Assembly: GCA_022072055.1 (NCBI GenBank)
Contig: JAJVIK010000010.1
Coordinates: forward strand, 62,001 to 126,000
DNA length: 64,000 bases
Direction: 5' to 3'
DNA from: a bacterium
GTDB taxonomy: Bacteria > Hinthialibacterota > Hinthialibacteria > OLB16
Below, piece by piece: positions 1-64,000 of this stretch. Positions within the stretch are counted from its first letter, which is position 1, and each line of letters begins with the position of its first letter. The position numbers and the translations under genes were made by a program. Under the pieces are notes generated by a model that saw only the letters and a list, made by a program, of their open reading frames with translations, did not search any database and was not told the origin of the DNA.

Positions 1-870
1 GGCTGGGTGGTGAGCGTCCTCAAGCGCCGCCCGTTCGTGTTGGAGGTGCGCGACCTGTGGCCGGACTCGGCGATCCAGCTGGGGGTCCTCAAGAACCGGA
101 TGTTGATCGCTTTGTCACGACGATTGGAGTCCTTCCTCTACCGTCGCGCCGCGCTGCTGGTGCCGGTCTCCGAGTCCATCCGCGACGCCATCCGAAGTCA
201 TGAGGTTCCGGAGGAGCGCCTGCTGGTGCTCCCCAACGGGATTGACCCTGAACTCTTTTTTCCCGGGATCCGATCGAGTGAAAAGCGGAAGGAGATCGGG
301 ATCGGCGAGGAGTTTGTGGTCTCCTACATCGGTACGCATGGCATGGCGCACGGCCTGGATCGAATTATTGAGGCCGCCCACCTGCTCCGTGACCGCGCGG
401 ACATCCATTTTCTGTTTATCGGCGAGGGAGCCAAGAAGGAAGAGGTGGTGCGCCATGCCCGCAAGCTCGGACTTGAACGGATCACCTTTCTCTCGACTCA
501 ACCCAAGAAGGAGATTCCGGCCTGGTACGCGGCCTCGGATCTTCCGATGGTCTCGCTGCTCGATCTGCCGGTGTTCACCACCGTGCTCCCCTCCAAGATG
601 TTCGAGATCATGGCCTGCGAACGCCCCATTCTGATGGTCGCCAAGGGGGAATGCGCGCGATTGCTGGAGCGCGCGCGGGCGGGGATGGTCCTGGAAACCA
701 ACGATCCGGCGCGGATGGCCGCGGCCATCGAGGAGCTCGCGGGCGATCCGGAGCGATGTCGGCGCTATGCCGAGGCGGGCAGGAGATTTGTGCTGGAGAA
801 CTTTGATCGACGACGGCTCGCGGAGACCTATCTGCAGCGCCTCAAGCAGGTGGCGGGCAAAGGGGAGTAG
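1..870 (+). CDS. glycosyltransferase family 4, WbuB/WcaI type (5' end outside window)
   Basis: Transfers a sugar from a nucleotide donor during surface polysaccharide or O-antigen synthesis, probably at the cytoplasmic face of the inner membrane. The reading frame is open to base 1, so the N-terminal acceptor half is missing. What remains includes the EVRDLWPDS segment, the NGID turn, and the C-terminal GT-B donor domain with an LPSKMFEIMACERPI segment, where the Glu of the family 4 E-x7-E donor site sits. The protein ends normally with a charged helix. The following genes are on the other strand, so its operon lies upstream of the window. The family call is firm; the exact sugar cannot be read from the sequence. 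Confidence 0.85.
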   Translation, partial: GWVVSVLKRRPFVLEVRDLWPDSAIQLGVLKNRMLIALSRRLESFLYRRAALLVPVSESIRDAIRSHEVPEERLLVLPNGIDPELFFPGIRSSEKRKEIGIGEEFVVSYIGTHGMAHGLDRIIEAAHLLRDRADIHFLFIGEGAKKEEVVRHARKLGLERITFLSTQPKKEIPAWYAASDLPMVSLLDLPVFTTVLPSKMFEIMACERPILMVAKGECARLLERARAGMVLETNDPARMAAAIEELAGDPERCRRYAEAGRRFVLENFDRRRLAETYLQRLKQVAGKGE

Positions 871-929
871 AACTCCCCCTCAAGGTTCCGCCCTGGAGTC
901 CAACTCCGGGGCGAGCGGGTGAAAATGCT

Positions 930-1595
930 CTAAACCCCGGTCCGGGAGGGGTCCCAAATAAACTTGTGGAGCTGCAGCTGAAATCGAACCGGGAGGTTCT
1001 CCTCCAGAATCCACTCCACCAGCTCGGCGGGGTCGATCTCTCCGAAGACCGGCGAAAACAAGATGGAATTCACCCGGCGCTCCAGACGGTAGGTCCGGAC
1101 CACGCCGCGCGCCCACTCGAAATCCGCCCTATCCGCGATCACAAACTTGATTTCATCCCGCCAGACCAGCTGATCCAGATTGGACCAGAGGTTCCTCTCC
1201 ATTTCCCCCGACCCCGGACATTTGAGATCCATGATCCGAATGACCCCCTCCGGGAGAAGCTCCAAGGGATGAGACCCGGCGGTCTCGATCAGCACGGTAA
1301 ACCCCGAGTCCAGGAGGCGCCTGCACAGCAACGGGCAGTTGGGCTGAGCGAGCGGCTCGCCGCCGGTCACCTCCACGAGGGAAATCCCTGAGGCCTCCAC
1401 GGCCTCAAGGATTCCGGAGATCGGTGTTCGCGTCCCCCCGGAAAAGGCGTAGGCGGTGTCGCACCAACGGCACCGGAGCGGGCAACCGGTCAGGCGGATG
1501 AAGAAACACGGAAGGCCCGCGTGAGTGCTTTCCCCCTGGATCGAGGGATACATTTCGGTGAGGAGGACGGTGGGCTCCCTCTCCGGATCGCTCAC
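930..1595 (-). CDS. queE: 7-carboxy-7-deazaguanine synthase (radical SAM)
   Basis: Makes 7-carboxy-7-deazaguanine from carboxytetrahydropterin, a radical SAM ring contraction on the route to queuosine tRNA modification or 7-deazaguanine DNA modification. At 221 residues it has the usual QueE length. The cluster-binding cysteines form the CxxxCxxC motif at residues 38, 42 and 45, preceded by the family's SIQGES segment, and VTGGEP follows near residue 100. The start overlaps the stop of the MoxR gene by four bases (ATGA), so the two are translationally coupled on the minus strand. No queC, queD or queF is nearby. The protein ends with an FQLQLHKFIW segment typical of QueE. Confidence 0.88.
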   Translation of the reverse strand: MSDPEREPTVLLTEMYPSIQGESTHAGLPCFFIRLTGCPLRCRWCDTAYAFSGGTRTPISGILEAVEASGISLVEVTGGEPLAQPNCPLLCRRLLDSGFTVLIETAGSHPLELLPEGVIRIMDLKCPGSGEMERNLWSNLDQLVWRDEIKFVIADRADFEWARGVVRTYRLERRVNSILFSPVFGEIDPAELVEWILEENLPVRFQLQLHKFIWDPSRTGV

Positions 1596-2590
1596 GCCGC
1601 CACCCCCAGGCTTTTGGGCGTGTCCTCCAGCACATAATCGAGGATCTGATCCGGGGTGATCCCCTCGGCCTCCCCCTCGAAGTTGAGGATCAGACGATGC
1701 CTGAGGGCCGGGTGGAGACTCCGCGCGATGTCCTCGAAGCTCACATTGAAGCGTTCGTGCAGAAGGGCGCGTATTTTCCCGGCCAGAACCAGGACCTGCG
1801 CGCCGCGCGGGGAGCTGCCGTAGCGCACATACCGGTTCACATCCTCGACCGCGAATTCGCCCCCAGGGTGGGTGGCGAGCACCAGACGGACCGCGTAGTC
1901 GTTGACATGCGGCGCGATGGGGACCTCGCGCGCGGTGGCGCGGAGCCGCAGGATGGTCTCGGCATCCACCACGCGCTCCACCTGGGGGAGCGCCTCGGCG
2001 GTCGTACGGTCCACGATCGCCTGAAGGTCTTCCCTGTTGGGATAGCGGAGCAGGAGCTTGTAGAAAAAGCGGTCGAGCTGCGCCTCGGGAAGCGGGTAGG
2101 TCCCCTCCATCTCGAGCGGATTCTGGGTGGCCATTACCAGGAACGGCTCATCCAGGGGATAGCGGGTTCCCCCCACGGTGACTGTCCGCTCCTGCATGGC
2201 CTCCAGCAGAGCGGACTGGGTCTTGGGGGTGGCGCGATTGATCTCATCGGCCAGAACCAGGTTGGCGAACACGGGGCCGCGCTCGAAGCGGAAGTCACGC
2301 CCCCCGCGCTCATCGATGGAGATGATATCGGTTCCGATGATGTCCGCCGGCATCAGATCGGGAGTGAATTGGATTCGTGAAAAGCGCAGATTGGAGACCT
2401 CCGAAAGGGTCCGAATGAGCATGGTCTTCCCAAGCCCCGGAACCCCCTCCAGAAGGGCGTGCCCACCCGCGAAGAAACAGGTCAGGACCCCCTCGACAAT
2501 CTCCGTGTGACCGACAATCACCTTCCCGATTTCGGTTTTGAGCCTCTCGAAGCATTCACGAAACTCGGCGGTCTTGGCCGCAGTGTCCAT
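1592..2590 (-). CDS. MoxR-family AAA+ ATPase
   Basis: MoxR ATPases are chaperone-like AAA+ proteins thought to help insert cofactors or assemble complexes, often with a DUF58/VWA partner. The 332-residue protein carries Walker A GVPGLGKT at 49-56, Walker B LVLADE at 110-115, then the NRATPKTQSALLEAMQE block and the sensor-1 region MATQNPLEMEGTYPLPEAQ. It is complete and of normal length. No DUF58 or VWA protein follows it; queE follows instead, overlapping by four bases. The MoxR family call is secure, but the client protein is unknown. Confidence 0.92.
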   Translation of the reverse strand: MDTAAKTAEFRECFERLKTEIGKVIVGHTEIVEGVLTCFFAGGHALLEGVPGLGKTMLIRTLSEVSNLRFSRIQFTPDLMPADIIGTDIISIDERGGRDFRFERGPVFANLVLADEINRATPKTQSALLEAMQERTVTVGGTRYPLDEPFLVMATQNPLEMEGTYPLPEAQLDRFFYKLLLRYPNREDLQAIVDRTTAEALPQVERVVDAETILRLRATAREVPIAPHVNDYAVRLVLATHPGGEFAVEDVNRYVRYGSSPRGAQVLVLAGKIRALLHERFNVSFEDIARSLHPALRHRLILNFEGEAEGITPDQILDYVLEDTPKSLGVAA

Positions 2591-2731
2591 GCGCTCACCC
2601 TCCTTGATTCAGGTCGGAACGACGGGTCCGTTAGGCTACCACAGGACAGCTTGGCGCGCACCCTGCCCCAGGCGCGACTTTCCCCAGGAAAAGCCCCAGG
2701 ATGAGGACTCAAGAATTGTGAAAAATAGGTG

Positions 2732-2759
2732 TTGACAGCGGTCGGGCGGCCAGTATAAT
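2732..2759 (+). promoter_or_regulatory. sigma-70-type promoter of the cold-shock gene
   Basis: TTGACA at 2732-2737 and TATAAT at 2754-2759 both match the consensus fully and are 16 bases apart. This is the strongest promoter I saw in the window. It points to the cold-shock gene at 2948 and predicts a start of transcription near 2766. The rest of the gap upstream (2591-2731) shows nothing I can name; it must hold the promoter of the divergent MoxR gene. Confidence 0.75.
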
Positions 2760-2765
2760 CTTTGA

Positions 2766-2947
2766 AGAAGGTCGAAAATTGTGGTTGAAAGCAGCTCTAC
2801 CTTGTGGTTTCTCGTAGCATCGAACCAAGCGCCTCCCACGCAGCATGGTCTCACCTATTAGCCGCCGAGAGGAACGATCTCCAAGAGCAACCCGCTGTAA
2901 GGAAACCCCTTTTTCCAAACTGACCAAGAAAGAAGGTGTAGAAGCGA
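2766..2947 (+). promoter_or_regulatory. long 5' leader of the cold-shock mRNA
   Basis: From the predicted transcription start near 2766 to the ATG at 2948 is about 180 bases with no convincing open frame. Cold-shock mRNAs such as E. coli cspA have a leader of similar length (about 160 bases) that refolds with temperature. The ribosome-binding region AGAAAGAAGG lies close to the start. The regulatory role is inferred from length and position only. Confidence 0.4.
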
Positions 2948-3151
2948 ATGCCCACTATCGGGACGGTCAAGTGGTTCAACGACAGTAAAGGGTTCGGTTT
3001 CATTTCGCAACCGAACGGCGAGGATGTTTTTGTTCACCACACGGCGATTCAGGGACAGGGTTTCAAGACCCTGGCCGAAGGGGATAAGGTTCAGTTCGAG
3101 ATTACCAAGGGCCAGAAAGGCCTTGCGGCGCAGAACGTGGTTAAGGTCTAA
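2948..3151 (+). CDS. cold-shock protein, CspA family
   Basis: A 67-residue single-domain OB-fold RNA chaperone that binds single-stranded RNA and DNA. RNP1 KGFGFI is at residues 14-19 and RNP2 DVFVHH at 26-31, with VKWFND before and a family-typical GLAAQNV end. Start and length match the family exactly. It has its own strong promoter, a leader of about 180 bases and a terminator, so it is a monocistronic, highly expressed gene. Whether it is cold-induced or constitutive cannot be told from the protein. Confidence 0.96.
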
Positions 3152-3174
3152 CCACACAAGGAACCCGGATTGTC

Positions 3175-3216
3175 GAATTCCCGCCCAGCTTCGCGGCTCG
3201 GGCGGGATTCGCTTTT
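3175..3216 (+). terminator. intrinsic terminator after the cold-shock gene
   Basis: A GC-rich hairpin pairs GAATTCCCGCCC at 3175-3186 with GGGCGGGATTC at 3200-3210 and is followed by a run of five T at 3213-3217. It lies about 25 bases after the stop codon. Confidence 0.8.
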
Positions 3217-3247
3217 TCAGGGGTGGGGTCCGGGCCGGAGGGCCGCG

Positions 3248-5065
3248 TCAGGCGGGAACAAGCTCCGGAACGGGGGTGTTGTCGAGCTCCAGCTCCAAGG
3301 CTTGGAGCTGCTCAAGGAATTTCTGGCGGGCCTCTCCGACGAACTCCTCGGCGAGCTGGCGGTAGTACTCAATCCCTGTGCGAAGCCCCTCGATGTATTC
3401 CGCGAAATACTTCCCCGGATGGTTGGCCAGGCGCAGGGTGCACTTCTCGGCCTCACGGCGCAGGAAATCGATATAGAGTTTGAGCTCGCGCAAGAACATG
3501 TGGGGACGCGAGGGGTTGGTGAGGAGCGAGAGACGCCCATAGATGTGGCTGACCATCTCCTCCAGGGTGGCGATCTTCGAGAAGTTGACAATGTTCGGGC
3601 CGCAACAGATGGCTGGAGTGGCGCTCGGCTCCACCCCGGTCTTGATCTCGGCCCCTCCGGAAAGGTCCCGGCACAAGCAAGACTTGCCTAAGATGTATTC
3701 CCGAATGGCGGCCTTTTCCTCCGCCGGACGATCCTCGGTTTCAAGCCCCTCCAGCCTTCGCTTCTGGTAGGAGTGGGAGGCCAGGCAGATCGGCATGGAA
3801 GTGTAATCGCGGTTCGAGACCAGGAAGTTCTTCGGGCAGGGGCTCCCCGGACGACCCTCCAGGATTCGGCGGCGGCGCAAGTCCTCGCTCGCCGAGGTGC
3901 GCAGATTCCAGAAAGGAATCCCAAGCGGAGAGCTCTCGCTCAGGAAAACATCTCCCTCCTGGGCGGCGATCAGCTTGGCCATGGTTTCGGCGTCCACATT
4001 GGTTACCTCCGGGACCAGCAAGAAGGGAGTGGCCCATCCGGCGGCGTCGACTTCGTAGTATTGGAGCATGAATTCATGCTCCTCCGAGGTCCCGATGCCC
4101 CCCTGGACCGTGATGCGAGTGGGAAGCGGGGCATCCGGCGCGGACCGGCCCAAACCGGACAGACCCTCGCGATACAGGCCATGGAGCTCCTCCACCAGCT
4201 TCCCTCGGGATTGTTTGAACTCCTCCAGGATCGGCCCCAGCAGGTGTCCCTTGGTGGCGAAGGCGTGCCCGCCGCAATTCAGACCCGACTCGATCCGATA
4301 CTCCGAGACCCACAGCCCCCGCTTGGCGAAAAACTTGCCTTGAATCTGCGCCGAGCGAAAATCGCTGACCTTGAGGATGATGCGCTTGACCAGGCTGCCG
4401 TCCGGACCGGGGAAGAAGTCATCGAAATTCGCGGCATAGGCGTAGAGGCGTTGGTTGAGGCCGGCGGAAAAGACCACCCCCGAGCGTAAGTTGCTCCTGG
4501 CGAACCCGCGGAGCGCAGCCAGGGCATCCGAGGAGTCTGGGGCCATCTTGTCCCCGTTGCGCTCGGTGTCCCGATCCAGCTTGGTCATGATGTTGACATC
4601 GATGCTTCCAGGCTCGGCAAGCGCGCGGAGCTCGATTTCAAGACGGCTCTTCTCTACCGGGTCCGGGCACCCCAGCATCCTGCTGTAAAGCTGCTTGAGC
4701 GGGCCATCCGGGAGCAGCTCGTAGTAACGCGTAATCTCACTCCCCGGTTCGAACGGCGAACTCTTCAGATCCTCCACTTGGCGGGCCACCAACTTGTCGA
4801 CCAGGTTCAGGTAGGCGGTGATCCGGCGCGCGCGCGAATCCGACTCCTTGTCTTTGATCTCGAAATACGGCTCCCCAATTCTCTCCGTGTGGTACTTGCG
4901 CATCAGCTCGATCAGGATGTCATCCACGATGGAAATGACCGAGGAGACGCCGTATTTGGCGATCCGAATCGGGGTGTCGATGGTGAAACCGGTGCCCATG
5001 ACCGGGATGTGGAAGGTGTGACCTTGGGTCGGAGCGCGGTGCTCCTTGAGAGCTGAGACTATCAT
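3248..5065 (-). CDS. conserved large protein of unknown function, TIM-barrel-like with Cys-rich region
   Basis: A 605-residue protein. I chose the ATG at 5065 because a GAGG stands before it and the translation upstream looks random; the frame is open further, to 5332. The first 60 residues (HIPVMGTGFTIDTP, then YGVSSVISIVDD) and the GGIGTSEEHEFM segment near 322 resemble the strands of FMN-dependent TIM-barrel enzymes such as nitronate monooxygenase, but no family is certain. GLNCGGHAFATKG lies at 261-273, and a Cys cluster at 410, 427, 463, 465, 487 and 488 could bind metal. There is no signal peptide, so it should be cytoplasmic. I recall very similar unannotated proteins in Bacteroidetes, but cannot check. 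It is transcribed away from the GH57 gene. Confidence 0.8.
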   Translation of the reverse strand: MIVSALKEHRAPTQGHTFHIPVMGTGFTIDTPIRIAKYGVSSVISIVDDILIELMRKYHTERIGEPYFEIKDKESDSRARRITAYLNLVDKLVARQVEDLKSSPFEPGSEITRYYELLPDGPLKQLYSRMLGCPDPVEKSRLEIELRALAEPGSIDVNIMTKLDRDTERNGDKMAPDSSDALAALRGFARSNLRSGVVFSAGLNQRLYAYAANFDDFFPGPDGSLVKRIILKVSDFRSAQIQGKFFAKRGLWVSEYRIESGLNCGGHAFATKGHLLGPILEEFKQSRGKLVEELHGLYREGLSGLGRSAPDAPLPTRITVQGGIGTSEEHEFMLQYYEVDAAGWATPFLLVPEVTNVDAETMAKLIAAQEGDVFLSESSPLGIPFWNLRTSASEDLRRRRILEGRPGSPCPKNFLVSNRDYTSMPICLASHSYQKRRLEGLETEDRPAEEKAAIREYILGKSCLCRDLSGGAEIKTGVEPSATPAICCGPNIVNFSKIATLEEMVSHIYGRLSLLTNPSRPHMFLRELKLYIDFLRREAEKCTLRLANHPGKYFAEYIEGLRTGIEYYRQLAEEFVGEARQKFLEQLQALELELDNTPVPELVPA

Positions 5066-5261
5066 TCCTCGGGAAACCTCATTTTCTGGACTCGGCTCAC
5101 CCCCGGTCCGCGCCCTCGGTTTGGCGCCGCCGTGGGGCTGGGAGGTCACTTGCCTCGTTTCCCTATAGGATACTTGACCTTTGCCTGGGATTCCAGCGGT
5201 AATCCCCGTTTTCAACCTCGGGCTTCCTTGACAGTCCCCCTTTGGGTGGTACCTTGGCCGT

Positions 5262-7421
5262 ATGGTGGAAAAGCCCCTCCTTTTTGCCTTCGGCCTGCAC
5301 AACCACCAGCCTGTCGGGAACTTCGATTTCATCTTCGAGGAAGCCTACCGGAAGGCGTATCTCCCCTTTCTGGAGGTCCTTGAAAGGCATCCGGGGATTC
5401 GGATTTCACAGCATTTCACCGGGATTCTCCTCGACTGGTTTGAAGAGACCCATCCCGAATTCGTGGAGCGAGTCGGAAGGCTGGTCTCGGAGGGGCGGAT
5501 TGAGCTGCTCGGTGGAGGCTATTACGAACCGATCCTGCCGATGCTCCCTCCGGAGGACCGAGTCGGGCAGATCGAGGCCCTCAGCGAACGACTGAGGCGC
5601 CGTTTCGGGCGCCGTCCGGATGGCGCCTGGGTGGCCGAGCGGGTGTGGGAGCCGGGGCTTGCAAGCCTCTTCGCCCGCGCGGGGATCAAATATGTGCTCC
5701 TGGATGACGCGCACTTCAAGATGGCGGGGTTGCGCGAGCAGCAGCTGGTCGGACCCTTTCTGACCGAGGATGAGGGTCGGACCCTGGCGGTCTTTCCGAT
5801 CAGCCAGGAGCTGCGCTACTTGATCCCGTTTCAACCGGTTGAGAAGTCCATTGAGCACTTGCGCGGTTTTTCAGGAAGTGGTGAGGAGCGAGTCGTGGTC
5901 CTCGCTGATGATGGGGAGAAGTTTGGGATCTGGCCTTACACCCACCATTCGGTGTACGAGGAGGGATGGTTGGAGGAGTTTCTTTCCGCGTTGGAGGAGG
6001 AGCGGAGTTGGCTGGAATGTGTCACCTACTCCGAGGCGCTGGAGCGGACCCCCATAAAGGGGGTGGTTTATCTCCCGACCGCTTCCTATTCCGAGATGAT
6101 GGATTGGGCGCTGCCTGCCGAGGAGGGGGCCGCTATCGCGGACTTTCGGAAGTCCTTGGATGAGGCCGGCAAGGAGCGTCATGGGCGCTTCATCAAGGGC
6201 GGACATTGGCGTTTCTTTCTCTCGAAGTACCGTGAAGTTCTCCACATGCACCGCAAGATGCTCGCGGTAAGCCAAGCGCTGGATTCCCTGCCCCCGCGCG
6301 CCCGAGCGCGGCGCGCGGCGCAGGAGCATCTTTATGCCGCGCAGTGCAACTGTGGGTATTGGCATGGCGTTTTCGGCGGGATTTACCTCAATCACATTCG
6401 AGCGGAGAACCATCACAATCTGATTCTGGCCGAGGAGGCGATTCGGGCAAACCTCAAGGATTCAAGAACCCATGCCTGTCGACGCTGGGACTTCTTCCGC
6501 GAGGGTGGGGATGCTCTGGAGGTCACGACCCCCACGGAGCGGCTCTTGTTCGACCTGGCTCACGGCGGCGCGCTGGCTGCTTGGGATCACCTCCCCAAGG
6601 CCTGGAATCTGGTCAACACCATGACCCGTCGCCCTGAAGCCTACCACCGGGAGCTCCTTCAGCCTCGACCGGAGTCGTGTTCCGATGGCGCAGAGGGGGG
6701 GTCGATCCACGACTTGCACCTCACCAAGGAAACCGGTCTTGAGCGCTTCCTTGTGTATGATCCCTATCGCCGTGTGGGAAACATTCCCCACTTCTTCGCC
6801 TCGGAGCAGCGCCTCGAGGACCTCCTGGCGAACCCGGCGGCGGGCGATTCCGAGCTGATTCACTCGCATTACACAGGGGAATTCCACAGCCGTAAGAACG
6901 GTTGCTCGGTTCGGCTTCACGGGTCCGGAAACATGGAGGTGACCGGCGGCGGCCTCCCGGTGGAGGTCGACCAGGAGTGGGTGCGCGACGGGCGGACTTC
7001 GGCATGGACCATCACGACCGTGGTTCGGGGGCACCCTCGAAGGGCCTGGCAGGGCTTCTTCGGGCTCGAGTATGGGTGGTCACTCAACGCCGGCCACACT
7101 CACGACCGGTTCTATCTGATCGATGGGCGCAAGCCGGTAAATCCGAGTCTGGGAGGAATCGGCGAGTCGGAGGGGGTGTCCCGGTTGAGTTTGGTGGAGG
7201 GATGGTGGAAACTCTCGGTGGATTTTGAGTTTGAGATTCCCGCTAGGCTCTGGCGGTTTCCGATTGAGACCGTGTCGAGCTCCGAGGGGGGATTTGAGCG
7301 AAACTATCAAAGCAGCGTGGTCATCCCCGCTTGGCGCGCGACCCTGGAACCAGGAAGCGAGTTCCGAGTGTCGTTTCGTCTCCGGGTGAGTGATCTGTCG
7401 GGAGAGCGCCAGGACGAATGA
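5262..7421 (+). CDS. GH57 glycoside hydrolase, 4-alpha-glucanotransferase/alpha-amylase type
   Basis: A retaining enzyme acting on alpha-1,4-glucans, disproportionating or hydrolysing glycogen- or starch-like chains in the cytoplasm (no signal peptide). The 719 residues match the long GH57 forms with DUF1925 and DUF1926 after the catalytic barrel. Motifs seen are HNHQPVGNFD at 13-22, GGGYYEPILP at 84-93, AERVWEP at 125-131 with the likely nucleophile Glu126, LLDDAHF near 147-152, and ADDGEKFGIWP at 215-225 with the acid/base Asp. The C-terminal beta-rich part begins near 480. The gene overlaps the next by four bases, so the two are co-translated. Glucanotransferase is more likely than amylase from the domain layout, but not proven. 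Confidence 0.92.
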   Translation: MVEKPLLFAFGLHNHQPVGNFDFIFEEAYRKAYLPFLEVLERHPGIRISQHFTGILLDWFEETHPEFVERVGRLVSEGRIELLGGGYYEPILPMLPPEDRVGQIEALSERLRRRFGRRPDGAWVAERVWEPGLASLFARAGIKYVLLDDAHFKMAGLREQQLVGPFLTEDEGRTLAVFPISQELRYLIPFQPVEKSIEHLRGFSGSGEERVVVLADDGEKFGIWPYTHHSVYEEGWLEEFLSALEEERSWLECVTYSEALERTPIKGVVYLPTASYSEMMDWALPAEEGAAIADFRKSLDEAGKERHGRFIKGGHWRFFLSKYREVLHMHRKMLAVSQALDSLPPRARARRAAQEHLYAAQCNCGYWHGVFGGIYLNHIRAENHHNLILAEEAIRANLKDSRTHACRRWDFFREGGDALEVTTPTERLLFDLAHGGALAAWDHLPKAWNLVNTMTRRPEAYHRELLQPRPESCSDGAEGGSIHDLHLTKETGLERFLVYDPYRRVGNIPHFFASEQRLEDLLANPAAGDSELIHSHYTGEFHSRKNGCSVRLHGSGNMEVTGGGLPVEVDQEWVRDGRTSAWTITTVVRGHPRRAWQGFFGLEYGWSLNAGHTHDRFYLIDGRKPVNPSLGGIGESEGVSRLSLVEGWWKLSVDFEFEIPARLWRFPIETVSSSEGGFERNYQSSVVIPAWRATLEPGSEFRVSFRLRVSDLSGERQDE

Positions 7422-7657
7422 ACCTTGAAGCCCTGAAGGATGGTTTTCAGTGCCCTAAATGCAAGGGCAAGCATCCGGTCATTTCCGAGCATGCGGTCCC
7501 CCGAGCGGGCGCGGGCAAGCTCCCGCTGCCGATCCTGGACCGCTACCTCTTCGTGAGCTGCTCCCTGTGTGGGTTCACAGAGACCTACAACCTCAAGGTT
7601 GTGGAGCGAGTTGAGGAACTCGCGCGACAGACAGTCGCTCAAGAGGCCCCCCGTTAG
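7418..7657 (+). CDS. small zinc-ribbon protein
   Basis: A 79-residue protein with two CxxC pairs at residues 12/15 and 48/51, the layout of a treble-clef or zinc-ribbon fold. The second pair sits in an FVSCSLCGFTE segment, as in predicted nucleic-acid-binding zinc-ribbon proteins (YpzJ/COG3478-like). A short charged helix follows. The ATG overlaps the GH57 stop (ATGA), so it is made with that enzyme. I cannot say why a glucan enzyme and a zinc ribbon are coupled. A strong hairpin starts at its stop codon. Confidence 0.75.
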   Translation: MNLEALKDGFQCPKCKGKHPVISEHAVPRAGAGKLPLPILDRYLFVSCSLCGFTETYNLKVVERVEELARQTVAQEAPR

Positions 7658-7689
7658 GCTTGGCCCAGGCGTCTCGCCCGGGCCAAGCC
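7657..7689. terminator. hairpin in the convergent gap, possibly a bidirectional terminator
   Basis: GGCTTGGCCCAGGCG at 7657-7671 pairs with CGCCCGGGCCAAGCC at 7675-7689, a 15-base stem with one mismatch and the three-base loop TCT. It fills the 39-base gap between the convergent zinc-ribbon and HTH-REC genes. There is no T run on either side, so termination by it alone is uncertain. Confidence 0.5.
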
Positions 7690-7696
7690 CCATGAC

Positions 7697-8284
7697 TCAC
7701 CGATAGACCTTCACCTTCCGGGCGAGCAGAGCCTTCACCTTCTCCCCAAACTCCGGGATGTTAAACGGTTTGGCAAGCCAATCGTCCGCCCCCGCCTGCA
7801 TGGCCCGGTCGATGTTCTCCGGACTGGGATACCCCGTAAGGACCAGAATCCGAGTGTTCCTGAGATTGGCGTCGGAACGCACCTGCTCAATGACCGCGTA
7901 ACCATCCGCCTTGGGCATCATCAGGTCCAGAACCAACAGGTCCGGAGAGAATCCGCCAAGCTTGATGCACCCCTCCACGCCGTCCTCGGCCTCCTCGATC
8001 TGAAGTTCGGAGTCGAGTCGCTTGAGAGCCTGGATCACCACTTCCCGGATGGTCTTTTCGTCATCCACAACCAGGACTCGATGGGCACGCTCCCCCTCCA
8101 GCTCGGGTGGAATCGGGATGTCGTGCTCGGTCATGAAGTCGATTGCGGCATCCGAGGGAATCCGGAACCGTCCCCCGGGAGTGGAATGGGCTTTCAAGGA
8201 GCCATTATGAATCCAGCGACTGACAGTCTCGGTCCGCACGGAACAAAGTTTGGCAAACTCCCCAGTGGTTAACGCTCTCGCCAC
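7697..8284 (-). CDS. response regulator with N-terminal MerR/excisionase-type HTH and C-terminal receiver domain
   Basis: A 195-residue regulator if it starts at the GTG at 8284, which has GGGGA seven bases before it. The frame stays open to a TTG at 8386 with no clear ribosome site. Residues 5-45 form a winged-helix of the excisionase/BldC type (LTTGEFAKLCSVRTETVSRWI, then GGRFRIP). Residues 68-190 form a receiver domain with acidic pocket D74-D75, phospho-acceptor D120 in LVLDLMMP, T150 and K172. Most response regulators have the receiver first, so this order is unusual. No histidine kinase lies nearby. It probably binds DNA under phosphorylation control; the targets are unknown. Confidence 0.87.
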   Translation of the reverse strand: MARALTTGEFAKLCSVRTETVSRWIHNGSLKAHSTPGGRFRIPSDAAIDFMTEHDIPIPPELEGERAHRVLVVDDEKTIREVVIQALKRLDSELQIEEAEDGVEGCIKLGGFSPDLLVLDLMMPKADGYAVIEQVRSDANLRNTRILVLTGYPSPENIDRAMQAGADDWLAKPFNIPEFGEKVKALLARKVKVYR

Positions 8285-8486
8285 AGTCTTTTCCCCTTCC
8301 AAATCTTGATTTATGAGGCCCTTCCGCGCCTCATCGGGGTTGAACCCACGGCCATCCAGGAACGCAGTCCCCAAAAACAGGGACAAATGAGCATGGTTGA
8401 GTATAAATAGCGTGACGAGAGAATGTCAAGAACCTCAAGAGGGGCTTTGTGATTTTTCCCTCTTATCGGGAAGGAGAGGTGAAGGG

Positions 8487-8518
8487 GGTGGCCCCGGTTC
8501 CACGGAACCGAGGCCACC
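8487..8518 (-). terminator. hairpin downstream of the Gfo/Idh/MocA gene
   Basis: GGTGGCCCCGGTTCC at 8487-8501 pairs with GGAACCGAGGCCACC at 8504-8518, a 15-base stem with one mismatch. It starts 16 bases past the stop of the minus-strand gene ending at 8535. No T run follows, so it may terminate weakly or protect the 3' end. Confidence 0.45.
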
Positions 8519-8534
8519 GATGTGACCAAACGGC

Positions 8535-9944
8535 TCAACCGTGACGACCGGCGGAATGGCCACCGGCCTGGCGGTTGCCCCACCAGTTGCCGGTGCCGCG
8601 ACGTTGCGGTGAGGATTTCCGCATCTCTCGAAGGAAGGCCGGGGGACGAAGTCCCGCGGTGGCCCCTTGTGGATCATCGGCGCCGGAGGCGTGAACCCCC
8701 TTGCTCTCCGACCAAGAAAGGGTCTTGCCTTGGCGGAACGAATACACGCCGAGGGAGATCGCCACCTGGGTGGCGTACCCGCGCGCCGAATCCAGATTGA
8801 GCTCGGCGTTTTCGCGAATGGCATCCAGCCAGTTCTTGCGGTGCTCGTTCTTCTCCGGCCCTTGGATTTCCACCTCCATCTGGTCGCTGTTGGCCTGCTT
8901 GAATTCCGTCTCGAACTCCTTCTGGCCGGTGATTCGGATCTTGTCGCCGCCTAGAAGATCGAGGGTCCCGTGTTCACCGTAAATGCGGTCGGAAATCCCC
9001 GCGTCGTTGGTCATCGAGGCCAGGATCGCGATGGTGTGCTTGCTGGGGTAGTCTATGAGCACAAACGAATTGTCGGGAACCTCACGGTCCGGGTGGCGGT
9101 AGATGCCGCCGCTCGCCGTGACCCTGAGCGGGAGTTCATTGTCGAAGGCAATCATGAAGGGGGCGAGCTTGTGGTAGAACAAGTCCGTGGCAATGCCGCC
9201 GGAGTAGTCGTAGTACTTGCGGAAACGGAAGTACCGGTCGGGATCCCACTTCCGCTTCGACGCGGGTCCGAGCCACATATTCCAATCCAGGTTCTCGCCC
9301 GGTCTGGCGTCCGGGTCAATATCCCAGTTCCACTCCCCGCCCTTGTTGTTGCGGCTGTAGCCGGTCGTGGTCCAAACCGGTTGGCCGATTTTCCCCTCGG
9401 CGATGGCCTGACGCGCGGCGCGATAGGCCCCATCGGCGGTGTGCTGAGAGCCAACCTGGAGCTTGAGGCCGGTTTCGAGGACTTTCTTGTGCATGGCGAG
9501 CGCCTCATAGGGGGTGTGCGCCATCGGCTTCTCGCAATACACATGGCGACCGGATTCCAGGGCCTCAATCGCAATCTTGGCGTGCCAGTGGTCCGGAGTG
9601 GCGACGATGATGCCATCCAAGTCCTTCCTTTCGAGCAGTTTGCGGTAATCCCGGTAGGTTTCGGCATTTCCGCCCGCCTTCTCGCGCCCCATCTCGGCTC
9701 GCTTGTCAAACACATCGCAAACCGCCACCACTTCGCAGTTCCAGTCCGCGCTGCTTTCGGTGAAACGGCCGATGAGACTGCGGCCCTGCCCCCCGCAGCC
9801 GATCGCGCCGATCCTGAACTTGTTGTTTGCTCCCTGGGTGTTGGCATACGACTTGGCGGTTTGGCTGAACATGCCCATCGCGGCCGTCCCCGCCGCGGCA
9901 ACTCTCAGGAAATCACGACGACTGACACTCTTGTGTTCCGTCAC
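8535..9944 (-). CDS. Gfo/Idh/MocA-family oxidoreductase, Tat-exported
   Basis: An NAD(P)-dependent sugar or polyol oxidoreductase of the exported subgroup. The GTG start at 9944 has GGAGG eight bases upstream; the frame is open to 10037. The 469-residue product begins with a twin-arginine signal (SVSRRDFLRV near residues 6-15) ending in an SYA-like site, followed by the Rossmann strand FRIGAIGCGGQGR. CEKPMAHTP, carrying the conserved Lys of the EKP motif, and a VGSQHTADGAYR segment follow. The C-terminal alpha/beta domain is complete. The tail after about residue 440 is low-complexity and Arg/Gly-rich. It stands alone between unrelated genes. The substrate cannot be inferred. Confidence 0.9.
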   Translation of the reverse strand: MTEHKSVSRRDFLRVAAAGTAAMGMFSQTAKSYANTQGANNKFRIGAIGCGGQGRSLIGRFTESSADWNCEVVAVCDVFDKRAEMGREKAGGNAETYRDYRKLLERKDLDGIIVATPDHWHAKIAIEALESGRHVYCEKPMAHTPYEALAMHKKVLETGLKLQVGSQHTADGAYRAARQAIAEGKIGQPVWTTTGYSRNNKGGEWNWDIDPDARPGENLDWNMWLGPASKRKWDPDRYFRFRKYYDYSGGIATDLFYHKLAPFMIAFDNELPLRVTASGGIYRHPDREVPDNSFVLIDYPSKHTIAILASMTNDAGISDRIYGEHGTLDLLGGDKIRITGQKEFETEFKQANSDQMEVEIQGPEKNEHRKNWLDAIRENAELNLDSARGYATQVAISLGVYSFRQGKTLSWSESKGVHASGADDPQGATAGLRPPAFLREMRKSSPQRRGTGNWWGNRQAGGHSAGRHG

Positions 9945-10076
9945 TGCCCTTTCCTCCATTTCGAGATCGAATGACGCCCGGGTCATGCTCGATGTGGAAT
10001 CGAGGGGATGACGGCGGACCAGCGAGAATGTTCGCACTCCGGGATGGCGCTGGCAAGCGGAAGAACGCCGGTGAGA

Positions 10077-10685
10077 TTACCTTGGAGTGGCTGAACCCGC
10101 GAACTCCGCGGGGACCTCAAAGGTCACCTTGTCATAAACCTCGGCCAATGGAAGGTCGCAGTCCAATGAGGCGATTCGCAGGCTCGCCTCGAGTCCAATG
10201 GCATCGGTGAGCAGCCAACCTCCCCGGGGTTGACGGGTGAATAGTTCCACGCGTGGGCTCTCCTGGGACACCAGCACATACTCTTGAAGGGATTCAATCG
10301 CGCGGTAGTGGCCGAACCTGGCCCCTCGATCATAGCTTTCGGTCGATTTGGACAGGACCTCGATGAGAACAGTGGGGTTCAGGAGCGTGTCGTGAAGGTT
10401 GTCCTCAAATCTCGGTTCGCCGCGTAGGGCGCTCAGATCCGGATAGGTGTACATCCCGGTCTCGGAGACTTTAACCCGCATATCCGACATATACACCTTG
10501 CAGGAACGGCCCATAAGCTTGGCGTGAATCTTGGCGAACACGTTGCCCACAATGAGAACGTGCGCCTCGGTCGCGCCCGACATCGCAAAGACTTCCCCGG
10601 CGTAATACTCACTCTTGGACTGCGCCTCCCGTTCCAGGGCCAGGTACTCTTCGGGGGTGTATTTGTGGTTGGGTCGGAACGACAT
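10077..10685 (-). CDS. Uma2-family (DUF820) endonuclease-like protein
   Basis: A 202-residue member of the Uma2 family, which has a restriction-endonuclease-like PD-(D/E)xK fold and is common in cyanobacteria and environmental bacteria. Typical features are YTPEEYLALEREAQSKSEY at the N-terminus, GEVFAMSGAT, a YPDLSA segment carrying the acidic residue, and PTVLIEVLSKST with the E...K pair. No partner gene or mobile element flanks it. Start and length are normal. Biological role and substrate are unknown for the family. Confidence 0.9.
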   Translation of the reverse strand: MSFRPNHKYTPEEYLALEREAQSKSEYYAGEVFAMSGATEAHVLIVGNVFAKIHAKLMGRSCKVYMSDMRVKVSETGMYTYPDLSALRGEPRFEDNLHDTLLNPTVLIEVLSKSTESYDRGARFGHYRAIESLQEYVLVSQESPRVELFTRQPRGGWLLTDAIGLEASLRIASLDCDLPLAEVYDKVTFEVPAEFAGSATPR

Positions 10686-10759
10686 GGTTCTTACCCCTTA
10701 CACTCAAAGGATACCGCCATGGGCGTGAGAAGGTCAAACCCGATTTCAGATGCCGGAGC

Positions 10760-11905
10760 TCAGCCCCTGGTCGCTATCGGGGCAAGTTCCACACCCATCT
10801 CCAGGACCACTTCCCGGACCGCGGCAAGCAGGGCAAGGATATCGGACTCGAAGATTCGTCCGATGGTCCCGATCCGGAAGCAATCCGCGTTGCTCACCTT
10901 GCCGGGATAAATGACATAGTTTCGCTCGTTGAGGCGGCGATAGAACTCCTCAAAGGAGAAATTCGGGTGCTCCGGATATCGGAATGAGGTAATGATCGGC
11001 CCTTGGAGTTCGGGAGTCAGGTATTCCTCGAATCCGATCTCGCGCATTCCACGAATGAGGACCTCGTGGTTGTGCGAGTAACGAGCGTGGCGCCCTTCCA
11101 CTCCGCCTTCCTGCTCCAGTTCGAGCAGCGCCTGGTGAAAGGCCAGGAGGGCATGGGTTGGGGGGGTGAAGCGGAACTGGCCATTGGACTCGAGGCCGCG
11201 CCATTGGGCGAGAATATCCAGGCTTAAGGTCCGCGCCCAACCCTCGGTTTCGAGGAGCGCCTCCTTTCTCGCCAAGACGAAGGCGAAACCCGGAACCCCC
11301 TCGATACACTTGTTCGCGGAAGAGACCAGGAAATCGATTTCGCCTCGCGCCAGATCGGTGGGGATCGCCCCAAAGCTGCTCATGGCGTCCACAACAAATC
11401 GAAGCGCCCGAGCGCGAACCATTCGACCCAGTTCCTCGATGGGGTTCAAAACTCCCGTGGTGGTCTCACAGTGAACCACGGCCACATGGGTGACCCCCGG
11501 GTGGGAGGCCAGCATACGATCCGCTTCATCGAGGGATGGACGCTGGTCTTCAGGGAATTCGAGCGCCAAGGTGTCGATCTTGTGGATGCGGGCCATCTGG
11601 ACCATCCGCTTGCCATAGGCGCCGTTCACAATAACCAAGAGTTTCCCCTCCGGAGGGATCGCGGATGAAAGGACCGCCTCGATGGCGAAGGTGCCGCTTC
11701 CTTGCATCGGGATGGCGGCGTATGTCTCACTGTCCACCCCACCGAGGGCGAGCAATCGGTCTCGAATATCCCGGACCAGGCCCATGAACTCGAAGTCCCG
11801 GGAGCCCAGGTCCCGCAGCATGGCCTGCTTGACAGTCCGGCTGGTGGTGAGTGGGCCGGGTGTGAAGAGCGGCTTGTCGTTGGAGGCGGCAATGGGGGGA
11901 TGCAT
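10760..11905 (-). CDS. phnW: 2-aminoethylphosphonate--pyruvate transaminase
   Basis: A PLP-dependent aminotransferase that converts 2-aminoethylphosphonate and pyruvate to phosphonoacetaldehyde and alanine. The 381-residue protein shows [10 protein letters not shown] near 13-22, [21 protein letters not shown] at 145-155, the PLP aspartate D173 in [10 protein letters not shown], and the Schiff-base lysine K199 in [12 protein letters not shown]. These details fit PhnW better than alanine-glyoxylate aminotransferase. No phosphonatase (phnX) or phosphonate transporter is adjacent, so it may work in phosphonate synthesis or with genes elsewhere. The next gene downstream is Uma2, 75 bases away. Confidence 0.88.
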
Positions 11906-11944
11906 GTCTTGTTCTCCGTTCTTGAGATCGGAATGAGGTGAGAT

Positions 11945-12844
11945 TCAATCCATCCGGCGTGTTTGGCGGATTTCGCCGATTTCGAGCAGCCTTTTCACAC
12001 CGCTTTCGAGGCGGAGGACCAAGCGCCCCTGGGAGTCCAGGTCCTCGGCAATTCCCTCAATTCGACCCTCGCCGAGTTGGACCTCGGTCAGGTGGCCGAG
12101 GGTGTCGCACAGGAAGCGCGCCTTGCGGATCAAGGTCTCGCCGCCATGAGCCTCCAGATCGGTCCAGGCCCGGTCAAGACGGTTCAGAATGCCCGCCAGG
12201 AGAGGGTCTCGGTCCACAAGGCGGCCCAAGAGAATGCTCACCGAGCTCGCCAGGGTCCGGATTTCGCGCGGGAAGTCCGCTTCACTGAGATTCACATTGA
12301 GTCCGATTCCGAGCACCAGGCGCGTGCCGCCGTCGGCTTCCGTTTTGCTTTCGCACAGGATCCCGCCGAGCTTCCTTCCATCGCGGAGCGCTTGGTCGTG
12401 CGCCGCGCGCGCCACAACATCGTTGGGCCATTTGAGCCGAGCCGGAACCCCAAGGGCCTCAAGCTCTTCGATTACGCTGCATGCGCCGGCAAGGGTGGCC
12501 AGTCCGGAGAGGGGGGTCTTAGGCCTGAGGACCACGCTGAAAAGGAGATTCGCGCGGGGGGGCGCGAACCAGCGTCGTCCCTGACGGCCTTTCCCTTGGC
12601 TCTGGAACTCCGCCGCCAACACCAAGCCATGTGGAGCATCCTCCGGCTCGCGGTTCATCAGGAGGGTGTTGGTGGAGGGGATTTCCTCAAGGATTTCCAG
12701 GTTGGAACCGATTCTTTGGGAGGCCAAGTGTGATAGGATGCGAGCGCGGTCCAGGCGCGCGACTTGCGCGCGCCTCGCGTCGGAGTGTTCCGTGGGAACC
12801 TTCCCCCTATCCGCGGCGGAAAGGAATGCGGTGGTTTTACTCAT
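11945..12844 (-). CDS. birA: biotin--[acetyl-CoA-carboxylase] ligase
   Basis: Joins biotin to the carrier protein of acetyl-CoA carboxylase through biotinyl-AMP. The protein contains PSTNT, the adenylate-binding GKGRQGRRWFAPP loop, LKWPNDV, KLGGILCES and VLGIGLNVN, all hallmarks of the catalytic domain, then a small C-terminal SH3-like domain. There is no N-terminal helix-turn-helix, so it is a class I ligase and not a repressor. I start it at the ATG at 12844 (299 residues), but no good ribosome site precedes this and the first 30 residues look unconserved, so the true start may be inside. The frame stays open to 13183 across fliW. Confidence 0.85.
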   Translation of the reverse strand: MSKTTAFLSAADRGKVPTEHSDARRAQVARLDRARILSHLASQRIGSNLEILEEIPSTNTLLMNREPEDAPHGLVLAAEFQSQGKGRQGRRWFAPPRANLLFSVVLRPKTPLSGLATLAGACSVIEELEALGVPARLKWPNDVVARAAHDQALRDGRKLGGILCESKTEADGGTRLVLGIGLNVNLSEADFPREIRTLASSVSILLGRLVDRDPLLAGILNRLDRAWTDLEAHGGETLIRKARFLCDTLGHLTEVQLGEGRIEGIAEDLDSQGRLVLRLESGVKRLLEIGEIRQTRRMD

Positions 12845-13328
12845 GTCCGAGGTCGAGGCGGTCACTATCCAGACGGAACGGTTCGGGGAGATCCGGGCGC
12901 CCAAGAACGAAGTCCTGCACTTCGCCGAGGGTTTGGTCGGGTTCGCCGAGCACAAGAATTTTGTCCTGGTCCAGGAAGCCGCGTACTCCCCCTTTCTGTG
13001 GCTGCAGTCCGCGGATGACCCCCATCTCTCGTTCGTGGTGGTGGATCCGCTGGAATTCATGCCCGAATACCGTGTCGAGATCAAGCCATCCGAGATCGCT
13101 TCCCTGGACCTGGAGAGCCTGGATAAAGCCAAGGTCCTGGTCATCGTGGTGGTCCGCGAGAATCCCGAGGAGATCACAGCCAACCTTCAGGGGCCGCTGG
13201 TTCTGAATCTGGAGAAATGCCTCGGAAAACAGGTGGTGCTGCTTTCCGACCGTTACCACACCCGTCACCGCATCCTGGATGAAATCGAGGATGACGCCAC
13301 CGGCCCCCGGGCGGAATCGGAGGGCTGA
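12843..13328 (+). CDS. fliW: flagellar assembly factor and CsrA antagonist FliW
   Basis: FliW binds flagellin and CsrA, relieving CsrA repression of flagellin translation. The 161-residue protein shows the family order IQTERFGEIR, FAEGLVGF, FLWLQSADDP, FVVVDPLEF, and the C-terminal GPLVLNLE segment followed by QVVLLSDRYHTRH. It is followed three bases later by csrA, the usual partner. The ATG at 12843 shares the palindrome CATG with the presumed birA start on the other strand, so each promoter must lie within the other gene. A flagellin gene is expected elsewhere in the genome. Confidence 0.93.
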   Translation: MSEVEAVTIQTERFGEIRAPKNEVLHFAEGLVGFAEHKNFVLVQEAAYSPFLWLQSADDPHLSFVVVDPLEFMPEYRVEIKPSEIASLDLESLDKAKVLVIVVVRENPEEITANLQGPLVLNLEKCLGKQVVLLSDRYHTRHRILDEIEDDATGPRAESEG

Positions 13329-13331
13329 GGC

Positions 13332-13589
13332 GTGCTGGTTCTTTCGAGGAAGAAGGATGAAGTCATCGTTGTCGGCGATGACATCGAGATCACGGTTGTC
13401 GATATCCGGGGCGATCAGGTCAAGATCGGGGTCTCAGCCCCGCGCTCGGTCTCCATCCACCGCAAGGAGGTTTTCGACGCCATCCGGAACGAAAACCGAG
13501 AGGCGGCCAAGAGCGCGGCGGGCGAGGTGGGCAGGCTCGCCGAGGCCCTCCGGAAACGTCGTGGAGTGGACCAAGGGCAACCGGCTTAG
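13332..13589 (+). CDS. csrA: carbon storage regulator (translational regulator)
   Basis: A dimeric RNA-binding protein that blocks ribosome sites at GGA motifs. [10 protein letters not shown] at the start, [20 protein letters not shown] and [12 protein letters not shown] match CsrA closely, including the conserved start and the HRKEV segment. The start is GTG at 13332, three bases after the fliW stop, so the pair is co-translated. At 85 residues it is longer than the common 60-75 because of an Ala/Glu/Arg-rich tail. Its last four bases overlap the end of the convergent sugar-binding protein gene. Confidence 0.95.
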
Positions 13590-14548
13590 AAGTCGAACTC
13601 GTCGATATTCGCGGCGTCGAAGACCTTCGGGTCGCCGAGTAGGATCTCGGTTCCCCGGACTTTCACCCTCCCCAGCCTCCCGGCCTCGAATTCCGCTCCG
13701 CTAATCCCCTCCCTGACCAACCGAACCCCGGCATGGACCGTGAGGTAGCCCAGGTCCACCGGGTTCCAGAGAACCATCTGCTTCACTGTGCCGTCCTTGA
13801 TGTACGGCCTCATCGAATTGGGGGTTGAAAGGCCCGTGAGGAAAACTTTCCCGGAGGCTTGGGCCTTGCGCAGCCCCTCGGCGGCTCCGGGAAGCGCGAC
13901 TGAAGTGAGCGCGAAGATGCCCTGCAGGTCAGGGTAGCTCTTGAGCGAATCCATGGTCACCTGGGTGGCCAGCGCCTGGTCCTCGGCGGTGGCCTTGGGA
14001 ACCTCCGAGAGGTTCTTGAGGTTCGGGTAGGTGGCCTGGCGGTATTTCTCCATGGCGGCCATCCACATGTTCTGATTGTGGGCGGTAAGCGGCCCGGTGA
14101 GGATCAGGTACTTGCCGTCCGTTCCGATCCCCTTGGCCATGATGTCCATGAGTGTCTTCGCCACGGCATCGTTGTCGGCCTGGTTTACAAAGAAGTCGCG
14201 GCTTTCCTCGGCGGAGTCGGCATCCCATGTGACCACCTTGATCCCACGTTGGCGGGCCTTGCGGAGCGCGGGGGCGATGGCGTCCGGGTCCACGGCGGCC
14301 ACCGCGATCACATCAAAGCGGCGCGCGATCCAAGTCTCGATCAGCGCGGTTTGACGGGAGACATCCGGGCTGTCCGGTCCGTCATATTCAAGGGAGACCC
14401 CGAGTTCCTCGGCGGCCTCGCGGACCCCCTTCTCACAGGCGCGGAAATAGTCGATCCCGACCAGCTTGGGCATGACCGCCACCTTGATCTCCTTGGCTGG
14501 GAGCGGCAGGGCAAGAAGCAGGGACGCAAGAAGGCACACCAGACGCAT
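13586..14548 (-). CDS. periplasmic sugar-binding protein of an ABC importer, LsrB/RhaS-like
   Basis: A 320-residue substrate-binding protein of the ribose/rhamnose/AI-2 group. The ATG at 14548 has GGAGG nine bases before it and opens a Sec signal ([20 protein letters not shown]). The mature part begins with [21 protein letters not shown], then [28 protein letters not shown] and VTWDADS, typical of the type I periplasmic fold. No ATPase or permease gene is adjacent, so it is an orphan binding protein here. It converges on csrA and overlaps it by four bases. Ligand specificity is a guess. Confidence 0.86.
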
Positions 14549-14641
14549 GGGAATGGACCTCCGACACAAGTAATGGCTCGGGGATGAGTTTCAAAGAACC
14601 GCGCGGTGTTTGCAAGGCGATTCGCGGCGACTCCCTTTTGA

Positions 14642-16591
<1,950 letters not shown>

Positions 16592-16702
16592 AAGTTGGCC
16601 GGAGAGGCGTTGATGATGACTTGAGGCGCATGCCGGCTCCCCTATCCGGTCGGTTCGCGAGGCCGCTTGACCGAATACGGGGGATGGGGTTATCACCCAC
16701 CC

Positions 16703-19235
<2,533 letters not shown>

Positions 19236-19256
19236 TAGCGTTCCTGGCCGCCGGTC

Positions 19257-19505
19257 TCACTTCTCATGCGGTCCCACATCGATCAGCGTGATTGTGTCAC
19301 CGTGGAGCTCAAAGTAGAGGCGGTAGCTGCGTGTCACGCGGGCCTGCCAGAGGTTTCCCTCGCCGGCGCGCTTGTGAGTTCGTAGGGAGGGGTGATGAGG
19401 GTTCACCCGAAGTTGTTGGATGGCCGTGTCGGCGCGTCTCTGGAGCGAAGGCGTCATCTTGCGGTACGACCGATTGAAGGATGCGGAAAAAATGAGGTCG
19501 TACAT
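19257..19505 (-). CDS. RelE/ParE-superfamily toxin
   Basis: An 82-residue protein with the RelE/ParE fold pattern: a short strand (YDLIFSASFNRSYRKM), a helix with LQRRADTAIQQLRVNP, then HKRAGEGNLWQARVTRSYRLYF and a final strand ITLIDVGPHE. Arg residues in the RVTRSYRLYF strand and the near-terminal HE fit an mRNA-cleaving toxin. The gene begins 12 bases after its antitoxin on the minus strand, the normal antitoxin-first order. It is complete. It could act as a ribosome-dependent RNase (RelE) or on gyrase (ParE); RelE is more likely from the basic residues. Confidence 0.82.
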   Translation of the reverse strand: MYDLIFSASFNRSYRKMTPSLQRRADTAIQQLRVNPHHPSLRTHKRAGEGNLWQARVTRSYRLYFELHGDTITLIDVGPHEK

Positions 19506-19517
19506 CGTTTCGCGAAT

Positions 19518-19808
19518 CTATTTTTTCAGTGAATCAAGGTGTCGTTGTATTTCAGCGGCGGTCTTGAATGGTCCCGAAACACGGCCTTCCGCGACATCTT
19601 CGAGGCCCTGGCGAATACCCGCTCGCATCTTGGGGCCGATCGGCTCATCGGTGATTGAGAAGGTGTCCAAATCGGTCTTGCGCGTGATGACGGCTTTGTC
19701 CCGCCGTAGGGCAACCTCGACATAGTCGCCGGTTTCGATACCGAGACGATCACGTATTGTCTTGGGGATAACCACTTCGTTCCTGGAACCGACTTTAACG
19801 ACGGGCAT
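19518..19808 (-). CDS. AbrB/MazE-type antitoxin
   Basis: A 96-residue protein with an N-terminal swapped-hairpin AbrB domain (VGSRNEVVIPKTIRDRLGIETGDYVEV at 6-32). The C-terminal part, DSL-rich and partly disordered, would wrap the toxin. The ATG has CAGGAG eight bases upstream. It precedes the RelE-like toxin and should bind DNA at its own promoter. A perfect inverted repeat at 19847-19865 is a candidate operator. An AbrB antitoxin with a RelE toxin is a known mixed pairing. Confidence 0.85.
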   Translation of the reverse strand: MPVVKVGSRNEVVIPKTIRDRLGIETGDYVEVALRRDKAVITRKTDLDTFSITDEPIGPKMRAGIRQGLEDVAEGRVSGPFKTAAEIQRHLDSLKK

Positions 19809-19846
19809 TTTTCACTCCTGGGCGTGTTTCCGAGGGGACTCGGCCC

Positions 19847-19865
19847 GCAAGTATTGCTGACTTGC
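19847..19865. promoter_or_regulatory. inverted repeat, candidate operator of the toxin-antitoxin pair
   Basis: GCAAGT at 19847-19852 and ACTTGC at 19860-19865 form a perfect six-base inverted repeat with a seven-base spacer, 39-57 bases before the antitoxin ATG. AbrB-type antitoxins usually bind such repeats. The role is inferred from position. Confidence 0.4.
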
Positions 19866-20045
19866 TTCTCCAAGGGTACCACATCGTGGGAACACGGACA
19901 AACTGAGATGGACGGCCCGCTCATTTTCCAACGAATGCGGCGTGTCTGGCGTCACAACTTCTCAGCCTCGGCGCTTGACCCGCATCCCGCTTGAGCGAAA
20001 ATCCCTGTTGGTCCCACCGCCCAGGGAATCGAGGAGGCCACCGTG

Positions 20046-20921
20046 ATGTTCCCCACCCTTCTTTTGCTCCAGGTTTTCCAAGGTCTGCCCCAGGCCGCCG
20101 AGGTGGTGGTCCTTGCGCCCACGGATCCGGTTGCGGTTCAACTGTATGTCTTTGGCGAGGCCTCGCGCCACCCTAACGAGCAACTCGATGAGGTGCTTGC
20201 CACGGTCAAGCGTTGCGGGTACTCCCAAGTGCAGGCCTGGCTGGACTACTTCGATTCGGAAGAGTCGGCCAAGGTCTTGGATAACCTTCTCAAGAAACAT
20301 GGCCTGACACTCCCGGCGGCGTATTCGGGGGCCAACCTTCACGATCCGGAGCAGGCGGAGAAGGCTATCGCCTCGATCCTTTCCCGCGCGAAACGAGGCG
20401 CCGAGCATGGGTTGCGGGTTGTGGTGGTGAACCCCGACCCGATCCAGGGTGAAAAGACCGATGACCAACTCATGACCCAAGCCAAGAACCTCGACCGCTT
20501 GGGGAAGGCGCTGGCGGAGTTGGGGCTTCGTCTCGCCATTCACCAGCACGCCCCCGAGATGGCCTCCGGCGCGCGGGAGTGGTATCACATGCTTCGCAAC
20601 ACGGACCCGGAGCGGGTCTTCTTCTGTCTCGACACGCACTGGGTTCTACGAGGAGGGCAAGACCCCTATCAGCTCCTTGAGGACGCCGGGAACCGTGTGA
20701 TTGATCTGCACCTGCGGAACTCCACCGGAGGGGTCTGGGCCGAGGAGCTTGGCGATGGGGACATCGATTATCGGAAGGTCAGCGAGATCCTGGAAAGAAT
20801 CGGGTACAGAGGATACCTGACCGTGGAGCTCGCGCACGAAAAGGGCACCCAGGTCACTCGCTCACTGGAGGAGAACCTGAAACGCAGCCGCGAGTATGTA
20901 CGGGAGGTTTTTGGGAGGTAG
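20046..20921 (+). CDS. sugar phosphate isomerase/epimerase-like TIM-barrel protein
   Basis: A 291-residue member of the xylose isomerase-like/AP endonuclease 2 barrel family. Metal-site residues are suggested by IHQHAPEM near 170, FCLDTHW near 205, HLRNS, and YLTVELAHE near the end. The ATG at 20046 has AGGAGG eight bases before it; a GTG just upstream is also possible. The first 20 residues are hydrophobic (FPTLLLLQVFQG), so it may be exported, unlike most of the family. It converges on a Gfo/Idh/MocA gene with only 16 bases between them; such enzymes often act together on inositol-like or keto sugars. Confidence 0.82.
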   Translation: MFPTLLLLQVFQGLPQAAEVVVLAPTDPVAVQLYVFGEASRHPNEQLDEVLATVKRCGYSQVQAWLDYFDSEESAKVLDNLLKKHGLTLPAAYSGANLHDPEQAEKAIASILSRAKRGAEHGLRVVVVNPDPIQGEKTDDQLMTQAKNLDRLGKALAELGLRLAIHQHAPEMASGAREWYHMLRNTDPERVFFCLDTHWVLRGGQDPYQLLEDAGNRVIDLHLRNSTGGVWAEELGDGDIDYRKVSEILERIGYRGYLTVELAHEKGTQVTRSLEENLKRSREYVREVFGR

Positions 20922-20937
20922 CGCGCCTCCATGAAAT

Positions 20938-22239
20938 TCAACTAATCACCGGTAGTTCATACCCCTTGCGCCGTGGGCGCGAGCGCAGCGCGTTGGCCTC
21001 CTCATCGCCGACAAACGACTCGGCCGCCGGGTCCCACTTGAGGGGGCGTCCAAGCTCCCGCGCGATGTTGATGAGGTGGCAGATCACCGAGGAATTGTGA
21101 CCGACCTCCGCGCTCGCGTTGGGTTTCTGTCTCGTGCGCATGCAATCCACCCAGTTCTGGAGGTGCGGTCCGGCGACACTGGCGTAGATCGCCTTGTCAT
21201 CCGGTTCGGGCGCGCCGTTGATGAGTTCCGGTGGATCGCTGACCAACTTATTCCGGTTGATCTCCAGTCGCCCTTTCTCCCCGATGAAGATTCCTCCCAG
21301 ACCGGGCCCTTCCTCCAACCCATACTCGCATTTCACAACAACCCCGCTCGCATAGTGCAGCGAGACCTTGGCGTTCGGACCGGGATCCTCCAGGAATCGA
21401 ACCTCGGTCGGGGTGGTGTCATCGGTTCCCAGGGCGCGTTGGACCTGGTCAAAGGCGTGGGTCCCCCAGCCGGTGACCCCGAAGCTCAGGCCGCCGCCAT
21501 CATAGGCGCGCCATTTGCCCCATTTGTCCAGGCCAGGATGCAGGTTCTTGGTGTAGGGGACGAGCTCGGTTTGATGGCACCACATGTCCCAGTTGAGTTC
21601 CTCGGGGACCATCTCTGCCTCGCCCGGACTCCACTCCTCGGGTCCAATGAAATTCGGGCAAAGCACAGTGTGGACCTTCCCAAGCGCGCCGTTCTTGACC
21701 AGATCGCTCCCGAAGTTGTCGATGGGGACCGAGCGCTGCTGGGTGCCGACCTGGAGGATTCTCTGGTAGCGCTGCTCGGCGCGGACCAAATACCGGCCTT
21801 CTTCAATTGTGAGGGTTAGGGGTTTCTCGGAGTAGACATCCAGCCCGGCCTGCATCGAGTGGATGCAGATGAGCGCGCGTGCGTGGGTGGTGGTGGCGAC
21901 AATTGCGGCGTCGAGCTTCTCCTTCTCGAACATTGCGCGGTAGTCCTGGTAGTGGGGGAGTTTTTCGGTGGCGAGATCGGGGCGCTTTTCGGCCACCCAC
22001 TTGTTGTATTTTCGACACTGGCGGAGGTCACAATCCGCGAGCGCGACCAGTCTGACATCTTTGGGGGATTCGTCGAGGAGTGAATGGGCGCGTCCGCCGG
22101 GACCGATCAGTCCGATGTGGATGCGATCATTGGCCCCGGGGCCTTCGGGCCCGGCAAGCACCCGGCGTGGAATGATGAGCGGGGCGACTGTGAGGGAGAG
22201 GCCAACGGCACCCTGACGAAGGAAATCGCGACGGCGCAT
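20938..22239 (-). CDS. Gfo/Idh/MocA-family oxidoreductase, Tat-exported
   Basis: A 433-residue exported oxidoreductase. A twin-arginine signal MRRRDFLRQG opens the protein, followed by the Rossmann strand IHIGLIGPGGRAHS near 40-53. SEKPLTLTIEEGR carries the EKP lysine, and VGTQQRS and GWGTHAFDQVQ are further family marks. It is the last gene of the minus-strand run starting at 33153, 105 bases after the PhyH gene. It is a distant paralogue of the protein at 8535-9944. The substrate is probably a sugar derived from whatever the operon degrades. Confidence 0.9.
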   Translation of the reverse strand: MRRRDFLRQGAVGLSLTVAPLIIPRRVLAGPEGPGANDRIHIGLIGPGGRAHSLLDESPKDVRLVALADCDLRQCRKYNKWVAEKRPDLATEKLPHYQDYRAMFEKEKLDAAIVATTTHARALICIHSMQAGLDVYSEKPLTLTIEEGRYLVRAEQRYQRILQVGTQQRSVPIDNFGSDLVKNGALGKVHTVLCPNFIGPEEWSPGEAEMVPEELNWDMWCHQTELVPYTKNLHPGLDKWGKWRAYDGGGLSFGVTGWGTHAFDQVQRALGTDDTTPTEVRFLEDPGPNAKVSLHYASGVVVKCEYGLEEGPGLGGIFIGEKGRLEINRNKLVSDPPELINGAPEPDDKAIYASVAGPHLQNWVDCMRTRQKPNASAEVGHNSSVICHLINIARELGRPLKWDPAAESFVGDEEANALRSRPRRKGYELPVIS

Positions 22240-22344
22240 GGGGAGAAACCTCCTAAACGATGGCTAAATGGTACGATATTAACAGATTATGATCGAACGA
22301 TCCATCTGATTTGTTTGAGAAAGACTCTCGTCTTTTGGTCCCCC

Positions 22345-23142
22345 TTATCCCCTCACCTCGGTTGGGAACGGCTGCATCTCCGGGAGGCGGATGCGCTTCC
22401 CATGCACCATCAGGCCCGGCCTGCCGATACTCTGACCGGCGACTTGGATGTTCTCCGGGTCACGGTACCCGACCCGCACCAGGCGGCGGATCTTCTCGGT
22501 TCGATTCACATAGCTCCCATGCACCGTGAAAATGTTGAAGCACACCACATCCCCACGCTGGGCCGGAACAGGAACCGTGTCCTCTAGGCTGTACCGGTCC
22601 GTCGGCAAGTGTGGGGTGCAGGGTCCATCGGGAGTCATCGTGATGTGCGGCAGATAGCCCGCCTTGTGCGAGCCCGCGAGAAAGCGAATCTCACCGTTCT
22701 CGTGGCAGGTGTCATCCAGGTGCACCAGCACATCCACATAACGGCCGTCCGTGTGCTCATAGAAGGCGTTGTCCTGGTGCATCGGGAAGGGGTGCCCGGT
22801 CTCCGGCGGCTTGGCGTGGAGGGTCGAATGGTGGAGCTCCACGTTGGGACCAAGCAGGTCCGCCATCGCCTCGCTGAGCCTCGCGTGAGTCACCGCGCGC
22901 AGCCACGCCTCGGAGTAGAAATACAGATCGTGGATCGAAACCAGCTGGGACTTCCGTTCGGTCTCCTCATCCATGAGGACTCGTCGCCACGGACCGGTCC
23001 AACCCATGTGACGCTCCGCCCAGTTCCGGATGATGAACTCCAGGTCCTCCTCCATCCGGTCCATCTCCTCGCTGGAGAACACCTGGGGTATGCGGAGGTA
23101 ACCCTGGTCGTGGTAGAACTCAATTTGCTCCCGGCTCAGCAT
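22345..23142 (-). CDS. phytanoyl-CoA dioxygenase (PhyH)-family oxygenase
   Basis: A 265-residue Fe(II)/2-oxoglutarate oxygenase. The iron triad is visible: H122 and D124 in MHQDNAF, and H208 in FTVHGSYVN; the C-terminal Arg for 2-oxoglutarate lies in RRLVRVGYRDP. LVHLDDTCHENGEIRFLAGSH is a typical strand pair. PhyH relatives of this group hydroxylate many small molecules, not only phytanoyl-CoA. It has no signal peptide. It sits between the GH43-like gene and the Gfo/Idh/MocA gene, so a role in processing a released sugar or osmolyte is plausible. Confidence 0.9.
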   Translation of the reverse strand: MLSREQIEFYHDQGYLRIPQVFSSEEMDRMEEDLEFIIRNWAERHMGWTGPWRRVLMDEETERKSQLVSIHDLYFYSEAWLRAVTHARLSEAMADLLGPNVELHHSTLHAKPPETGHPFPMHQDNAFYEHTDGRYVDVLVHLDDTCHENGEIRFLAGSHKAGYLPHITMTPDGPCTPHLPTDRYSLEDTVPVPAQRGDVVCFNIFTVHGSYVNRTEKIRRLVRVGYRDPENIQVAGQSIGRPGLMVHGKRIRLPEMQPFPTEVRG

Positions 23143-23230
23143 GGACTAAGAAAGCTCCTTCCTTTTTCATGGACGGGATGCCCCGCGCGGTCATTCCGGA
23201 CTCCAGCTTGAGGGCAATCCTCAAACCCTG

Positions 23231-24181
23231 TCAAGGTTCAAGGGGCGCCCTTTCCAGCGCCTCCACCACCCCTCGGTCCACCCCGATCACCGTGCCGTGG
23301 CGAAAGTCCTTCGGGAATTTCATCTTGTCCGAGACATCCTCCCAGGCTTTGAGGTCCCTCGATTTCACCGCGCCGTAGAACTGGGGGTCGGCATAGTGAT
23401 CAAAGTACACAAACCACTCCTCTCCGATCCGGATGGCGGAGGGTCCCTCCACCCAATCCCGTGTGAACGGCTCCGTGCAAGGCCCGTACGGACCCTCTAC
23501 CTGGGCGGAGGTTGCGAGGCGTAGACGCTTCTGACCGAGACGTTCGTCCTTGAACAGGAAGCGGTAGAGGTTGTGGTGGCGAAACAGGACGCCATCGATG
23601 GTGTTGAACCCGGGATCGTGAAAGACCCTCGGCGGCGAAAAGTCCTTGAAATCGACCGTGGTGGTGAAATACGCCCGGTGATTCAGGCCGCCATCGTCCA
23701 GGGGTTGGTCGGGAAACAACCCCTCGACCGTGGTGGAGAAAAGGATATACCACTTAGCGGAAGCGTCGTCGAAATAGAGTTCCGGCGCCCAGGTGTTCTT
23801 CGCGCCCTTGACCTCGCGATTGATCGGGACATAGCGCTGCTCGCTCCACGAAAGGAGGTCCGCCGAGGAGGCGTATCCGAAACCGTCATCCATCCACCCC
23901 GTGGTCCAGACCATGTGGAACCTTCCGTCCGGACCAAGGCGCAAGCTGGGATCGCGCATCAGCTTGGAGCCGACTTGTGGGGCAAGGAAGGAGCGATCGT
24001 CGCGAAGCGGCCTCCACGCGTAACCATCGTCGCTCGCGGCGAGGTGAAGCCCATCCTCGCCATTGCCACGAAAGGAGGTGAACAGGAGCACTGGCGCTTC
24101 CGATGGTTCCCCCGACACCGCTGCTGGAAAAAGGCTCATCAGAGTTGTTGAGGCGATCATGGCCGCCAAGAATAATCGCAT
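23231..24181 (-). CDS. secreted GH43-like five-bladed propeller glycosidase
   Basis: A 316-residue secreted protein with a Sec signal (RLFLAAMIASTTLMSLFPAAVSGE). The rest shows propeller blades typical of GH43/GH117-like enzymes: DGLHLAASDDGYAWRPL, SKLMRDPSLRLGPDGRFHMVW, TWAPELYFD, and VEGPSAIRIGEEWFVYFD. The Asp of RDPS, the Glu of WAPE and the Glu of EGPS fall where the catalytic and supporting acids of GH43 lie. It starts six bases after the sulfatase stop. Expected role: removing arabinose-, xylose- or anhydrogalactose-type residues. Substrate not determined. Confidence 0.75.
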   Translation of the reverse strand: MRLFLAAMIASTTLMSLFPAAVSGEPSEAPVLLFTSFRGNGEDGLHLAASDDGYAWRPLRDDRSFLAPQVGSKLMRDPSLRLGPDGRFHMVWTTGWMDDGFGYASSADLLSWSEQRYVPINREVKGAKNTWAPELYFDDASAKWYILFSTTVEGLFPDQPLDDGGLNHRAYFTTTVDFKDFSPPRVFHDPGFNTIDGVLFRHHNLYRFLFKDERLGQKRLRLATSAQVEGPYGPCTEPFTRDWVEGPSAIRIGEEWFVYFDHYADPQFYGAVKSRDLKAWEDVSDKMKFPKDFRHGTVIGVDRGVVEALERAPLEP

Positions 24182-24187
24182 CGACGC

Positions 24188-25711
24188 TCACACCTCCAGC
24201 GTGTCGTTGACCTTGGCTTGCCAAGCGCGAATCCTCGCGGTCAAGCGCGAAATGACCTCCGCGTGTTTCCTCGAGTCGAAGAGGTTGGTTGTCTCACCCG
24301 GATCCTCCGTCAGATTAAACAACTGACTCTTGTCGCCCCTGGATAACACCAACTTCCAGCCATCCGGAGAAATGACCGTGCGGGACTGAGACTCCATCGC
24401 CGCCTTGAGATCGCCGGCGGCGTCCGCTCCGACATGAAAATCGGCGGTGTTTCGCGGGCGATTCCACTCGATGAAAACATGGTCTTCTTGCGCCGGGTTG
24501 CCCTTCATCAGTGAAACCAGGCTCTGTCCGGGAAGGCTCTCTTCCCGCGGATACCCCATCAACTCCAGGAGTGTCGGGACCAGGTCGATCTGACTGACCG
24601 GTTGCTCCACGACCTGCTGGGTTCGACCTCGAGCAGGGATGCGCAGGAGGAGGGGGATTCCGACCGATTCCTCGTAGCTCACGGTCTTGGTGAGGAGGCG
24701 ATGCGACCCCATCATGTCGCCATGGTCGCTGGTGTAGACCACGATGGTGTTGTCGGAGAGGCCAAGTTCCTCCAATGTGGACAGGATCCCTCCCACGCTG
24801 CGGTCCACCTGGCTGACCAGCCCCCAATAATTGGCGATCAATCTTCGCCAGTCGGCTTCGGTCTTGAGCGGCAGTTTGCCGAACCCGTTGGCAAGAAAGG
24901 CATCCCGCATGGCGCGGAACCGCAGTGGCTCGTTGTCCTCCAGGAGGTCCTCGAAGTTACCCGGAACGGTCACCTCGGAGAGCGGGTGCAGGTCATCCAG
25001 CGGGCCATGGAAGGGCATGTGGGGTTCGAGGTAATTCACGTGAAGGATGAACGGTTCGGTCTTGTGGCGGCGCAAGAAGTCGCGCGCCTTGAGTTCAAGG
25101 AAACTGGGCTTGCAGTGTTCGATCTTGAGATTTGAGGCGAACCCCCGGCTGTAATTCCCGTTCTCGGTGTCCGGTTTGTACCCCAATTCGTTCAGGAACG
25201 CCCAGTACGCGCTCTTCGCGTTGGGGTCGCGGTCGGAACGGTAGTACTTGGAGTAGCCATCCTCGATGGCCGCCCATTCCTCAAATCCATGTTGGGCGAA
25301 GACCTCATCCCCCAGGTGCCACTTGCCGAAATACCCCGTTCGATAGTCGGGATCATTCATTATTTCGGGGAAGCAACGGGCGTCGTCGGGCAGAGGGATG
25401 TTGTTGGATACACACCCCGTTGCGTGGGGCCAGCGCCCGGTCATGATGCTGGAGCGCGCGGGGGTGCAGACCGGCTGAGTGTCATAGGCGCGTCGGAACA
25501 CGACCGACTCGGAGGCCAGCTTGTTGAGATTGGGGGTCTTGATGCGAGGGTTCCCATACGCCGCCATCGTGTCGGGGCGTTGTTCATCGGTCCAGAGAAA
25601 GAGCAGGTTGGGCTTTCTCGCCGGCGCGGAGCGCGCGCCTCCCGAAAAACCCGCGGCGAACACGGAGGCCGCCTTGAGGAAGCTCCTTCGGGACACAGAC
25701 TGGCGTCTCAT
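24188..25711 (-). CDS. Tat-exported sulfatase
   Basis: A type I sulfatase that removes sulfate esters after its active-site Cys is converted to formylglycine. The 507-residue protein begins with a twin-arginine signal (SVSRRSFLKA) and shows NLLFLWTDEQRPD with the first metal Asp, then VCTPARSSIMTGRWP with the modified residue C82 in the CxPxR motif. VVYTSDHGDMMGSHRLLTK carries the other metal ligands. The modifying enzyme is not in the window. It lies 74 bases after the Asp-rich secreted protein gene and six bases before the GH43-like gene, implying a sulfated polysaccharide substrate. Confidence 0.94.
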   Translation of the reverse strand: MRRQSVSRRSFLKAASVFAAGFSGGARSAPARKPNLLFLWTDEQRPDTMAAYGNPRIKTPNLNKLASESVVFRRAYDTQPVCTPARSSIMTGRWPHATGCVSNNIPLPDDARCFPEIMNDPDYRTGYFGKWHLGDEVFAQHGFEEWAAIEDGYSKYYRSDRDPNAKSAYWAFLNELGYKPDTENGNYSRGFASNLKIEHCKPSFLELKARDFLRRHKTEPFILHVNYLEPHMPFHGPLDDLHPLSEVTVPGNFEDLLEDNEPLRFRAMRDAFLANGFGKLPLKTEADWRRLIANYWGLVSQVDRSVGGILSTLEELGLSDNTIVVYTSDHGDMMGSHRLLTKTVSYEESVGIPLLLRIPARGRTQQVVEQPVSQIDLVPTLLELMGYPREESLPGQSLVSLMKGNPAQEDHVFIEWNRPRNTADFHVGADAAGDLKAAMESQSRTVISPDGWKLVLSRGDKSQLFNLTEDPGETTNLFDSRKHAEVISRLTARIRAWQAKVNDTLEV

Positions 25712-25785
25712 GAATCACCTCCTACGATCACCGGGAGAGGAGTGCAACTCCTCTCCGAGCGATACCGGATTGGGCCGAATACCCG

Positions 25786-27579
25786 CTACTTCAGCAAGTC
25801 CAAGCAGGTTTGATAGTCGCCCCTTGAATAGGCGCTGTCCAGAAGGGAAAGAGCGGATGCCATCTCCCAGGCCTCGGTGGATTCGGTTCGGATTTCCATC
25901 TTGGACCGCGGATCGACCGGGGGGAGCGCATCGAGGCGCGCCTTGACATCGGTTTGCACCTTGTCCCGATAAGCGCGAAAGAGTCGCTCACGGATCAAGT
26001 CAAGCAGATAGCGCTTTTCGTCCGGGCTGATTCGGTCGGAGATCGCCTCTCGAATTCGCCGAACGGTGGGGTCATCCGGAAGCGGATGGAGCTGCTCCAG
26101 TCGAGCGATCAGCGCCTCATTCAGACGGATTGCCTCAGGCAGGACCTCCTCGGTGAAGAAGGCGCGGAGTCGCTTCTTGTCCAGCGCGAGATCATGGTTC
26201 CCGATCACCGGGACCACCGCGACACGGTAAGGCGTTGAGGATTCCTGAAAGTAATACTCCCAGCGGTCGAAGTAGCCGTTTTCGTCCGTGTCGAACAGGC
26301 GGATTTCGCCCATGGGTTCGGTGTTTCCGATATGGCCCACCTGTTGCCACCCCTCGCGCGCGCCCTTGAGGTGGATGCGACGGTCCACTGGGCTGAAATA
26401 CAACTCCCGCTTCCTCGAAGGGTTGGGATCGTACTCACGGCGCACATTCCAATCCTGGATCGGTCCGCCGGTGTTGTGCATGACCCGCCGGCTCCAAGTC
26501 CAGAAAACCCCTTCCCAGCGACGGTCAGACTCCGGCCAAGTCGGGTCGCCGATCTTCATGCCCGCATCCTCGAACTCCCGCCAGGTGAAGCCGGTGGCCT
26601 TGGCGGAGTACTTCTCGCAGATTCCTCGGACCGCCTTGTGGGGAGCGCAAATCGTGGTCTTGGGGCTTCGACGAAGCGGCTGGAAATGCTTCATGCCGGT
26701 GAACGAGTAAGGGGTCCCACCGACCAGGTTGAAACCCATTTCGTAGTGGAGCGGCCTCTCCTTGGAGGAGAGGCCATCGATGTCGAAGCTGTAGCGGATG
26801 TTGACCACTCCAGGGTTGCGCAGTGACGGGTAGAAAGGTCCCTGGTAGCGGTCCTGGCTGTTGGCGTAGTCGGGGTCGCTCTGCTCGGAGAAATCAAGCG
26901 GGGCGGCGCTGAAGCGCGCCACCACTTCGGACTCCCCATCCCCATCCGTGTCAAAGAACGCGAAGGGGCACTCGGAGATCGGCAACCACTCCTCGCGCTC
27001 CGGATCGTAGCGGTTCATGTAGATCATGTTGTCGCCGTACGGGTCGCTCGCGAAGAAATCGCCGGTGTATTCATAATCGCGCAGATCCCACATCGCGCTG
27101 TCGTCATCCAAGTCGATCCCCATCCAGGACCGTCGGAGCTCGCCCTCCACAAAATAGCGAATGTCCATCTCATCGGGATCGTTGTCCCCATCCGAATCGA
27201 TAGTGTCCACCATGCGGTCCACCGTGCCGTCGGCGTCATAATCGACCACATAGCAGTCGCTATCGGCATCCCCCTCGGTCCCAGTCAAGTCGCCGTCATC
27301 ATCCAGAACCCACACGAGCATGACCTTGTTTGAGTCGCGCTTGCGGACCTCCTTGCGGAGGAGCATCTTCCCTTCTCCTCCGGCTTCCTTGGCATACGCG
27401 GACTGGAGGACCAGATGCTCCCCGGGCGAAAGATTGCTTGCCTCGGGCCACCACGGTTTGTCCGAAAGGGAAAGCTTTCCGCCTGGGCTCATTCGGGTTT
27501 CGGTTTCCCACCAGGGGTCCTCGGCGAAGGCCGCCGCCGAGAGGATTAGCCCAAGCAGGAAAATGGCAAGACGTGTCAT
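25786..27579 (-). CDS. secreted Asp-rich calcium-binding-like protein, short paralogue
   Basis: A 597-residue protein of no family I recognise. It has a Sec signal (RLAIFLLGLILSAAAFAED). Residues 100-150 carry EF-hand/thrombospondin-3-like loops (LDDDGDLTGTEGDADSD, DYDADGTVD, DSDGDNDPDEM), with further loops FFDTDGDGESE near 215 and FDTDENGYFDRWEYYF near 435. The C-terminal third is helical and charged. Segment by segment it aligns with the first 620 residues of the 868-residue protein at 29097-31703, but it lacks that protein's final domain. Its start overlaps the stop of the amidohydrolase-like gene by four bases. Likely periplasmic or surface-bound, possibly binding a polymer with calcium; function unknown. 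Confidence 0.8.
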   Translation of the reverse strand: MTRLAIFLLGLILSAAAFAEDPWWETETRMSPGGKLSLSDKPWWPEASNLSPGEHLVLQSAYAKEAGGEGKMLLRKEVRKRDSNKVMLVWVLDDDGDLTGTEGDADSDCYVVDYDADGTVDRMVDTIDSDGDNDPDEMDIRYFVEGELRRSWMGIDLDDDSAMWDLRDYEYTGDFFASDPYGDNMIYMNRYDPEREEWLPISECPFAFFDTDGDGESEVVARFSAAPLDFSEQSDPDYANSQDRYQGPFYPSLRNPGVVNIRYSFDIDGLSSKERPLHYEMGFNLVGGTPYSFTGMKHFQPLRRSPKTTICAPHKAVRGICEKYSAKATGFTWREFEDAGMKIGDPTWPESDRRWEGVFWTWSRRVMHNTGGPIQDWNVRREYDPNPSRKRELYFSPVDRRIHLKGAREGWQQVGHIGNTEPMGEIRLFDTDENGYFDRWEYYFQESSTPYRVAVVPVIGNHDLALDKKRLRAFFTEEVLPEAIRLNEALIARLEQLHPLPDDPTVRRIREAISDRISPDEKRYLLDLIRERLFRAYRDKVQTDVKARLDALPPVDPRSKMEIRTESTEAWEMASALSLLDSAYSRGDYQTCLDLLK

Positions 27580-28349
27580 TTCGGAATCCCTTCCTGACCG
27601 GCGAAATCAAAAATCTCCCCCGCGTTCCTCCACAGAATGCGCTCCTTTTGCTCCTCCGGAATCTCCGCGGTTCGGACCTTGAGTGGGCCGACGGCGGGAA
27701 TCTGAAGCGGATTGCAGCTCCCGTGGAGCAGGCGATGCGCCCCGATCTCCTCGGAGACCTTGCGAATCTCCTCGAAGGCCATCATCGCGGAGGTTTCGAC
27801 CAGGGTGTTGGGGCGCCTTCTCAAGACATCCGACGCGGATTGGAGCTCGAACAGATAATTGATGGACCCGAGGATGAAGGTTGCGTTGGGGTGCTTTTCG
27901 GCGAGGGCGCCGATCTTGGCAACCGGGAAGGTTGGAAACCGCCAGCTCATCACCAGGCGGTGGGGAATCAGAACGGGAACACGATGCTCCCCGCACCAGT
28001 TCAACAGTTCCTCGATAAAGGGCTCCTCCAGCGGATCGTAGGAGTGGTTGAGCGGGAACAGTTTGACCATGCGCGCGGGGCAGGCGGAAAGCTCCTCGGC
28101 GTATCGGTCTCTTCCACTCGCGTATGGGGAGTAGGTGAGCGCGGGGAGCAATCGGTCCGCGTGCCGTTCGACCGCCGCGAGGGTCTCGGCATTCCCCTCG
28201 GCGGGATCCATGAAGACCCCCCGGAGCGAGCAGACAAACGCCTTGTCGATCCCGCAACGGTCCATGTTGCGGAGGACCGAGCCAACATCGGTTCCCTCCA
28301 TCGCCCAGTAGGGCCAGGTTCCGAAATACGAGTTGATGTCAACGATCAC
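27576..28349 (-). CDS. amidohydrolase_2-like TIM-barrel protein lacking the usual metal ligands
   Basis: A 257-residue amidohydrolase-fold protein. It begins MIVDINSYFG, where catalytic relatives have a DCHVHIG-type HxH motif, and reads LLHGSCNP where they have GSD. The barrel pattern otherwise is intact (VPVLIPHRLV, TFILGSINYLF, ERILWRNAGEIFDF). So the first two His ligands and the late Asp are both replaced, and it is probably inactive or works by another route. It starts one base after the stop of its catalytic-looking neighbour (28351-29091) and overlaps the next gene by four bases, so the two amidohydrolases are made together and could form a mixed complex. Confidence 0.82.
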   Translation of the reverse strand: MIVDINSYFGTWPYWAMEGTDVGSVLRNMDRCGIDKAFVCSLRGVFMDPAEGNAETLAAVERHADRLLPALTYSPYASGRDRYAEELSACPARMVKLFPLNHSYDPLEEPFIEELLNWCGEHRVPVLIPHRLVMSWRFPTFPVAKIGALAEKHPNATFILGSINYLFELQSASDVLRRRPNTLVETSAMMAFEEIRKVSEEIGAHRLLHGSCNPLQIPAVGPLKVRTAEIPEEQKERILWRNAGEIFDFAGQEGIPK

Positions 28350-28350
28350 T

Positions 28351-29091
28351 TCAGCCTCGCATCCCGAGCAGCCGCTCGATGTTTCCGTGAAGGATCAGGT
28401 CCTTCTCCCGATCAGTCAAATTCGATTCGGTGATCTTGGCCACCGCGAGGATGGGATCGAGCAGCGGCATGTCCGAGCCGTACAGCACGCGCTCCGCCCC
28501 GACCTCGCGGACCGCGAATTCGACCATCCCGTTGTCGAAGGTGGAGCTGGTCGTGTCGAGATAGATGTTGGGATGGGCCTTGGCGGCGGCCACCGCCCGA
28601 TGCCAGTCGCCTTGAGCCTGCGGGCAACATCCCATATGAGCGTTGAAGATCACCAGGTCCGGGACTTGGCGGCAGAGGGAAAGGCACTCTTCACCGGTGG
28701 AATGCGCCAGAACCGGAACGCGCAGCTCCGCGGCCTTCGCGAGGAGCGGGAGCATGAAGGGGTCGTCGATGACCTGGAGCGGCGGGACCGAATAGATCTT
28801 GAGTCCCCGGAAGCCATGGTCGTTCACATACCGCTCCAAATCCTCCGCCACCCAGTCGCCGTGACGGCCCGTGCAGACCGTGTAATAAGGGATGAAACGG
28901 TCCAGGTGGGCCGAGACTTCTCTCCGAATCCACTCGTTTCCCGCCTTGATGTCATAGACCAGGGCGGAGAAATCGGTGACCATCATGCGGTCAATGCCCG
29001 CGCGGTCCGCCGCGCGCAGCAGCAGGGCGGCATCCGCCTCGACATGGTAGTACGCGGCCTTGCCGATATGGACATGGCAGTCCACGATCAC
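28351..29091 (-). CDS. metal-dependent amidohydrolase (amidohydrolase_2 family)
   Basis: A 246-residue TIM-barrel hydrolase. The GTG at 29091 is chosen because GAGG lies eight bases before it and the product then begins MIVDCHVHIG; a GTG at 29100 and a longer open frame to 29310 are less likely. HxH is at residues 6 and 8, then VPVLAHSTGEE, LVIFNAHMGCC, and RVLYGSDMPLLDP with the catalytic Asp, ending HGNIERLLGM. Relatives include decarboxylases and lactonases (ACMSD- and PDC hydrolase-like). It follows the 868-residue secreted protein gene by only five bases. Cytoplasmic (no signal). Confidence 0.87.
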   Translation of the reverse strand: MIVDCHVHIGKAAYYHVEADAALLLRAADRAGIDRMMVTDFSALVYDIKAGNEWIRREVSAHLDRFIPYYTVCTGRHGDWVAEDLERYVNDHGFRGLKIYSVPPLQVIDDPFMLPLLAKAAELRVPVLAHSTGEECLSLCRQVPDLVIFNAHMGCCPQAQGDWHRAVAAAKAHPNIYLDTTSSTFDNGMVEFAVREVGAERVLYGSDMPLLDPILAVAKITESNLTDREKDLILHGNIERLLGMRG

Positions 29092-29096
29092 ACTGT

Positions 29097-31703
29097 TCAC
29101 CTCAAAGAGGCCGCGAGCCCCCGAATCCCCTCGAAGAAATCCTCGCCGGTGGGACAGCAGTCGAACCTGTTCCCGCGCGGCCAATTGCACTCGAGGTGGT
29201 AGGTGGTCGGCTTGTCCTTCTCGATTCGGAGCACCACTTGGTTCTCCAATTCCGAGCCCCCCATGCGCTGGAAACGCTCGGCCGGGAAGGCAACGCCCAT
29301 TTCGATCCAACCGATGAGTGGTGTCTGAAAACCCCTTACAGAGAAAGCCCCGAGCGCGCTGTCCAGGCGGAGGGTCTCTTGGGGGAGTTTGGATAGACCG
29401 ATTCCGAGCTCCAGACGGTCCTCCGTCTGTCCGCCGGTAACCGCCACCTCAATGGGCGAGTCCGCTCTGCCCGCCAGCGCCGAACAGAGGAACCGCACTG
29501 TGTAAGGCGAATCCTTCGGGCCAACTCCTTTCGCCACTTGCTCAATCACAATCTTCTCGGGGGACTCGGAAACCAGTCGCTTGGTGAACTCGATATCCCC
29601 CTTGCCCTCGGGGGCTCGGACAGGAAACGCTTCCCCATTCACATACAAGGTCACCCCTCCGCATCCGGGGCCCTTCCCGACCAGGAGGGCATCGATCCCC
29701 CATTCGGTCTCTTCGTGGTAGCTCACCGGCCCAATCGTGGGGAGGATTAGGGTATCCCCCTTCTTGCCAAAGAAATCGAACTGGCCCCAGTAAACCCGAT
29801 AGCAGACCTTTTCCGATTCCCATCCGATGTTGGGCGGAATCCAATCTTGGGCCCAAGCCACCCGCTTCGGCGCAAGCTTGCGAAGCATCTCCTCTCGAAA
29901 GGCTCCAAGGTCCGCGAGCGGGGCGGTCAGTTGAAACTCGCGTTCCAGCACCCGCGCCATGGTCGGGTAATCCCCTCTTCCTCTCGCCTCGGCAAATTCG
30001 GTCCAGATTTCCGCGTCCGAGTGGGCGGACTTCAGAAGGTGAATCAGCACATCCTTGCGCACATCGAGAAAGAAGCGCAGCGACTCATCGCTTGCAAGGA
30101 GTTCGCGGGCAAGCTCCGGGGAGGCGGAGGCGATCTCCATCTGGGCGCTTAGCTTCGCCAAAGCCGGATTGTCTGGAGTTGTCGGCGCGGCAATGGAAAG
30201 CGCCTGCTCAAGGCGTTCGTGCAGGGTGAACAGGTCCGGCACGCTCCGCGCGATCTCTCCTTCGACCATTGAGTTCAGAACACCCCAAGACCATTCGGCA
30301 TCCTCCGGAGTGACAGCGGTCGCGCGCCAGGAATCCTCCGCTTGGCCATCTCCATCGAGGTCCAAGTTCCACTCATCGAGGAATCCATCCGAGTCCGTGT
30401 CTCTCATCTCATAGCGAAAATCGGCCTTGCGGTCGAGATCGGCGTCCACTATCAACCAGGCCTTGTCCGCGCCGCGCAGATGAACGCGGTGGTCGGTGGG
30501 ATGAAAGTAGACCCGAATCGGCGCGGTGGGCTTGAGGACCAATTCATAGCGCTTGTTGAGCTGCCCGCAGCTCGGACCGCCGACCTGCTGGAAATCCGGA
30601 TTTCCATCGGCGATCACCCCTTCCCAGCGCTCGTTTTGATCCTCGTAACGCTGGCCATCAATATTCCGGTCGATCTCATCCCAGGTGAGCATCATGCGCT
30701 CCCATGTGATCCGGGAAGCGAATTCCGGGGCGAGCTCGCGTCGAAGGTATGGGCCCGCGCGGAACCCGCGCAGGGAGCGATAGGTGGACTCGCGCTCCGA
30801 GAAGCTGACCTCGGAGCGGCCCCGTCCGCGCCCCTCCGGGGTCCAACTTGCGCCAGGCGCCCACGCCGTGATCGAGCAGTCGAAATCCCGGGGGGACTCC
30901 CGGGTCCCATCGTTGTCCGTGTCAAAGCTCCAGCGAATCGCCTCCACCTCGTTCTCGATCCCGGAGATCCGCAGAACCTCCTCGGTCACCCCATCCCCAT
31001 CGCGGTCGTAGAACAGGAACGGGTTCTCGAAAAAGGAGACCCAGCGATCCCCGGAAAGCGGAAGCGCGAAGGCCACGAAGAGCTCATCGCCGCCGAAATG
31101 AGTCCGGAACTGGCACAGGGTCTGGTCGTAGGTGTAGGCGATGTCATGCCAGAGGAGGTTGTCATCCCCCACATCCAACCCCCACCAGACCCGAATCGTC
31201 GGCTCGTGGAAGTAACTGTGGGTGTCGCCCACGAAATACATCCCCATCTCATCGACATCGTTGTCGCCGTCGTGGTCGCTGTAGTCGAGGACCACATCCA
31301 CCGTGCCGTCGGCCTTCCAGTCGGCGACATAGAGGTCGCTGTCCGTGTCCGGCTCATCTCCCTGCTTCAGGTCGCCATCCTCATCCAGGACCCGAACCAG
31401 GACCGGGCGCATCGCCTCAGGGTGACGCAGCGCGGTGTCGATGTACCAGACCTCATCCGCGCGCCCATCGCCATTCGTGTCAAACCAGTGGCGCTCCCCT
31501 TCCTTGCCGGATTTCACTTGGGCATGGCGCGCGGCATCCGGAACCACCGCGTTCCCGAAGACTTTTTCGAAAAGACGTTGCGTGTCGGACTTGGCCAATG
31601 TTTCGGCGCATGAACCGTTCTGAGCGGTCAGTCCCGGAAGGGAAAGCGCCACCGCGAGCCAGACAAGGGCCATCCGAGCCACGTGGTTTGGTTGGTTCCG
31701 CAT
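29097..31703 (-). CDS. large secreted Asp-rich protein with C-terminal DUF4861-like domain
   Basis: An 868-residue secreted protein (signal RMALVWLAVALSLPGLTAQN). Calcium-loop-like repeats recur: DTNGDGRADEVWY near 70, DEDGDLKQGDEPDTDSD near 105, DHDGDNDVDEM, YDRDGDGVTEE, FDTDNDGTRES, and DTDSDGFLDEWNLDLDGDGQ near 440. The C-terminal 240 residues, starting near 628 (CYRVYWGQFDFFGKK, SYHEETEWGIDALLVG), look like a DUF4861 beta domain of carbohydrate-processing loci. The first 620 residues match the paralogue at 25786-27579. It lies 22 bases after the membrane protein gene and five before the amidohydrolase. I infer a polymer-binding or lytic role; no catalytic residues can be named. Confidence 0.8.
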   Translation of the reverse strand: MRNQPNHVARMALVWLAVALSLPGLTAQNGSCAETLAKSDTQRLFEKVFGNAVVPDAARHAQVKSGKEGERHWFDTNGDGRADEVWYIDTALRHPEAMRPVLVRVLDEDGDLKQGDEPDTDSDLYVADWKADGTVDVVLDYSDHDGDNDVDEMGMYFVGDTHSYFHEPTIRVWWGLDVGDDNLLWHDIAYTYDQTLCQFRTHFGGDELFVAFALPLSGDRWVSFFENPFLFYDRDGDGVTEEVLRISGIENEVEAIRWSFDTDNDGTRESPRDFDCSITAWAPGASWTPEGRGRGRSEVSFSERESTYRSLRGFRAGPYLRRELAPEFASRITWERMMLTWDEIDRNIDGQRYEDQNERWEGVIADGNPDFQQVGGPSCGQLNKRYELVLKPTAPIRVYFHPTDHRVHLRGADKAWLIVDADLDRKADFRYEMRDTDSDGFLDEWNLDLDGDGQAEDSWRATAVTPEDAEWSWGVLNSMVEGEIARSVPDLFTLHERLEQALSIAAPTTPDNPALAKLSAQMEIASASPELARELLASDESLRFFLDVRKDVLIHLLKSAHSDAEIWTEFAEARGRGDYPTMARVLEREFQLTAPLADLGAFREEMLRKLAPKRVAWAQDWIPPNIGWESEKVCYRVYWGQFDFFGKKGDTLILPTIGPVSYHEETEWGIDALLVGKGPGCGGVTLYVNGEAFPVRAPEGKGDIEFTKRLVSESPEKIVIEQVAKGVGPKDSPYTVRFLCSALAGRADSPIEVAVTGGQTEDRLELGIGLSKLPQETLRLDSALGAFSVRGFQTPLIGWIEMGVAFPAERFQRMGGSELENQVVLRIEKDKPTTYHLECNWPRGNRFDCCPTGEDFFEGIRGLAASLR

Positions 31704-31725
31704 CTTGTCCCCCGAATGACGGCGA

Positions 31726-33153
31726 TTAGGAGAGCGCGCGCTCGCGCCTCAGCCACGCCAAGGCGGTCAGCCCCAGGGCGCAGATTGTGAAGATGATTCC
31801 GTTTGGAGTCCGGCCGGTCCACTCCTGCCACGGCCAGGGGTAACGGAAGAAGGCAAAGTTCAGGAAGAAATATGTCCAGGTGGAAAGCAGCAGGGCCTTC
31901 GCGAGAATCGGGCGTGTTTCACCCTCGGACTGCCCGCGACCGTATGCCCACACCGCAAAGGCGGTGGCGAGAGCCAACGGAATCACCAGATAGAGGAGCC
32001 ATCCGGGCACTGCTCCGATCACATTTTCCTCGTAGACCAGGTTGCGGATGGTCTTCCCCACGATCGGAGCGAGGGTGATGGGCATGATTTGGAGGTAAGG
32101 CCACCATCTTCCGCCAATTACCCCGACCAAGGGGATGATGCCCATGAACAGGCCGAAATCATAAACCGCCTCGAGCCTCGGATAGGGAAGGAACTCCGAT
32201 CCCATGAGCAGCGCGAGGTGGAGAGCAACCAGGGTCCACTCCACGCCACCCGGCAGAAGCTCCGAGGGGCTTTCCGCGCCTGGCCTGATCTTGTCGCGGT
32301 TCAGCCAAGCCCCGAGGCCCAGCATCCCGCCCATAACCGCTCCAAAGGTGGTTTCCATCATGTTCCACCAGTTGATGTTGGGATCGAGGGTGGCCCAGAT
32401 TCCCTGCTGAAAAGCCTCCCGGTTCCAGGCGTGGTAGGCCTGAAGACACTGCCCCATGGGAAACCCCAGCGCGCCGCCCAGGAATCCCCACAGAGCCAGG
32501 TTGCGCGCGAGACGGTCCCCGCGACGCCAACCGGCATAGGCGGTGACCGTGATCCACGCGAAGAGCAAGCCGCCCCAGACCTCGGGCCTCGGTTTCAAAT
32601 CGGCGTCCGGCAGCCAGCGCCAATCACTGGAGAAGTAGATTGAGGGAAGCTTCTTGTTGGCGGGGTCAAAGGGGGAGTTCAGGAGCCACTCGCCCAGGAA
32701 GCACATCACAATCATGCCGAGCATGAGAAGCAGGATTTCCTTCCATCGGTACCGAAGCCCGCCAAGCCCCATGCCGAGAAAGGCCCCGGCGAACCCGATC
32801 CAAATCCCGCCCTTGATCGCGAGTCCAAGCAACCCCCAACGCAACGCCGCCCAGTTGCCGACCAGCGCTTGGTCGTGGGTGAGGCCGACTGTCTGCCCAT
32901 AGGTCATGGAACCCCCGAAGCCGATGGCGACGGTTCCGAGCGCCACCGCGCGGAGGATGGGAAGCGGCGCGGTTCGCGGGCAGAGCAGGACCGCCAGTGT
33001 CAGGCTGACCAGGAGACCGGCGATCATGGCGCCGGTTTCGTGGCCATACTGGCCACGAATTCCCCAGCCCATGCCACCGGCCATCGCCGCGAACAGGACC
33101 GGCTGCCACCAGGGGGTGTTTGTCGCTGGGGTGCTGGATTCGGAGGTGCTCAT
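31726..33153 (-). CDS. multi-pass inner-membrane protein of unknown function
   Basis: A 475-residue protein with about 12-13 hydrophobic segments beginning at PVLFAAMAGGMGWGIRG and running to the end (IIFTICALGLTALAWL). Gly-rich helix starts, GWGIRGQYGHETGAMIAG, and a conserved-looking loop around 165-215 with SIYFSSDWRWLPD are its main marks. No transporter family was recognised. The ATG at 33153 has GGGAGGG seven bases before it; the frame runs on to 33318. It is the first gene of the nine-gene minus-strand run and could import the product of the secreted enzymes, but that is inference. Confidence 0.78.
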   Translation of the reverse strand: MSTSESSTPATNTPWWQPVLFAAMAGGMGWGIRGQYGHETGAMIAGLLVSLTLAVLLCPRTAPLPILRAVALGTVAIGFGGSMTYGQTVGLTHDQALVGNWAALRWGLLGLAIKGGIWIGFAGAFLGMGLGGLRYRWKEILLLMLGMIVMCFLGEWLLNSPFDPANKKLPSIYFSSDWRWLPDADLKPRPEVWGGLLFAWITVTAYAGWRRGDRLARNLALWGFLGGALGFPMGQCLQAYHAWNREAFQQGIWATLDPNINWWNMMETTFGAVMGGMLGLGAWLNRDKIRPGAESPSELLPGGVEWTLVALHLALLMGSEFLPYPRLEAVYDFGLFMGIIPLVGVIGGRWWPYLQIMPITLAPIVGKTIRNLVYEENVIGAVPGWLLYLVIPLALATAFAVWAYGRGQSEGETRPILAKALLLSTWTYFFLNFAFFRYPWPWQEWTGRTPNGIIFTICALGLTALAWLRRERALS

Positions 33154-33543
33154 TGCATGTCCCTCCCGGGTCGGTCTGGAGTTCACACATCTCGGATGGG
33201 GGCGATGGAGGACCCTCCGATGAAGGCGCCAGTATGAAGGATGGACCGCCTTGGGGGAAGCATCGACCGGCAAAACGAGGGAGAAAATGTTTCTCTCCAT
33301 TCGACTTGGAAAGGGCAACCTTGCGGCGAACGATCCGTGCCGCGACCGTGAGGGAGCGGTCCTGGCCCCCCGACCGCTTGCTTACGCGCGCGGCTCGGAA
33401 ACTCCCCCCGCTCGCACCGGAGCGCAGCTCATGGGCGAGCAGGGGGCGGACACGGGCCGGTGAAATAGAAATCCGCGCTCATTCATGGCACGCTTGTCCG
33501 GTGGAGCGATGAATCCACGAACTGAGCAAGACTGGAGAGTTCC
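33154..33543. other. 390-base intergenic region between divergent genes
   Basis: Apart from the palindromic repeat at 33337-33396 I see no gene here. Promoters for the minus-strand operon and for aroC must lie within it, but no clear -35/-10 pair was found. The open frame that crosses the repeat (33251-33463) is a translation of the repeat and not a gene. Confidence 0.6.
33337..33396. repeat. REP-like imperfect palindrome
   Basis: The left arm at 33337-33361 (GTGCCGCGACCGTGAGGGAG, then CGGTC) pairs with the right arm at 33372-33396 (GACCGCTTGCTTACGCGCGC, then GGCTC) over about 20 of 24 positions, with a 10-base C-rich loop. Such REP/MITE-like sequences occur scattered between genes in many environmental genomes, where their translations are sometimes miscalled as small proteins. 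I found only this copy in the window. Confidence 0.55.
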
Positions 33544-34758
33544 GTGGGGCGTTTGCGTTTCCTGACAGCGGGGGAGAGCCATGGGATCGGGCTGACCGGG
33601 ATCCTGGAAGGGATGCCGGCGGGCCTGCCTCTGTCGGAGGAGGAGGTCAATTACGACCTGGAGCGCCGTCAGGGCGGCTATGGGCGCGGCGGGCGCATGA
33701 AGATCGAAAAGGACCGGATCGAGTTTCGCTCAGGGGTCCGCTGGGGGGAAACCCTGGGCGGACCGATCACCCTGTGGGTGGCCAACGATGACTGGGTCAA
33801 CTGGCGGACCAAGATGTCCCCGCGCGCGGAGGATCGCGACCCGGCAATTGTGGTCAGCCGCCCCCGACCCGGCCATGCCGACCTCGCGGGGGTCCTCAAA
33901 TACGACCGTGAGGACATTCGCGACATCCTGGAGCGCTCCAGCGCGCGCGAAACCACGGTCCGCGTGGCCATCGGCGCGGTCTGCCGGAAATTCCTCGCCG
34001 CATTTGGGATCGACATCCTCTCCCATGTGATTCGTCTGGGCGAGATCACCGCCCCTTCGGCCCCGATGGATGTCAACCTCGCCGAATGGCGCGCGCGGGT
34101 GGAGGCCTCCCCGGTCCGGTGCGCCGAACCCGAGGCGAGCGAGCGGATGGTGAAACACATCGATGAGGTGGTTCGTGAGAAGGACACGCTCGGCGGCATC
34201 CTCGAAGTCATCGTGACCGGACTCCCGATGGGTCTCGGAAGCCATGTCCAATGGGACCGCAAGCTCGACAGCCGGATCGCGGCGGCGGTGCTCTCGGTCC
34301 AGGCCATGAAGGGGGTCGAGTTCGGGATCGGCTTTGCGGCCACCGCGCAACGAGGCTCCAAGACCCACGATGAAATTGCATACGAACAGGGGCGGTTCCG
34401 CCGCCTGACCAACAACGCCGGAGGCCTGGAGGGCGGGATGACCGATGGCATGCCCCTGGTGGTCCGGGTCGCCAAGAAGCCGATTTCGACTGTCCGCAAG
34501 GGGCTCCAATCCGTGGATCTTAAGACTCGAGAGGCCGCGCAATCGACTTATCAGCGCTCGGATGTCACCGCGGTTCCGGCCGCGGGGGTGATCCTGGAGG
34601 CGGTGATCGCGTTTGTCCTGGCCGATGCCATGATCGAGAAGTTCGGGGGGGACAGTCTGCGCGAGACCAAGCGCAACTTCGACCAGTACCTCGAACAGCT
34701 CAAGACCGCCCGCGCCTTCGAGGGCGCTCCCACCGGCGAGGGACAGGATGCCTTCTGA
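33544..34758 (+). CDS. aroC: chorismate synthase
   Basis: Last step of the shikimate pathway: EPSP to chorismate, using reduced FMN. The 404-residue protein opens with GRLRFLTAGESHGIGLTGILEGMPAGL and has RRQGGYGRGGRMKIE, RPRPGHADLAGVLKY, ERSSARETTVRVA and NNAGGLEGGMTDGMPL, all diagnostic. The start is GTG at 33544. A metallophosphoesterase homologue begins three bases after the stop, so they form an operon. No other shikimate genes are present. Confidence 0.97.
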   Translation: MGRLRFLTAGESHGIGLTGILEGMPAGLPLSEEEVNYDLERRQGGYGRGGRMKIEKDRIEFRSGVRWGETLGGPITLWVANDDWVNWRTKMSPRAEDRDPAIVVSRPRPGHADLAGVLKYDREDIRDILERSSARETTVRVAIGAVCRKFLAAFGIDILSHVIRLGEITAPSAPMDVNLAEWRARVEASPVRCAEPEASERMVKHIDEVVREKDTLGGILEVIVTGLPMGLGSHVQWDRKLDSRIAAAVLSVQAMKGVEFGIGFAATAQRGSKTHDEIAYEQGRFRRLTNNAGGLEGGMTDGMPLVVRVAKKPISTVRKGLQSVDLKTREAAQSTYQRSDVTAVPAAGVILEAVIAFVLADAMIEKFGGDSLRETKRNFDQYLEQLKTARAFEGAPTGEGQDAF

Positions 34759-34761
34759 GGG

Positions 34762-35598
34762 ATGCTCCCAGTGAGTGGATGGGAAGCGCCCCTCGCGCTC
34801 CTGCTCGGCGCGGCCCTGTGGGGACACCTTGAAACCCGACGACTGAGGGTCATCCGAACCGAATTCCGCTCTCCGAGCGTTCCACCTGAATTCGAGGGCT
34901 ATCGCATCGCCCTGCTGAGCGGACTCCATCTGAGAAGGATGGGGGGCAGAGAGAAGCGCCTCCAGAAGATTCTCCAGGAGGCCAACCCCCAGGTGGTCCT
35001 GCTCGCCGGGAATATCAAACCCACCCACAACGCCGAGAACCGGCGTGTCCACCGGTTGCTTGGGGAATTCCTCAACCCCCTTCCAGCGCCCGATGGCGTG
35101 TATGCGGTTCGGGGATACCGGGACCGGAAACGGTTCTGGGAGGAGCTTCCTGAAGGCTCCCGAATTGAGCTGCTCTCAAATTCCTCGGCGGAGATTCGGA
35201 GAGGCTCGGCCCGCTTGGTGTTGGTCGGAGTTCAGACCGCGCACGCCTGCCACCTGGATCGCGGCCAGAACCAGTTACGGGAAACTCTGACAAAGGCGCC
35301 CGCCGGAGGCTTTCGAATTCTGCTGGGACAGTCGGGAGATCTGCTACGGATCGCGCAAGGTCATCCCATCGATCTTGTCTTGGCCGGGGACAACCTTCAT
35401 GCCCAGATTCGGATTCCGGGGATCGGGGTCCTGCGGCGCGACACCAAGGTCCCCCTCCGCTGGGAGCGTGGTTGGATCGAGGAAGGCGGCTTGCGGATGC
35501 ACCTTTCTGCGGGAGTGGGGACCCGATGGCTTCCGTTTCGGTTCTTCTTGAGACCCGAAGTCTCGATCATCGAGATCTTCCCTTCCCCATCCGAATGA
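34762..35598 (+). CDS. YkuE-type metallophosphoesterase homologue, metal site lost
   Basis: A 278-residue protein with the YkuE-like layout: an N-terminal hydrophobic anchor (APLALLLGAALWG), then the phosphoesterase fold. Every metal motif is changed: SDLHLG reads SGLHLRRM, TGD reads AGN in LLAGNIKP, GNHD reads GYRD, SHNPD reads GQSGD in LLGQSGDLL, and GHTHGGQ reads GDNLHAQ. The C-terminal GVGTRWLPFRFFLRPEVSIIEI matches the family well. The frame is intact, so it looks like a retained pseudoenzyme and not decay. It begins three bases after aroC and its end overlaps the convergent EVE gene by 32 bases. It may bind lipid phosphate or a partner without catalysis. Confidence 0.78.
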   Translation: MLPVSGWEAPLALLLGAALWGHLETRRLRVIRTEFRSPSVPPEFEGYRIALLSGLHLRRMGGREKRLQKILQEANPQVVLLAGNIKPTHNAENRRVHRLLGEFLNPLPAPDGVYAVRGYRDRKRFWEELPEGSRIELLSNSSAEIRRGSARLVLVGVQTAHACHLDRGQNQLRETLTKAPAGGFRILLGQSGDLLRIAQGHPIDLVLAGDNLHAQIRIPGIGVLRRDTKVPLRWERGWIEEGGLRMHLSAGVGTRWLPFRFFLRPEVSIIEIFPSPSE

Positions 35599-36043
35599 CC
35601 TCCTCGAAGTGGGCCTTCTCCACCGGCTGCACCGAAAGACGTTGCCCACGCCGGGTCACAAGCATCCCCTCCAAGGCGGGGTTGGCTTTCAGCTCCTCCA
35701 GAGTCACCACGCGGGGAAAACGTTCCACGAATTCGACATCCACCATGAACCAGATCGGATTCTCCGGGGTCGATTTGGGGTCAAAATGGTGGTTTTTCGG
35801 ATCGCGGGCGGTGTGGTCGGGGTAACCTTCACGGCACACCCGCGCCACCCCGGCCACACCGGTCGGATTCGCGCTGGAGTGGTGGATCAGAACCAGGTCC
35901 CCCACCTTCATTTCGTCCCGCAAGGTGTTGCGGGCCTGATAGTTTCGGACCCCGTCCCAGTGCTCGACACGTTTCCCTTCAAGGTCCTCGATCGAGAAGG
36001 AGCTGGGTTCGGTCTTCATCAGCCAATAGCGACGGGCGGGCAT
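35567..36043 (-). CDS. EVE-domain protein
   Basis: A 158-residue single EVE (PUA-like) domain, a fold that binds modified bases in RNA or DNA. The motifs YWLMKTEPSSFSIEDL at the start, WDGVRNYQARNTLR, GDLVLIHHSS and a long NPIWFMVDVEFVERF strand are typical. The ATG at 36043 follows GGAGG by five bases; another ATG at 36055 is less likely. Stand-alone EVE proteins are often linked with DNA-modification or defence loci, but none is adjacent here. The 3' end overlaps the phosphoesterase homologue. Confidence 0.92.
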   Translation of the reverse strand: MPARRYWLMKTEPSSFSIEDLEGKRVEHWDGVRNYQARNTLRDEMKVGDLVLIHHSSANPTGVAGVARVCREGYPDHTARDPKNHHFDPKSTPENPIWFMVDVEFVERFPRVVTLEELKANPALEGMLVTRRGQRLSVQPVEKAHFEEVIRMGKGRSR

Positions 36044-36169
36044 CGGTTCCTCCAAAGCTTGATCCTCGAGTCGGTGTCCACAGCCTCCGGTCCCCCAGAG
36101 GCCGGCACAAGGCTGATCGAAAGGGACAACCTCTGCTAGACTCCCGCGCGTTTAACGGAGGATGGAATC

Positions 36170-37525
36170 TTGGAACTTGATCAGGGCCTATTGAATCGGC
36201 TGAATTCGGTGAACGCGGAGGAGCGTCACGCGGCGGTGTTGGAGCTTGCCTCGCAGAGAGAATCGGGAGGCTGGACTCCCCCGCCGACTCGTCCGTGGAT
36301 GAACCTGCACGCCCACACCTTCCATTCGTACAACTCGAACGGGTGGAGCCCCTCGCGCCTGGCGTATGAGGCCCTCGCGGCGGGCCTGGAGATCCTCGGG
36401 ACTGTTGACTTCGATGTCCTCGACGCCGCCCCGGAGATCCTGGAAGTCGGGGAAGCCTTGGGGCTGCGAACTGTTGCGGGGCTGGAGTCGCGGGTCTTCG
36501 TGTCGGAGCTCGCCGAAGTGGAGATCAACTCCCCCGGAGAGCCGGGAATCGCCTATTTCATGCTGACCGGCTGCACGAGCCTGCCGGAACCTGGAACTCC
36601 GGCGGAGGAAACGCTTTCTCGTCTGAAGACCATCGCGCAATCCCGAAACCAAGCCATGATCGACAAGATCAATGCGGTTCTCGACCCGGTCCGGATCGAT
36701 TACACAAGCGAGGTCTTGCCGAGGACCCCTTCGGGGAATCCCACCGAGCGTCATTTGGTTGAAGCCTTTGACCGCAAGGCGCGCGAGGTCTTTGATGGGG
36801 ACCCCCAATCCCTTGTCGCGTTCTGGTCGGAGCGATTCGCCCTCCCCGAGGAGGAGGTGGAGGCCCTGTTGGAGCAAACCGTGCCCTTCCAGGAGACCTT
36901 GAGGTCGAAGCTGATGAAGCGCGGCGGAGTCGGGTATATTGAGCCTGAGCCTTCCCGCTTCCCTCCGGTGGAGGAAATGATTCAATTGGGCAAGGCCATC
37001 GGCGCGCTCCCGACTGTCGCCTGGTTGGATGGAACCTCGCCCGGAGAGGAGGACGCCCTCTCCTTGCTTGAATTGTTCATCGAAAAGGGAGTCGAGGCCC
37101 TGAACATTATTCCGGACAGAAACTGGAACCTCAAGAATCCGGAGGAGAAGCGAATCAAGGTCGCAAAGCTCGCCGAGGTGGTCCGGGCCGCGCGGGACCT
37201 TCACCTGCCGCTGAGCATCGGAACGGAAATGAACAAGGCGGGGCAACCCTTCGTGGACAATTTCGAGGCTTCAGAACTGGAACCGTTTGTCGAAGATTTC
37301 CGGAGGGGCGGTCGGACGCTCTGGGGGCACACGCTCCTCGCGCGCGCCATCGGTTTCGGGTGGATGAGCCGAGCCGCCGAAGCGGAATTCGGAGACAACC
37401 GCGGGGAGCGTCTTTCGTTCTTTCATGAAGTCGGGCGGCGACTGCAGGCCGGAACAGGTTCGCTAGACATCCTCCGCAAGGTTGAACCGAACCGATCCGC
37501 GATTTTCTCGGCGATGGGAGCTTAG
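36170..37525 (+). CDS. PHP-domain protein
   Basis: A 451-residue protein with a PHP-type metal-dependent phosphoesterase domain: WMNLHAHTFHSYNSNGWSPS near 43-62 carries the HxH, with AAGLEILGTVDFDVLDA next and VAGLESRVFV around 103-112. In PHP proteins, TDHD follows the first motif; here it is TVDFDV, so the site is altered. The middle is helical and the later part (LPTVAWLDGTSPGEEDALSLLELFI) continues a barrel. The start is TTG at 36170 with GGAGG eight bases upstream. Substrate unknown; histidinol-phosphate and polymerase-type PHP enzymes differ clearly. It diverges from the EVE gene. Confidence 0.82.
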   Translation: MELDQGLLNRLNSVNAEERHAAVLELASQRESGGWTPPPTRPWMNLHAHTFHSYNSNGWSPSRLAYEALAAGLEILGTVDFDVLDAAPEILEVGEALGLRTVAGLESRVFVSELAEVEINSPGEPGIAYFMLTGCTSLPEPGTPAEETLSRLKTIAQSRNQAMIDKINAVLDPVRIDYTSEVLPRTPSGNPTERHLVEAFDRKAREVFDGDPQSLVAFWSERFALPEEEVEALLEQTVPFQETLRSKLMKRGGVGYIEPEPSRFPPVEEMIQLGKAIGALPTVAWLDGTSPGEEDALSLLELFIEKGVEALNIIPDRNWNLKNPEEKRIKVAKLAEVVRAARDLHLPLSIGTEMNKAGQPFVDNFEASELEPFVEDFRRGGRTLWGHTLLARAIGFGWMSRAAEAEFGDNRGERLSFFHEVGRRLQAGTGSLDILRKVEPNRSAIFSAMGA

Positions 37526-37558
37526 CCCCTGGCGCCAAACGTAGATGGGATCCTCAAG

Positions 37559-38794
37559 ATGACAACTGAAGTTTTCTTCCGCCGGGCGTGTGTCGCAAGG
37601 CGCTTTCGGCTCCACGCATTGTCGCTGGCGCTTGTCGTGGGCGGAGCCGCGCTTGCCCAGGATACCCCCCTGTCGAAACTCGCCAAGCTTTCGGACGACG
37701 ACCGCACCTGGGACAAGGTCCCCGAGGAGCTTTCCCAGCGAGCGGTTCCCGTGGGAGAGGTGGAGCTTAAGGTGGGCAAGACCAAGCAAGGGGCGGAGTA
37801 CCTCGAGATCGAAGCGGAGGATGACCACACCCACTTCATGATTGCCCCCAACGGTCCCGAAAAGCCCTCCTATTTGGTGGAAGCGGAGAAGGCTTTCTAT
37901 TGGCCGGATTTGCACCTGCTGAGCCTCGAGGATGAGGTGGTCGTCACCTCTCCCGGATGCCGTTTGGAAGGAAAGACGCTTGACATCCTCCTGCTCCACG
38001 ACACGGTCCGCCTCACCAAGCCCAAGGCTGTCAAAGTTTCCGACACCGAGCTCCCGATCGAAACGGAATCAGTGCGGGTCTCCGGGCTTGCAAGTGGGAA
38101 GCTGCCGGTCTTTAAGTGGGATGTCGACGGCGCTCCCGACAAGGAAGCCGCTTCGGAGATGTCGGCCGAGGCCCCCCCCGCTTCCGATTCTCCAACCCAA
38201 GCGGCAAGCGCCCCTCTTCCCCCCGAATCGACGCCCACGGTTTCGGATTCGAAATCGCACGCCATTCAATTGACCGGCGGAAGCAAGCTGGCCCTGGATG
38301 GGGAACCGATTGAGATCGGCAAGCTCAAGTCGGCGGTCAAGGAAATCCTCGCCAAGGACCCCAAGGCCGTCTTCTCGATCCACCAAGCCCCCTCGGTCAG
38401 CTCCAGTCTGCTCAAGAAGGTCCATCAGACCCTCAATGAATTCGGGTTTGAGAAGGTGAACACGGTGATGGAGAAGCAGCAGACGGTGACTCGCAACCTG
38501 GACAAAGAAGTCCAACCGGCGGTTGAAGCGGATGAGAGCGCTCCCCCCACCGGGAAAGGCGGGCACCTGTTATGGGCGCAAGGCCCTGGGAAATACCTCC
38601 TCAACGGCAAGAGCTACTCGGAAGCGTCTCTCAGACAGACCCTGCGAAGCTTGGCGCGAGTCTCCCCCGAAGCCCCGATTGTGGTTGCCGGGCCAAGGGG
38701 CGCCCCGGCCAATGTTCTCAAGGACTTGGTCGCGGATATCCGAGGGTATGGCTTCGAAGATGTTCGCCTCGCCTTCCCCCTGGCGGGTTCCTGA
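37559..38794 (+). CDS. secreted protein with two C-terminal ExbD/TolR-like domains
   Basis: A 411-residue protein with a signal peptide (RLHALSLALVVGGAALAQD, near 17-35). Residues 60-190 form a beta-rich part (SYLVEAEKAFYWPDLHLLSLEDEVVV ... RLEGKTLDILLL). A Pro/Ala/Ser-rich linker at 200-232 leads to two domains at about 236-303 and 336-406. Each has the ExbD periplasmic pattern: a short strand, L-DG or LNG, a helix (IGKLKSAVKEIL; SEASLRQTLRSL), a central strand (AVFSIHQ; PIVVAG), a second helix, and G-F-E-x-V. ExbD normally has one such domain on a membrane anchor. No ExbB or TonB is nearby. Function unknown. Confidence 0.7.
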   Translation: MTTEVFFRRACVARRFRLHALSLALVVGGAALAQDTPLSKLAKLSDDDRTWDKVPEELSQRAVPVGEVELKVGKTKQGAEYLEIEAEDDHTHFMIAPNGPEKPSYLVEAEKAFYWPDLHLLSLEDEVVVTSPGCRLEGKTLDILLLHDTVRLTKPKAVKVSDTELPIETESVRVSGLASGKLPVFKWDVDGAPDKEAASEMSAEAPPASDSPTQAASAPLPPESTPTVSDSKSHAIQLTGGSKLALDGEPIEIGKLKSAVKEILAKDPKAVFSIHQAPSVSSSLLKKVHQTLNEFGFEKVNTVMEKQQTVTRNLDKEVQPAVEADESAPPTGKGGHLLWAQGPGKYLLNGKSYSEASLRQTLRSLARVSPEAPIVVAGPRGAPANVLKDLVADIRGYGFEDVRLAFPLAGS

Positions 38795-38800
38795 GAGCGC

Positions 38801-40012
38801 TCAATCCTTGTAGGGATCGAATTCATCCTCCCCGGCCATGACCACCCCCACGGGGCGGAGGATGTGCAGAATCTCCAGTGTTTCGGAGTGGGCCTCGAGT
38901 ACATCCTGGAGCTTGCGGTAGACAAACGGGCTCTCATCGGTTCCGGCGCCGCGAAGGAGAACGCCGTATTCCTTGAGGGCCGCCATCATTCGCTCGCGAC
39001 TGATCAGGCCGCCGCTCCGCTTGCGGGTCTTCCAGTTGAGTTTTCCCGCGGCTTGGGTGCGGCTCATGACCCGTCCGGCGCCGTGGACTGTCGAATAGAG
39101 CGAAGCACGCGCTTCCTCGCTGTCCTTCCCTCGCACCACCACGGAAATGTCCGCCATGGACCCGCCCACAAACCCGAGTTGTCCGGGAAAGCACGGGGTG
39201 GCGCCCTTTCTGACCACATAAACCTCCTCCCCCTCATGGGTTTCCTTCCAGGCGTAGTTGTGATGGTTGTGAACCTCAAAGGTCACCCGCGCGCCAAGGA
39301 CCGAAAGGACTTGATCCACGACCGCGTCTCGCCCGACGTGGGCATACACTCCCGCCAAGGTCATGGCCCGCAGATAGTCTTGGCCAAGGGCGGTGTTGAG
39401 CGAGAGCAGGGTCGGGGGCTGGTCCATCGATTCGCCCAAGCCTTTGTCGTCGAACTTTCGCCCCACGGCCAGGTTCAGGAACCCGGTGGCAATCTTGTGC
39501 CCGAACCCGCGGCTGCCGAAATGGACCGCGACCCAGATGTCGAGCGTCGCCACATCGTAAAGAATGTCCACGTAATGGTTCCCGCTGCCGACGGTGCCGA
39601 GCTGCTTCCTTGCAAGGTCGAACAGGGACAAGAGCGCGGGCGCCTCCTCCCAGGTTGGGTCCTCGAAGAGCTCGTGCTCAATCGGGTTCGGGTTCTTTCG
39701 CCCGATTCCGAACTCCACCGTGGATTGAATCTCATCCAGGATCTTGGGGAGATCTTTCCGAACCTCCCCCAGGGTGAGGTTGGTTCTGACCGCCTTGTTG
39801 CCGCACCCGATGTCGTAGCCCACCCCCGACGGGGACACCATGCCCTGATAGGCGACCACTCCGCCGACCGGCTGCGAGTATCCCTTGTGATGGTCGGCCA
39901 TGAGCGCGGTCTGGAGGACTTGGCCGGTCTTGGCGCAGGTTTTCATCTGGCTGACCGCGCTTTCCTCGGGAATCCCCCAAATCCGGATGCCGTCAATCTC
40001 CTTGAAAGCCAT
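38801..40012 (-). CDS. rtcB: RNA-splicing ligase RtcB
   Basis: GTP- and Mn-dependent ligase joining 2',3'-cyclic phosphate (or 3'-phosphate) ends to 5'-OH RNA. The 403-residue protein has MADHHKGYSQPVGGVVA, VGYDIGCGNKAVRT with metal residues D67 and C70, LGTVGSGNHYVDI, HFGSRGFGHKI, EVHNHHNYA and STVHGAGRVMSRTQA, where the His is the GMP-accepting nucleophile. The ATG at 40012 is chosen because homology begins there; the ribosome site is weak and the frame is open to 40186. Archease is not adjacent. It diverges from the photolyase gene. Confidence 0.94.
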   Translation of the reverse strand: MAFKEIDGIRIWGIPEESAVSQMKTCAKTGQVLQTALMADHHKGYSQPVGGVVAYQGMVSPSGVGYDIGCGNKAVRTNLTLGEVRKDLPKILDEIQSTVEFGIGRKNPNPIEHELFEDPTWEEAPALLSLFDLARKQLGTVGSGNHYVDILYDVATLDIWVAVHFGSRGFGHKIATGFLNLAVGRKFDDKGLGESMDQPPTLLSLNTALGQDYLRAMTLAGVYAHVGRDAVVDQVLSVLGARVTFEVHNHHNYAWKETHEGEEVYVVRKGATPCFPGQLGFVGGSMADISVVVRGKDSEEARASLYSTVHGAGRVMSRTQAAGKLNWKTRKRSGGLISRERMMAALKEYGVLLRGAGTDESPFVYRKLQDVLEAHSETLEILHILRPVGVVMAGEDEFDPYKD

Positions 40013-40084
40013 GACGGTTTCATTATGGGCGCTCAGCGGCTTGCGCGGGAAGGACAGTGTCGGGGGGCAGTGTCGAGGGGCCGG

Positions 40085-40113
40085 TTGCCTCGGAGACCGT
40101 GAAGTCCTAAAAT
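40085..40113 (+). promoter_or_regulatory. possible sigma-70 promoter of the photolyase gene
   Basis: TTGCCT at 40085-40090 and TAAAAT at 40108-40113 are 17 bases apart. The -10 is close to consensus, the -35 weak. It lies 30 bases before the ATG at 40143. Confidence 0.4.
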
Positions 40114-40142
40114 AAGGTTGATGCTTGGGAGGGGGAAACCTC

Positions 40143-41780
40143 ATGGTCGGAAAAGCGAAGACGCGCGGCGGCTCCAATGGGCGCAAGGGTAGGGTTGGCG
40201 CGTTGGGTGTCTGGATTCAGAACGATCAGCTGGATCACCACGGGGCCTTACCGCGGGCGCTTGATCCGAAAACCAATCCGGTTTGCCTAATTGAGTCTGT
40301 CCCAAGCCTGACCCGCCATCGCTTCCACAAGAAGAGACTTGTCCTGGTCCTTTCGATGGTTCGTCACTTCGCCGAGGAGCTGCGCGCGCGCGGGTTTACA
40401 GTTTTTCACTATCAGCTCGATCAGCCGGAATCCGCGGAGCTCTGCGAGGCGGGAGAGGAGGCCTGCCTGCGGGATTTCGTGGCCCGTTCGGGGATCGCCC
40501 GGTTGCGCGCGATGGAGGCCGCCGAGTATGACGCTCAAATGCTGTTGCTCAGTGTCGTCGCGGGTATGGAAACACCGATTGAGGTCATTCAAAACGACCA
40601 GTTTCTAATCCATCGAGAGACCTTTTCCGATTGGTTCGACTCCATCCCTGACCCGTCCATGGAGAGCTTCTACCGGAAGCGTCGCCGGGAAACCGGAATG
40701 CTCATGCAGGAGGACCAACCGCTGGGCGGAAGGTGGAATTTTGATGGTGACAACCGTGTCCCTCCCACGGGGAACATGCCCATCCCAGGGAGTTTGGTGT
40801 TCGAGCCGGACGCCATCACTCGCCGTGTGATCGAGACCGTGGAACGGAGGTTTCCGGATCATTTCGGGGATACAGAGGAGTTTTCTCTCCCGGTCACTCG
40901 CGAGCAAGTCCTGGCGTGGCTCGCGGAGTTTCTATCCCAGCGCTTGAGGCTCTTCGGAATGTACCAGGACGCCATGCTGGCGAAGTCCAATCGGATGTAC
41001 CACTCGTTCCTTTCGCCGTACCTGAACCACGGGCTGCTTCGGTCCGCGGAGGTCCTCAAGGCGGTCGAGGAGGCTTACCAGAACGGCGATGCTCCGCTCA
41101 ATTCCACGGAGGGTTTCATCCGTCAGGTCCTCGGCTGGCGCGAATACCTGCATGGGTTCTATTGGATGAAGATGCCGGAGTATCGGGAGATCAATTTCTT
41201 CGATTGCCACCGCTCGATCCCCCAGCTCATGAAAGATGGGGACACCAATCTCAAATGTCTGAAGTGCGTGATCGACCAGTCCCGCAGGGACGCCTACGCG
41301 CATCATATCCAGCGCCTGATGGTGATCGGAAACTTCGCCTTGCTGATCGGAGTCGAGCCCAAGGCGATGGTCCGATGGATGATGGAGATGTACATCGACG
41401 CCGCGGAATGGGCGGCGGTGCCGAATGTGATGGGGATGACCCTGTACGCGGATGGGGGGGAAGTCGGCTCCAAACCCTACGCCGCCTCCGCCCACTACAT
41501 CGACAAGATGAGTGATTATTGCCACGGCTGCCACTATCGCGAGCGGAAACGGGTTGGGGAAAAGGCCTGCCCCCTCAATTACCTGTACTGGAACTTCGTG
41601 GGCGTTCACCAGGACCAGCTCAAGGGCAACCCGCGGATGCAGACCGCGATCCAGATGTATCGTCACAAGTCTCCCGCGGAGAGGAAGCTGATTGAGACCT
41701 CGTCCCAGCAGTTTCTCGAGCAGTTGGACGCCACCGGAACGGACCGTCGCTTGAAGAAGCCGGCGCGGGCCGCCCGTTAG
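40143..41780 (+). CDS. FeS-containing cryptochrome/photolyase-family protein (PhrB type)
   Basis: Light-driven repair of (6-4) photoproducts by the bacterial FeS-BCP class. The 545-residue protein has the DUF-type antenna domain (VWIQNDQLDHHGALP), RKRRRETGMLM, the FAD-domain segments WREYLHGFYWMKMPEY, AYAHHIQRLMVIGNFALL and the Trp-rich WMMEMYIDAAEW, and four Cys fit for the cluster: one before AYAHHIQ (KCVIDQ), two in DYCHGCHY and one in KACPLNYLYW. The ATG at 40143 has GGAGG upstream; an in-frame TTG at 40125 is alternative. Repair activity is assumed, sensing is possible. Confidence 0.92.
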   Translation: MVGKAKTRGGSNGRKGRVGALGVWIQNDQLDHHGALPRALDPKTNPVCLIESVPSLTRHRFHKKRLVLVLSMVRHFAEELRARGFTVFHYQLDQPESAELCEAGEEACLRDFVARSGIARLRAMEAAEYDAQMLLLSVVAGMETPIEVIQNDQFLIHRETFSDWFDSIPDPSMESFYRKRRRETGMLMQEDQPLGGRWNFDGDNRVPPTGNMPIPGSLVFEPDAITRRVIETVERRFPDHFGDTEEFSLPVTREQVLAWLAEFLSQRLRLFGMYQDAMLAKSNRMYHSFLSPYLNHGLLRSAEVLKAVEEAYQNGDAPLNSTEGFIRQVLGWREYLHGFYWMKMPEYREINFFDCHRSIPQLMKDGDTNLKCLKCVIDQSRRDAYAHHIQRLMVIGNFALLIGVEPKAMVRWMMEMYIDAAEWAAVPNVMGMTLYADGGEVGSKPYAASAHYIDKMSDYCHGCHYRERKRVGEKACPLNYLYWNFVGVHQDQLKGNPRMQTAIQMYRHKSPAERKLIETSSQQFLEQLDATGTDRRLKKPARAAR

Positions 41781-41806
41781 GTTTTTCCGACTGTCTTTTC
41801 CTGGCC

Positions 41807-43321
41807 ATGGCACTCAGCGTTCCTCCACACACCCGCCACAGCTTACAAGTGGATGAGGAAGTCGGTCTCGCGGTGGACCGCCTCAATTCCATGGGGGAGG
41901 GTGTTGGTCGCAAGGAGGGCGCGGCGGTCTTCACGCCGGGGGTTTTGCCCGGCGAACAAGTCACTGCTCGGATTGTGAAAAGCGCCCGAGACTTCGCCCG
42001 AGCGGTGGCCATTCGCCTCGAATCGCGCTCCTTAGACCGGGTCGAGCCGCGCTGCCCACTGCACCTTTCCCCGCGCGCGGATGGCCTTTTTGAGGACTCC
42101 CGACACTGCGGGGGCTGTCAGCTTCAGTCGCTTCAGCGAGCGGAACAGTTGGAGTTCAAGCGTGGGGTGGTCCATGACTGCCTTACCCGGATCGGCGGCT
42201 TGGAGGTCGAAGTCCTTCCCACGGCCGGCGGCCACGCGTGGGGCTATCGGAATAAGATGGCGTTCAGCCTCGCCACCAAGAACAAACGACTTGCCTGGGG
42301 GCTGCGCGCCTTGGAGGCGGGAGATGAAGCAGTCCCGCTGGAATCTTGCGATATCGCGCGCCCCGAGTTGTGGAAGGCGGCGGGCCGCGTTCTGGAATGC
42401 CTGAACCGGGATTTCGGCCCCACCCTTGCCTGGGATGGCCGAGAGGGACTGATTCGCGGGGTCACGCTCCGGAGCCACACAGGTCGGCCGGGGCTGGACC
42501 GGACTCCGCACGATCGCGCCGACCCATCCCCCTGTATTGTGGCGCTCTTCGCTCTGGCCTCCCAGGACGCCGAAACCGCTCTCGGGATCGTTCGGAGCCT
42601 TGAGGCCCTCTCCGTGGTCCGCCCGTTCTTCTGTTTTTCGGATCCCCGCGCGAGCGCGGTCTACTACGACCGGGCCCGCTTCCTCAACATGGCCCCGGGG
42701 AGGAACGCCTTTTGGGGGGAGGCGCAGTTGCGCGAGGAGCGTTGCGCGTGGCACACCACGGGGGAGTGGTCCACCTTGGTCGGGCCCACCAGTTTCCTTC
42801 AGGTGAACGACGAAATGGCCGAACATCTCTATCGGCGCGTGCTGGAGCTTCCCTTCGGGTCCGGAGGATTTGCGGTCGACGCTTACTGCGGGGTCGGTAT
42901 CCTGACCCGCGCCCTGGCCGGGCGATTTGAGCGCGTCGTTGGGATCGAGGTGGATCCCCAGTCGATCAAGCTCGCTCGAACCACCGCGCGCCGCTTGGCC
43001 GACTGCCGGGTTGAGTGGATCGCGGAACCCGCCGAGGCTGTGTTCGGCCGCTCATCCGGGAGCGACTCCAGGACCCGGATTGGAAGACCGGACCTGGTCA
43101 TCCTCGACCCGCCCAGGAAGGGCTGCCAGCCGGAGGTCTTGCGGGCGTTGCTGGACCTCCTCCCGGTGGATGTGGTCTACATCAGCTGCCATCCCGCCGC
43201 GCTGGCAAGGGACCTCAAGGTTTTGTGTCGAAAGAGCTACGGAGTTGCCACTGTGGAGCCGTTTGACCTCTTCCCCCAGACCCACCACGTGGAGACTCTG
43301 GTCCACCTCAAGCGGAAATGA
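41807..43321 (+). CDS. TrmA/RlmD-type RNA (uracil-5-)-methyltransferase
   Basis: Methylates C5 of a uridine in 23S rRNA or tRNA using SAM. The 504-residue protein has an N-terminal TRAM domain (LAVDRLNSMGEGVGR ... FTPGVLPGEQVTARIV), an iron-sulfur region with CPLHL and HCGGCQLQSL, the LQVN segment, the SAM motif DAYCGVGILTRALAG, and DPPRKGC followed by YISCHPAALARDL, with the catalytic Cys. The insert around 240-300 is variable. Whether it targets U1939 (RlmD), U747 (RlmC) or U54 (TrmA) cannot be told. It starts 26 bases after the photolyase gene. Confidence 0.9.
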   Translation: MALSVPPHTRHSLQVDEEVGLAVDRLNSMGEGVGRKEGAAVFTPGVLPGEQVTARIVKSARDFARAVAIRLESRSLDRVEPRCPLHLSPRADGLFEDSRHCGGCQLQSLQRAEQLEFKRGVVHDCLTRIGGLEVEVLPTAGGHAWGYRNKMAFSLATKNKRLAWGLRALEAGDEAVPLESCDIARPELWKAAGRVLECLNRDFGPTLAWDGREGLIRGVTLRSHTGRPGLDRTPHDRADPSPCIVALFALASQDAETALGIVRSLEALSVVRPFFCFSDPRASAVYYDRARFLNMAPGRNAFWGEAQLREERCAWHTTGEWSTLVGPTSFLQVNDEMAEHLYRRVLELPFGSGGFAVDAYCGVGILTRALAGRFERVVGIEVDPQSIKLARTTARRLADCRVEWIAEPAEAVFGRSSGSDSRTRIGRPDLVILDPPRKGCQPEVLRALLDLLPVDVVYISCHPAALARDLKVLCRKSYGVATVEPFDLFPQTHHVETLVHLKRK

Positions 43322-43427
43322 CCGAAGCGCGGAAGACTTGTCTAGCGCCTCCAAATTGAAGAGAGTAGAATTGATGGACAAGCGGGTGTAGTCACCGCGA
43401 CCAGGTGACATTGCATCGAGGGCGCTC

Positions 43428-44351
43428 ATGAGGTCCACGATCCTGACTTTTCTCGACCACTTGGTCACCGAGCGCGGGTTGGCGAAGCTGACTCGCTCGG
43501 CCTATGAGAATGACCTCAGCCGTCTGCTGGCCTTCCTGAGTAGGGTCCAGGGGATTTCTTGCTGGAGGGATGTCACCACCGAAACCCTGATCGCATTCCT
43601 GGAAGCAGAGAGGACCGGGGGCAAACGTCCGTCTTCGATCGCCCGGACTCTGGCGGCGATTCGAGGATTCTTCAGGTTTCTTGTGGAGGAACGTGAGATC
43701 GAGGGAGACCCGGCCGCGCATCTGGAGCACCCCCGCCTGCGCCGTCCCCTGCCGCACCCCATCCCGCCGGAGGACATGGTCCGCCTGCTCGAAGCCCCGG
43801 ATTCCGACACGCCGACGGGGGTCAGGGACCGGGCCATCCTGGAGCTGATCTACGCAAGTGGTCTGCGAGTTTCGGAGGCGTGCGGCCTCAAGCCGGAAAA
43901 CCTCCACCTCGCGCACGGCTACCTCATCGTCTTGGGGAAAGGCAAGAAAGAGCGAGTGGTGCCGATCCATGATCGGGCCCGGAAGGCCTTGGATCGATAC
44001 CTCCGGGAGGCCCGCCCCACGCTCGATCCCAAGGGGCGCTGCCGGTTTGTATTCGTCGGAAGTCGCGGGGGGGGCCTTTCGCGGAAGACCCTTTTCACGC
44101 GGATGCGCCGCTACGCCCTTCAAGAGGGATTGCGGGAACTTCCCTCCCCCCATGATTTGCGTCACAGTTTCGCCTCGCATCTGCTGGAGGGAGGGGCCGA
44201 TCTGCGGACAGTCCAGGAACTGCTTGGGCATTCGGACATCGCGACAACCCAGATTTACACTCATCTCCCCGGGAGTCGCTTGAAGCGCGTTTATCGGCAA
44301 CACCATCCACGGTCCGCCAGGGGCGCGACCAGGGACATGATCGTTAATTGA
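43428..44351 (+). CDS. xerD: site-specific tyrosine recombinase, XerD type
   Basis: Resolves chromosome dimers at dif with FtsK and XerC. The 307-residue protein has a SAM-like N-terminal DNA-binding domain (LTRSAYENDLSRLLAFL) and the catalytic set: Arg in YASGLRVSEACGL, Lys in LGKGKKERVVP, HDLRHSFASHLLEGGADLR with His and Arg, LGHSDIATTQIYTHL with His and the Tyr nucleophile. The GADLRTVQELLGHSDIATTQ version and the C-terminal VYRQHHPRS resemble XerD more than XerC. GAGG lies six bases before the ATG. No att sites or phage genes are present, so a housekeeping role is most likely. Confidence 0.88.
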   Translation: MRSTILTFLDHLVTERGLAKLTRSAYENDLSRLLAFLSRVQGISCWRDVTTETLIAFLEAERTGGKRPSSIARTLAAIRGFFRFLVEEREIEGDPAAHLEHPRLRRPLPHPIPPEDMVRLLEAPDSDTPTGVRDRAILELIYASGLRVSEACGLKPENLHLAHGYLIVLGKGKKERVVPIHDRARKALDRYLREARPTLDPKGRCRFVFVGSRGGGLSRKTLFTRMRRYALQEGLRELPSPHDLRHSFASHLLEGGADLRTVQELLGHSDIATTQIYTHLPGSRLKRVYRQHHPRSARGATRDMIVN

Positions 44352-44362
44352 AGGAGATTGAA

Positions 44363-45118
44363 ATGCAGGACTTGATACTGGTGGTGGAAGATGAACGAGA
44401 TGTGCTTAGACACATCGAAAATGACCTCCTCGAAGAGGGCTTCCGCGTGATCACGGCCATGTCGGGACAGGAGGCCTTGCGGTTGGCCTCGGAGCATCGC
44501 CCCAACTTGATCATCCTTGACCTGATCCTTCCCGGAATGGACGGAAGGCAGGTCTTGAAGACCATCCGCCGTCAGGCCGAGACCAGCCACATTCCTGTGC
44601 TGATCCTCTCCGCCCGAGCAAGCCACGAGGATCGGGTCATCGGTTTTGAGCTTGGGTGCGATGACTACATGGTCAAGCCCTTCAATCAGAGGGAACTGGT
44701 GCTGCGGGTCCGCGCGATTCTGCGGAGGATGAACCCGCCCGAAAACACCTCGGACATCATCCAGGTGGCCGATCTGCAGATCGACATGGCCAAGCACGCC
44801 GTGACCCTCTCCGGGGAGGTCTTGGAGCTCACTCCCACCGAATTCAAGCTTCTCACCTACCTGATCCGGCGCAAGGAGCGCGTCCAGACCCGGGAAAACC
44901 TCCTCACCCAAGTATGGGGGCTCTCACCAAGCGAGGTGGACAGCCGCACGGTGGACACGCATGTCCGCAGGCTTCGTCAGAAGCTCGGCCACCTCGATTA
45001 CATGATCAAGACTGTCCGCAAGGTGGGCTATATCTTCAAGCCGCCCACGACGGGCCTGATCGGCGGATCGGAGGAGGGCATGCGGGAGGAGCTGCCGAGG
45101 ATGGCGGAGACGGCTTGA
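44363..45118 (+). CDS. OmpR/PhoB-family response regulator
   Basis: A 251-residue two-component regulator. The receiver has acidic E9-D10, phospho-acceptor D53 in ILDLILPGMDG, and K105 in DDYMVKPFNQ. The winged-helix output domain contains LELTPTEFKLLTYLIRRKERVQTRENLLTQVWG and VDTHVRRLRQKLG ... IKTVRKVGYIF. The ATG at 44363 has AAGGAG six bases before it. No sensor kinase is adjacent. It follows xerD by 11 bases; the pairing is probably incidental. A hairpin follows downstream. Confidence 0.92.
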   Translation: MQDLILVVEDERDVLRHIENDLLEEGFRVITAMSGQEALRLASEHRPNLIILDLILPGMDGRQVLKTIRRQAETSHIPVLILSARASHEDRVIGFELGCDDYMVKPFNQRELVLRVRAILRRMNPPENTSDIIQVADLQIDMAKHAVTLSGEVLELTPTEFKLLTYLIRRKERVQTRENLLTQVWGLSPSEVDSRTVDTHVRRLRQKLGHLDYMIKTVRKVGYIFKPPTTGLIGGSEEGMREELPRMAETA

Positions 45119-45229
45119 AGGTCTATCGTGGTTCGAGGGTCTACCAATGGCCGCGAATCGAGGTAGAGTACTTCCAGTATTTCAGGACTCCTGAATTCTC
45201 GGGGGAAGAGATCCAATCGAGGGATAAAG

Positions 45230-45259
45230 CGTCGCCCGGCTCGCCGATGCCGGGCGACG
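45230..45259 (+). terminator. hairpin after the PhoB-type regulator gene
   Basis: CGTCGCCCGGC at 45230-45240 pairs perfectly with GCCGGGCGACG at 45249-45259, followed by TTACTGTGTTTT. The T run is imperfect but the stem is strong; it lies 111 bases past the stop and before the cytochrome gene. Confidence 0.6.
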
Positions 45260-45305
45260 TTACTGTGTTTTGCGGGAGAATTGGTATCCCGTCCCGCGCA
45301 AGACA

Positions 45306-46322
45306 ATGACGCCAAGACCTTCAGTTTTTCGATCCATAGCCGTCGCTCCGATTCTGCTCGCGTTTCTCTCACTGGCCGGCATTCAGGCGGCGGGGAAGCG
45401 CGACCTGCCATTCCAGAGCAATTTCCCCGATGATTTCCCCACGGTGGACCAGCTCAAGTTCCTGGATATTTCCAAGCAGACCCTCAAGGGGGAGGAATTC
45501 CTCGGAAAGCCGGTCCTGGTGATCTTCTTCGATCCGGGATGCGGCAAGTGCACCGGAAAGCTCCCGACCATTGAGAAAATCCGCAAGAACTTCAGCTCCG
45601 AAGGGGTCACTGTCCTCGGGCTCTCCTCCAAGGGGGGTGGACTGGGATCGGTTTCCTCGTCCTACCCCGAGTGGATCTGGGTCACCAACAGTCCGGGGAT
45701 CAAACACAAGCTTCAGAGCAGCCGGACCATGGAGGCTTTTGTGTTCGACCGACTCGGACAGGTCGCCTTCCGGGTTCCGATTGACGGATCGGAATGGAAG
45801 ACCTATTTGGAGCTGGGCCTGGGCGCGGTGAGCGAACGGGCGCTGGACCTTTCCGACATGCCGCACGGGTTTGCCGGGTCGGATGTGTGCGGGATGTGCC
45901 ACCGCGCGGAATACGATCAATGGAAATCGACTCCGCACGCGCGTGGATATGAGGTCCTGGTCGAGACCAACAACCTGCATCGGCCCGAATGTCATTCGTG
46001 CCATGTCACTGCGGAGCAGGGCCGCGCGGAGCGACCCTGGCCGGTGACCGCCCGCGGCCAACTGACTCCCAAGGAATTCCAGGAGATCGGCTGCGAGGAG
46101 TGCCATGGCCCGGGGGGACCCCACCGCACAAAACCCTTCGCGGAAGGTCATCTGTACAGCACCAAGGAGGAGTCCTGCCTCCGCTGCCATAACGCCGAGG
46201 TGGCCGGATGCGCGAAGGATTGGAAGACAGAGTGGAATTACTCTGAGTATCTGAAGCAGGTGGCCCACGGCGCCGGATCGACGACCCGATCCGTGCCGGA
46301 CCCCATTGAAATTCAGAACTAA
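45306..46322 (+). CDS. secreted redoxin-tetraheme cytochrome c fusion
   Basis: A 338-residue exported protein (signal in the first 30 residues, APILLAFLSLAGIQAAG). Residues 40-170 form a thioredoxin/peroxiredoxin-like domain with CGKC at 79-82 and a FFDPGCGKC strand. The C-terminal half has four CxxCH heme c sites: C195-H199 (CGMCH), C229-H233 (CHSCH), C263-H267 (CEECH) and C291-H295 (CLRCH), plus the EYDQWKSTPHARGYE segment typical of cytochrome c554-type proteins. The ATG at 45306 is chosen for the signal peptide. It probably moves electrons between a quinol or thiol partner and periplasmic acceptors. A zinc-ribbon/TPR protein gene follows by 22 bases. Confidence 0.88.
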   Translation: MTPRPSVFRSIAVAPILLAFLSLAGIQAAGKRDLPFQSNFPDDFPTVDQLKFLDISKQTLKGEEFLGKPVLVIFFDPGCGKCTGKLPTIEKIRKNFSSEGVTVLGLSSKGGGLGSVSSSYPEWIWVTNSPGIKHKLQSSRTMEAFVFDRLGQVAFRVPIDGSEWKTYLELGLGAVSERALDLSDMPHGFAGSDVCGMCHRAEYDQWKSTPHARGYEVLVETNNLHRPECHSCHVTAEQGRAERPWPVTARGQLTPKEFQEIGCEECHGPGGPHRTKPFAEGHLYSTKEESCLRCHNAEVAGCAKDWKTEWNYSEYLKQVAHGAGSTTRSVPDPIEIQN

Positions 46323-46344
46323 ACTCAAGATGCTAGGGTAATCC

Positions 46345-47109
46345 ATGCCGAATTGTCCGAAATGTGGCGCCGAGGTGGATGTCGGCCAGAAGATGTGCGC
46401 TTGGTGTGGGGTGGAACTGGCGGGAGCCGGTTCCCCGGCCCCTGCTCCGCCTCCAAGCCCCGCGCCGGTTGCTCCCCAGAGCGCCACCCCCTTCCCCACT
46501 CCACCCCGGTCGAGGACCCCCTTCCCGACCCATGGGCCCACGGTCGAGGACGCACGCAATCTGGCCAAGGCCGGGGATTACGATGGGGCGCTCACGGTGT
46601 TCCGCGCCGTGGTGGAGAGCAACCCCAACGACCAGGAGGCCTTGTTTGGGATCGGTGGGGTGTATTTCAAAAAGGGAGACCATCGGCGCGCCTCCGAGGC
46701 TTGGCTCCAACTCAAGACTCTGAATCCCAACTATCCGAATATCGACGGATGGCTTTCCCAGCTTCAGACCAGGCCGCCATCCAGCCAGCAGATTCAAGCG
46801 CCCCCACCTCCCTCCTTTCCGACCCCGTCACCGGCTCGCCCCAGCGGGACTCCTTCCCGATCCTTTCGAAGGGAGGATCTTGGTGGGACTGTGGAAGAGG
46901 ACGATTGGAGAAGGCAGGCGGTTCGTGTCGAGAGGACCGAAGTCCCTCGCGCTCCCAAGCCGGAACCCAAGCCTGCCCCCGTCCCTGACACCGAGGCGCC
47001 GCAGGATATCAGCAAGTGGATGGGCGGAAAGGTCGCCGGTTGGGTGGTTCCGGTCGGTTGGGTTTTGATCGCCCTCTATCTGCTCGTGGTCTACGCCTTA
47101 TATCTGTAG
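46345..47109 (+). CDS. zinc-ribbon, TPR and C-terminal membrane-anchor protein
   Basis: A 254-residue modular protein. A zinc ribbon with Cys 4, 7, 18 and 21 (PNCPKCGAEV ... KMCAWCG) opens it, followed by a Pro/Ala-rich linker, two TPR-like helices-pairs (ARNLAKAGDYDGALTVFRAVVESNPNDQEAL and GGVYFKKGDHRRASEAWLQL), a second Pro-rich stretch, and one C-terminal transmembrane helix (GWVVPVGWVLIALYLLVVYAL). Tail anchoring would leave the rest in the cytoplasm. It lies between the redoxin-cytochrome gene and a methyltransferase gene, nine bases before the latter. No function known; a scaffold role is plausible. Confidence 0.8.
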   Translation: MPNCPKCGAEVDVGQKMCAWCGVELAGAGSPAPAPPPSPAPVAPQSATPFPTPPRSRTPFPTHGPTVEDARNLAKAGDYDGALTVFRAVVESNPNDQEALFGIGGVYFKKGDHRRASEAWLQLKTLNPNYPNIDGWLSQLQTRPPSSQQIQAPPPPSFPTPSPARPSGTPSRSFRREDLGGTVEEDDWRRQAVRVERTEVPRAPKPEPKPAPVPDTEAPQDISKWMGGKVAGWVVPVGWVLIALYLLVVYALYL

Positions 47110-47118
47110 CCCACCGCC

Positions 47119-47763
47119 ATGGAGATGAACCTGTCGTACTACAGGGGGCGCTCCGCCGAAGATCCCTGTTATGCGCGATATGAGGCCCACCGAATCCAGA
47201 CCTTCATCCGATACTTCGGCGAGGAGATTCTTGATGTCGGCGCGGGGGACCCCATTCATCTCGACCTCCTCTCACATGACCATGGCAGGCGCGGTGCGGC
47301 GATGGAGGTCAACCCGGTCGCCCGCAAGGCTCTGGAGGAGGCGGGGTACATGACCTACCCGAGCCTGGAAGCTGTGGACCGTCAGTTCGATACAGTCTTC
47401 TTCGCACATGTGATCGAGCATGTCAGCCCGGGAAGTATCTATGACTTCTTTGCCCGGATCACCGCGCTGATCAAGCCCGGTGGGACTTGCTTCATCATTT
47501 CCCCGGTGAGCAAGTGGTTTTGGGACACCCCCGACCACTACCGGATCTACGACCGAGCGGCCATTCGCGCCCTGTTTCGGGACAATGGGCTGAAGGAGGA
47601 GTTGGCTGTCTACCAAGGCTCTCAGCATGTCGCGGCGCGCGTCTTGAGGACCCTCGGCATTCGAGAACGGGTGTTCCGATCGGATGTCCTCTTCCCGGCG
47701 TATTTCCGCCTGAGCAATTATTCGAGGCGGGACCTGATCATGGTGGGCCGGAAGCCCCAGTAG
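47119..47763 (+). CDS. class I SAM-dependent methyltransferase
   Basis: A 214-residue methyltransferase. Motif I is EEILDVGAGDPIHLDL (near 36-51), the acidic end of strand 2 lies in GAAMEVNPVA, and the post-motif IEHVSPGSIYDFFARI region and a KPGGTCFIISPVS strand are typical. The DHYRIYDRAAIRALFRDNGL segment resembles methyltransferases acting on glycans or quinones. It has no membrane segment. The gene starts nine bases after the zinc-ribbon/TPR gene, in the same run as the redoxin-cytochrome gene. Substrate unknown. Confidence 0.86.
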   Translation: MEMNLSYYRGRSAEDPCYARYEAHRIQTFIRYFGEEILDVGAGDPIHLDLLSHDHGRRGAAMEVNPVARKALEEAGYMTYPSLEAVDRQFDTVFFAHVIEHVSPGSIYDFFARITALIKPGGTCFIISPVSKWFWDTPDHYRIYDRAAIRALFRDNGLKEELAVYQGSQHVAARVLRTLGIRERVFRSDVLFPAYFRLSNYSRRDLIMVGRKPQ

Positions 47764-48074
47764 CCAAGCGGGACCCGGAACTCTTCCCATTGCACTGTCA
47801 AAGACCTATGATTTTACCCTGTTCCGGCTGGGTTCCCTCCATGTCTCCTCTCCAGTTTGCCGGGGGGCCCGCCGAAAACAGAAGGAAGGAATGACGAGCC
47901 GCGTCCGGGTTAGCCTCCCGAGTTACGGGATGGACCTCCAGATCGTTCTAATGGTCATGGATGGTGGACCAGGGAGTCGGACCGTCAGTCCGCCCACTCG
48001 CCGAAGTTGAAGCGAATCACCCCATTTCTCAATGTGACCCGACCTTTTGTCGGGTAGCGAAGGAGGATCCACCC
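47764..48074. other. 311-base intergenic region
   Basis: No gene or tRNA was seen. A short hairpin pairs CCCGAC at 48038-48043 with GTCGGG at 48049-48054 around a CTTTT loop, immediately before the AGGAGG ribosome site of the next gene, and might influence its translation. No clear -35/-10 pair. Confidence 0.55.
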
Positions 48075-48575
48075 ATGGTGGAAAGAATCACCAGCGATGC
48101 CATTCATCAATACACCGCCGAGCTTGCCGCAAGGGGGCTGTTGACCGAAGACCTGGCCGGGGAAATCCGCCGTTTGACCGATGAGTCGGAAAGACTGAGC
48201 AACTGGACCGATGCCAGTCGCCACCTTCCAAGCGCGGGTTATCACCGAATCCGGGCGTCCGGTCCGGTCAGCAAGGTCCTTCGGACCTTGGCTTTTCTCC
48301 TCGAGCGCCTGTCGGAGGCTTCCGGGGAGCTCGCCGAGCGCGGCTCCAAGGTCAGTCGAGTGCATCTGGAGGACACCCACAGCGGGTGCAGCGATTACAG
48401 CGGAAGGATTGTGGTGCAGGTGATCGAACCGGAGGGAGCCGAAGTGGTGCTCTTCGAGGGGACCTTTGTGTGGGATTGCGCCGCGCAGGGGATGCCTCAG
48501 CCCAAGGCCGCGCAGGAACTGGGATACCGCTGCATGGTCTCCTTTCCGGAGGTTATCGAGCTTGCGATGGCCTGA
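48075..48575 (+). CDS. conserved-looking protein of unknown function
   Basis: A 166-residue cytoplasmic protein. The ATG at 48075 has AGGAGG eight bases before it; the frame is open to 47961. The first 90 residues are helical (TAELAARGLLTEDLAGEIRRL; VSKVLRTLAFLLERLSEASGEL). The second half has strands (GRIVVQVIEPEGAEVVLFEGTFVWD) and a CS-D-Y-S motif. No family was recognised. It is preceded by a small hairpin and stands alone, with an MFS gene on the other strand behind it. The ribosome site, codon usage and sensible start support it as real. Confidence 0.7.
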   Translation: MVERITSDAIHQYTAELAARGLLTEDLAGEIRRLTDESERLSNWTDASRHLPSAGYHRIRASGPVSKVLRTLAFLLERLSEASGELAERGSKVSRVHLEDTHSGCSDYSGRIVVQVIEPEGAEVVLFEGTFVWDCAAQGMPQPKAAQELGYRCMVSFPEVIELAMA

Positions 48576-48683
48576 CCCGAGTTGGTCGGCAATCGCGGTC
48601 AAGAATCGGAGCGATGCGTAGGGCCCGCCGCGCGGTGGCACTTTCGCCGACACCGCTGCTTCTCAGCCTCGCGGGGCGGGCTC

Positions 48684-49889
48684 TTACGCTGATTTCCCCA
48701 CGCGCCACGGCGCAAGCCGCGACACCTGAATAAACACGCAAGCCCCGACCAGGACTCCGCAAGTCCAATACGGGGCGGATTCCCCCCCGATGCGAAAGGC
48801 GATCCCCCCGAGGTAAAGCGCCAACACGCCGGCGCTGCCAATGATGGACTCATTGATACCCGAGTTCTTGCCCTTCTCTTCCTCTCCGAATAGACCATAG
48901 AAGGCGCTGCTCATGAAGCAAATCCCCGCCATCCCCCCAGCCATCAGCAGCGAGGGAAGCATAAGGATCACCCCCAGCCACGGCGTTTGACCATCCGAAG
49001 TCGGGTCAATCCCGCCCGCAAGGAGACCAAAGGCGAGTAGTCCGATCATCCCGAGCAGCTCCCCCGCCAGGAGGTAGCGCCAGCGATAGTGCCAACGGTG
49101 GGTGAGGGTCAGGGCAAGGAAGGTCCCGGAGTGAGCTAGGCCAAGGACCATCATGAGGGACCCAATCTGGGATTCCGTCAATCCCCAGTCCACCAGGAGC
49201 ATCGGGAGGAAGTTCCGATAGGTCACAATCGAATAGACCGCCATCAAATTGGCGAGCCGTGCGCCGCGCAGGAATCGGCGGCGGATTTCGCGCGGCCGTA
49301 ACTCATCCGCCTCATGGGAGGGATGGACCTCCCAGCGGGACAACTCCGGCTTGAGCAGTTGGAAGAACAGCAGGACTCCCAAGGCGCAAAGCGCCGCGGC
49401 CACGAATGGGGCCCGCGGCGCGCTCTCCATCAGAAGTCCCCCGAACTTCGGTCCGGCGAAGTTCAGGCCCAGCGACCAACTTACTGAGAAGATCCCCACG
49501 CGGCGGGCCATCTCGTGACGTCCCACATCCTTCCCAAACCAAGCCTGGAACGCGGGCCAAAAGAAGGCGTGCCCCGCCGCCGAGGTGAGCGCGCATAGGA
49601 CATACAGCCAAGCGGACTGGGCAAAGCTGAACACAAGGCAGTTGAGAAATATCAAACCCGCGCCGAGGCGAATCACGACCGTGGCGCCCAGGCGGTCCGA
49701 CATCCCCCCGGCGAAAAACGCGAAGGTGATATAGAACAAGCCGCTGGTCCCGAGCAGCGCGCCGACCCAGTCCTCGGACATGCCGAATTCGGTCTTGAGG
49801 GTCAGCGGCATGGCGAACCCCGCCAACCCATGCGTGATGTCCATGAGGAAGGCGACTGAGCCGATGGTGGGGGTCGTTCGGACGCGCAC
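48684..49889 (-). CDS. MFS transporter
   Basis: A 401-residue permease with 12 hydrophobic segments. The A-motif loop between helices 2 and 3 reads AGGMSDRLGATVVIR, typical of the superfamily. TM1 is SVAFLMDITHGLAGFAMPL. The N- and C-halves are joined by a charged loop (HEADELRPREIRRRF). The start is GTG at 49889 without a clear ribosome site. It is 14 bases downstream of the WD40 lipoprotein gene, so the two are co-transcribed. Substrate unknown; I cannot name a subfamily. Confidence 0.86.
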   Translation of the reverse strand: MRVRTTPTIGSVAFLMDITHGLAGFAMPLTLKTEFGMSEDWVGALLGTSGLFYITFAFFAGGMSDRLGATVVIRLGAGLIFLNCLVFSFAQSAWLYVLCALTSAAGHAFFWPAFQAWFGKDVGRHEMARRVGIFSVSWSLGLNFAGPKFGGLLMESAPRAPFVAAALCALGVLLFFQLLKPELSRWEVHPSHEADELRPREIRRRFLRGARLANLMAVYSIVTYRNFLPMLLVDWGLTESQIGSLMMVLGLAHSGTFLALTLTHRWHYRWRYLLAGELLGMIGLLAFGLLAGGIDPTSDGQTPWLGVILMLPSLLMAGGMAGICFMSSAFYGLFGEEEKGKNSGINESIIGSAGVLALYLGGIAFRIGGESAPYWTCGVLVGACVFIQVSRLAPWRVGKSA

Positions 49890-49903
49890 GGAGGTGGGGG
49901 GAA

Positions 49904-50947
49904 TCAGTTCGGGGCGCTCCAGACACTCAAGGTCCCATCGTAGCTCCCTGACAGGATTGTGCGTCCATCCGGCGAGAAGGTCACGCTATAGACCGCGTCA
50001 CCATGGTTGTCGTACCGTGCCAGTTCGAGTCCGCTTCCGGTGTCCCATACGCGGATGGTCCGGTCGAAGCTGCCGGAGACAATTCGCGCGCCATCCTCGG
50101 AGAAGGCCACCGAGCGGATGGTTCCCACGTGACCCTCGAACCGACGAATCTCCTCGCCGGTCGAGAGGTCCCAGAGCAGGATGGATTTCCCCGAGCCGCT
50201 TCCAAGGATCGCCTTGGAGTCCGGGGAGAAGCTGGCGCTCATCGCGGCAACCCCGAGCCCTTCGAGCCTGAGCGACTGCTTCAGGGTCGGACCCTCAAGG
50301 ACACGAATCGACTTGTCCTCGCACCCCACCAAGACCTTTTCTCCATCCGGCGAGAAGCGCACGCTGAAGACATCCCCAACCTCCCAGTACCCGCCCGAAA
50401 ACCTCGCAGCCTGGGACCCTGAATCCAGGTCCCAGAGAGTCACGGTGCGGTCCGCGCCCCCGGAAAGCGCGCGCCTTCCGTCCGGGGAGACATCGACCGA
50501 GTAAACCGGCCCTTCGTGTCCCTCAAGCTGTCGCACCTGACGCCCCGTGTCCAAGTCCCAGAGCCGGACCGATCCATCCAGGCCACAGGACACGAGCCGT
50601 TTCCCATCCGGAGCGTAGGCCACTTCCCTCACGGCCGATTGGTGCCCCGCGAGAGCCTGGATTTCCGCCCAGTCCTTGGGATCCCAGGCCCGAATCAGGC
50701 CATCGAACCCACAGCTGGCCACGCCCCCCCCATCGGGGGAGCATGTCACTTGGAAGGTGTAGAGTTCATGGGCCTTGAACCTCCGGATCTCTCCCTTTTC
50801 GAGCTCCGTGTCGCGGCATCCCAGACAGAGCAGGGCCAACAGCGCGAGCGCGAGGGGATTGACGGCGGCTCCATCCGCCGGTAATCTTTCTCGTTTGCGC
50901 CTAAATGACGAGGAACGAGTCGCATGCAGAAAACTCAGAAAACGCAT
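49904..50947 (-). CDS. WD40-repeat lipoprotein
   Basis: A 347-residue secreted lipoprotein. A lipobox LCLGC ends a hydrophobic stretch ([15 protein letters not shown]), and the mature part consists of about seven WD40 repeats with the GHxx ... SPDG ... LxSGSxDxTIRVWD pattern (for example [26 protein letters not shown]). The start is unsure: the first upstream ATG at 50947 gives a 44-residue pre-sequence and overlaps rplM by 24 bases; a longer ATG at 50977 exists. It probably serves as a periplasmic or surface binding scaffold. The following gene is the MFS transporter. Function unknown. Confidence 0.84.
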
Positions 50948-51364
50948 TATACCAGACCCGCTGAAGTCAATTCCCAATGGCTGGTGGTGGACGCATCCGG
51001 TAAAGTTCTCGGACGTCTCGCCAGTGAAGTGGCGAAGATTCTAAGAGGAAAGCACAAACCGAGCTTTTCAACAAGCGTCGACACGGGAGACCATGTGATC
51101 GTGATCAACGCCTCGAAGGTGGAGCTCACCGGGGGCAAGGGGTCGAGCAAGATCTATCGCCAGTACTCCGGCTACCCCGGCGGCCTCAAGGAAACCACCT
51201 TCGACCAGCTCATCCGCAAGCACCCGGAGCGGGTGATCGAGAAGGCGGTCTGGGGAATGCTCCCCAAGGGACCGCTCGGACGCGAACAGATCAAGAAACT
51301 CAAGGTGTACGCCGGACCTGAGCATCGTCACGAGGCCCAGAAGCCGGTCGCGCACCCAATCTGA
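50924..51364 (+). CDS. rplM: 50S ribosomal protein L13
   Basis: An early-assembly protein of the large subunit. The 146 residues contain [55 protein letters not shown] and a [18 protein letters not shown] segment, all L13 hallmarks, and a normal C-terminus ([11 protein letters not shown]). AGGA stands before the ATG. rpsI follows after 31 bases, the standard pair. The start of the WD40 lipoprotein gene lies antisense over its first bases. Confidence 0.97.
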
Positions 51365-51395
51365 TGACAGACCTCCAAGGGAGAAAGAGCAAATC

Positions 51396-51791
51396 ATGCC
51401 AGTTGGGGAATACAATTACGGCACAGGCCGGAGAAAAACCGCCGCGGCCCGAGTGTTTCTGAAGGCCGGGACCGGCAAGATCGAGGTCAATGGCCTTGAG
51501 GCCGACGCCTATTTCGGACGCCAGGTGCTCTCGGAGATTATCCGTCAGCCGTTTTCGGTGACCGAAACTCTCGGCAAGTATGATGTCCGCGCCACGATCA
51601 AGGGGGGCGGAAAAGCGGGACAGGCCGGGGCCTTGCGACATGGGGTCGCGCGCGCGCTGTGCGACCTGAGCGTGGCACACCGCGCGGCGCTCAAGGCGGC
51701 CGGACTGCTGACCCGTGACCCACGCATGGTGGAGCGCAAGAAGTACGGCCAGCGCGGCGCCCGCGCCCGCTTCCAGTTCTCCAAGCGCTGA
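51396..51791 (+). CDS. rpsI: 30S ribosomal protein S9
   Basis: The 131-residue protein opens with [20 protein letters not shown] and ends with the invariant [16 protein letters not shown] tail that reaches the ribosomal P site. [19 protein letters not shown] is also diagnostic. The GGGAGAAAGAG ribosome region precedes the ATG. It forms an operon with rplM and is closed by a strong terminator. Confidence 0.97.
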
Positions 51792-51817
51792 TCGGGAATC
51801 CAACCTTTCGGAAATGG

Positions 51818-51856
51818 ACCGGCCGACTCGTGGGAGTCGGCCGGTTTTGTTTTTTG
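51818..51856 (+). terminator. intrinsic terminator of the rplM-rpsI operon
   Basis: ACCGGCCGACTC at 51818-51829 pairs perfectly with GAGTCGGCCGGT at 51834-51845, a 12-base stem with a four-base loop, followed by TTTGTTTTTT. It is a textbook rho-independent terminator. Confidence 0.93.
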
Positions 51857-51882
51857 CCCCGCCCCGGTTTTGATTCCCGGCG

Positions 51883-52221
51883 TCACCCCTTTTTCAGGCA
51901 CAGCTCCCGGAGGAGGTCGAACTTGTAGATCCCCGTGTCGTGCCCATCCTCCCAGACCAAGCGGACGGCATAGTTCCCAACCCAGTCGGCGCGAACCAGG
52001 ATCGGATCGGCTGAGGGCGCGCCGGGAGGTGTGAGGCGAAGCTGAAAGCGGTCGTCGATGGGCTTGGATTTGGCGGCTTCCTTGCGCATGTCCTCGCAGG
52101 TGGCGCAGGGGCAGGCCAGGCGCAGGGCCGTGAAGGTCACGACTCCCTCGGACCCATCCTCCCAGACAATTCCCATTGCCCGGTCGCCGACCGGTTTAAT
52201 TTCCACAGGCGCGAGTTCCAT
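51883..52221 (-). CDS. DUF971-domain protein
   Basis: A 112-residue protein of the DUF971/gamma-BBH-N-like family. The C-terminal WVGNYAVRLVWEDGHDTGIYKFDLLREL segment is characteristic; the front half has CPCATC at 37-42, a possible metal site. The ATG has GGGAGGT eight bases upstream. Such proteins may act with Mrp/ApbC-type FeS scaffolds or modify a cofactor, but no partner is adjacent. It lies behind the ribosomal operon, transcribed in the opposite direction. Confidence 0.88.
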   Translation of the reverse strand: MELAPVEIKPVGDRAMGIVWEDGSEGVVTFTALRLACPCATCEDMRKEAAKSKPIDDRFQLRLTPPGAPSADPILVRADWVGNYAVRLVWEDGHDTGIYKFDLLRELCLKKG

Positions 52222-52286
52222 CCGTCCACCTCCCTCGAGTCCTGATCCTACGTTAAGCGGTCGCTGGGGTCCATGAATCCGACAGG

Positions 52287-52316
52287 TTGGCGATCTGACC
52301 GGCTCACGGCTATACT
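52287..52316 (+). promoter_or_regulatory. probable sigma-70 promoter of the MacB-like permease gene
   Basis: TTGGCG at 52287-52292 and TATACT at 52311-52316 with an 18-base spacer give a start of transcription near 52323, only a few bases before the ATG at 52331. The mRNA would be almost leaderless. Confidence 0.5.
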
Positions 52317-52330
52317 AGCGACGAGATCTC

Positions 52331-53560
52331 ATGCGCCTGTTTGAGGATGTCGTTTCCGGTTTTGAGGGGCTGTCGCGCAACCGCATGCGGTCCGCGCTAT
52401 CGGCGCTGGGTATTGTCATTGCGGTCGGTTCGGTTGTGCTGGTGGTCTCACTTGGGGATCAGGCCAAGGACCTGATCGTGGTCGAGCTGGAACGGCGCTG
52501 GGGCGCGGATCTGGTGGTCGTGGAGAACGCTCCCCCTGAGCGCTTCCGCCACTGGACCGACGATTGGAAGAATCTCAAGCTGGAGGATGTTGAGGCCCTG
52601 CGAAAGTTTGTCGAGGGCGCGGTGGCCGTTGGGGGCTATCGCGAGTCCGAATCGCGTCGAGTCACCGCGGGCGGCGAGAACTTCATGGGCCAGCTCCGGG
52701 AGGTCGATCCCGACTACCTGGAGGCGCGTGGGCGGATTGTGCGCGCCGGGAGAAACCTCAACTGGGATGACTTCGAGAACGCCCTCAAGGTCTGCACTCT
52801 CGGCGCCGAGGTGGCCCGCAAGCTCTTCAAGACGGAGGAGGACGCGGTCGGGCAGGAGGTGCGGATTTCCCAGCAGCGTTTCCAGGTTGTTGGCGTGGTG
52901 GATCCCAAGTCCGAGGATGTGGGACGTTCCGAGAGCGCCAAGGACATCTACATTCCGCTGACAACCGGAACCAACCGTTTTTCCGGAGATGACCCCCTCG
53001 ATGAAGTTGTGCTCAAGGCCAAAGGCAGCCGGGCCTCCGACGCGGTCAAGGTGCAGGTCATGGACATCCTGTTTCAGCGCCACGGCAAGTATGACTTCTT
53101 AATCTCCACCGACCTGGAGCGAGTCCAGGGGATTCAAAACGTGGTCACGATGGTTCAGGCCATCCTGGGCGCCCTGGCGGGCATCTCGCTCATCGTGGGT
53201 GGGATCGTGGTCATGAACACGATGCTGGTTTCGGTGACCGAGCGAACACCCGAGATCGGCCTCAGGAAGTCTCTAGGCGCTCGCCGTCGAGACATCGTGT
53301 ATCAGTTCCTCGCGGAGACTGTGGCGCTCTGCTTCCTGAGCGGTATCCTCGGAATTGCCTTGGGACTGAGCATTGCGTTCGGGATCACTCAGGCGATCCC
53401 GAAGTTTGTCCCAGACATCCTGGAATGGCCTTGGACTGTCAGTCTGCCGGCCGTGTTCATTGCCTTTGCCTGCTCCACCTTTGTGGGTCTCGCCAGCGGG
53501 GTTTACCCCGCGTGGAGGGCCTCTCTCCTCGACCCGACCGTGGCCCTCCGCTACGAGTAG
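52331..53560 (+). CDS. MacB/FtsX-type ABC transporter permease
   Basis: A 409-residue permease with the MacB layout: one TM helix at the start (ALSALGIVIAVGSVVLVVSLG), a long periplasmic domain (about 55-270), and three helices near the end (VQAILGALAGISLIVGGIVVMN; VYQFLAETVALCFLSGILGIALG; VSLPAVFIAFACSTFVGLASG). The MSV-T-ER-T-EIGLRKSLGARR-type loop, TERTPEIGLRKSLGARRRDI, contacts the ATPase. No ATPase gene sits beside it, unlike most MacB operons. A near-leaderless promoter precedes it. It may act in lipoprotein or peptide export or in mechanotransmission. Confident family, unknown cargo. Confidence 0.9.
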   Translation: MRLFEDVVSGFEGLSRNRMRSALSALGIVIAVGSVVLVVSLGDQAKDLIVVELERRWGADLVVVENAPPERFRHWTDDWKNLKLEDVEALRKFVEGAVAVGGYRESESRRVTAGGENFMGQLREVDPDYLEARGRIVRAGRNLNWDDFENALKVCTLGAEVARKLFKTEEDAVGQEVRISQQRFQVVGVVDPKSEDVGRSESAKDIYIPLTTGTNRFSGDDPLDEVVLKAKGSRASDAVKVQVMDILFQRHGKYDFLISTDLERVQGIQNVVTMVQAILGALAGISLIVGGIVVMNTMLVSVTERTPEIGLRKSLGARRRDIVYQFLAETVALCFLSGILGIALGLSIAFGITQAIPKFVPDILEWPWTVSLPAVFIAFACSTFVGLASGVYPAWRASLLDPTVALRYE

Positions 53561-53641
53561 CCCATTTTTCGCTTCGGCTCCGGCACGTAAGCGCCGAAAC
53601 TGAAGGGGGAAACTTGTGCAATTGAAGGTAGGGAGGGTGGA

Positions 53642-55255
53642 ATGAAAACGATCATCGCGAGGGTAGCCACTGCTTCCCTCACAGTCCTTGCGTTGTCCTG
53701 GTTTGTTCCCGCCACTCAAGCCTACATCCCGATCCGCACCGAAAATGAAAACCTGGTCCGCTGGGACCTCGATGAGCAGCCGGAGGAGCAACCCAACATC
53801 ATCGAAGGCTCGGTGGAGTTCTTTGTCAGCCGTCGGGGAACTCCGGACATCGCGGATAACGGCGATGGCACGGGTGGGGAATTCGACATCCTGCGTCATG
53901 CCTTCCGCGCCTGGGAGGAGCAACCGGCCACCAAGGTGGATTTCAACGACTTGAAGCTCACCGACCAGACCGCAGTTTCAGGAACGGACCAGACCAATCT
54001 GATCGTGTTTGATGAGAACAATCGCACCGGCCTGTTCCCGCGCGGCACGGGGGTCATTGCCCTCACAGTCCTCACCTTCCGCCACGAGGCCTATGACGGG
54101 GACCTTGACGGTCACTTGGTTGACGCCGACATGATCTTTAATGGGCGTGACTTCACGTTTTCTGAAAACGTGATTCCAACGCGGATGAATCTCATGGCGG
54201 TCGCTGTCCACGAAGTCGGACATTTCTGCGGTCTCGACCACTCGTTCCTTCAAACCACCAATCCCGCGGACGACACCCTCCGCCTCCCCACCATGTACCC
54301 GTTCATTGATTTCGGAGACGACCAACAGGCCTCACTGGACACGGATGACATCGGCGGAGTCATCGAGCTCTATCCGGATGAGGAAGTTGACGCCTTGTTC
54401 AACGGGCGAATCTCCGGTCTGGTCGAGATCGATGGAACCGCGGCGGCCGGGGTCAATGTGGTGGCCTACCAGGGGGAGACTCCGGTGGTCGGCACGGTCA
54501 CCACGATGGACGGAACTTATCGGATTTTCGGCGTGCCCGCGGGACCGTATTTCCTTCGGACCCAGATCATCGCACCTCCCTTCCTGATCAACTCCTTGGA
54601 GGCGAGGCTCGACTTCCATTCCCAATACTTCATCCAGGACGCGGGGATTGCAGGCCTTTCCACGGATGCCTCCACTGTCACGATCGCCGCCGGAAAGCGC
54701 CGCGGGAATCTGAATTTCGACCTGCTTCCTGATTCCGTCCCGGACTTCTTCGAGCCGAACGACTCATCGGCCCAGGCCACCCTGGTGACACCCAACGGCG
54801 GAAGCATGATCCACCAGTTCTACTTCCCGGGAGATGAGGACTGGGTTCGTTTCATTGCGCAGGGTGGAATGATCCATGAGGTGGTGACCAACAACCTCGA
54901 TGTGACCGCCGACCCGGTTTTGGAGCTATACGCCCCGGATGGATCGCTCCTTGCGGTCAATGATGACATCCATTTCGCCGCCGGAAACCTCGCGGCGCGA
55001 ATTCGGTTCACTCCAGCGGTGACAGGCCAGTATTCGGTCAGGATCACGGACGCGGCCAATTTCTTCGGGGGAGGCACCAGCTTCGAGTTCCGTGTTCGCG
55101 AGATCGGAGCGGCCGCCTTGGACGCGAACGGAGACAATGCGCTCGACACCTCGGACCTGCTCCTGCTCAGCCGAAATTGGCGGCAGCCGGCGAAGGGAGG
55201 GCCGACCGCCACCTCGGAGACCCTTCTCGATCTGCTGGCGGTGCTCCATCGCTAA
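53642..55255 (+). CDS. secreted matrixin-type metalloprotease with Cna-B-like, PPC and dockerin-like modules
   Basis: A 537-residue secreted protein (signal RVATASLTVLALSWFVPATQA). The catalytic domain has HEVGHFCGLDH at 190-200, a perfect HExxHxxGxxH zinc site, and the Met-turn TMYP at 217-220. It continues with a carboxypeptidase-regulatory-like beta domain (SGLVEIDGTAAAGVNVVAYQGETPVVGTVTT, about 250-320), a PPC domain with DWVRFIAQGG near 400-480, and a short dockerin-like end (LDANGDNALDTSDLLLLSRNW, 494-515) that could bind calcium. AGGGAGG stands just before the ATG. It probably digests or binds extracellular protein. The order of modules is unusual. Confidence 0.9.
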   Translation: MKTIIARVATASLTVLALSWFVPATQAYIPIRTENENLVRWDLDEQPEEQPNIIEGSVEFFVSRRGTPDIADNGDGTGGEFDILRHAFRAWEEQPATKVDFNDLKLTDQTAVSGTDQTNLIVFDENNRTGLFPRGTGVIALTVLTFRHEAYDGDLDGHLVDADMIFNGRDFTFSENVIPTRMNLMAVAVHEVGHFCGLDHSFLQTTNPADDTLRLPTMYPFIDFGDDQQASLDTDDIGGVIELYPDEEVDALFNGRISGLVEIDGTAAAGVNVVAYQGETPVVGTVTTMDGTYRIFGVPAGPYFLRTQIIAPPFLINSLEARLDFHSQYFIQDAGIAGLSTDASTVTIAAGKRRGNLNFDLLPDSVPDFFEPNDSSAQATLVTPNGGSMIHQFYFPGDEDWVRFIAQGGMIHEVVTNNLDVTADPVLELYAPDGSLLAVNDDIHFAAGNLAARIRFTPAVTGQYSVRITDAANFFGGGTSFEFRVREIGAAALDANGDNALDTSDLLLLSRNWRQPAKGGPTATSETLLDLLAVLHR

Positions 55256-55450
55256 GCCTTACCGAGCCCCAGATTCCTTGAACTTCCGGGAGCATCCCTT
55301 AGAATAGGGGGGTTATTGGGCCGGTTCCACGATGGACCGGTCGGTAATGCTTTCCCCGAGTGGTCGAATTCCGACAGCGGTCCTGGAAAGCCTGTTCCGA
55401 AACGACGGAACCGCCCAGTGGCGGTCCGCGCTCCGAAGGAGTCCCACGCC

Positions 55451-56704
55451 ATGCGCCCGCTGCATCTCCGAGTGGCTCAACTCTCCGTCCCCACAGCCGC
55501 CTGCCTTCTGCTCACGCTCCTCGCGGTCTTCCCCCCAGTGGCCAGGGGGGCTGATCCCTCGGCGGGTCTGGACTGGCCTCAATATGGCGGAGTGATGCGG
55601 AATTTCACCTCCGAGGAAACCGGGTGGAACCGGGATTGGGCCGCCAGGGAGCCTGCGGTGGTCTGGAGCCACGAGATCGGGATCGGCTTCTCCTCAATGG
55701 CGGTAGCGGGGGGGCGTGTTTATGCGATGGGGTACGCCGATGATAAGGACACGGTTTTCTGTTTTGACGCGACCACGGGAGATGAAATCTGGAAGCACTC
55801 CTACCCCGCCCCGCTGCTCGACAAGTACTACGAGGGAGGACCTGGGGGAAGCCCCACGGTGGATGGCGATCGGGTCTACACACTGAGCAAGACGGGCGAT
55901 TTTTTCTGTTTCGACGCCGCCACGGGAAAGATTCATTGGCAGAAGAACATTAAGACCGAACATGGCGCCAAGCAGCCCGAATGGGCCTTCGCCTGCTCGC
56001 CGCTGATCGAGGGGGACTGGGTGATCCTGGAGGTTGGGAAGACGCTGGCCTTCGATAGGAAGAGCGGGAAGCTGATCTGGGAAAGCAGCGACTACGGCGC
56101 GGCCTATTCCACCCCGGTGGCCTTCGATTTGAACGGTCGGCGCTGCCTCGCGGTCTTCCCCGAACACGGGTTGGTCATCCTGGACGCCAAGAACGGGAAG
56201 GAGATCTCCAAGCAGCGCTGGGAGACCAACTATGGGGTCAATGCGGCTTCGCCCGTGGTGCAGGGCAACAAGGTGTTTGTTTCCTCGGGATACAACCGGG
56301 GGTGTGGGCTGTTTGAACTGACGCCGACCGGCGAGGCCAAACCGGTCTGGGAAAACAAGAACATGCGGAACCATTTCAGCACCACGCTCCTCTGGAAGGG
56401 TCATTTGTACGGGTTCGATGAGTCCGACCTGAAGTGCCTGGACCTGGCGACTGGGGAAGAAAAGTGGTTCCAGGATGGACTTGGGAAAGGCTCCCTGATG
56501 ATCGCCGATGGAAACCTGGTGATCCTCTCTGAAAAGGGAGAGCTGGTTCTGGCGGAACCTTCACCGGAGGGCTATAAGGAGCTGGGACGCACTCAGATCC
56601 TTTCGGGCAAGTGTTGGACAGTCCCGGTGCTATCCCATGGCCGCTTGTTTGCCCGCAACGCCAAGGGGGATCTGGTCTGCGTGGACCTGTCTGGGGCGTC
56701 CTGA
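55451..56704 (+). CDS. secreted PQQ-type beta-propeller protein, first paralogue
   Basis: A 417-residue propeller of PQQ-enzyme-repeat type. The ATG at 55451 follows GAAGGAG by nine bases and opens a signal (AACLLLTLLAVFPPVARGAD); the frame is open to 55316. Blades repeat the pattern VYxxxx-G-x-x-CFDATTGDEIWKH and GKIHWQKN, with WPQYGG at the front. It lacks the Cys-Cys and acid residues of quinoprotein dehydrogenases, so it may be structural or sensory and not catalytic. It is about equally long as, and clearly related to, the protein at 57496-58836. A toxin-antitoxin pair separates them. Confidence 0.87.
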   Translation: MRPLHLRVAQLSVPTAACLLLTLLAVFPPVARGADPSAGLDWPQYGGVMRNFTSEETGWNRDWAAREPAVVWSHEIGIGFSSMAVAGGRVYAMGYADDKDTVFCFDATTGDEIWKHSYPAPLLDKYYEGGPGGSPTVDGDRVYTLSKTGDFFCFDAATGKIHWQKNIKTEHGAKQPEWAFACSPLIEGDWVILEVGKTLAFDRKSGKLIWESSDYGAAYSTPVAFDLNGRRCLAVFPEHGLVILDAKNGKEISKQRWETNYGVNAASPVVQGNKVFVSSGYNRGCGLFELTPTGEAKPVWENKNMRNHFSTTLLWKGHLYGFDESDLKCLDLATGEEKWFQDGLGKGSLMIADGNLVILSEKGELVLAEPSPEGYKELGRTQILSGKCWTVPVLSHGRLFARNAKGDLVCVDLSGAS

Positions 56705-56750
56705 AAGATCTCGTTCGTTACATGGAGGATGGGAAAGAGGTTAGGAATCA

Positions 56751-56999
56751 ATGAGGACTCTCGCGATTGATTATCCGGATTCACTCCTATCAGCGCTGAA
56801 CTTGAGTCCCTCGGATTTTGAGTCAGAGGCTCGGATGGCCCTCGCCGTCAAGTTCTACGAGATCGGTCGACTCACTTCCAGCCAGGCCGCGAAAATGGCT
56901 GGTATTCCCAGGGTGGTGTTTCTTGTGAACTGCCCGAAATATGGGGCTGCCTCGGTAAGGTGGGACGGAGAGGAGATTGGATCTGAGATCGACATCTGA
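56751..56999 (+). CDS. UPF0175-family antitoxin
   Basis: An 82-residue protein. SLLSALNLSPSDFESEARMALAVKFYEIGRLTSSQAAKMAGIPRVVFL is the family core with a helix-turn-helix (LTSSQAAKMAGIPRVVF). UPF0175 proteins act as antitoxins or regulators to PIN-like (DUF3368) toxins. AGGAATCA precedes the ATG. The toxin frame begins inside its last codons, overlapping by about 23 bases. It lies between two paralogous propeller genes, suggesting insertion. Confidence 0.83.
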   Translation: MRTLAIDYPDSLLSALNLSPSDFESEARMALAVKFYEIGRLTSSQAAKMAGIPRVVFLVNCPKYGAASVRWDGEEIGSEIDI

Positions 57000-57499
57000 A
57001 GGATCGATCGAAACGATTGTCAGCGACGCCGGTCCCATCATCGCACTCTTGTCCGTGGATCGGCCGGACCTCCTTGGAGGCCTATTCTCTCGAATCATCA
57101 TTCCAGATTGTGTGATGCAAGAGCTCTTGGAGGGTGGACCGACGCTCTTCCCGATGGGCGGGGAGAGCTTACCTTCTCGGTTCATCTTGGTTCCACCTGA
57201 TCTCCATATCGATCCATTGCTTAACTCTCTCCTCGGGGGGGGAGGCAGCAACAATCCAGCAGGCCTTGGCCTCAGGGTCGGAGACCGTCTTGATTGATGA
57301 GCGAAAGGCACGCAGGATCGCACGGGATGTCTACGGCCTACGGGTGATTGGGACAGCCAGGGTCCTGGTCGAAGCAAAAAGGAGGGGGTTGGTTTCAGAA
57401 GTTTGCCCTTTGATGCTTAAGATGAGAGAGACGGGGTACTGGATTCACGACTCGATACTTCAGCCCGCTCTCATCGAGGTGGGGGAGAAGATTCCATGA
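56977..57499 (+). pseudogene. PIN-like (DUF3368) toxin, frameshifted at a run of eight G
   Basis: A PIN-type nuclease toxin split over two frames. The first part (56977-57297) has IVSDAGPIIALL with the first active-site Asp and VMQELLEGG with the Glu; it turns to GGGGSNNPAG and stops early. The second part continues in the next frame from about 57236: EAATIQQAL, then VLIDERKARRIARDVYGLRVIGTARVLVEAKRRGL and DSILQPALIEV, the usual DUF3368 C-terminus. Removing one G from the run of eight at 57235-57242 joins them as SLLGGEAATIQ. This is either a genuine frameshift, a slippery tract that switches the toxin on and off, or a sequencing error. Its stop overlaps the start of the next gene (ATGA). Confidence 0.78.
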
Positions 57500-58836
57500 T
57501 TCTTGGAGGTCAAAAGGACTTACCCACCCCCTTCATTGTCGTTCCATCCCGACCATGGAGGCCATTCCTTGGGGTTTTCCTGTGCCTCCTGATGTGTGTT
57601 CAGGAAATCTCCCTCGCCGCCGATTGGCCGCAGTGGCTCGGTCCCGAACGGAACGGGACCTCCACGGAGACCGGTTGGCCTGACACTTGGCCCGAGGACG
57701 GACCCCGGATCCTGTGGGAAGCGGAAGTGGGGACCGGATTCTCCGGGATCGCGGTGGTCGGGGCTCGCGCCTACACGATGGGGAATTCGGATGGAAAGGA
57801 CACGATCTTCTGTTTCAACACCGAAAATGGCGAGGTGCTATGGCGCCACTCGTATGAATGCCCCCTCTTTGATTTGAGCCACGAGGGTGGCCCCGCGATC
57901 ACCCCGACTGTCCAGGATGGCCGGGTCTACACAATCAGCCGGCGAGGCCAGGTGTTCTGCCTGGACTCCGCGACCGGCGCGGTCCTGTGGAGCGAGAACC
58001 TGGTCTCAGGGAAAAGTCCGGAAGGGCGTGAGGCCAGCCAAGGGCGATACGAGTCCAGCGGGGATGTGACCCCCGGAGAACCAGGCGGGAAGTATGGCCT
58101 GCGGATTCCCCTGATGGGCTTCACCGGGTCCCCCCTTGTGGTGGGCAACAGGCTCTTCCTGGACACCGGACGCGCGCTGGCCTTCGACGCCCGGACGGGC
58201 ACCCACCTCTGGTCCTCCGACCTTTTCGACGAGTCCTATTCGTCTCCAGTCTGTTTTAGCCGGAACGGTCAGGATTCCGTGATCTTTTTCAATGGATTCG
58301 GCCTTCTTGCGCTGAACCCCTCGAGCGGCGAAGTCCTCTGGAAATTCCCTTGGGAGACAGTGCGGTTCGACACAAACACCTCCACTCCGATCCTCTCCGG
58401 AAGCCGGGTCTTCATTTCCTCGGGGTACGACCGAGGGGCGGCGCTTGTGGACACCGCCGGAGAAGCGGCCGCGGCTTTGGTTTGGCAACAAGAAAAAACC
58501 CGGACCAAGTACAACACCCCTCTGCTCTGGGAAGGGTGTCTTTACGGCTTCGATGAGAAGGTCCTCCGATGTTGGGATTTTTCCACTGGCGAGGAGAAAT
58601 GGTCCGAGGACATCGGGGCTTATGGCTGCCAGGTGATTGTGGATGGGAAACTGCTCCTCCTCACGGAACGAGGGGAGCTCATCCTCGCGCGTCCCTCCCC
58701 AAGTGGCTTCGAGGAGCTCTCGCGCGCACACCTCATCGGCGGCCGCTGTTGGACCCTCCCCACCCCGGCCAACGGGAGGATTTACCTCCGCAACGCGGCT
58801 GGAAATCTGCTCTGCCTGGATGTCACTCCGAATTAG
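57496..58836 (+). CDS. secreted PQQ-type beta-propeller protein, second paralogue
   Basis: A 446-residue propeller, related throughout to the protein at 55451-56704 (WPQWLGPERNGTS against WPQYGGVMRNFTS; EGGPAITPTVQDGRVYTISR against EGGPGGSPTVDGDRVYTLSK). It has a signal (FLGVFLCLLMCVQEISLAAD). Extra residues appear around 165-200 (SGKSPEGREASQGRYESSGD). The ATG overlaps the toxin stop by four bases, so it would be translationally coupled to the toxin-antitoxin pair. No enzyme active site is visible. It may bind a small ligand or act as an outer membrane scaffold. Confidence 0.87.
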   Translation: MILGGQKDLPTPFIVVPSRPWRPFLGVFLCLLMCVQEISLAADWPQWLGPERNGTSTETGWPDTWPEDGPRILWEAEVGTGFSGIAVVGARAYTMGNSDGKDTIFCFNTENGEVLWRHSYECPLFDLSHEGGPAITPTVQDGRVYTISRRGQVFCLDSATGAVLWSENLVSGKSPEGREASQGRYESSGDVTPGEPGGKYGLRIPLMGFTGSPLVVGNRLFLDTGRALAFDARTGTHLWSSDLFDESYSSPVCFSRNGQDSVIFFNGFGLLALNPSSGEVLWKFPWETVRFDTNTSTPILSGSRVFISSGYDRGAALVDTAGEAAAALVWQQEKTRTKYNTPLLWEGCLYGFDEKVLRCWDFSTGEEKWSEDIGAYGCQVIVDGKLLLLTERGELILARPSPSGFEELSRAHLIGGRCWTLPTPANGRIYLRNAAGNLLCLDVTPN

Positions 58837-58967
58837 GAGAGCCAGAATTCGAGGGTGTGGACAATCTCCCTGATCGAAAAGCCGATGGCCAGGATCACAC
58901 CCAGCCCGGCGAGGGCGAACAGTAGTTCAGTTCGATGGTCCGCTTCATGATGGTTCCTGTATGCCAT
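58833..58967 (-). CDS. 44-residue single-pass membrane protein
   Basis: A short gene with a good ribosome site: AAGGAG eight bases before the ATG at 58967. The product MAYRNHHEADHRTE has a His/Asp-rich head, then a transmembrane helix (LLFALAGLGVILAIGFSI) and REIVHTLEFWLS. The last four bases overlap the end of the convergent second propeller gene. Such small anchors are often respiratory-complex subunits or regulators, but no partner is visible. The frame is also open further upstream without support. Confidence 0.6.
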   Translation of the reverse strand: MAYRNHHEADHRTELLFALAGLGVILAIGFSIREIVHTLEFWLS

Positions 58968-59286
58968 GGTTCTTCTCCTTGCCTGGCTCCATTCCGATGG
59001 AATTCCGCGCCCCACGTCAGGCAAGCCGATCCAACGATCCTGCTTTTTCCCTGACCTCTAACCAATCTGTCCCTTTGCGGTAAGAATAGGGAAATCCACC
59101 CGGGAGAGTCACGGGTTTTTTCCCATGCTGGTAGGAACGGCCCTCCCGGGCCGGGGATAACGCATCTCGGAATCCGGGCCGCGATGGCGCGACTCCCGGA
59201 GAAGGGATTCAATCCTCAAGCAGCTCCACGTCCGCGTGGAGAGGACCGCCCGTCAACGAACGCGGCAATCTGGAGGAGGCGCGAAG
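58968..59286. other. 319-base intergenic region
   Basis: No gene found. A short hairpin pairs CGGCCC at 59138-59143 with GGGCCG at 59148-59153. Promoters for the small membrane protein gene (minus) and the ferritin-like gene (plus) should be here but no good -35/-10 pair stands out. Confidence 0.5.
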
Positions 59287-60690
59287 ATGTCGGCCAATCC
59301 AAAATCGAACGGCTCCGAGCATCGCTCGGAGGAATTCCCGGCGGTTTCCTTCCCCGAACACCGCGCGGCGGCAAGGGAACGTCGGAGCCAGTACCCCTAC
59401 AAGTTCCCACGGGACCCGCGTCATCTCGGTGGGAAGTTCTCGGTTAAGGAGAACGCCCGCAGGCTACTTCGATTCTTCTATTTCGAGCGCCGCTTGGCGC
59501 AAGCCATCGGCTCCTGGACCCTTTCCATCCCTGAGTTCGAGGTCAAACTCGAAGCCGGGAGACACCTCTTTTACCACGCGGACGCCGCCAAGAACCTGCG
59601 CGGACGCCTGAACGAACAGGAGCAGAGCCTGAAGGCCATCGACTCGCACCGTGACGCGGAGATTGACCGGTTCATCGAGGAACTGCTTTCAGCCGAAGAC
59701 GCTCCGGAGCTCCTTGTGGGTTTGCATCAAGTCGCGGGGAAGGCTCTCGAAGTGGCCTATCGTCATCACATCGACAACACCGACCCGATCACCGACACTC
59801 CAACCATCCGAGTCCTCCAGCGCATCTTGCTGGACTACGGTCCGATGCTCGAATGGGCCGAGGCCGCCATCGCGGCCTATGTGGACGGGGGGATCGACGA
59901 GAGCCGCCTCGCGCGCCGGCGCTGGCACCTCCAACGCTTGCTTGGAAGCATCGGCGGTGTCACGGGCATCGATCCGCGTTGTCCGGAGCCTTCCCCGATG
60001 CGTTGCGACGCCAAACCGTATGAACGCGGCACAGTCCCAATGCGCGACTGCCGGTTTGTCACCTTTTGTAACACGGGGAATTACGATATGGGAGATGGCA
60101 AGCCGCGCTTCGATTCGGAAAGTTACGACAACCACCGCCTGCGCTTCATCCGCACCCAGCGCGATGAGGTCGACGCAATCGAGGCGTTCGGCACCTTCCT
60201 GTGGGACATCCGCTTCAAGGACTTCGAAGCCGAGTATGACCTCGCGCGGATCACCTGGGATGAGGCGCGCCACACCGAGATCGGCCATCAGTCGCTCCTG
60301 GCGATGGGCTATGACCCCTTCGAACTCCCCAACAGGCTGACCGGCTCCACCTGCCGCGGCCCGATGGAACCCGCCTACGCCATGGCCGAGATCAACCTTT
60401 TCGGCGAAGTGGGCGTGCTCAAGACCATCGGGTCGTTCATAGACGAGGCCAAGGAAAAGGATGACGCTCTCCTGTATCACAACGCCGATTTCATTCGCTC
60501 CGACGAGCGGACCCATGTCCGCAAGGGGCAACGCATCATCCGGGTCATGACCGACCTGGGGATGCAGGACCTCGAGCTCCGCACCCGCGAGCTGTTCACC
60601 GAATGCCTGGTGAGCCTGGGGGCGATCTCGAAGGATATGGATTTGTTCACCGTTTCGCGCGAGGATCTTGAGGAACTGGTGGGAGAATAG
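59287..60690 (+). CDS. DUF455-like ferritin-fold protein with two E...ExxH half-sites
   Basis: A 467-residue cytoplasmic protein. Near-family motifs are LLRFFYFERRLAQAIGSWTLSIPEFEVKLEAGRHLFYHAD at 61-99 and, in the second half, E299 with WDEARH (E326-H329), then E374 with SDERTH (E407-H410), which is the layout of a diiron carboxylate site. The ATG at 59287 has GGAGGAGG upstream. It resembles DUF455, a ferritin-like group of unknown function; N- and C-halves may each contribute helices. It stands 11 bases before an RraA-like gene, so both are likely in one operon. Oxidase or hydroxylase activity is possible but untested. Confidence 0.78.
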   Translation: MSANPKSNGSEHRSEEFPAVSFPEHRAAARERRSQYPYKFPRDPRHLGGKFSVKENARRLLRFFYFERRLAQAIGSWTLSIPEFEVKLEAGRHLFYHADAAKNLRGRLNEQEQSLKAIDSHRDAEIDRFIEELLSAEDAPELLVGLHQVAGKALEVAYRHHIDNTDPITDTPTIRVLQRILLDYGPMLEWAEAAIAAYVDGGIDESRLARRRWHLQRLLGSIGGVTGIDPRCPEPSPMRCDAKPYERGTVPMRDCRFVTFCNTGNYDMGDGKPRFDSESYDNHRLRFIRTQRDEVDAIEAFGTFLWDIRFKDFEAEYDLARITWDEARHTEIGHQSLLAMGYDPFELPNRLTGSTCRGPMEPAYAMAEINLFGEVGVLKTIGSFIDEAKEKDDALLYHNADFIRSDERTHVRKGQRIIRVMTDLGMQDLELRTRELFTECLVSLGAISKDMDLFTVSREDLEELVGE

Positions 60691-60701
60691 GAGAAACCGA
60701 C

Positions 60702-61385
60702 ATGCCCAACGAACTGACCCCGCGACTGATCGAAAAGCTCCTCTCGGTGGACAGCCCCACCATCTCCAACGCGATCGAGCGTTTCGGAGTTCGCTCCAGG
60801 CGCGAGGGGTACATGGGACCGCAAATCGCTTGCCGGTTTCCGGACCTCGGACGAGTGGTCGGGTACGCGGTAACCGGAACCATTGTCGAATACGATGAAA
60901 GGTATCCCCCCGACCCGAGGGAGCGTTTCAAGTGGATCGAGGCGCTGGCGAACTCCCCCAAGCCCGCGATCTGTGTCATCAAGGACAACTGCCACCGCAA
61001 GGGGTGGTCCTCCCATTGGGGCGAAATTGTCGGAACCCAAACCCAAGTGATGGGGTCGGTGGGCATCATCACCGACGGGGCGGTCCGCGACCTGGAGGCG
61101 CTGCATGCGATGGGCATGAAGGTCTGGAGCGAATATGTGGTCGTTTCCCATGGCTACATCGACATCGGCGAGGCGAACATCCCCGTCGAGGTCGGCGGAC
61201 TCCTGGTCCACCCGGGGGATATTCTGCACGCCGACCTGAATGGCGTCGTGTCGATTCCAACAGAGGTCCTCGACCGGATGCCGGAGGCGATCGACGCGAT
61301 CCTGGACAGCGAGCGCGAGACCATCAACCACCTCCGGACCAAGGGGTATGACCTTGAGGCGCACAGGCGTCAGATCCAGCACTGA
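60702..61385 (+). CDS. RraA-family protein (HMG/CHA aldolase-like)
   Basis: A 227-residue member of the RraA/dimethylmenaquinone-methyltransferase-like family. Class II aldolases here use a divalent metal held by a GIITDGAVRDLEAL segment (Arg and Asp in DGAVRD), which is intact, and GWSSHWGEIVGTQTQVMGSVG. The family includes 4-hydroxy-4-methyl-2-oxoglutarate aldolase and decarboxylases, as well as RNase E inhibitors. It starts 11 bases after the ferritin-like gene and 44 bases before the membrane protein gene. The reaction is uncertain, but aldolase or decarboxylase is likelier than RNase regulation. Confidence 0.86.
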   Translation: MPNELTPRLIEKLLSVDSPTISNAIERFGVRSRREGYMGPQIACRFPDLGRVVGYAVTGTIVEYDERYPPDPRERFKWIEALANSPKPAICVIKDNCHRKGWSSHWGEIVGTQTQVMGSVGIITDGAVRDLEALHAMGMKVWSEYVVVSHGYIDIGEANIPVEVGGLLVHPGDILHADLNGVVSIPTEVLDRMPEAIDAILDSERETINHLRTKGYDLEAHRRQIQH

Positions 61386-61429
61386 CCACACCCATATTCC
61401 CGCGCTTGACGGGATGACGGGATGAGTCC

Positions 61430-63406
61430 ATGAGCGCCGCGATCCTGCGGCGTGAGCTTGCGGTCACTCTCCGCCGGAGGCGGACCTTTTCCTCGCTGTT
61501 CTTGTTCTATCTCGCCCTGGTTTTCGCCACTTCCCTGCTGTGGTGGCTGATGGCCAGGACCAGTTCGGAGGTCCTCCAGCGGGATTACTTCGCGCGCATG
61601 ATCTTCTTCGCGCTGCTCGCGATGGGATTCACGTTTCTTTGCTTGCACGCGGCTCTCGCGGCTTCCGCCAATCTGGTTCGGGAACGTGAGCAAAAGACTT
61701 TTGAAATTCTGGCCACCGCGCCCATTGGCGCGCTATCCTTGGTCCTCCAGAAAGGCCAATCCACATTGGCGGTGGAACTGATCTTTCTGATCGGCCTGCT
61801 TCCATTCATCTCTCTCGCTTTCATCCTGGGCGGCCTTCATCCCGCCGAGCTGGGCTATCAGGCGATCAATCTTTCAATCTGGATTCTCACCTCGGTGCTG
61901 CTCGGATTGCGAGTCTCCGCCACGGCAACCACGGTGGCGCGGGCCGGAGCGCGCGTGCTGGTCACCTTTGTGGGGGCCACGCTTGTCCTGCCCTTTACCC
62001 CTTTGGTCCTACGAGGGTTTCACAGCTTTCTGGACGCGTTCTGGTCGCCGACGACCGCGCTCAGGGTCTTGCTTCCGGCGGTGGACTGGATGTCGAGGGC
62101 GAGCGATCCCCTGGTCGCTCTGTCCCCCTTCTGGATGATCGGCTCCTGGGAGGCGGCCTTTGGCGATCTGAGCGGGCCTGTCGCCTTTGCGGGATTCTGG
62201 AACCTGGCGCTCTCGTACTCGCGCACGGACTATCTGGCGATTTTCTCCGACTGCCCGGCGCTCCTTTCGTGGCTGATGCATTGCGCGCTTCAAGTTCTGC
62301 TTCTAATAAGCACGGTCCACCTCCTTCGCCGTGGCAAGCACGGTTCCCCGGGGGAGCGGCTCGCGCTCAAGTCGGAAACCCCTTACGGGAGACTTCGAGC
62401 GTGGCTGGATTCCCCACCCCGCCGTCGCCGGCGGTTCGCTGCTTTGTGGATCGCTCATTTCCAACTGGAGGACCGCGAGGTTTTTCTCAAGGGCTGGAAA
62501 ACCAAGGCTCCGCTGGTCCTCCTCTTCGCGTTGCCGTGGCTGGTTTTCATGCTCTTCCTGATTCCAACGGGCGAGAAAGGGCTGGGGCGAGTGACCGGCG
62601 GGGTGAGCTGCTTCCTCGGTTACACCACCGCCTTGGTTCTCTCCGGCGCGTCGTTCCGGCGACAGCGCGACCGAAACACCGCGGTCTTCTTGCTGCTTGC
62701 GCCCGGAACCGCTTGGAGGCTCCTCCTGGGCCGGTGGCTGTACTATCAGACCATCGGGGTTGTGGTTTTCGTCACCGGCTTTCTTGCCTCCATCGGGAGC
62801 GACATTCTCAGCCGAGGGGTCCTGACTCTATTCGGGTATGGGTACTGGGCGAGATATTCCACCGATGGCTTCTTCACCGTCCTCTGGTTCACCATCGGTT
62901 TCCTCCCCTTGGTGACCTTGGTGGGGCTGTATTGCGGTCTCAAGGGACGTTCCCCTTTGCTGATCGCGGGGCTTTTCCCGGTCCTATTCCTCGGGAACGC
63001 GATCCTTCGAGATGTCTTGTACGACCTCGACCGTGACTTGGGTTACGTCTATTCGATCGCGGTCTGGTTGTTGTTTCCGATCGTGGTCTTGGGAGCCGCC
63101 GCTATTTCCCTCAACATCGGAGAAAAGGAGGTCCTGCGAAAGAGCTGGTGGGTCATCCTCACGCGGATCGGGGTGATGACCGTCCTCTTCTGCATTGTCC
63201 TTGTGGACCTGGCGAATTGGAGGCTGGAGACCATTGCATGGGGAAGCGTGGATTATCGGACGCGGACCGCCTACTGGCTGGCGGATGCCGCCATCTTGGC
63301 GCATTGGACAGGCATCCCGGCGTGCCTAGCGTGGCTCCTCTGGGTCTGGCTGGCAAGCCGCAAGCGAGGCTGGTGGCTCTCGCATCTTGTCCCCGACCAC
63401 CTGTAA
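61430..63406 (+). CDS. large multi-pass ABC-2-type membrane protein
   Basis: A 658-residue membrane protein with about 14 hydrophobic helices. The N-terminal LRRELAVTLRRRRTF and a cytoplasmic LVREREQKTFEILATAPIGALSLVLQKGQ loop match ABC-2-type exporters (the EREQKTFE and transport signature). A second cytoplasmic part near 320-350 carries Arg-rich RRRRRFAALWIAHFQLEDREVFLKGW, then a second set of helices, so the chain looks like two ABC-2 units joined. No ATPase gene is present before the window end. Substrate unknown. It follows the RraA-like gene by 44 bases. Confidence 0.82.
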   Translation: MSAAILRRELAVTLRRRRTFSSLFLFYLALVFATSLLWWLMARTSSEVLQRDYFARMIFFALLAMGFTFLCLHAALAASANLVREREQKTFEILATAPIGALSLVLQKGQSTLAVELIFLIGLLPFISLAFILGGLHPAELGYQAINLSIWILTSVLLGLRVSATATTVARAGARVLVTFVGATLVLPFTPLVLRGFHSFLDAFWSPTTALRVLLPAVDWMSRASDPLVALSPFWMIGSWEAAFGDLSGPVAFAGFWNLALSYSRTDYLAIFSDCPALLSWLMHCALQVLLLISTVHLLRRGKHGSPGERLALKSETPYGRLRAWLDSPPRRRRRFAALWIAHFQLEDREVFLKGWKTKAPLVLLFALPWLVFMLFLIPTGEKGLGRVTGGVSCFLGYTTALVLSGASFRRQRDRNTAVFLLLAPGTAWRLLLGRWLYYQTIGVVVFVTGFLASIGSDILSRGVLTLFGYGYWARYSTDGFFTVLWFTIGFLPLVTLVGLYCGLKGRSPLLIAGLFPVLFLGNAILRDVLYDLDRDLGYVYSIAVWLLFPIVVLGAAAISLNIGEKEVLRKSWWVILTRIGVMTVLFCIVLVDLANWRLETIAWGSVDYRTRTAYWLADAAILAHWTGIPACLAWLLWVWLASRKRGWWLSHLVPDHL

Positions 63407-63412
63407 AGCCAC

Positions 63413-64000
63413 TCAATCCTTCCCTTCCATCAACCGGCCTCTCAACGCGATCGTGAGCCGCGCGGTCTCTTTGCGGATTGCGGAGAGTTCCGCAAGATCG
63501 ATCTCGTAATCGATCAAATGGCGGGCGATGTCATCCTGCTCCCACTGTTTGCGGATCAAGTGATGAAGCCGGGAGTCGCACAACTCCTCCGCCTCGCCGA
63601 TCTCGGGCGCCTCAATTCCGCGCCGTTTGGCCTCGGCGGCGGTGGCCTTGAGGAGCAGCAGAAAGCGCGCATCCTCGGCCCCTTCCAGATACGCCAGCCA
63701 GCGGCGGCTCTGAACCAGGTTCGCGCCGTCGCAATACATGTCGCCGTACTCGGAGGAACCGGACTTCTTCCAGAGGTCATCACCCCCCGTGTACCCGAAT
63801 ACCCAGTGACCGGTTCCGGTCATCCCCATCCAGAACGCGGTGAGGCTCAGCGCGCGGTAGTAACCGAGCGGGAGCAGAGTCTTGACCTCACCCGGCGCTT
63901 CGTAGGACCAGAGTCTGTCTCCGGTTTCCCGGAAGAACTCGGCCAAGTCGCTGTCACGGCGCAGCATGGCCAGCTCCGGGGCCCAGACATCAATGTCGTC
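63413..64000 (-). CDS. C-terminal part of a DUF4091-like glycoside hydrolase (5' end outside window)
   Basis: The minus-strand frame is open to base 64000, so the N-terminus is missing. The visible 195 residues include DDIDVWAPELA, then FFRETGDRLWSYEAPGEVKTLLPLGYYRALSLTAFWMGMTGTGHWVFGY and SRRWLAYLEGAEDARFL. This order (DVWVPEL, WSY, YYRxxxWxAWxLGMTGxGxW, SxRWEAxxEGxEDxRxL) is typical of the C-terminal barrel of DUF4091/GH-like proteins of polysaccharide loci. It ends six bases from the convergent ABC-2-type gene. Identity is provisional because the catalytic half is absent. Confidence 0.75.
   Translation of the reverse strand, partial: DDIDVWAPELAMLRRDSDLAEFFRETGDRLWSYEAPGEVKTLLPLGYYRALSLTAFWMGMTGTGHWVFGYTGGDDLWKKSGSSEYGDMYCDGANLVQSRRWLAYLEGAEDARFLLLLKATAAEAKRRGIEAPEIGEAEELCDSRLHHLIRKQWEQDDIARHLIDYEIDLAELSAIRKETARLTIALRGRLMEGKD

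Follow-up and report, generated by a model that had tools for sequence, protein, structure and literature searches.

Two anciently diverged members of an undescribed family of predicted exported proteins, linked to an amidohydrolase pair and to sugar-processing genes

We analyzed a 64,000-nucleotide stretch of bacterial DNA (hereafter, the window) and found that two of its proteins, A and B, belong to a single undescribed family of predicted exported proteins, within which they diverged long ago. Protein A (25786..27579, minus strand; 597 aa) consists of a signal peptide, a WW/KPWW segment, a beta domain rich in Asp and containing predicted calcium loops, and a C-terminal helical domain (approximately residues 468-597), with no DUF4861 domain. 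Protein B (29097..31703, minus strand; 868 aa) has a signal peptide, an A-like beta core with the helical domain, and a C-terminal DUF4861 domain (Pfam PF16153, approximately residues 626-860, E 1e-19). The latter match scores 71.2 bits, above the gathering score of 22.3, and covers profile positions 128-367 of 380 only; A was not recognized as a DUF4861 member in the Pfam scan. The additional domain of the longer protein is thus as originally predicted, and so is the novelty of the core, because no relative of A was found in Pfam, NCBIfam or PDB sequences. No paper mentioning DUF4861 was found in a literature search. Signal peptides or lipoboxes, read from the N-termini of A and B (a lipobox is found on A in some Phycisphaerae), suggest that both proteins are exported.

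The paralogy of A and B, originally proposed on the basis of a common order of segments, was confirmed by several comparisons. BLASTP aligned the two proteins with 130 bits (E 1e-35, 28% identity, 559 columns), compared to 35.8 bits for the best of 200 local window-shuffles of B. Using families of A and B built from related genomes, hhalign yielded a probability of 100 and an E-value of 8.9e-51 over 489 columns; with larger families, the E-value was 1.9e-57. The original prediction was to be abandoned if the short calcium-loop motifs alone were shared. This hypothesis was ruled out by masking the Asp/Asn/Gly-rich loop columns in both families: the probability was 99.3 and the E-value 2.1e-20 over 400 columns, and the masked alignment extends into the C-terminal helical region. 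It should be noted that the masked A/B pair, compared as single sequences, produces a weak match (35 bits, E 9e-6); therefore, the case for paralogy depends on the family profiles. As judged from these sequence comparisons, A and B are full-length paralogues.

Orthologues of A were detected at 16 loci in a contig search (46-58% identity), in metagenome-assembled genomes labelled as Omnitrophota, Hydrogenedentota, Phycisphaerae, Pirellulales, and other Planctomycetota; the relatives found are from metagenome assemblies. A model of B, which also detects A and DUF4861, matched 11 of 14 genomes from the phylum of the window, 29 of 68 Hydrogenedentota genomes, and 8 of 298 genomes in a sample of Phycisphaerae (the class of genome G014). 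All seven Hydrogenedentota genomes with A also have B, and the same is true for the sampled Phycisphaerae genomes with A-type matches. Among 12 genomes chosen for the presence of A, B was found in 11; in the exception (G023), A is cut at the contig end. A maximum-likelihood tree of the core strongly supports the split between A and B, and each clade spans several phyla; the duplication is therefore old. According to this tree, A and B represent two ancient clades in the phylum of the window, Hydrogenedentota, and Phycisphaerae. The DUF4861 domain is carried by one partner of the pair, not always the same partner. For example, in a divergent family from the phylum of the window (f4; loci L054, L055, and L063), the A-like protein has a full-length DUF4861 domain (E 2.7e-57) and its B-like partner is devoid of it. 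One genome (G015, L101-L104) encodes five B paralogues and a single A.

In the window, the gene order on the minus strand is B-AH2-AH1-A, where AH2 (28351..29100) and AH1 (27576..28349) are members of the Amidohydro_2 family (one Pfam match at 2.3e-13, the other at 5.5e-28); both outer reading frames and the two amidohydrolase-family genes between them had been correctly called in the original prediction. The junctions range from a 4-nt overlap to a 1-nt gap: the stop codon of B overlaps the GTG start of AH2 (GTGA), AH2 and AH1 are separated by 1 nt, and the TGA of AH1 overlaps the ATG of A (ATGA). The start of AH2 is probably the GTG at 29100, and not the longer-ORF start at 29310. Judging by these junctions, the four genes constitute an operon. 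AH2 has kept the HxH motif, the later His, and the Asp, and these metal ligands (H[VA]H, AHM, and G[ST]D) are conserved in eight orthologues, as expected of a catalytic Amidohydro_2 protein. AH1 passes the Pfam score despite the loss of its ligands and is pseudoenzyme-like: in 8/8 orthologues, HxH is replaced, the later His is lost, and the Asp is changed to C, A, G or similar, a pattern unlike that of a catalytic member. AH1 is probably a degenerate, non-catalytic paralogue of AH2. In one genome (G008), an intact amidohydrolase pair is encoded without linkage to A or B. Neighbouring intact and ligand-less Amidohydro_2 genes with the same loss pattern are also present in Hydrogenedentota (L140, 7206-8806; L141, 3154-4642). 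Close to its N-terminus, the ligand-less member carries a WPY/WPF motif.

Downstream of A, after 74 bp, lies a gene for a sulfatase with a Tat-type signal (24188..25711, minus strand); sulfatases also occur near some other B loci, but at only 6/40. The sulfatase of the window is followed downstream by a secreted GH43-like protein (23231..24181, minus strand), which is not conserved at other A/B loci. Upstream of B, there is a membrane protein (31726..33318, minus strand; the true start is probably internal), with no Pfam match and no conservation beside other B genes. The sulfatase, GH43, PhyH, Tat Gfo/Idh, and membrane proteins were rejected as members of the unit because, some sulfatases excepted, they do not recur in the vicinity of other A/B genes. 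The region 20043-25711 downstream of A, with a xylose-isomerase-like TIM barrel, Gfo/Idh, PhyH, GH43-like protein, and sulfatase, resembles a glycan-degradation cluster and is not conserved with A/B.

A, B, and the amidohydrolases are also linked in another genome from the phylum of the window and in Phycisphaerae. Four Phycisphaerae/Planctomycetota genomes have the order A-(SSF)-Gfo/Idh-class III aminotransferase-B-AH2-AH1, preceded in three of the four by an FCD-type GntR gene; at L089, no SSF gene was detected, and an 812-aa protein with no Pfam match intervenes. Within the phylum of the window, the order is SSF-Gfo/Idh-aminotransferase-B-glucuronoyl-esterase-like-AH2-AH1-A at L053, and the same without A and the esterase at L057. 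Loci of the divergent family (L054, L055, L063) have SSF, Gfo/Idh, and a DegT aminotransferase in place of the class III enzyme, so that one protein is exchanged for another of similar chemistry. Neighbours of 40 B loci, which are not independent because the genomes are related, included SSF (12), Gfo/Idh (16), class III aminotransferase (12), glucuronoyl-esterase-like protein (12), AH2 (9), and AH1 (8). Conversely, each neighbour type was found in 0/20 control segments, a control of modest size (segments of 20 kb chosen arbitrarily from six of these genomes and from relatives), and in 0/8 A-only loci, except for amidohydrolases at one of them. B genes are thus repeatedly found beside a sugar-type transporter and enzymes that convert sugars, as expected of a sugar-catabolic operon.

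The arrangement is not uniform, however. Hydrogenedentota have B and A without the amidohydrolases; in this phylum, many of the B loci also have no sugar-gene neighbours, nor does any A locus located apart from B. Therefore, duplication around the same enzymes, which was originally suggested to mark a functional unit, is not the general arrangement; the unit itself is supported by the recurring linkage, whereas the sandwich is one of several layouts of the old clades. In the genome of the window, orthologues of SSF, Gfo/Idh, and the aminotransferase are found together on another contig (57-68% identity). Directly after them (contig C1, L111, 10638-13871) is the gene for a 1078-aa protein without a Pfam match, which is adjoined by the gene for a protein with alpha-L-fucosidase and esterase domains.

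Outside the loops, the residues invariant (at least 95%) across both clades include W333, E335, RWEG (354-357), G371, N378, R380, E382, Y394, D399, R401, and H403 (A numbering), i.e., the pattern W-x-E ... RWEG ... G(G)P ... N-x-R-x-E ... Y-x-x-P-x-D-x-R-x-H-L. Loose Dx[DN]xDG-type motifs number 8 in A and 10 in B, compared to a mean of about 0.55 and a maximum of 4 in shuffled sequences, suggesting that both proteins bind calcium. The recommended HMM and structure prediction was informative for B (DUF4861 and a sandwich match) but gave no significant fold match for A. The confidence of the two AlphaFold models is limited (pLDDT 73.6 and pTM 0.60 for A; 64.0 and 0.55 for B); both have many strands followed by a helical domain, and B adds a C-terminal all-beta domain. 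In PDB sequence searches, nothing was found for A, and just a calmodulin (E 0.86) for B. Foldseek found no reliable fold match for the A model; Teneurin/Rhs/Tc-type and DnaK folds were discarded as noise (probability at most 0.23, TM about 0.1), and a propeller fold is possible for A. The best coherent match of the B model was GH63 YgjK (3w7x, 5.6e-4, probability 1.00), with GH36, GH94, and polysaccharide-lyase proteins below it and TM by query length of 0.12-0.16. The alignment length and the fold suggest that these matches fall in the DUF4861 region. A sandwich fold of the DUF4861 type is often an accessory domain. No glycoside hydrolase or polysaccharide lyase catalytic domain was found in A or B in Pfam and PDB sequence searches.

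In two other bacterial phyla, genes for relatives of A and B adjoin those for a sugar transporter, sugar dehydrogenase, aminotransferase, and esterase. The set therefore most likely belongs to an unmapped pathway for the use of a complex sugar; a literature search found nothing combining the enzymes of the operon. We consider A and B to be secreted, calcium-stabilized proteins that process or capture glycans and are encoded in a sugar-catabolic operon, with a probability of about 0.5. A and B would constitute the extracytoplasmic part of a carbohydrate-catabolic unit, in which Ca2+ would make the beta domain rigid and the two proteins may act on a complex glycan, either by binding and cleaving it or by presenting it. 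This glycan would probably contain an esterified uronic acid or an amino sugar. The released small sugar would be imported via the SSF symporter, for which SiaT and SGLT symporters are closest (best solved match SiaT, 5nv9). The Gfo/Idh dehydrogenase, IolG-like (best solved match, inositol dehydrogenase), and the PLP aminotransferase (class III, GSA-aminomutase-like) may interconvert keto, hydroxyl, and amino forms of the sugar; the direction of these steps is not readable from sequence. AH2, with its degenerate partner AH1, might hydrolyse a ring (lactone or cyclic amide) or decarboxylate an intermediate. From these solved relatives and the CE15-type, glucuronoyl-esterase-like neighbour, we infer, as a weakly held guess, that the sugar is perhaps amino or acidic; the glycan as target and the catabolic direction are likewise suggested by the neighbours. 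Hydrogenedentota have been described as carbohydrate-using biofilm members (PMC10866078), which fits the sugar-catabolic reading and is no test of it. In a bolder and rather speculative version, A and B would be the founders of a new family of carbohydrate-active enzymes, calcium-dependent and with a new fold, that act on a uronate- or amino-sugar glycan, the cytoplasmic route involving transamination and a heteromeric active/degenerate amidohydrolase.

Against the explanation preferred here are the lack of a recognized catalytic domain in A and the common core and of a significant fold match for A. The limited confidence of both models, the often accessory nature of the matched sandwich domain, and the Hydrogenedentota loci devoid of sugar-gene neighbours also count against it. 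The missing catalytic family match, the many calcium-type loops, the lipobox on some A proteins, and the potential of a DUF4861-type sandwich to be a binding or accessory domain would also fit non-catalytic, calcium-dependent binding or scaffold proteins (SGBP- or adhesin-like glycan capture), the enzymes being the neighbouring esterase, sulfatase, and other proteins. We regard this as a tenable minority view, since the polar/aromatic cluster (E, R, W, H, D, N) that is invariant outside the loops in both clades is more active-site-like than scaffold-like. Binding proteins are usually less conserved across phyla than A is.

Calcium loops would also be expected in structural envelope or matrix proteins (S-layer-like, calcium-stabilized), in which case the neighbours would serve the synthesis of cell-surface amino sugars and not catabolism; DegT aminotransferase with Gfo/Idh, as at L054/L055, is also known from nucleotide-sugar synthesis, and PseC/WecE-like matches were below the cut-off. 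However, the SSF uptake symporter, the FCD-GntR regulator, and the glucuronoyl-esterase-like neighbours indicate uptake and breakdown, and no glycosyltransferase or nucleotidyltransferase is present among the annotated neighbours, making this option improbable. Finally, linkage between A and B is missing from several genomes, and Hydrogenedentota loci have no amidohydrolases, as would be observed if widespread secreted paralogues were near metabolic genes by chance. Such incidental linkage is largely refuted and highly improbable: the same gene sets are found in two phyla, coding junctions overlap, the controls are empty, every Hydrogenedentota genome with A has B, and close AH1 orthologues in the phylum of the window (E below 1e-100) are confined to five genomes, all with A, and are absent from genomes without A.

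These results define an unrecognized exported family that is conserved across several little-known phyla. Its association with a definite sugar-processing gene set makes the function of the family testable. Should A or B prove to cleave a glycan, they would represent a new enzyme family, and their pathway would be new for organisms regarded as recyclers of biofilm and plant polysaccharides. A second and lesser puzzle is the conserved pairing of a pseudo-amidohydrolase with an active enzyme. The degeneration of AH1 extends the original prediction. The same holds for the wider unit, in which an SSF symporter is joined by an oxidoreductase resembling inositol dehydrogenase, by an aminotransferase, and, in many cases, by a glucuronoyl-esterase-like protein.

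Compared to known systems, A and B share with calcium-blade, FG-GAP, and other proteins with the Dx[DN]xDG calcium-loop motif (reviewed by Rigden et al. 2011, PMC3123361) several loops between predicted strands and predicted export. Matches to the FG-GAP, EF-hand, and dockerin families, however, are non-significant (17 members scanned; best E-values 0.013-0.014, in single members), and Foldseek returned no propeller, nor any match at E 0.001, for A. The common core of A and B (about residues 50-600) falls outside PF16153. B, probably in its DUF4861 region, resembles the super-beta-sandwich of GH63 YgjK, GH36, GH94, and polysaccharide lyases; however, A and B have no catalytic (alpha/alpha) barrel, their helical part being only about 130 residues. 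AH2 is similar to the metal-dependent lactonases/decarboxylases of Amidohydro_2 (PF04909) in family match and metal ligands, whereas AH1, its neighbouring paralogue, lacks the ligands in all eight orthologues. Polysaccharide-utilization-type loci of Planctomycetota and relatives bring together secreted proteins, sulfatase/GH43/esterase, a sugar symporter, and sugar-converting enzymes, and A/B loci are similar to them in this respect; unlike those loci, they are centred on an undescribed secreted pair with SSF, Gfo/Idh, an aminotransferase, and an active/degenerate amidohydrolase pair.
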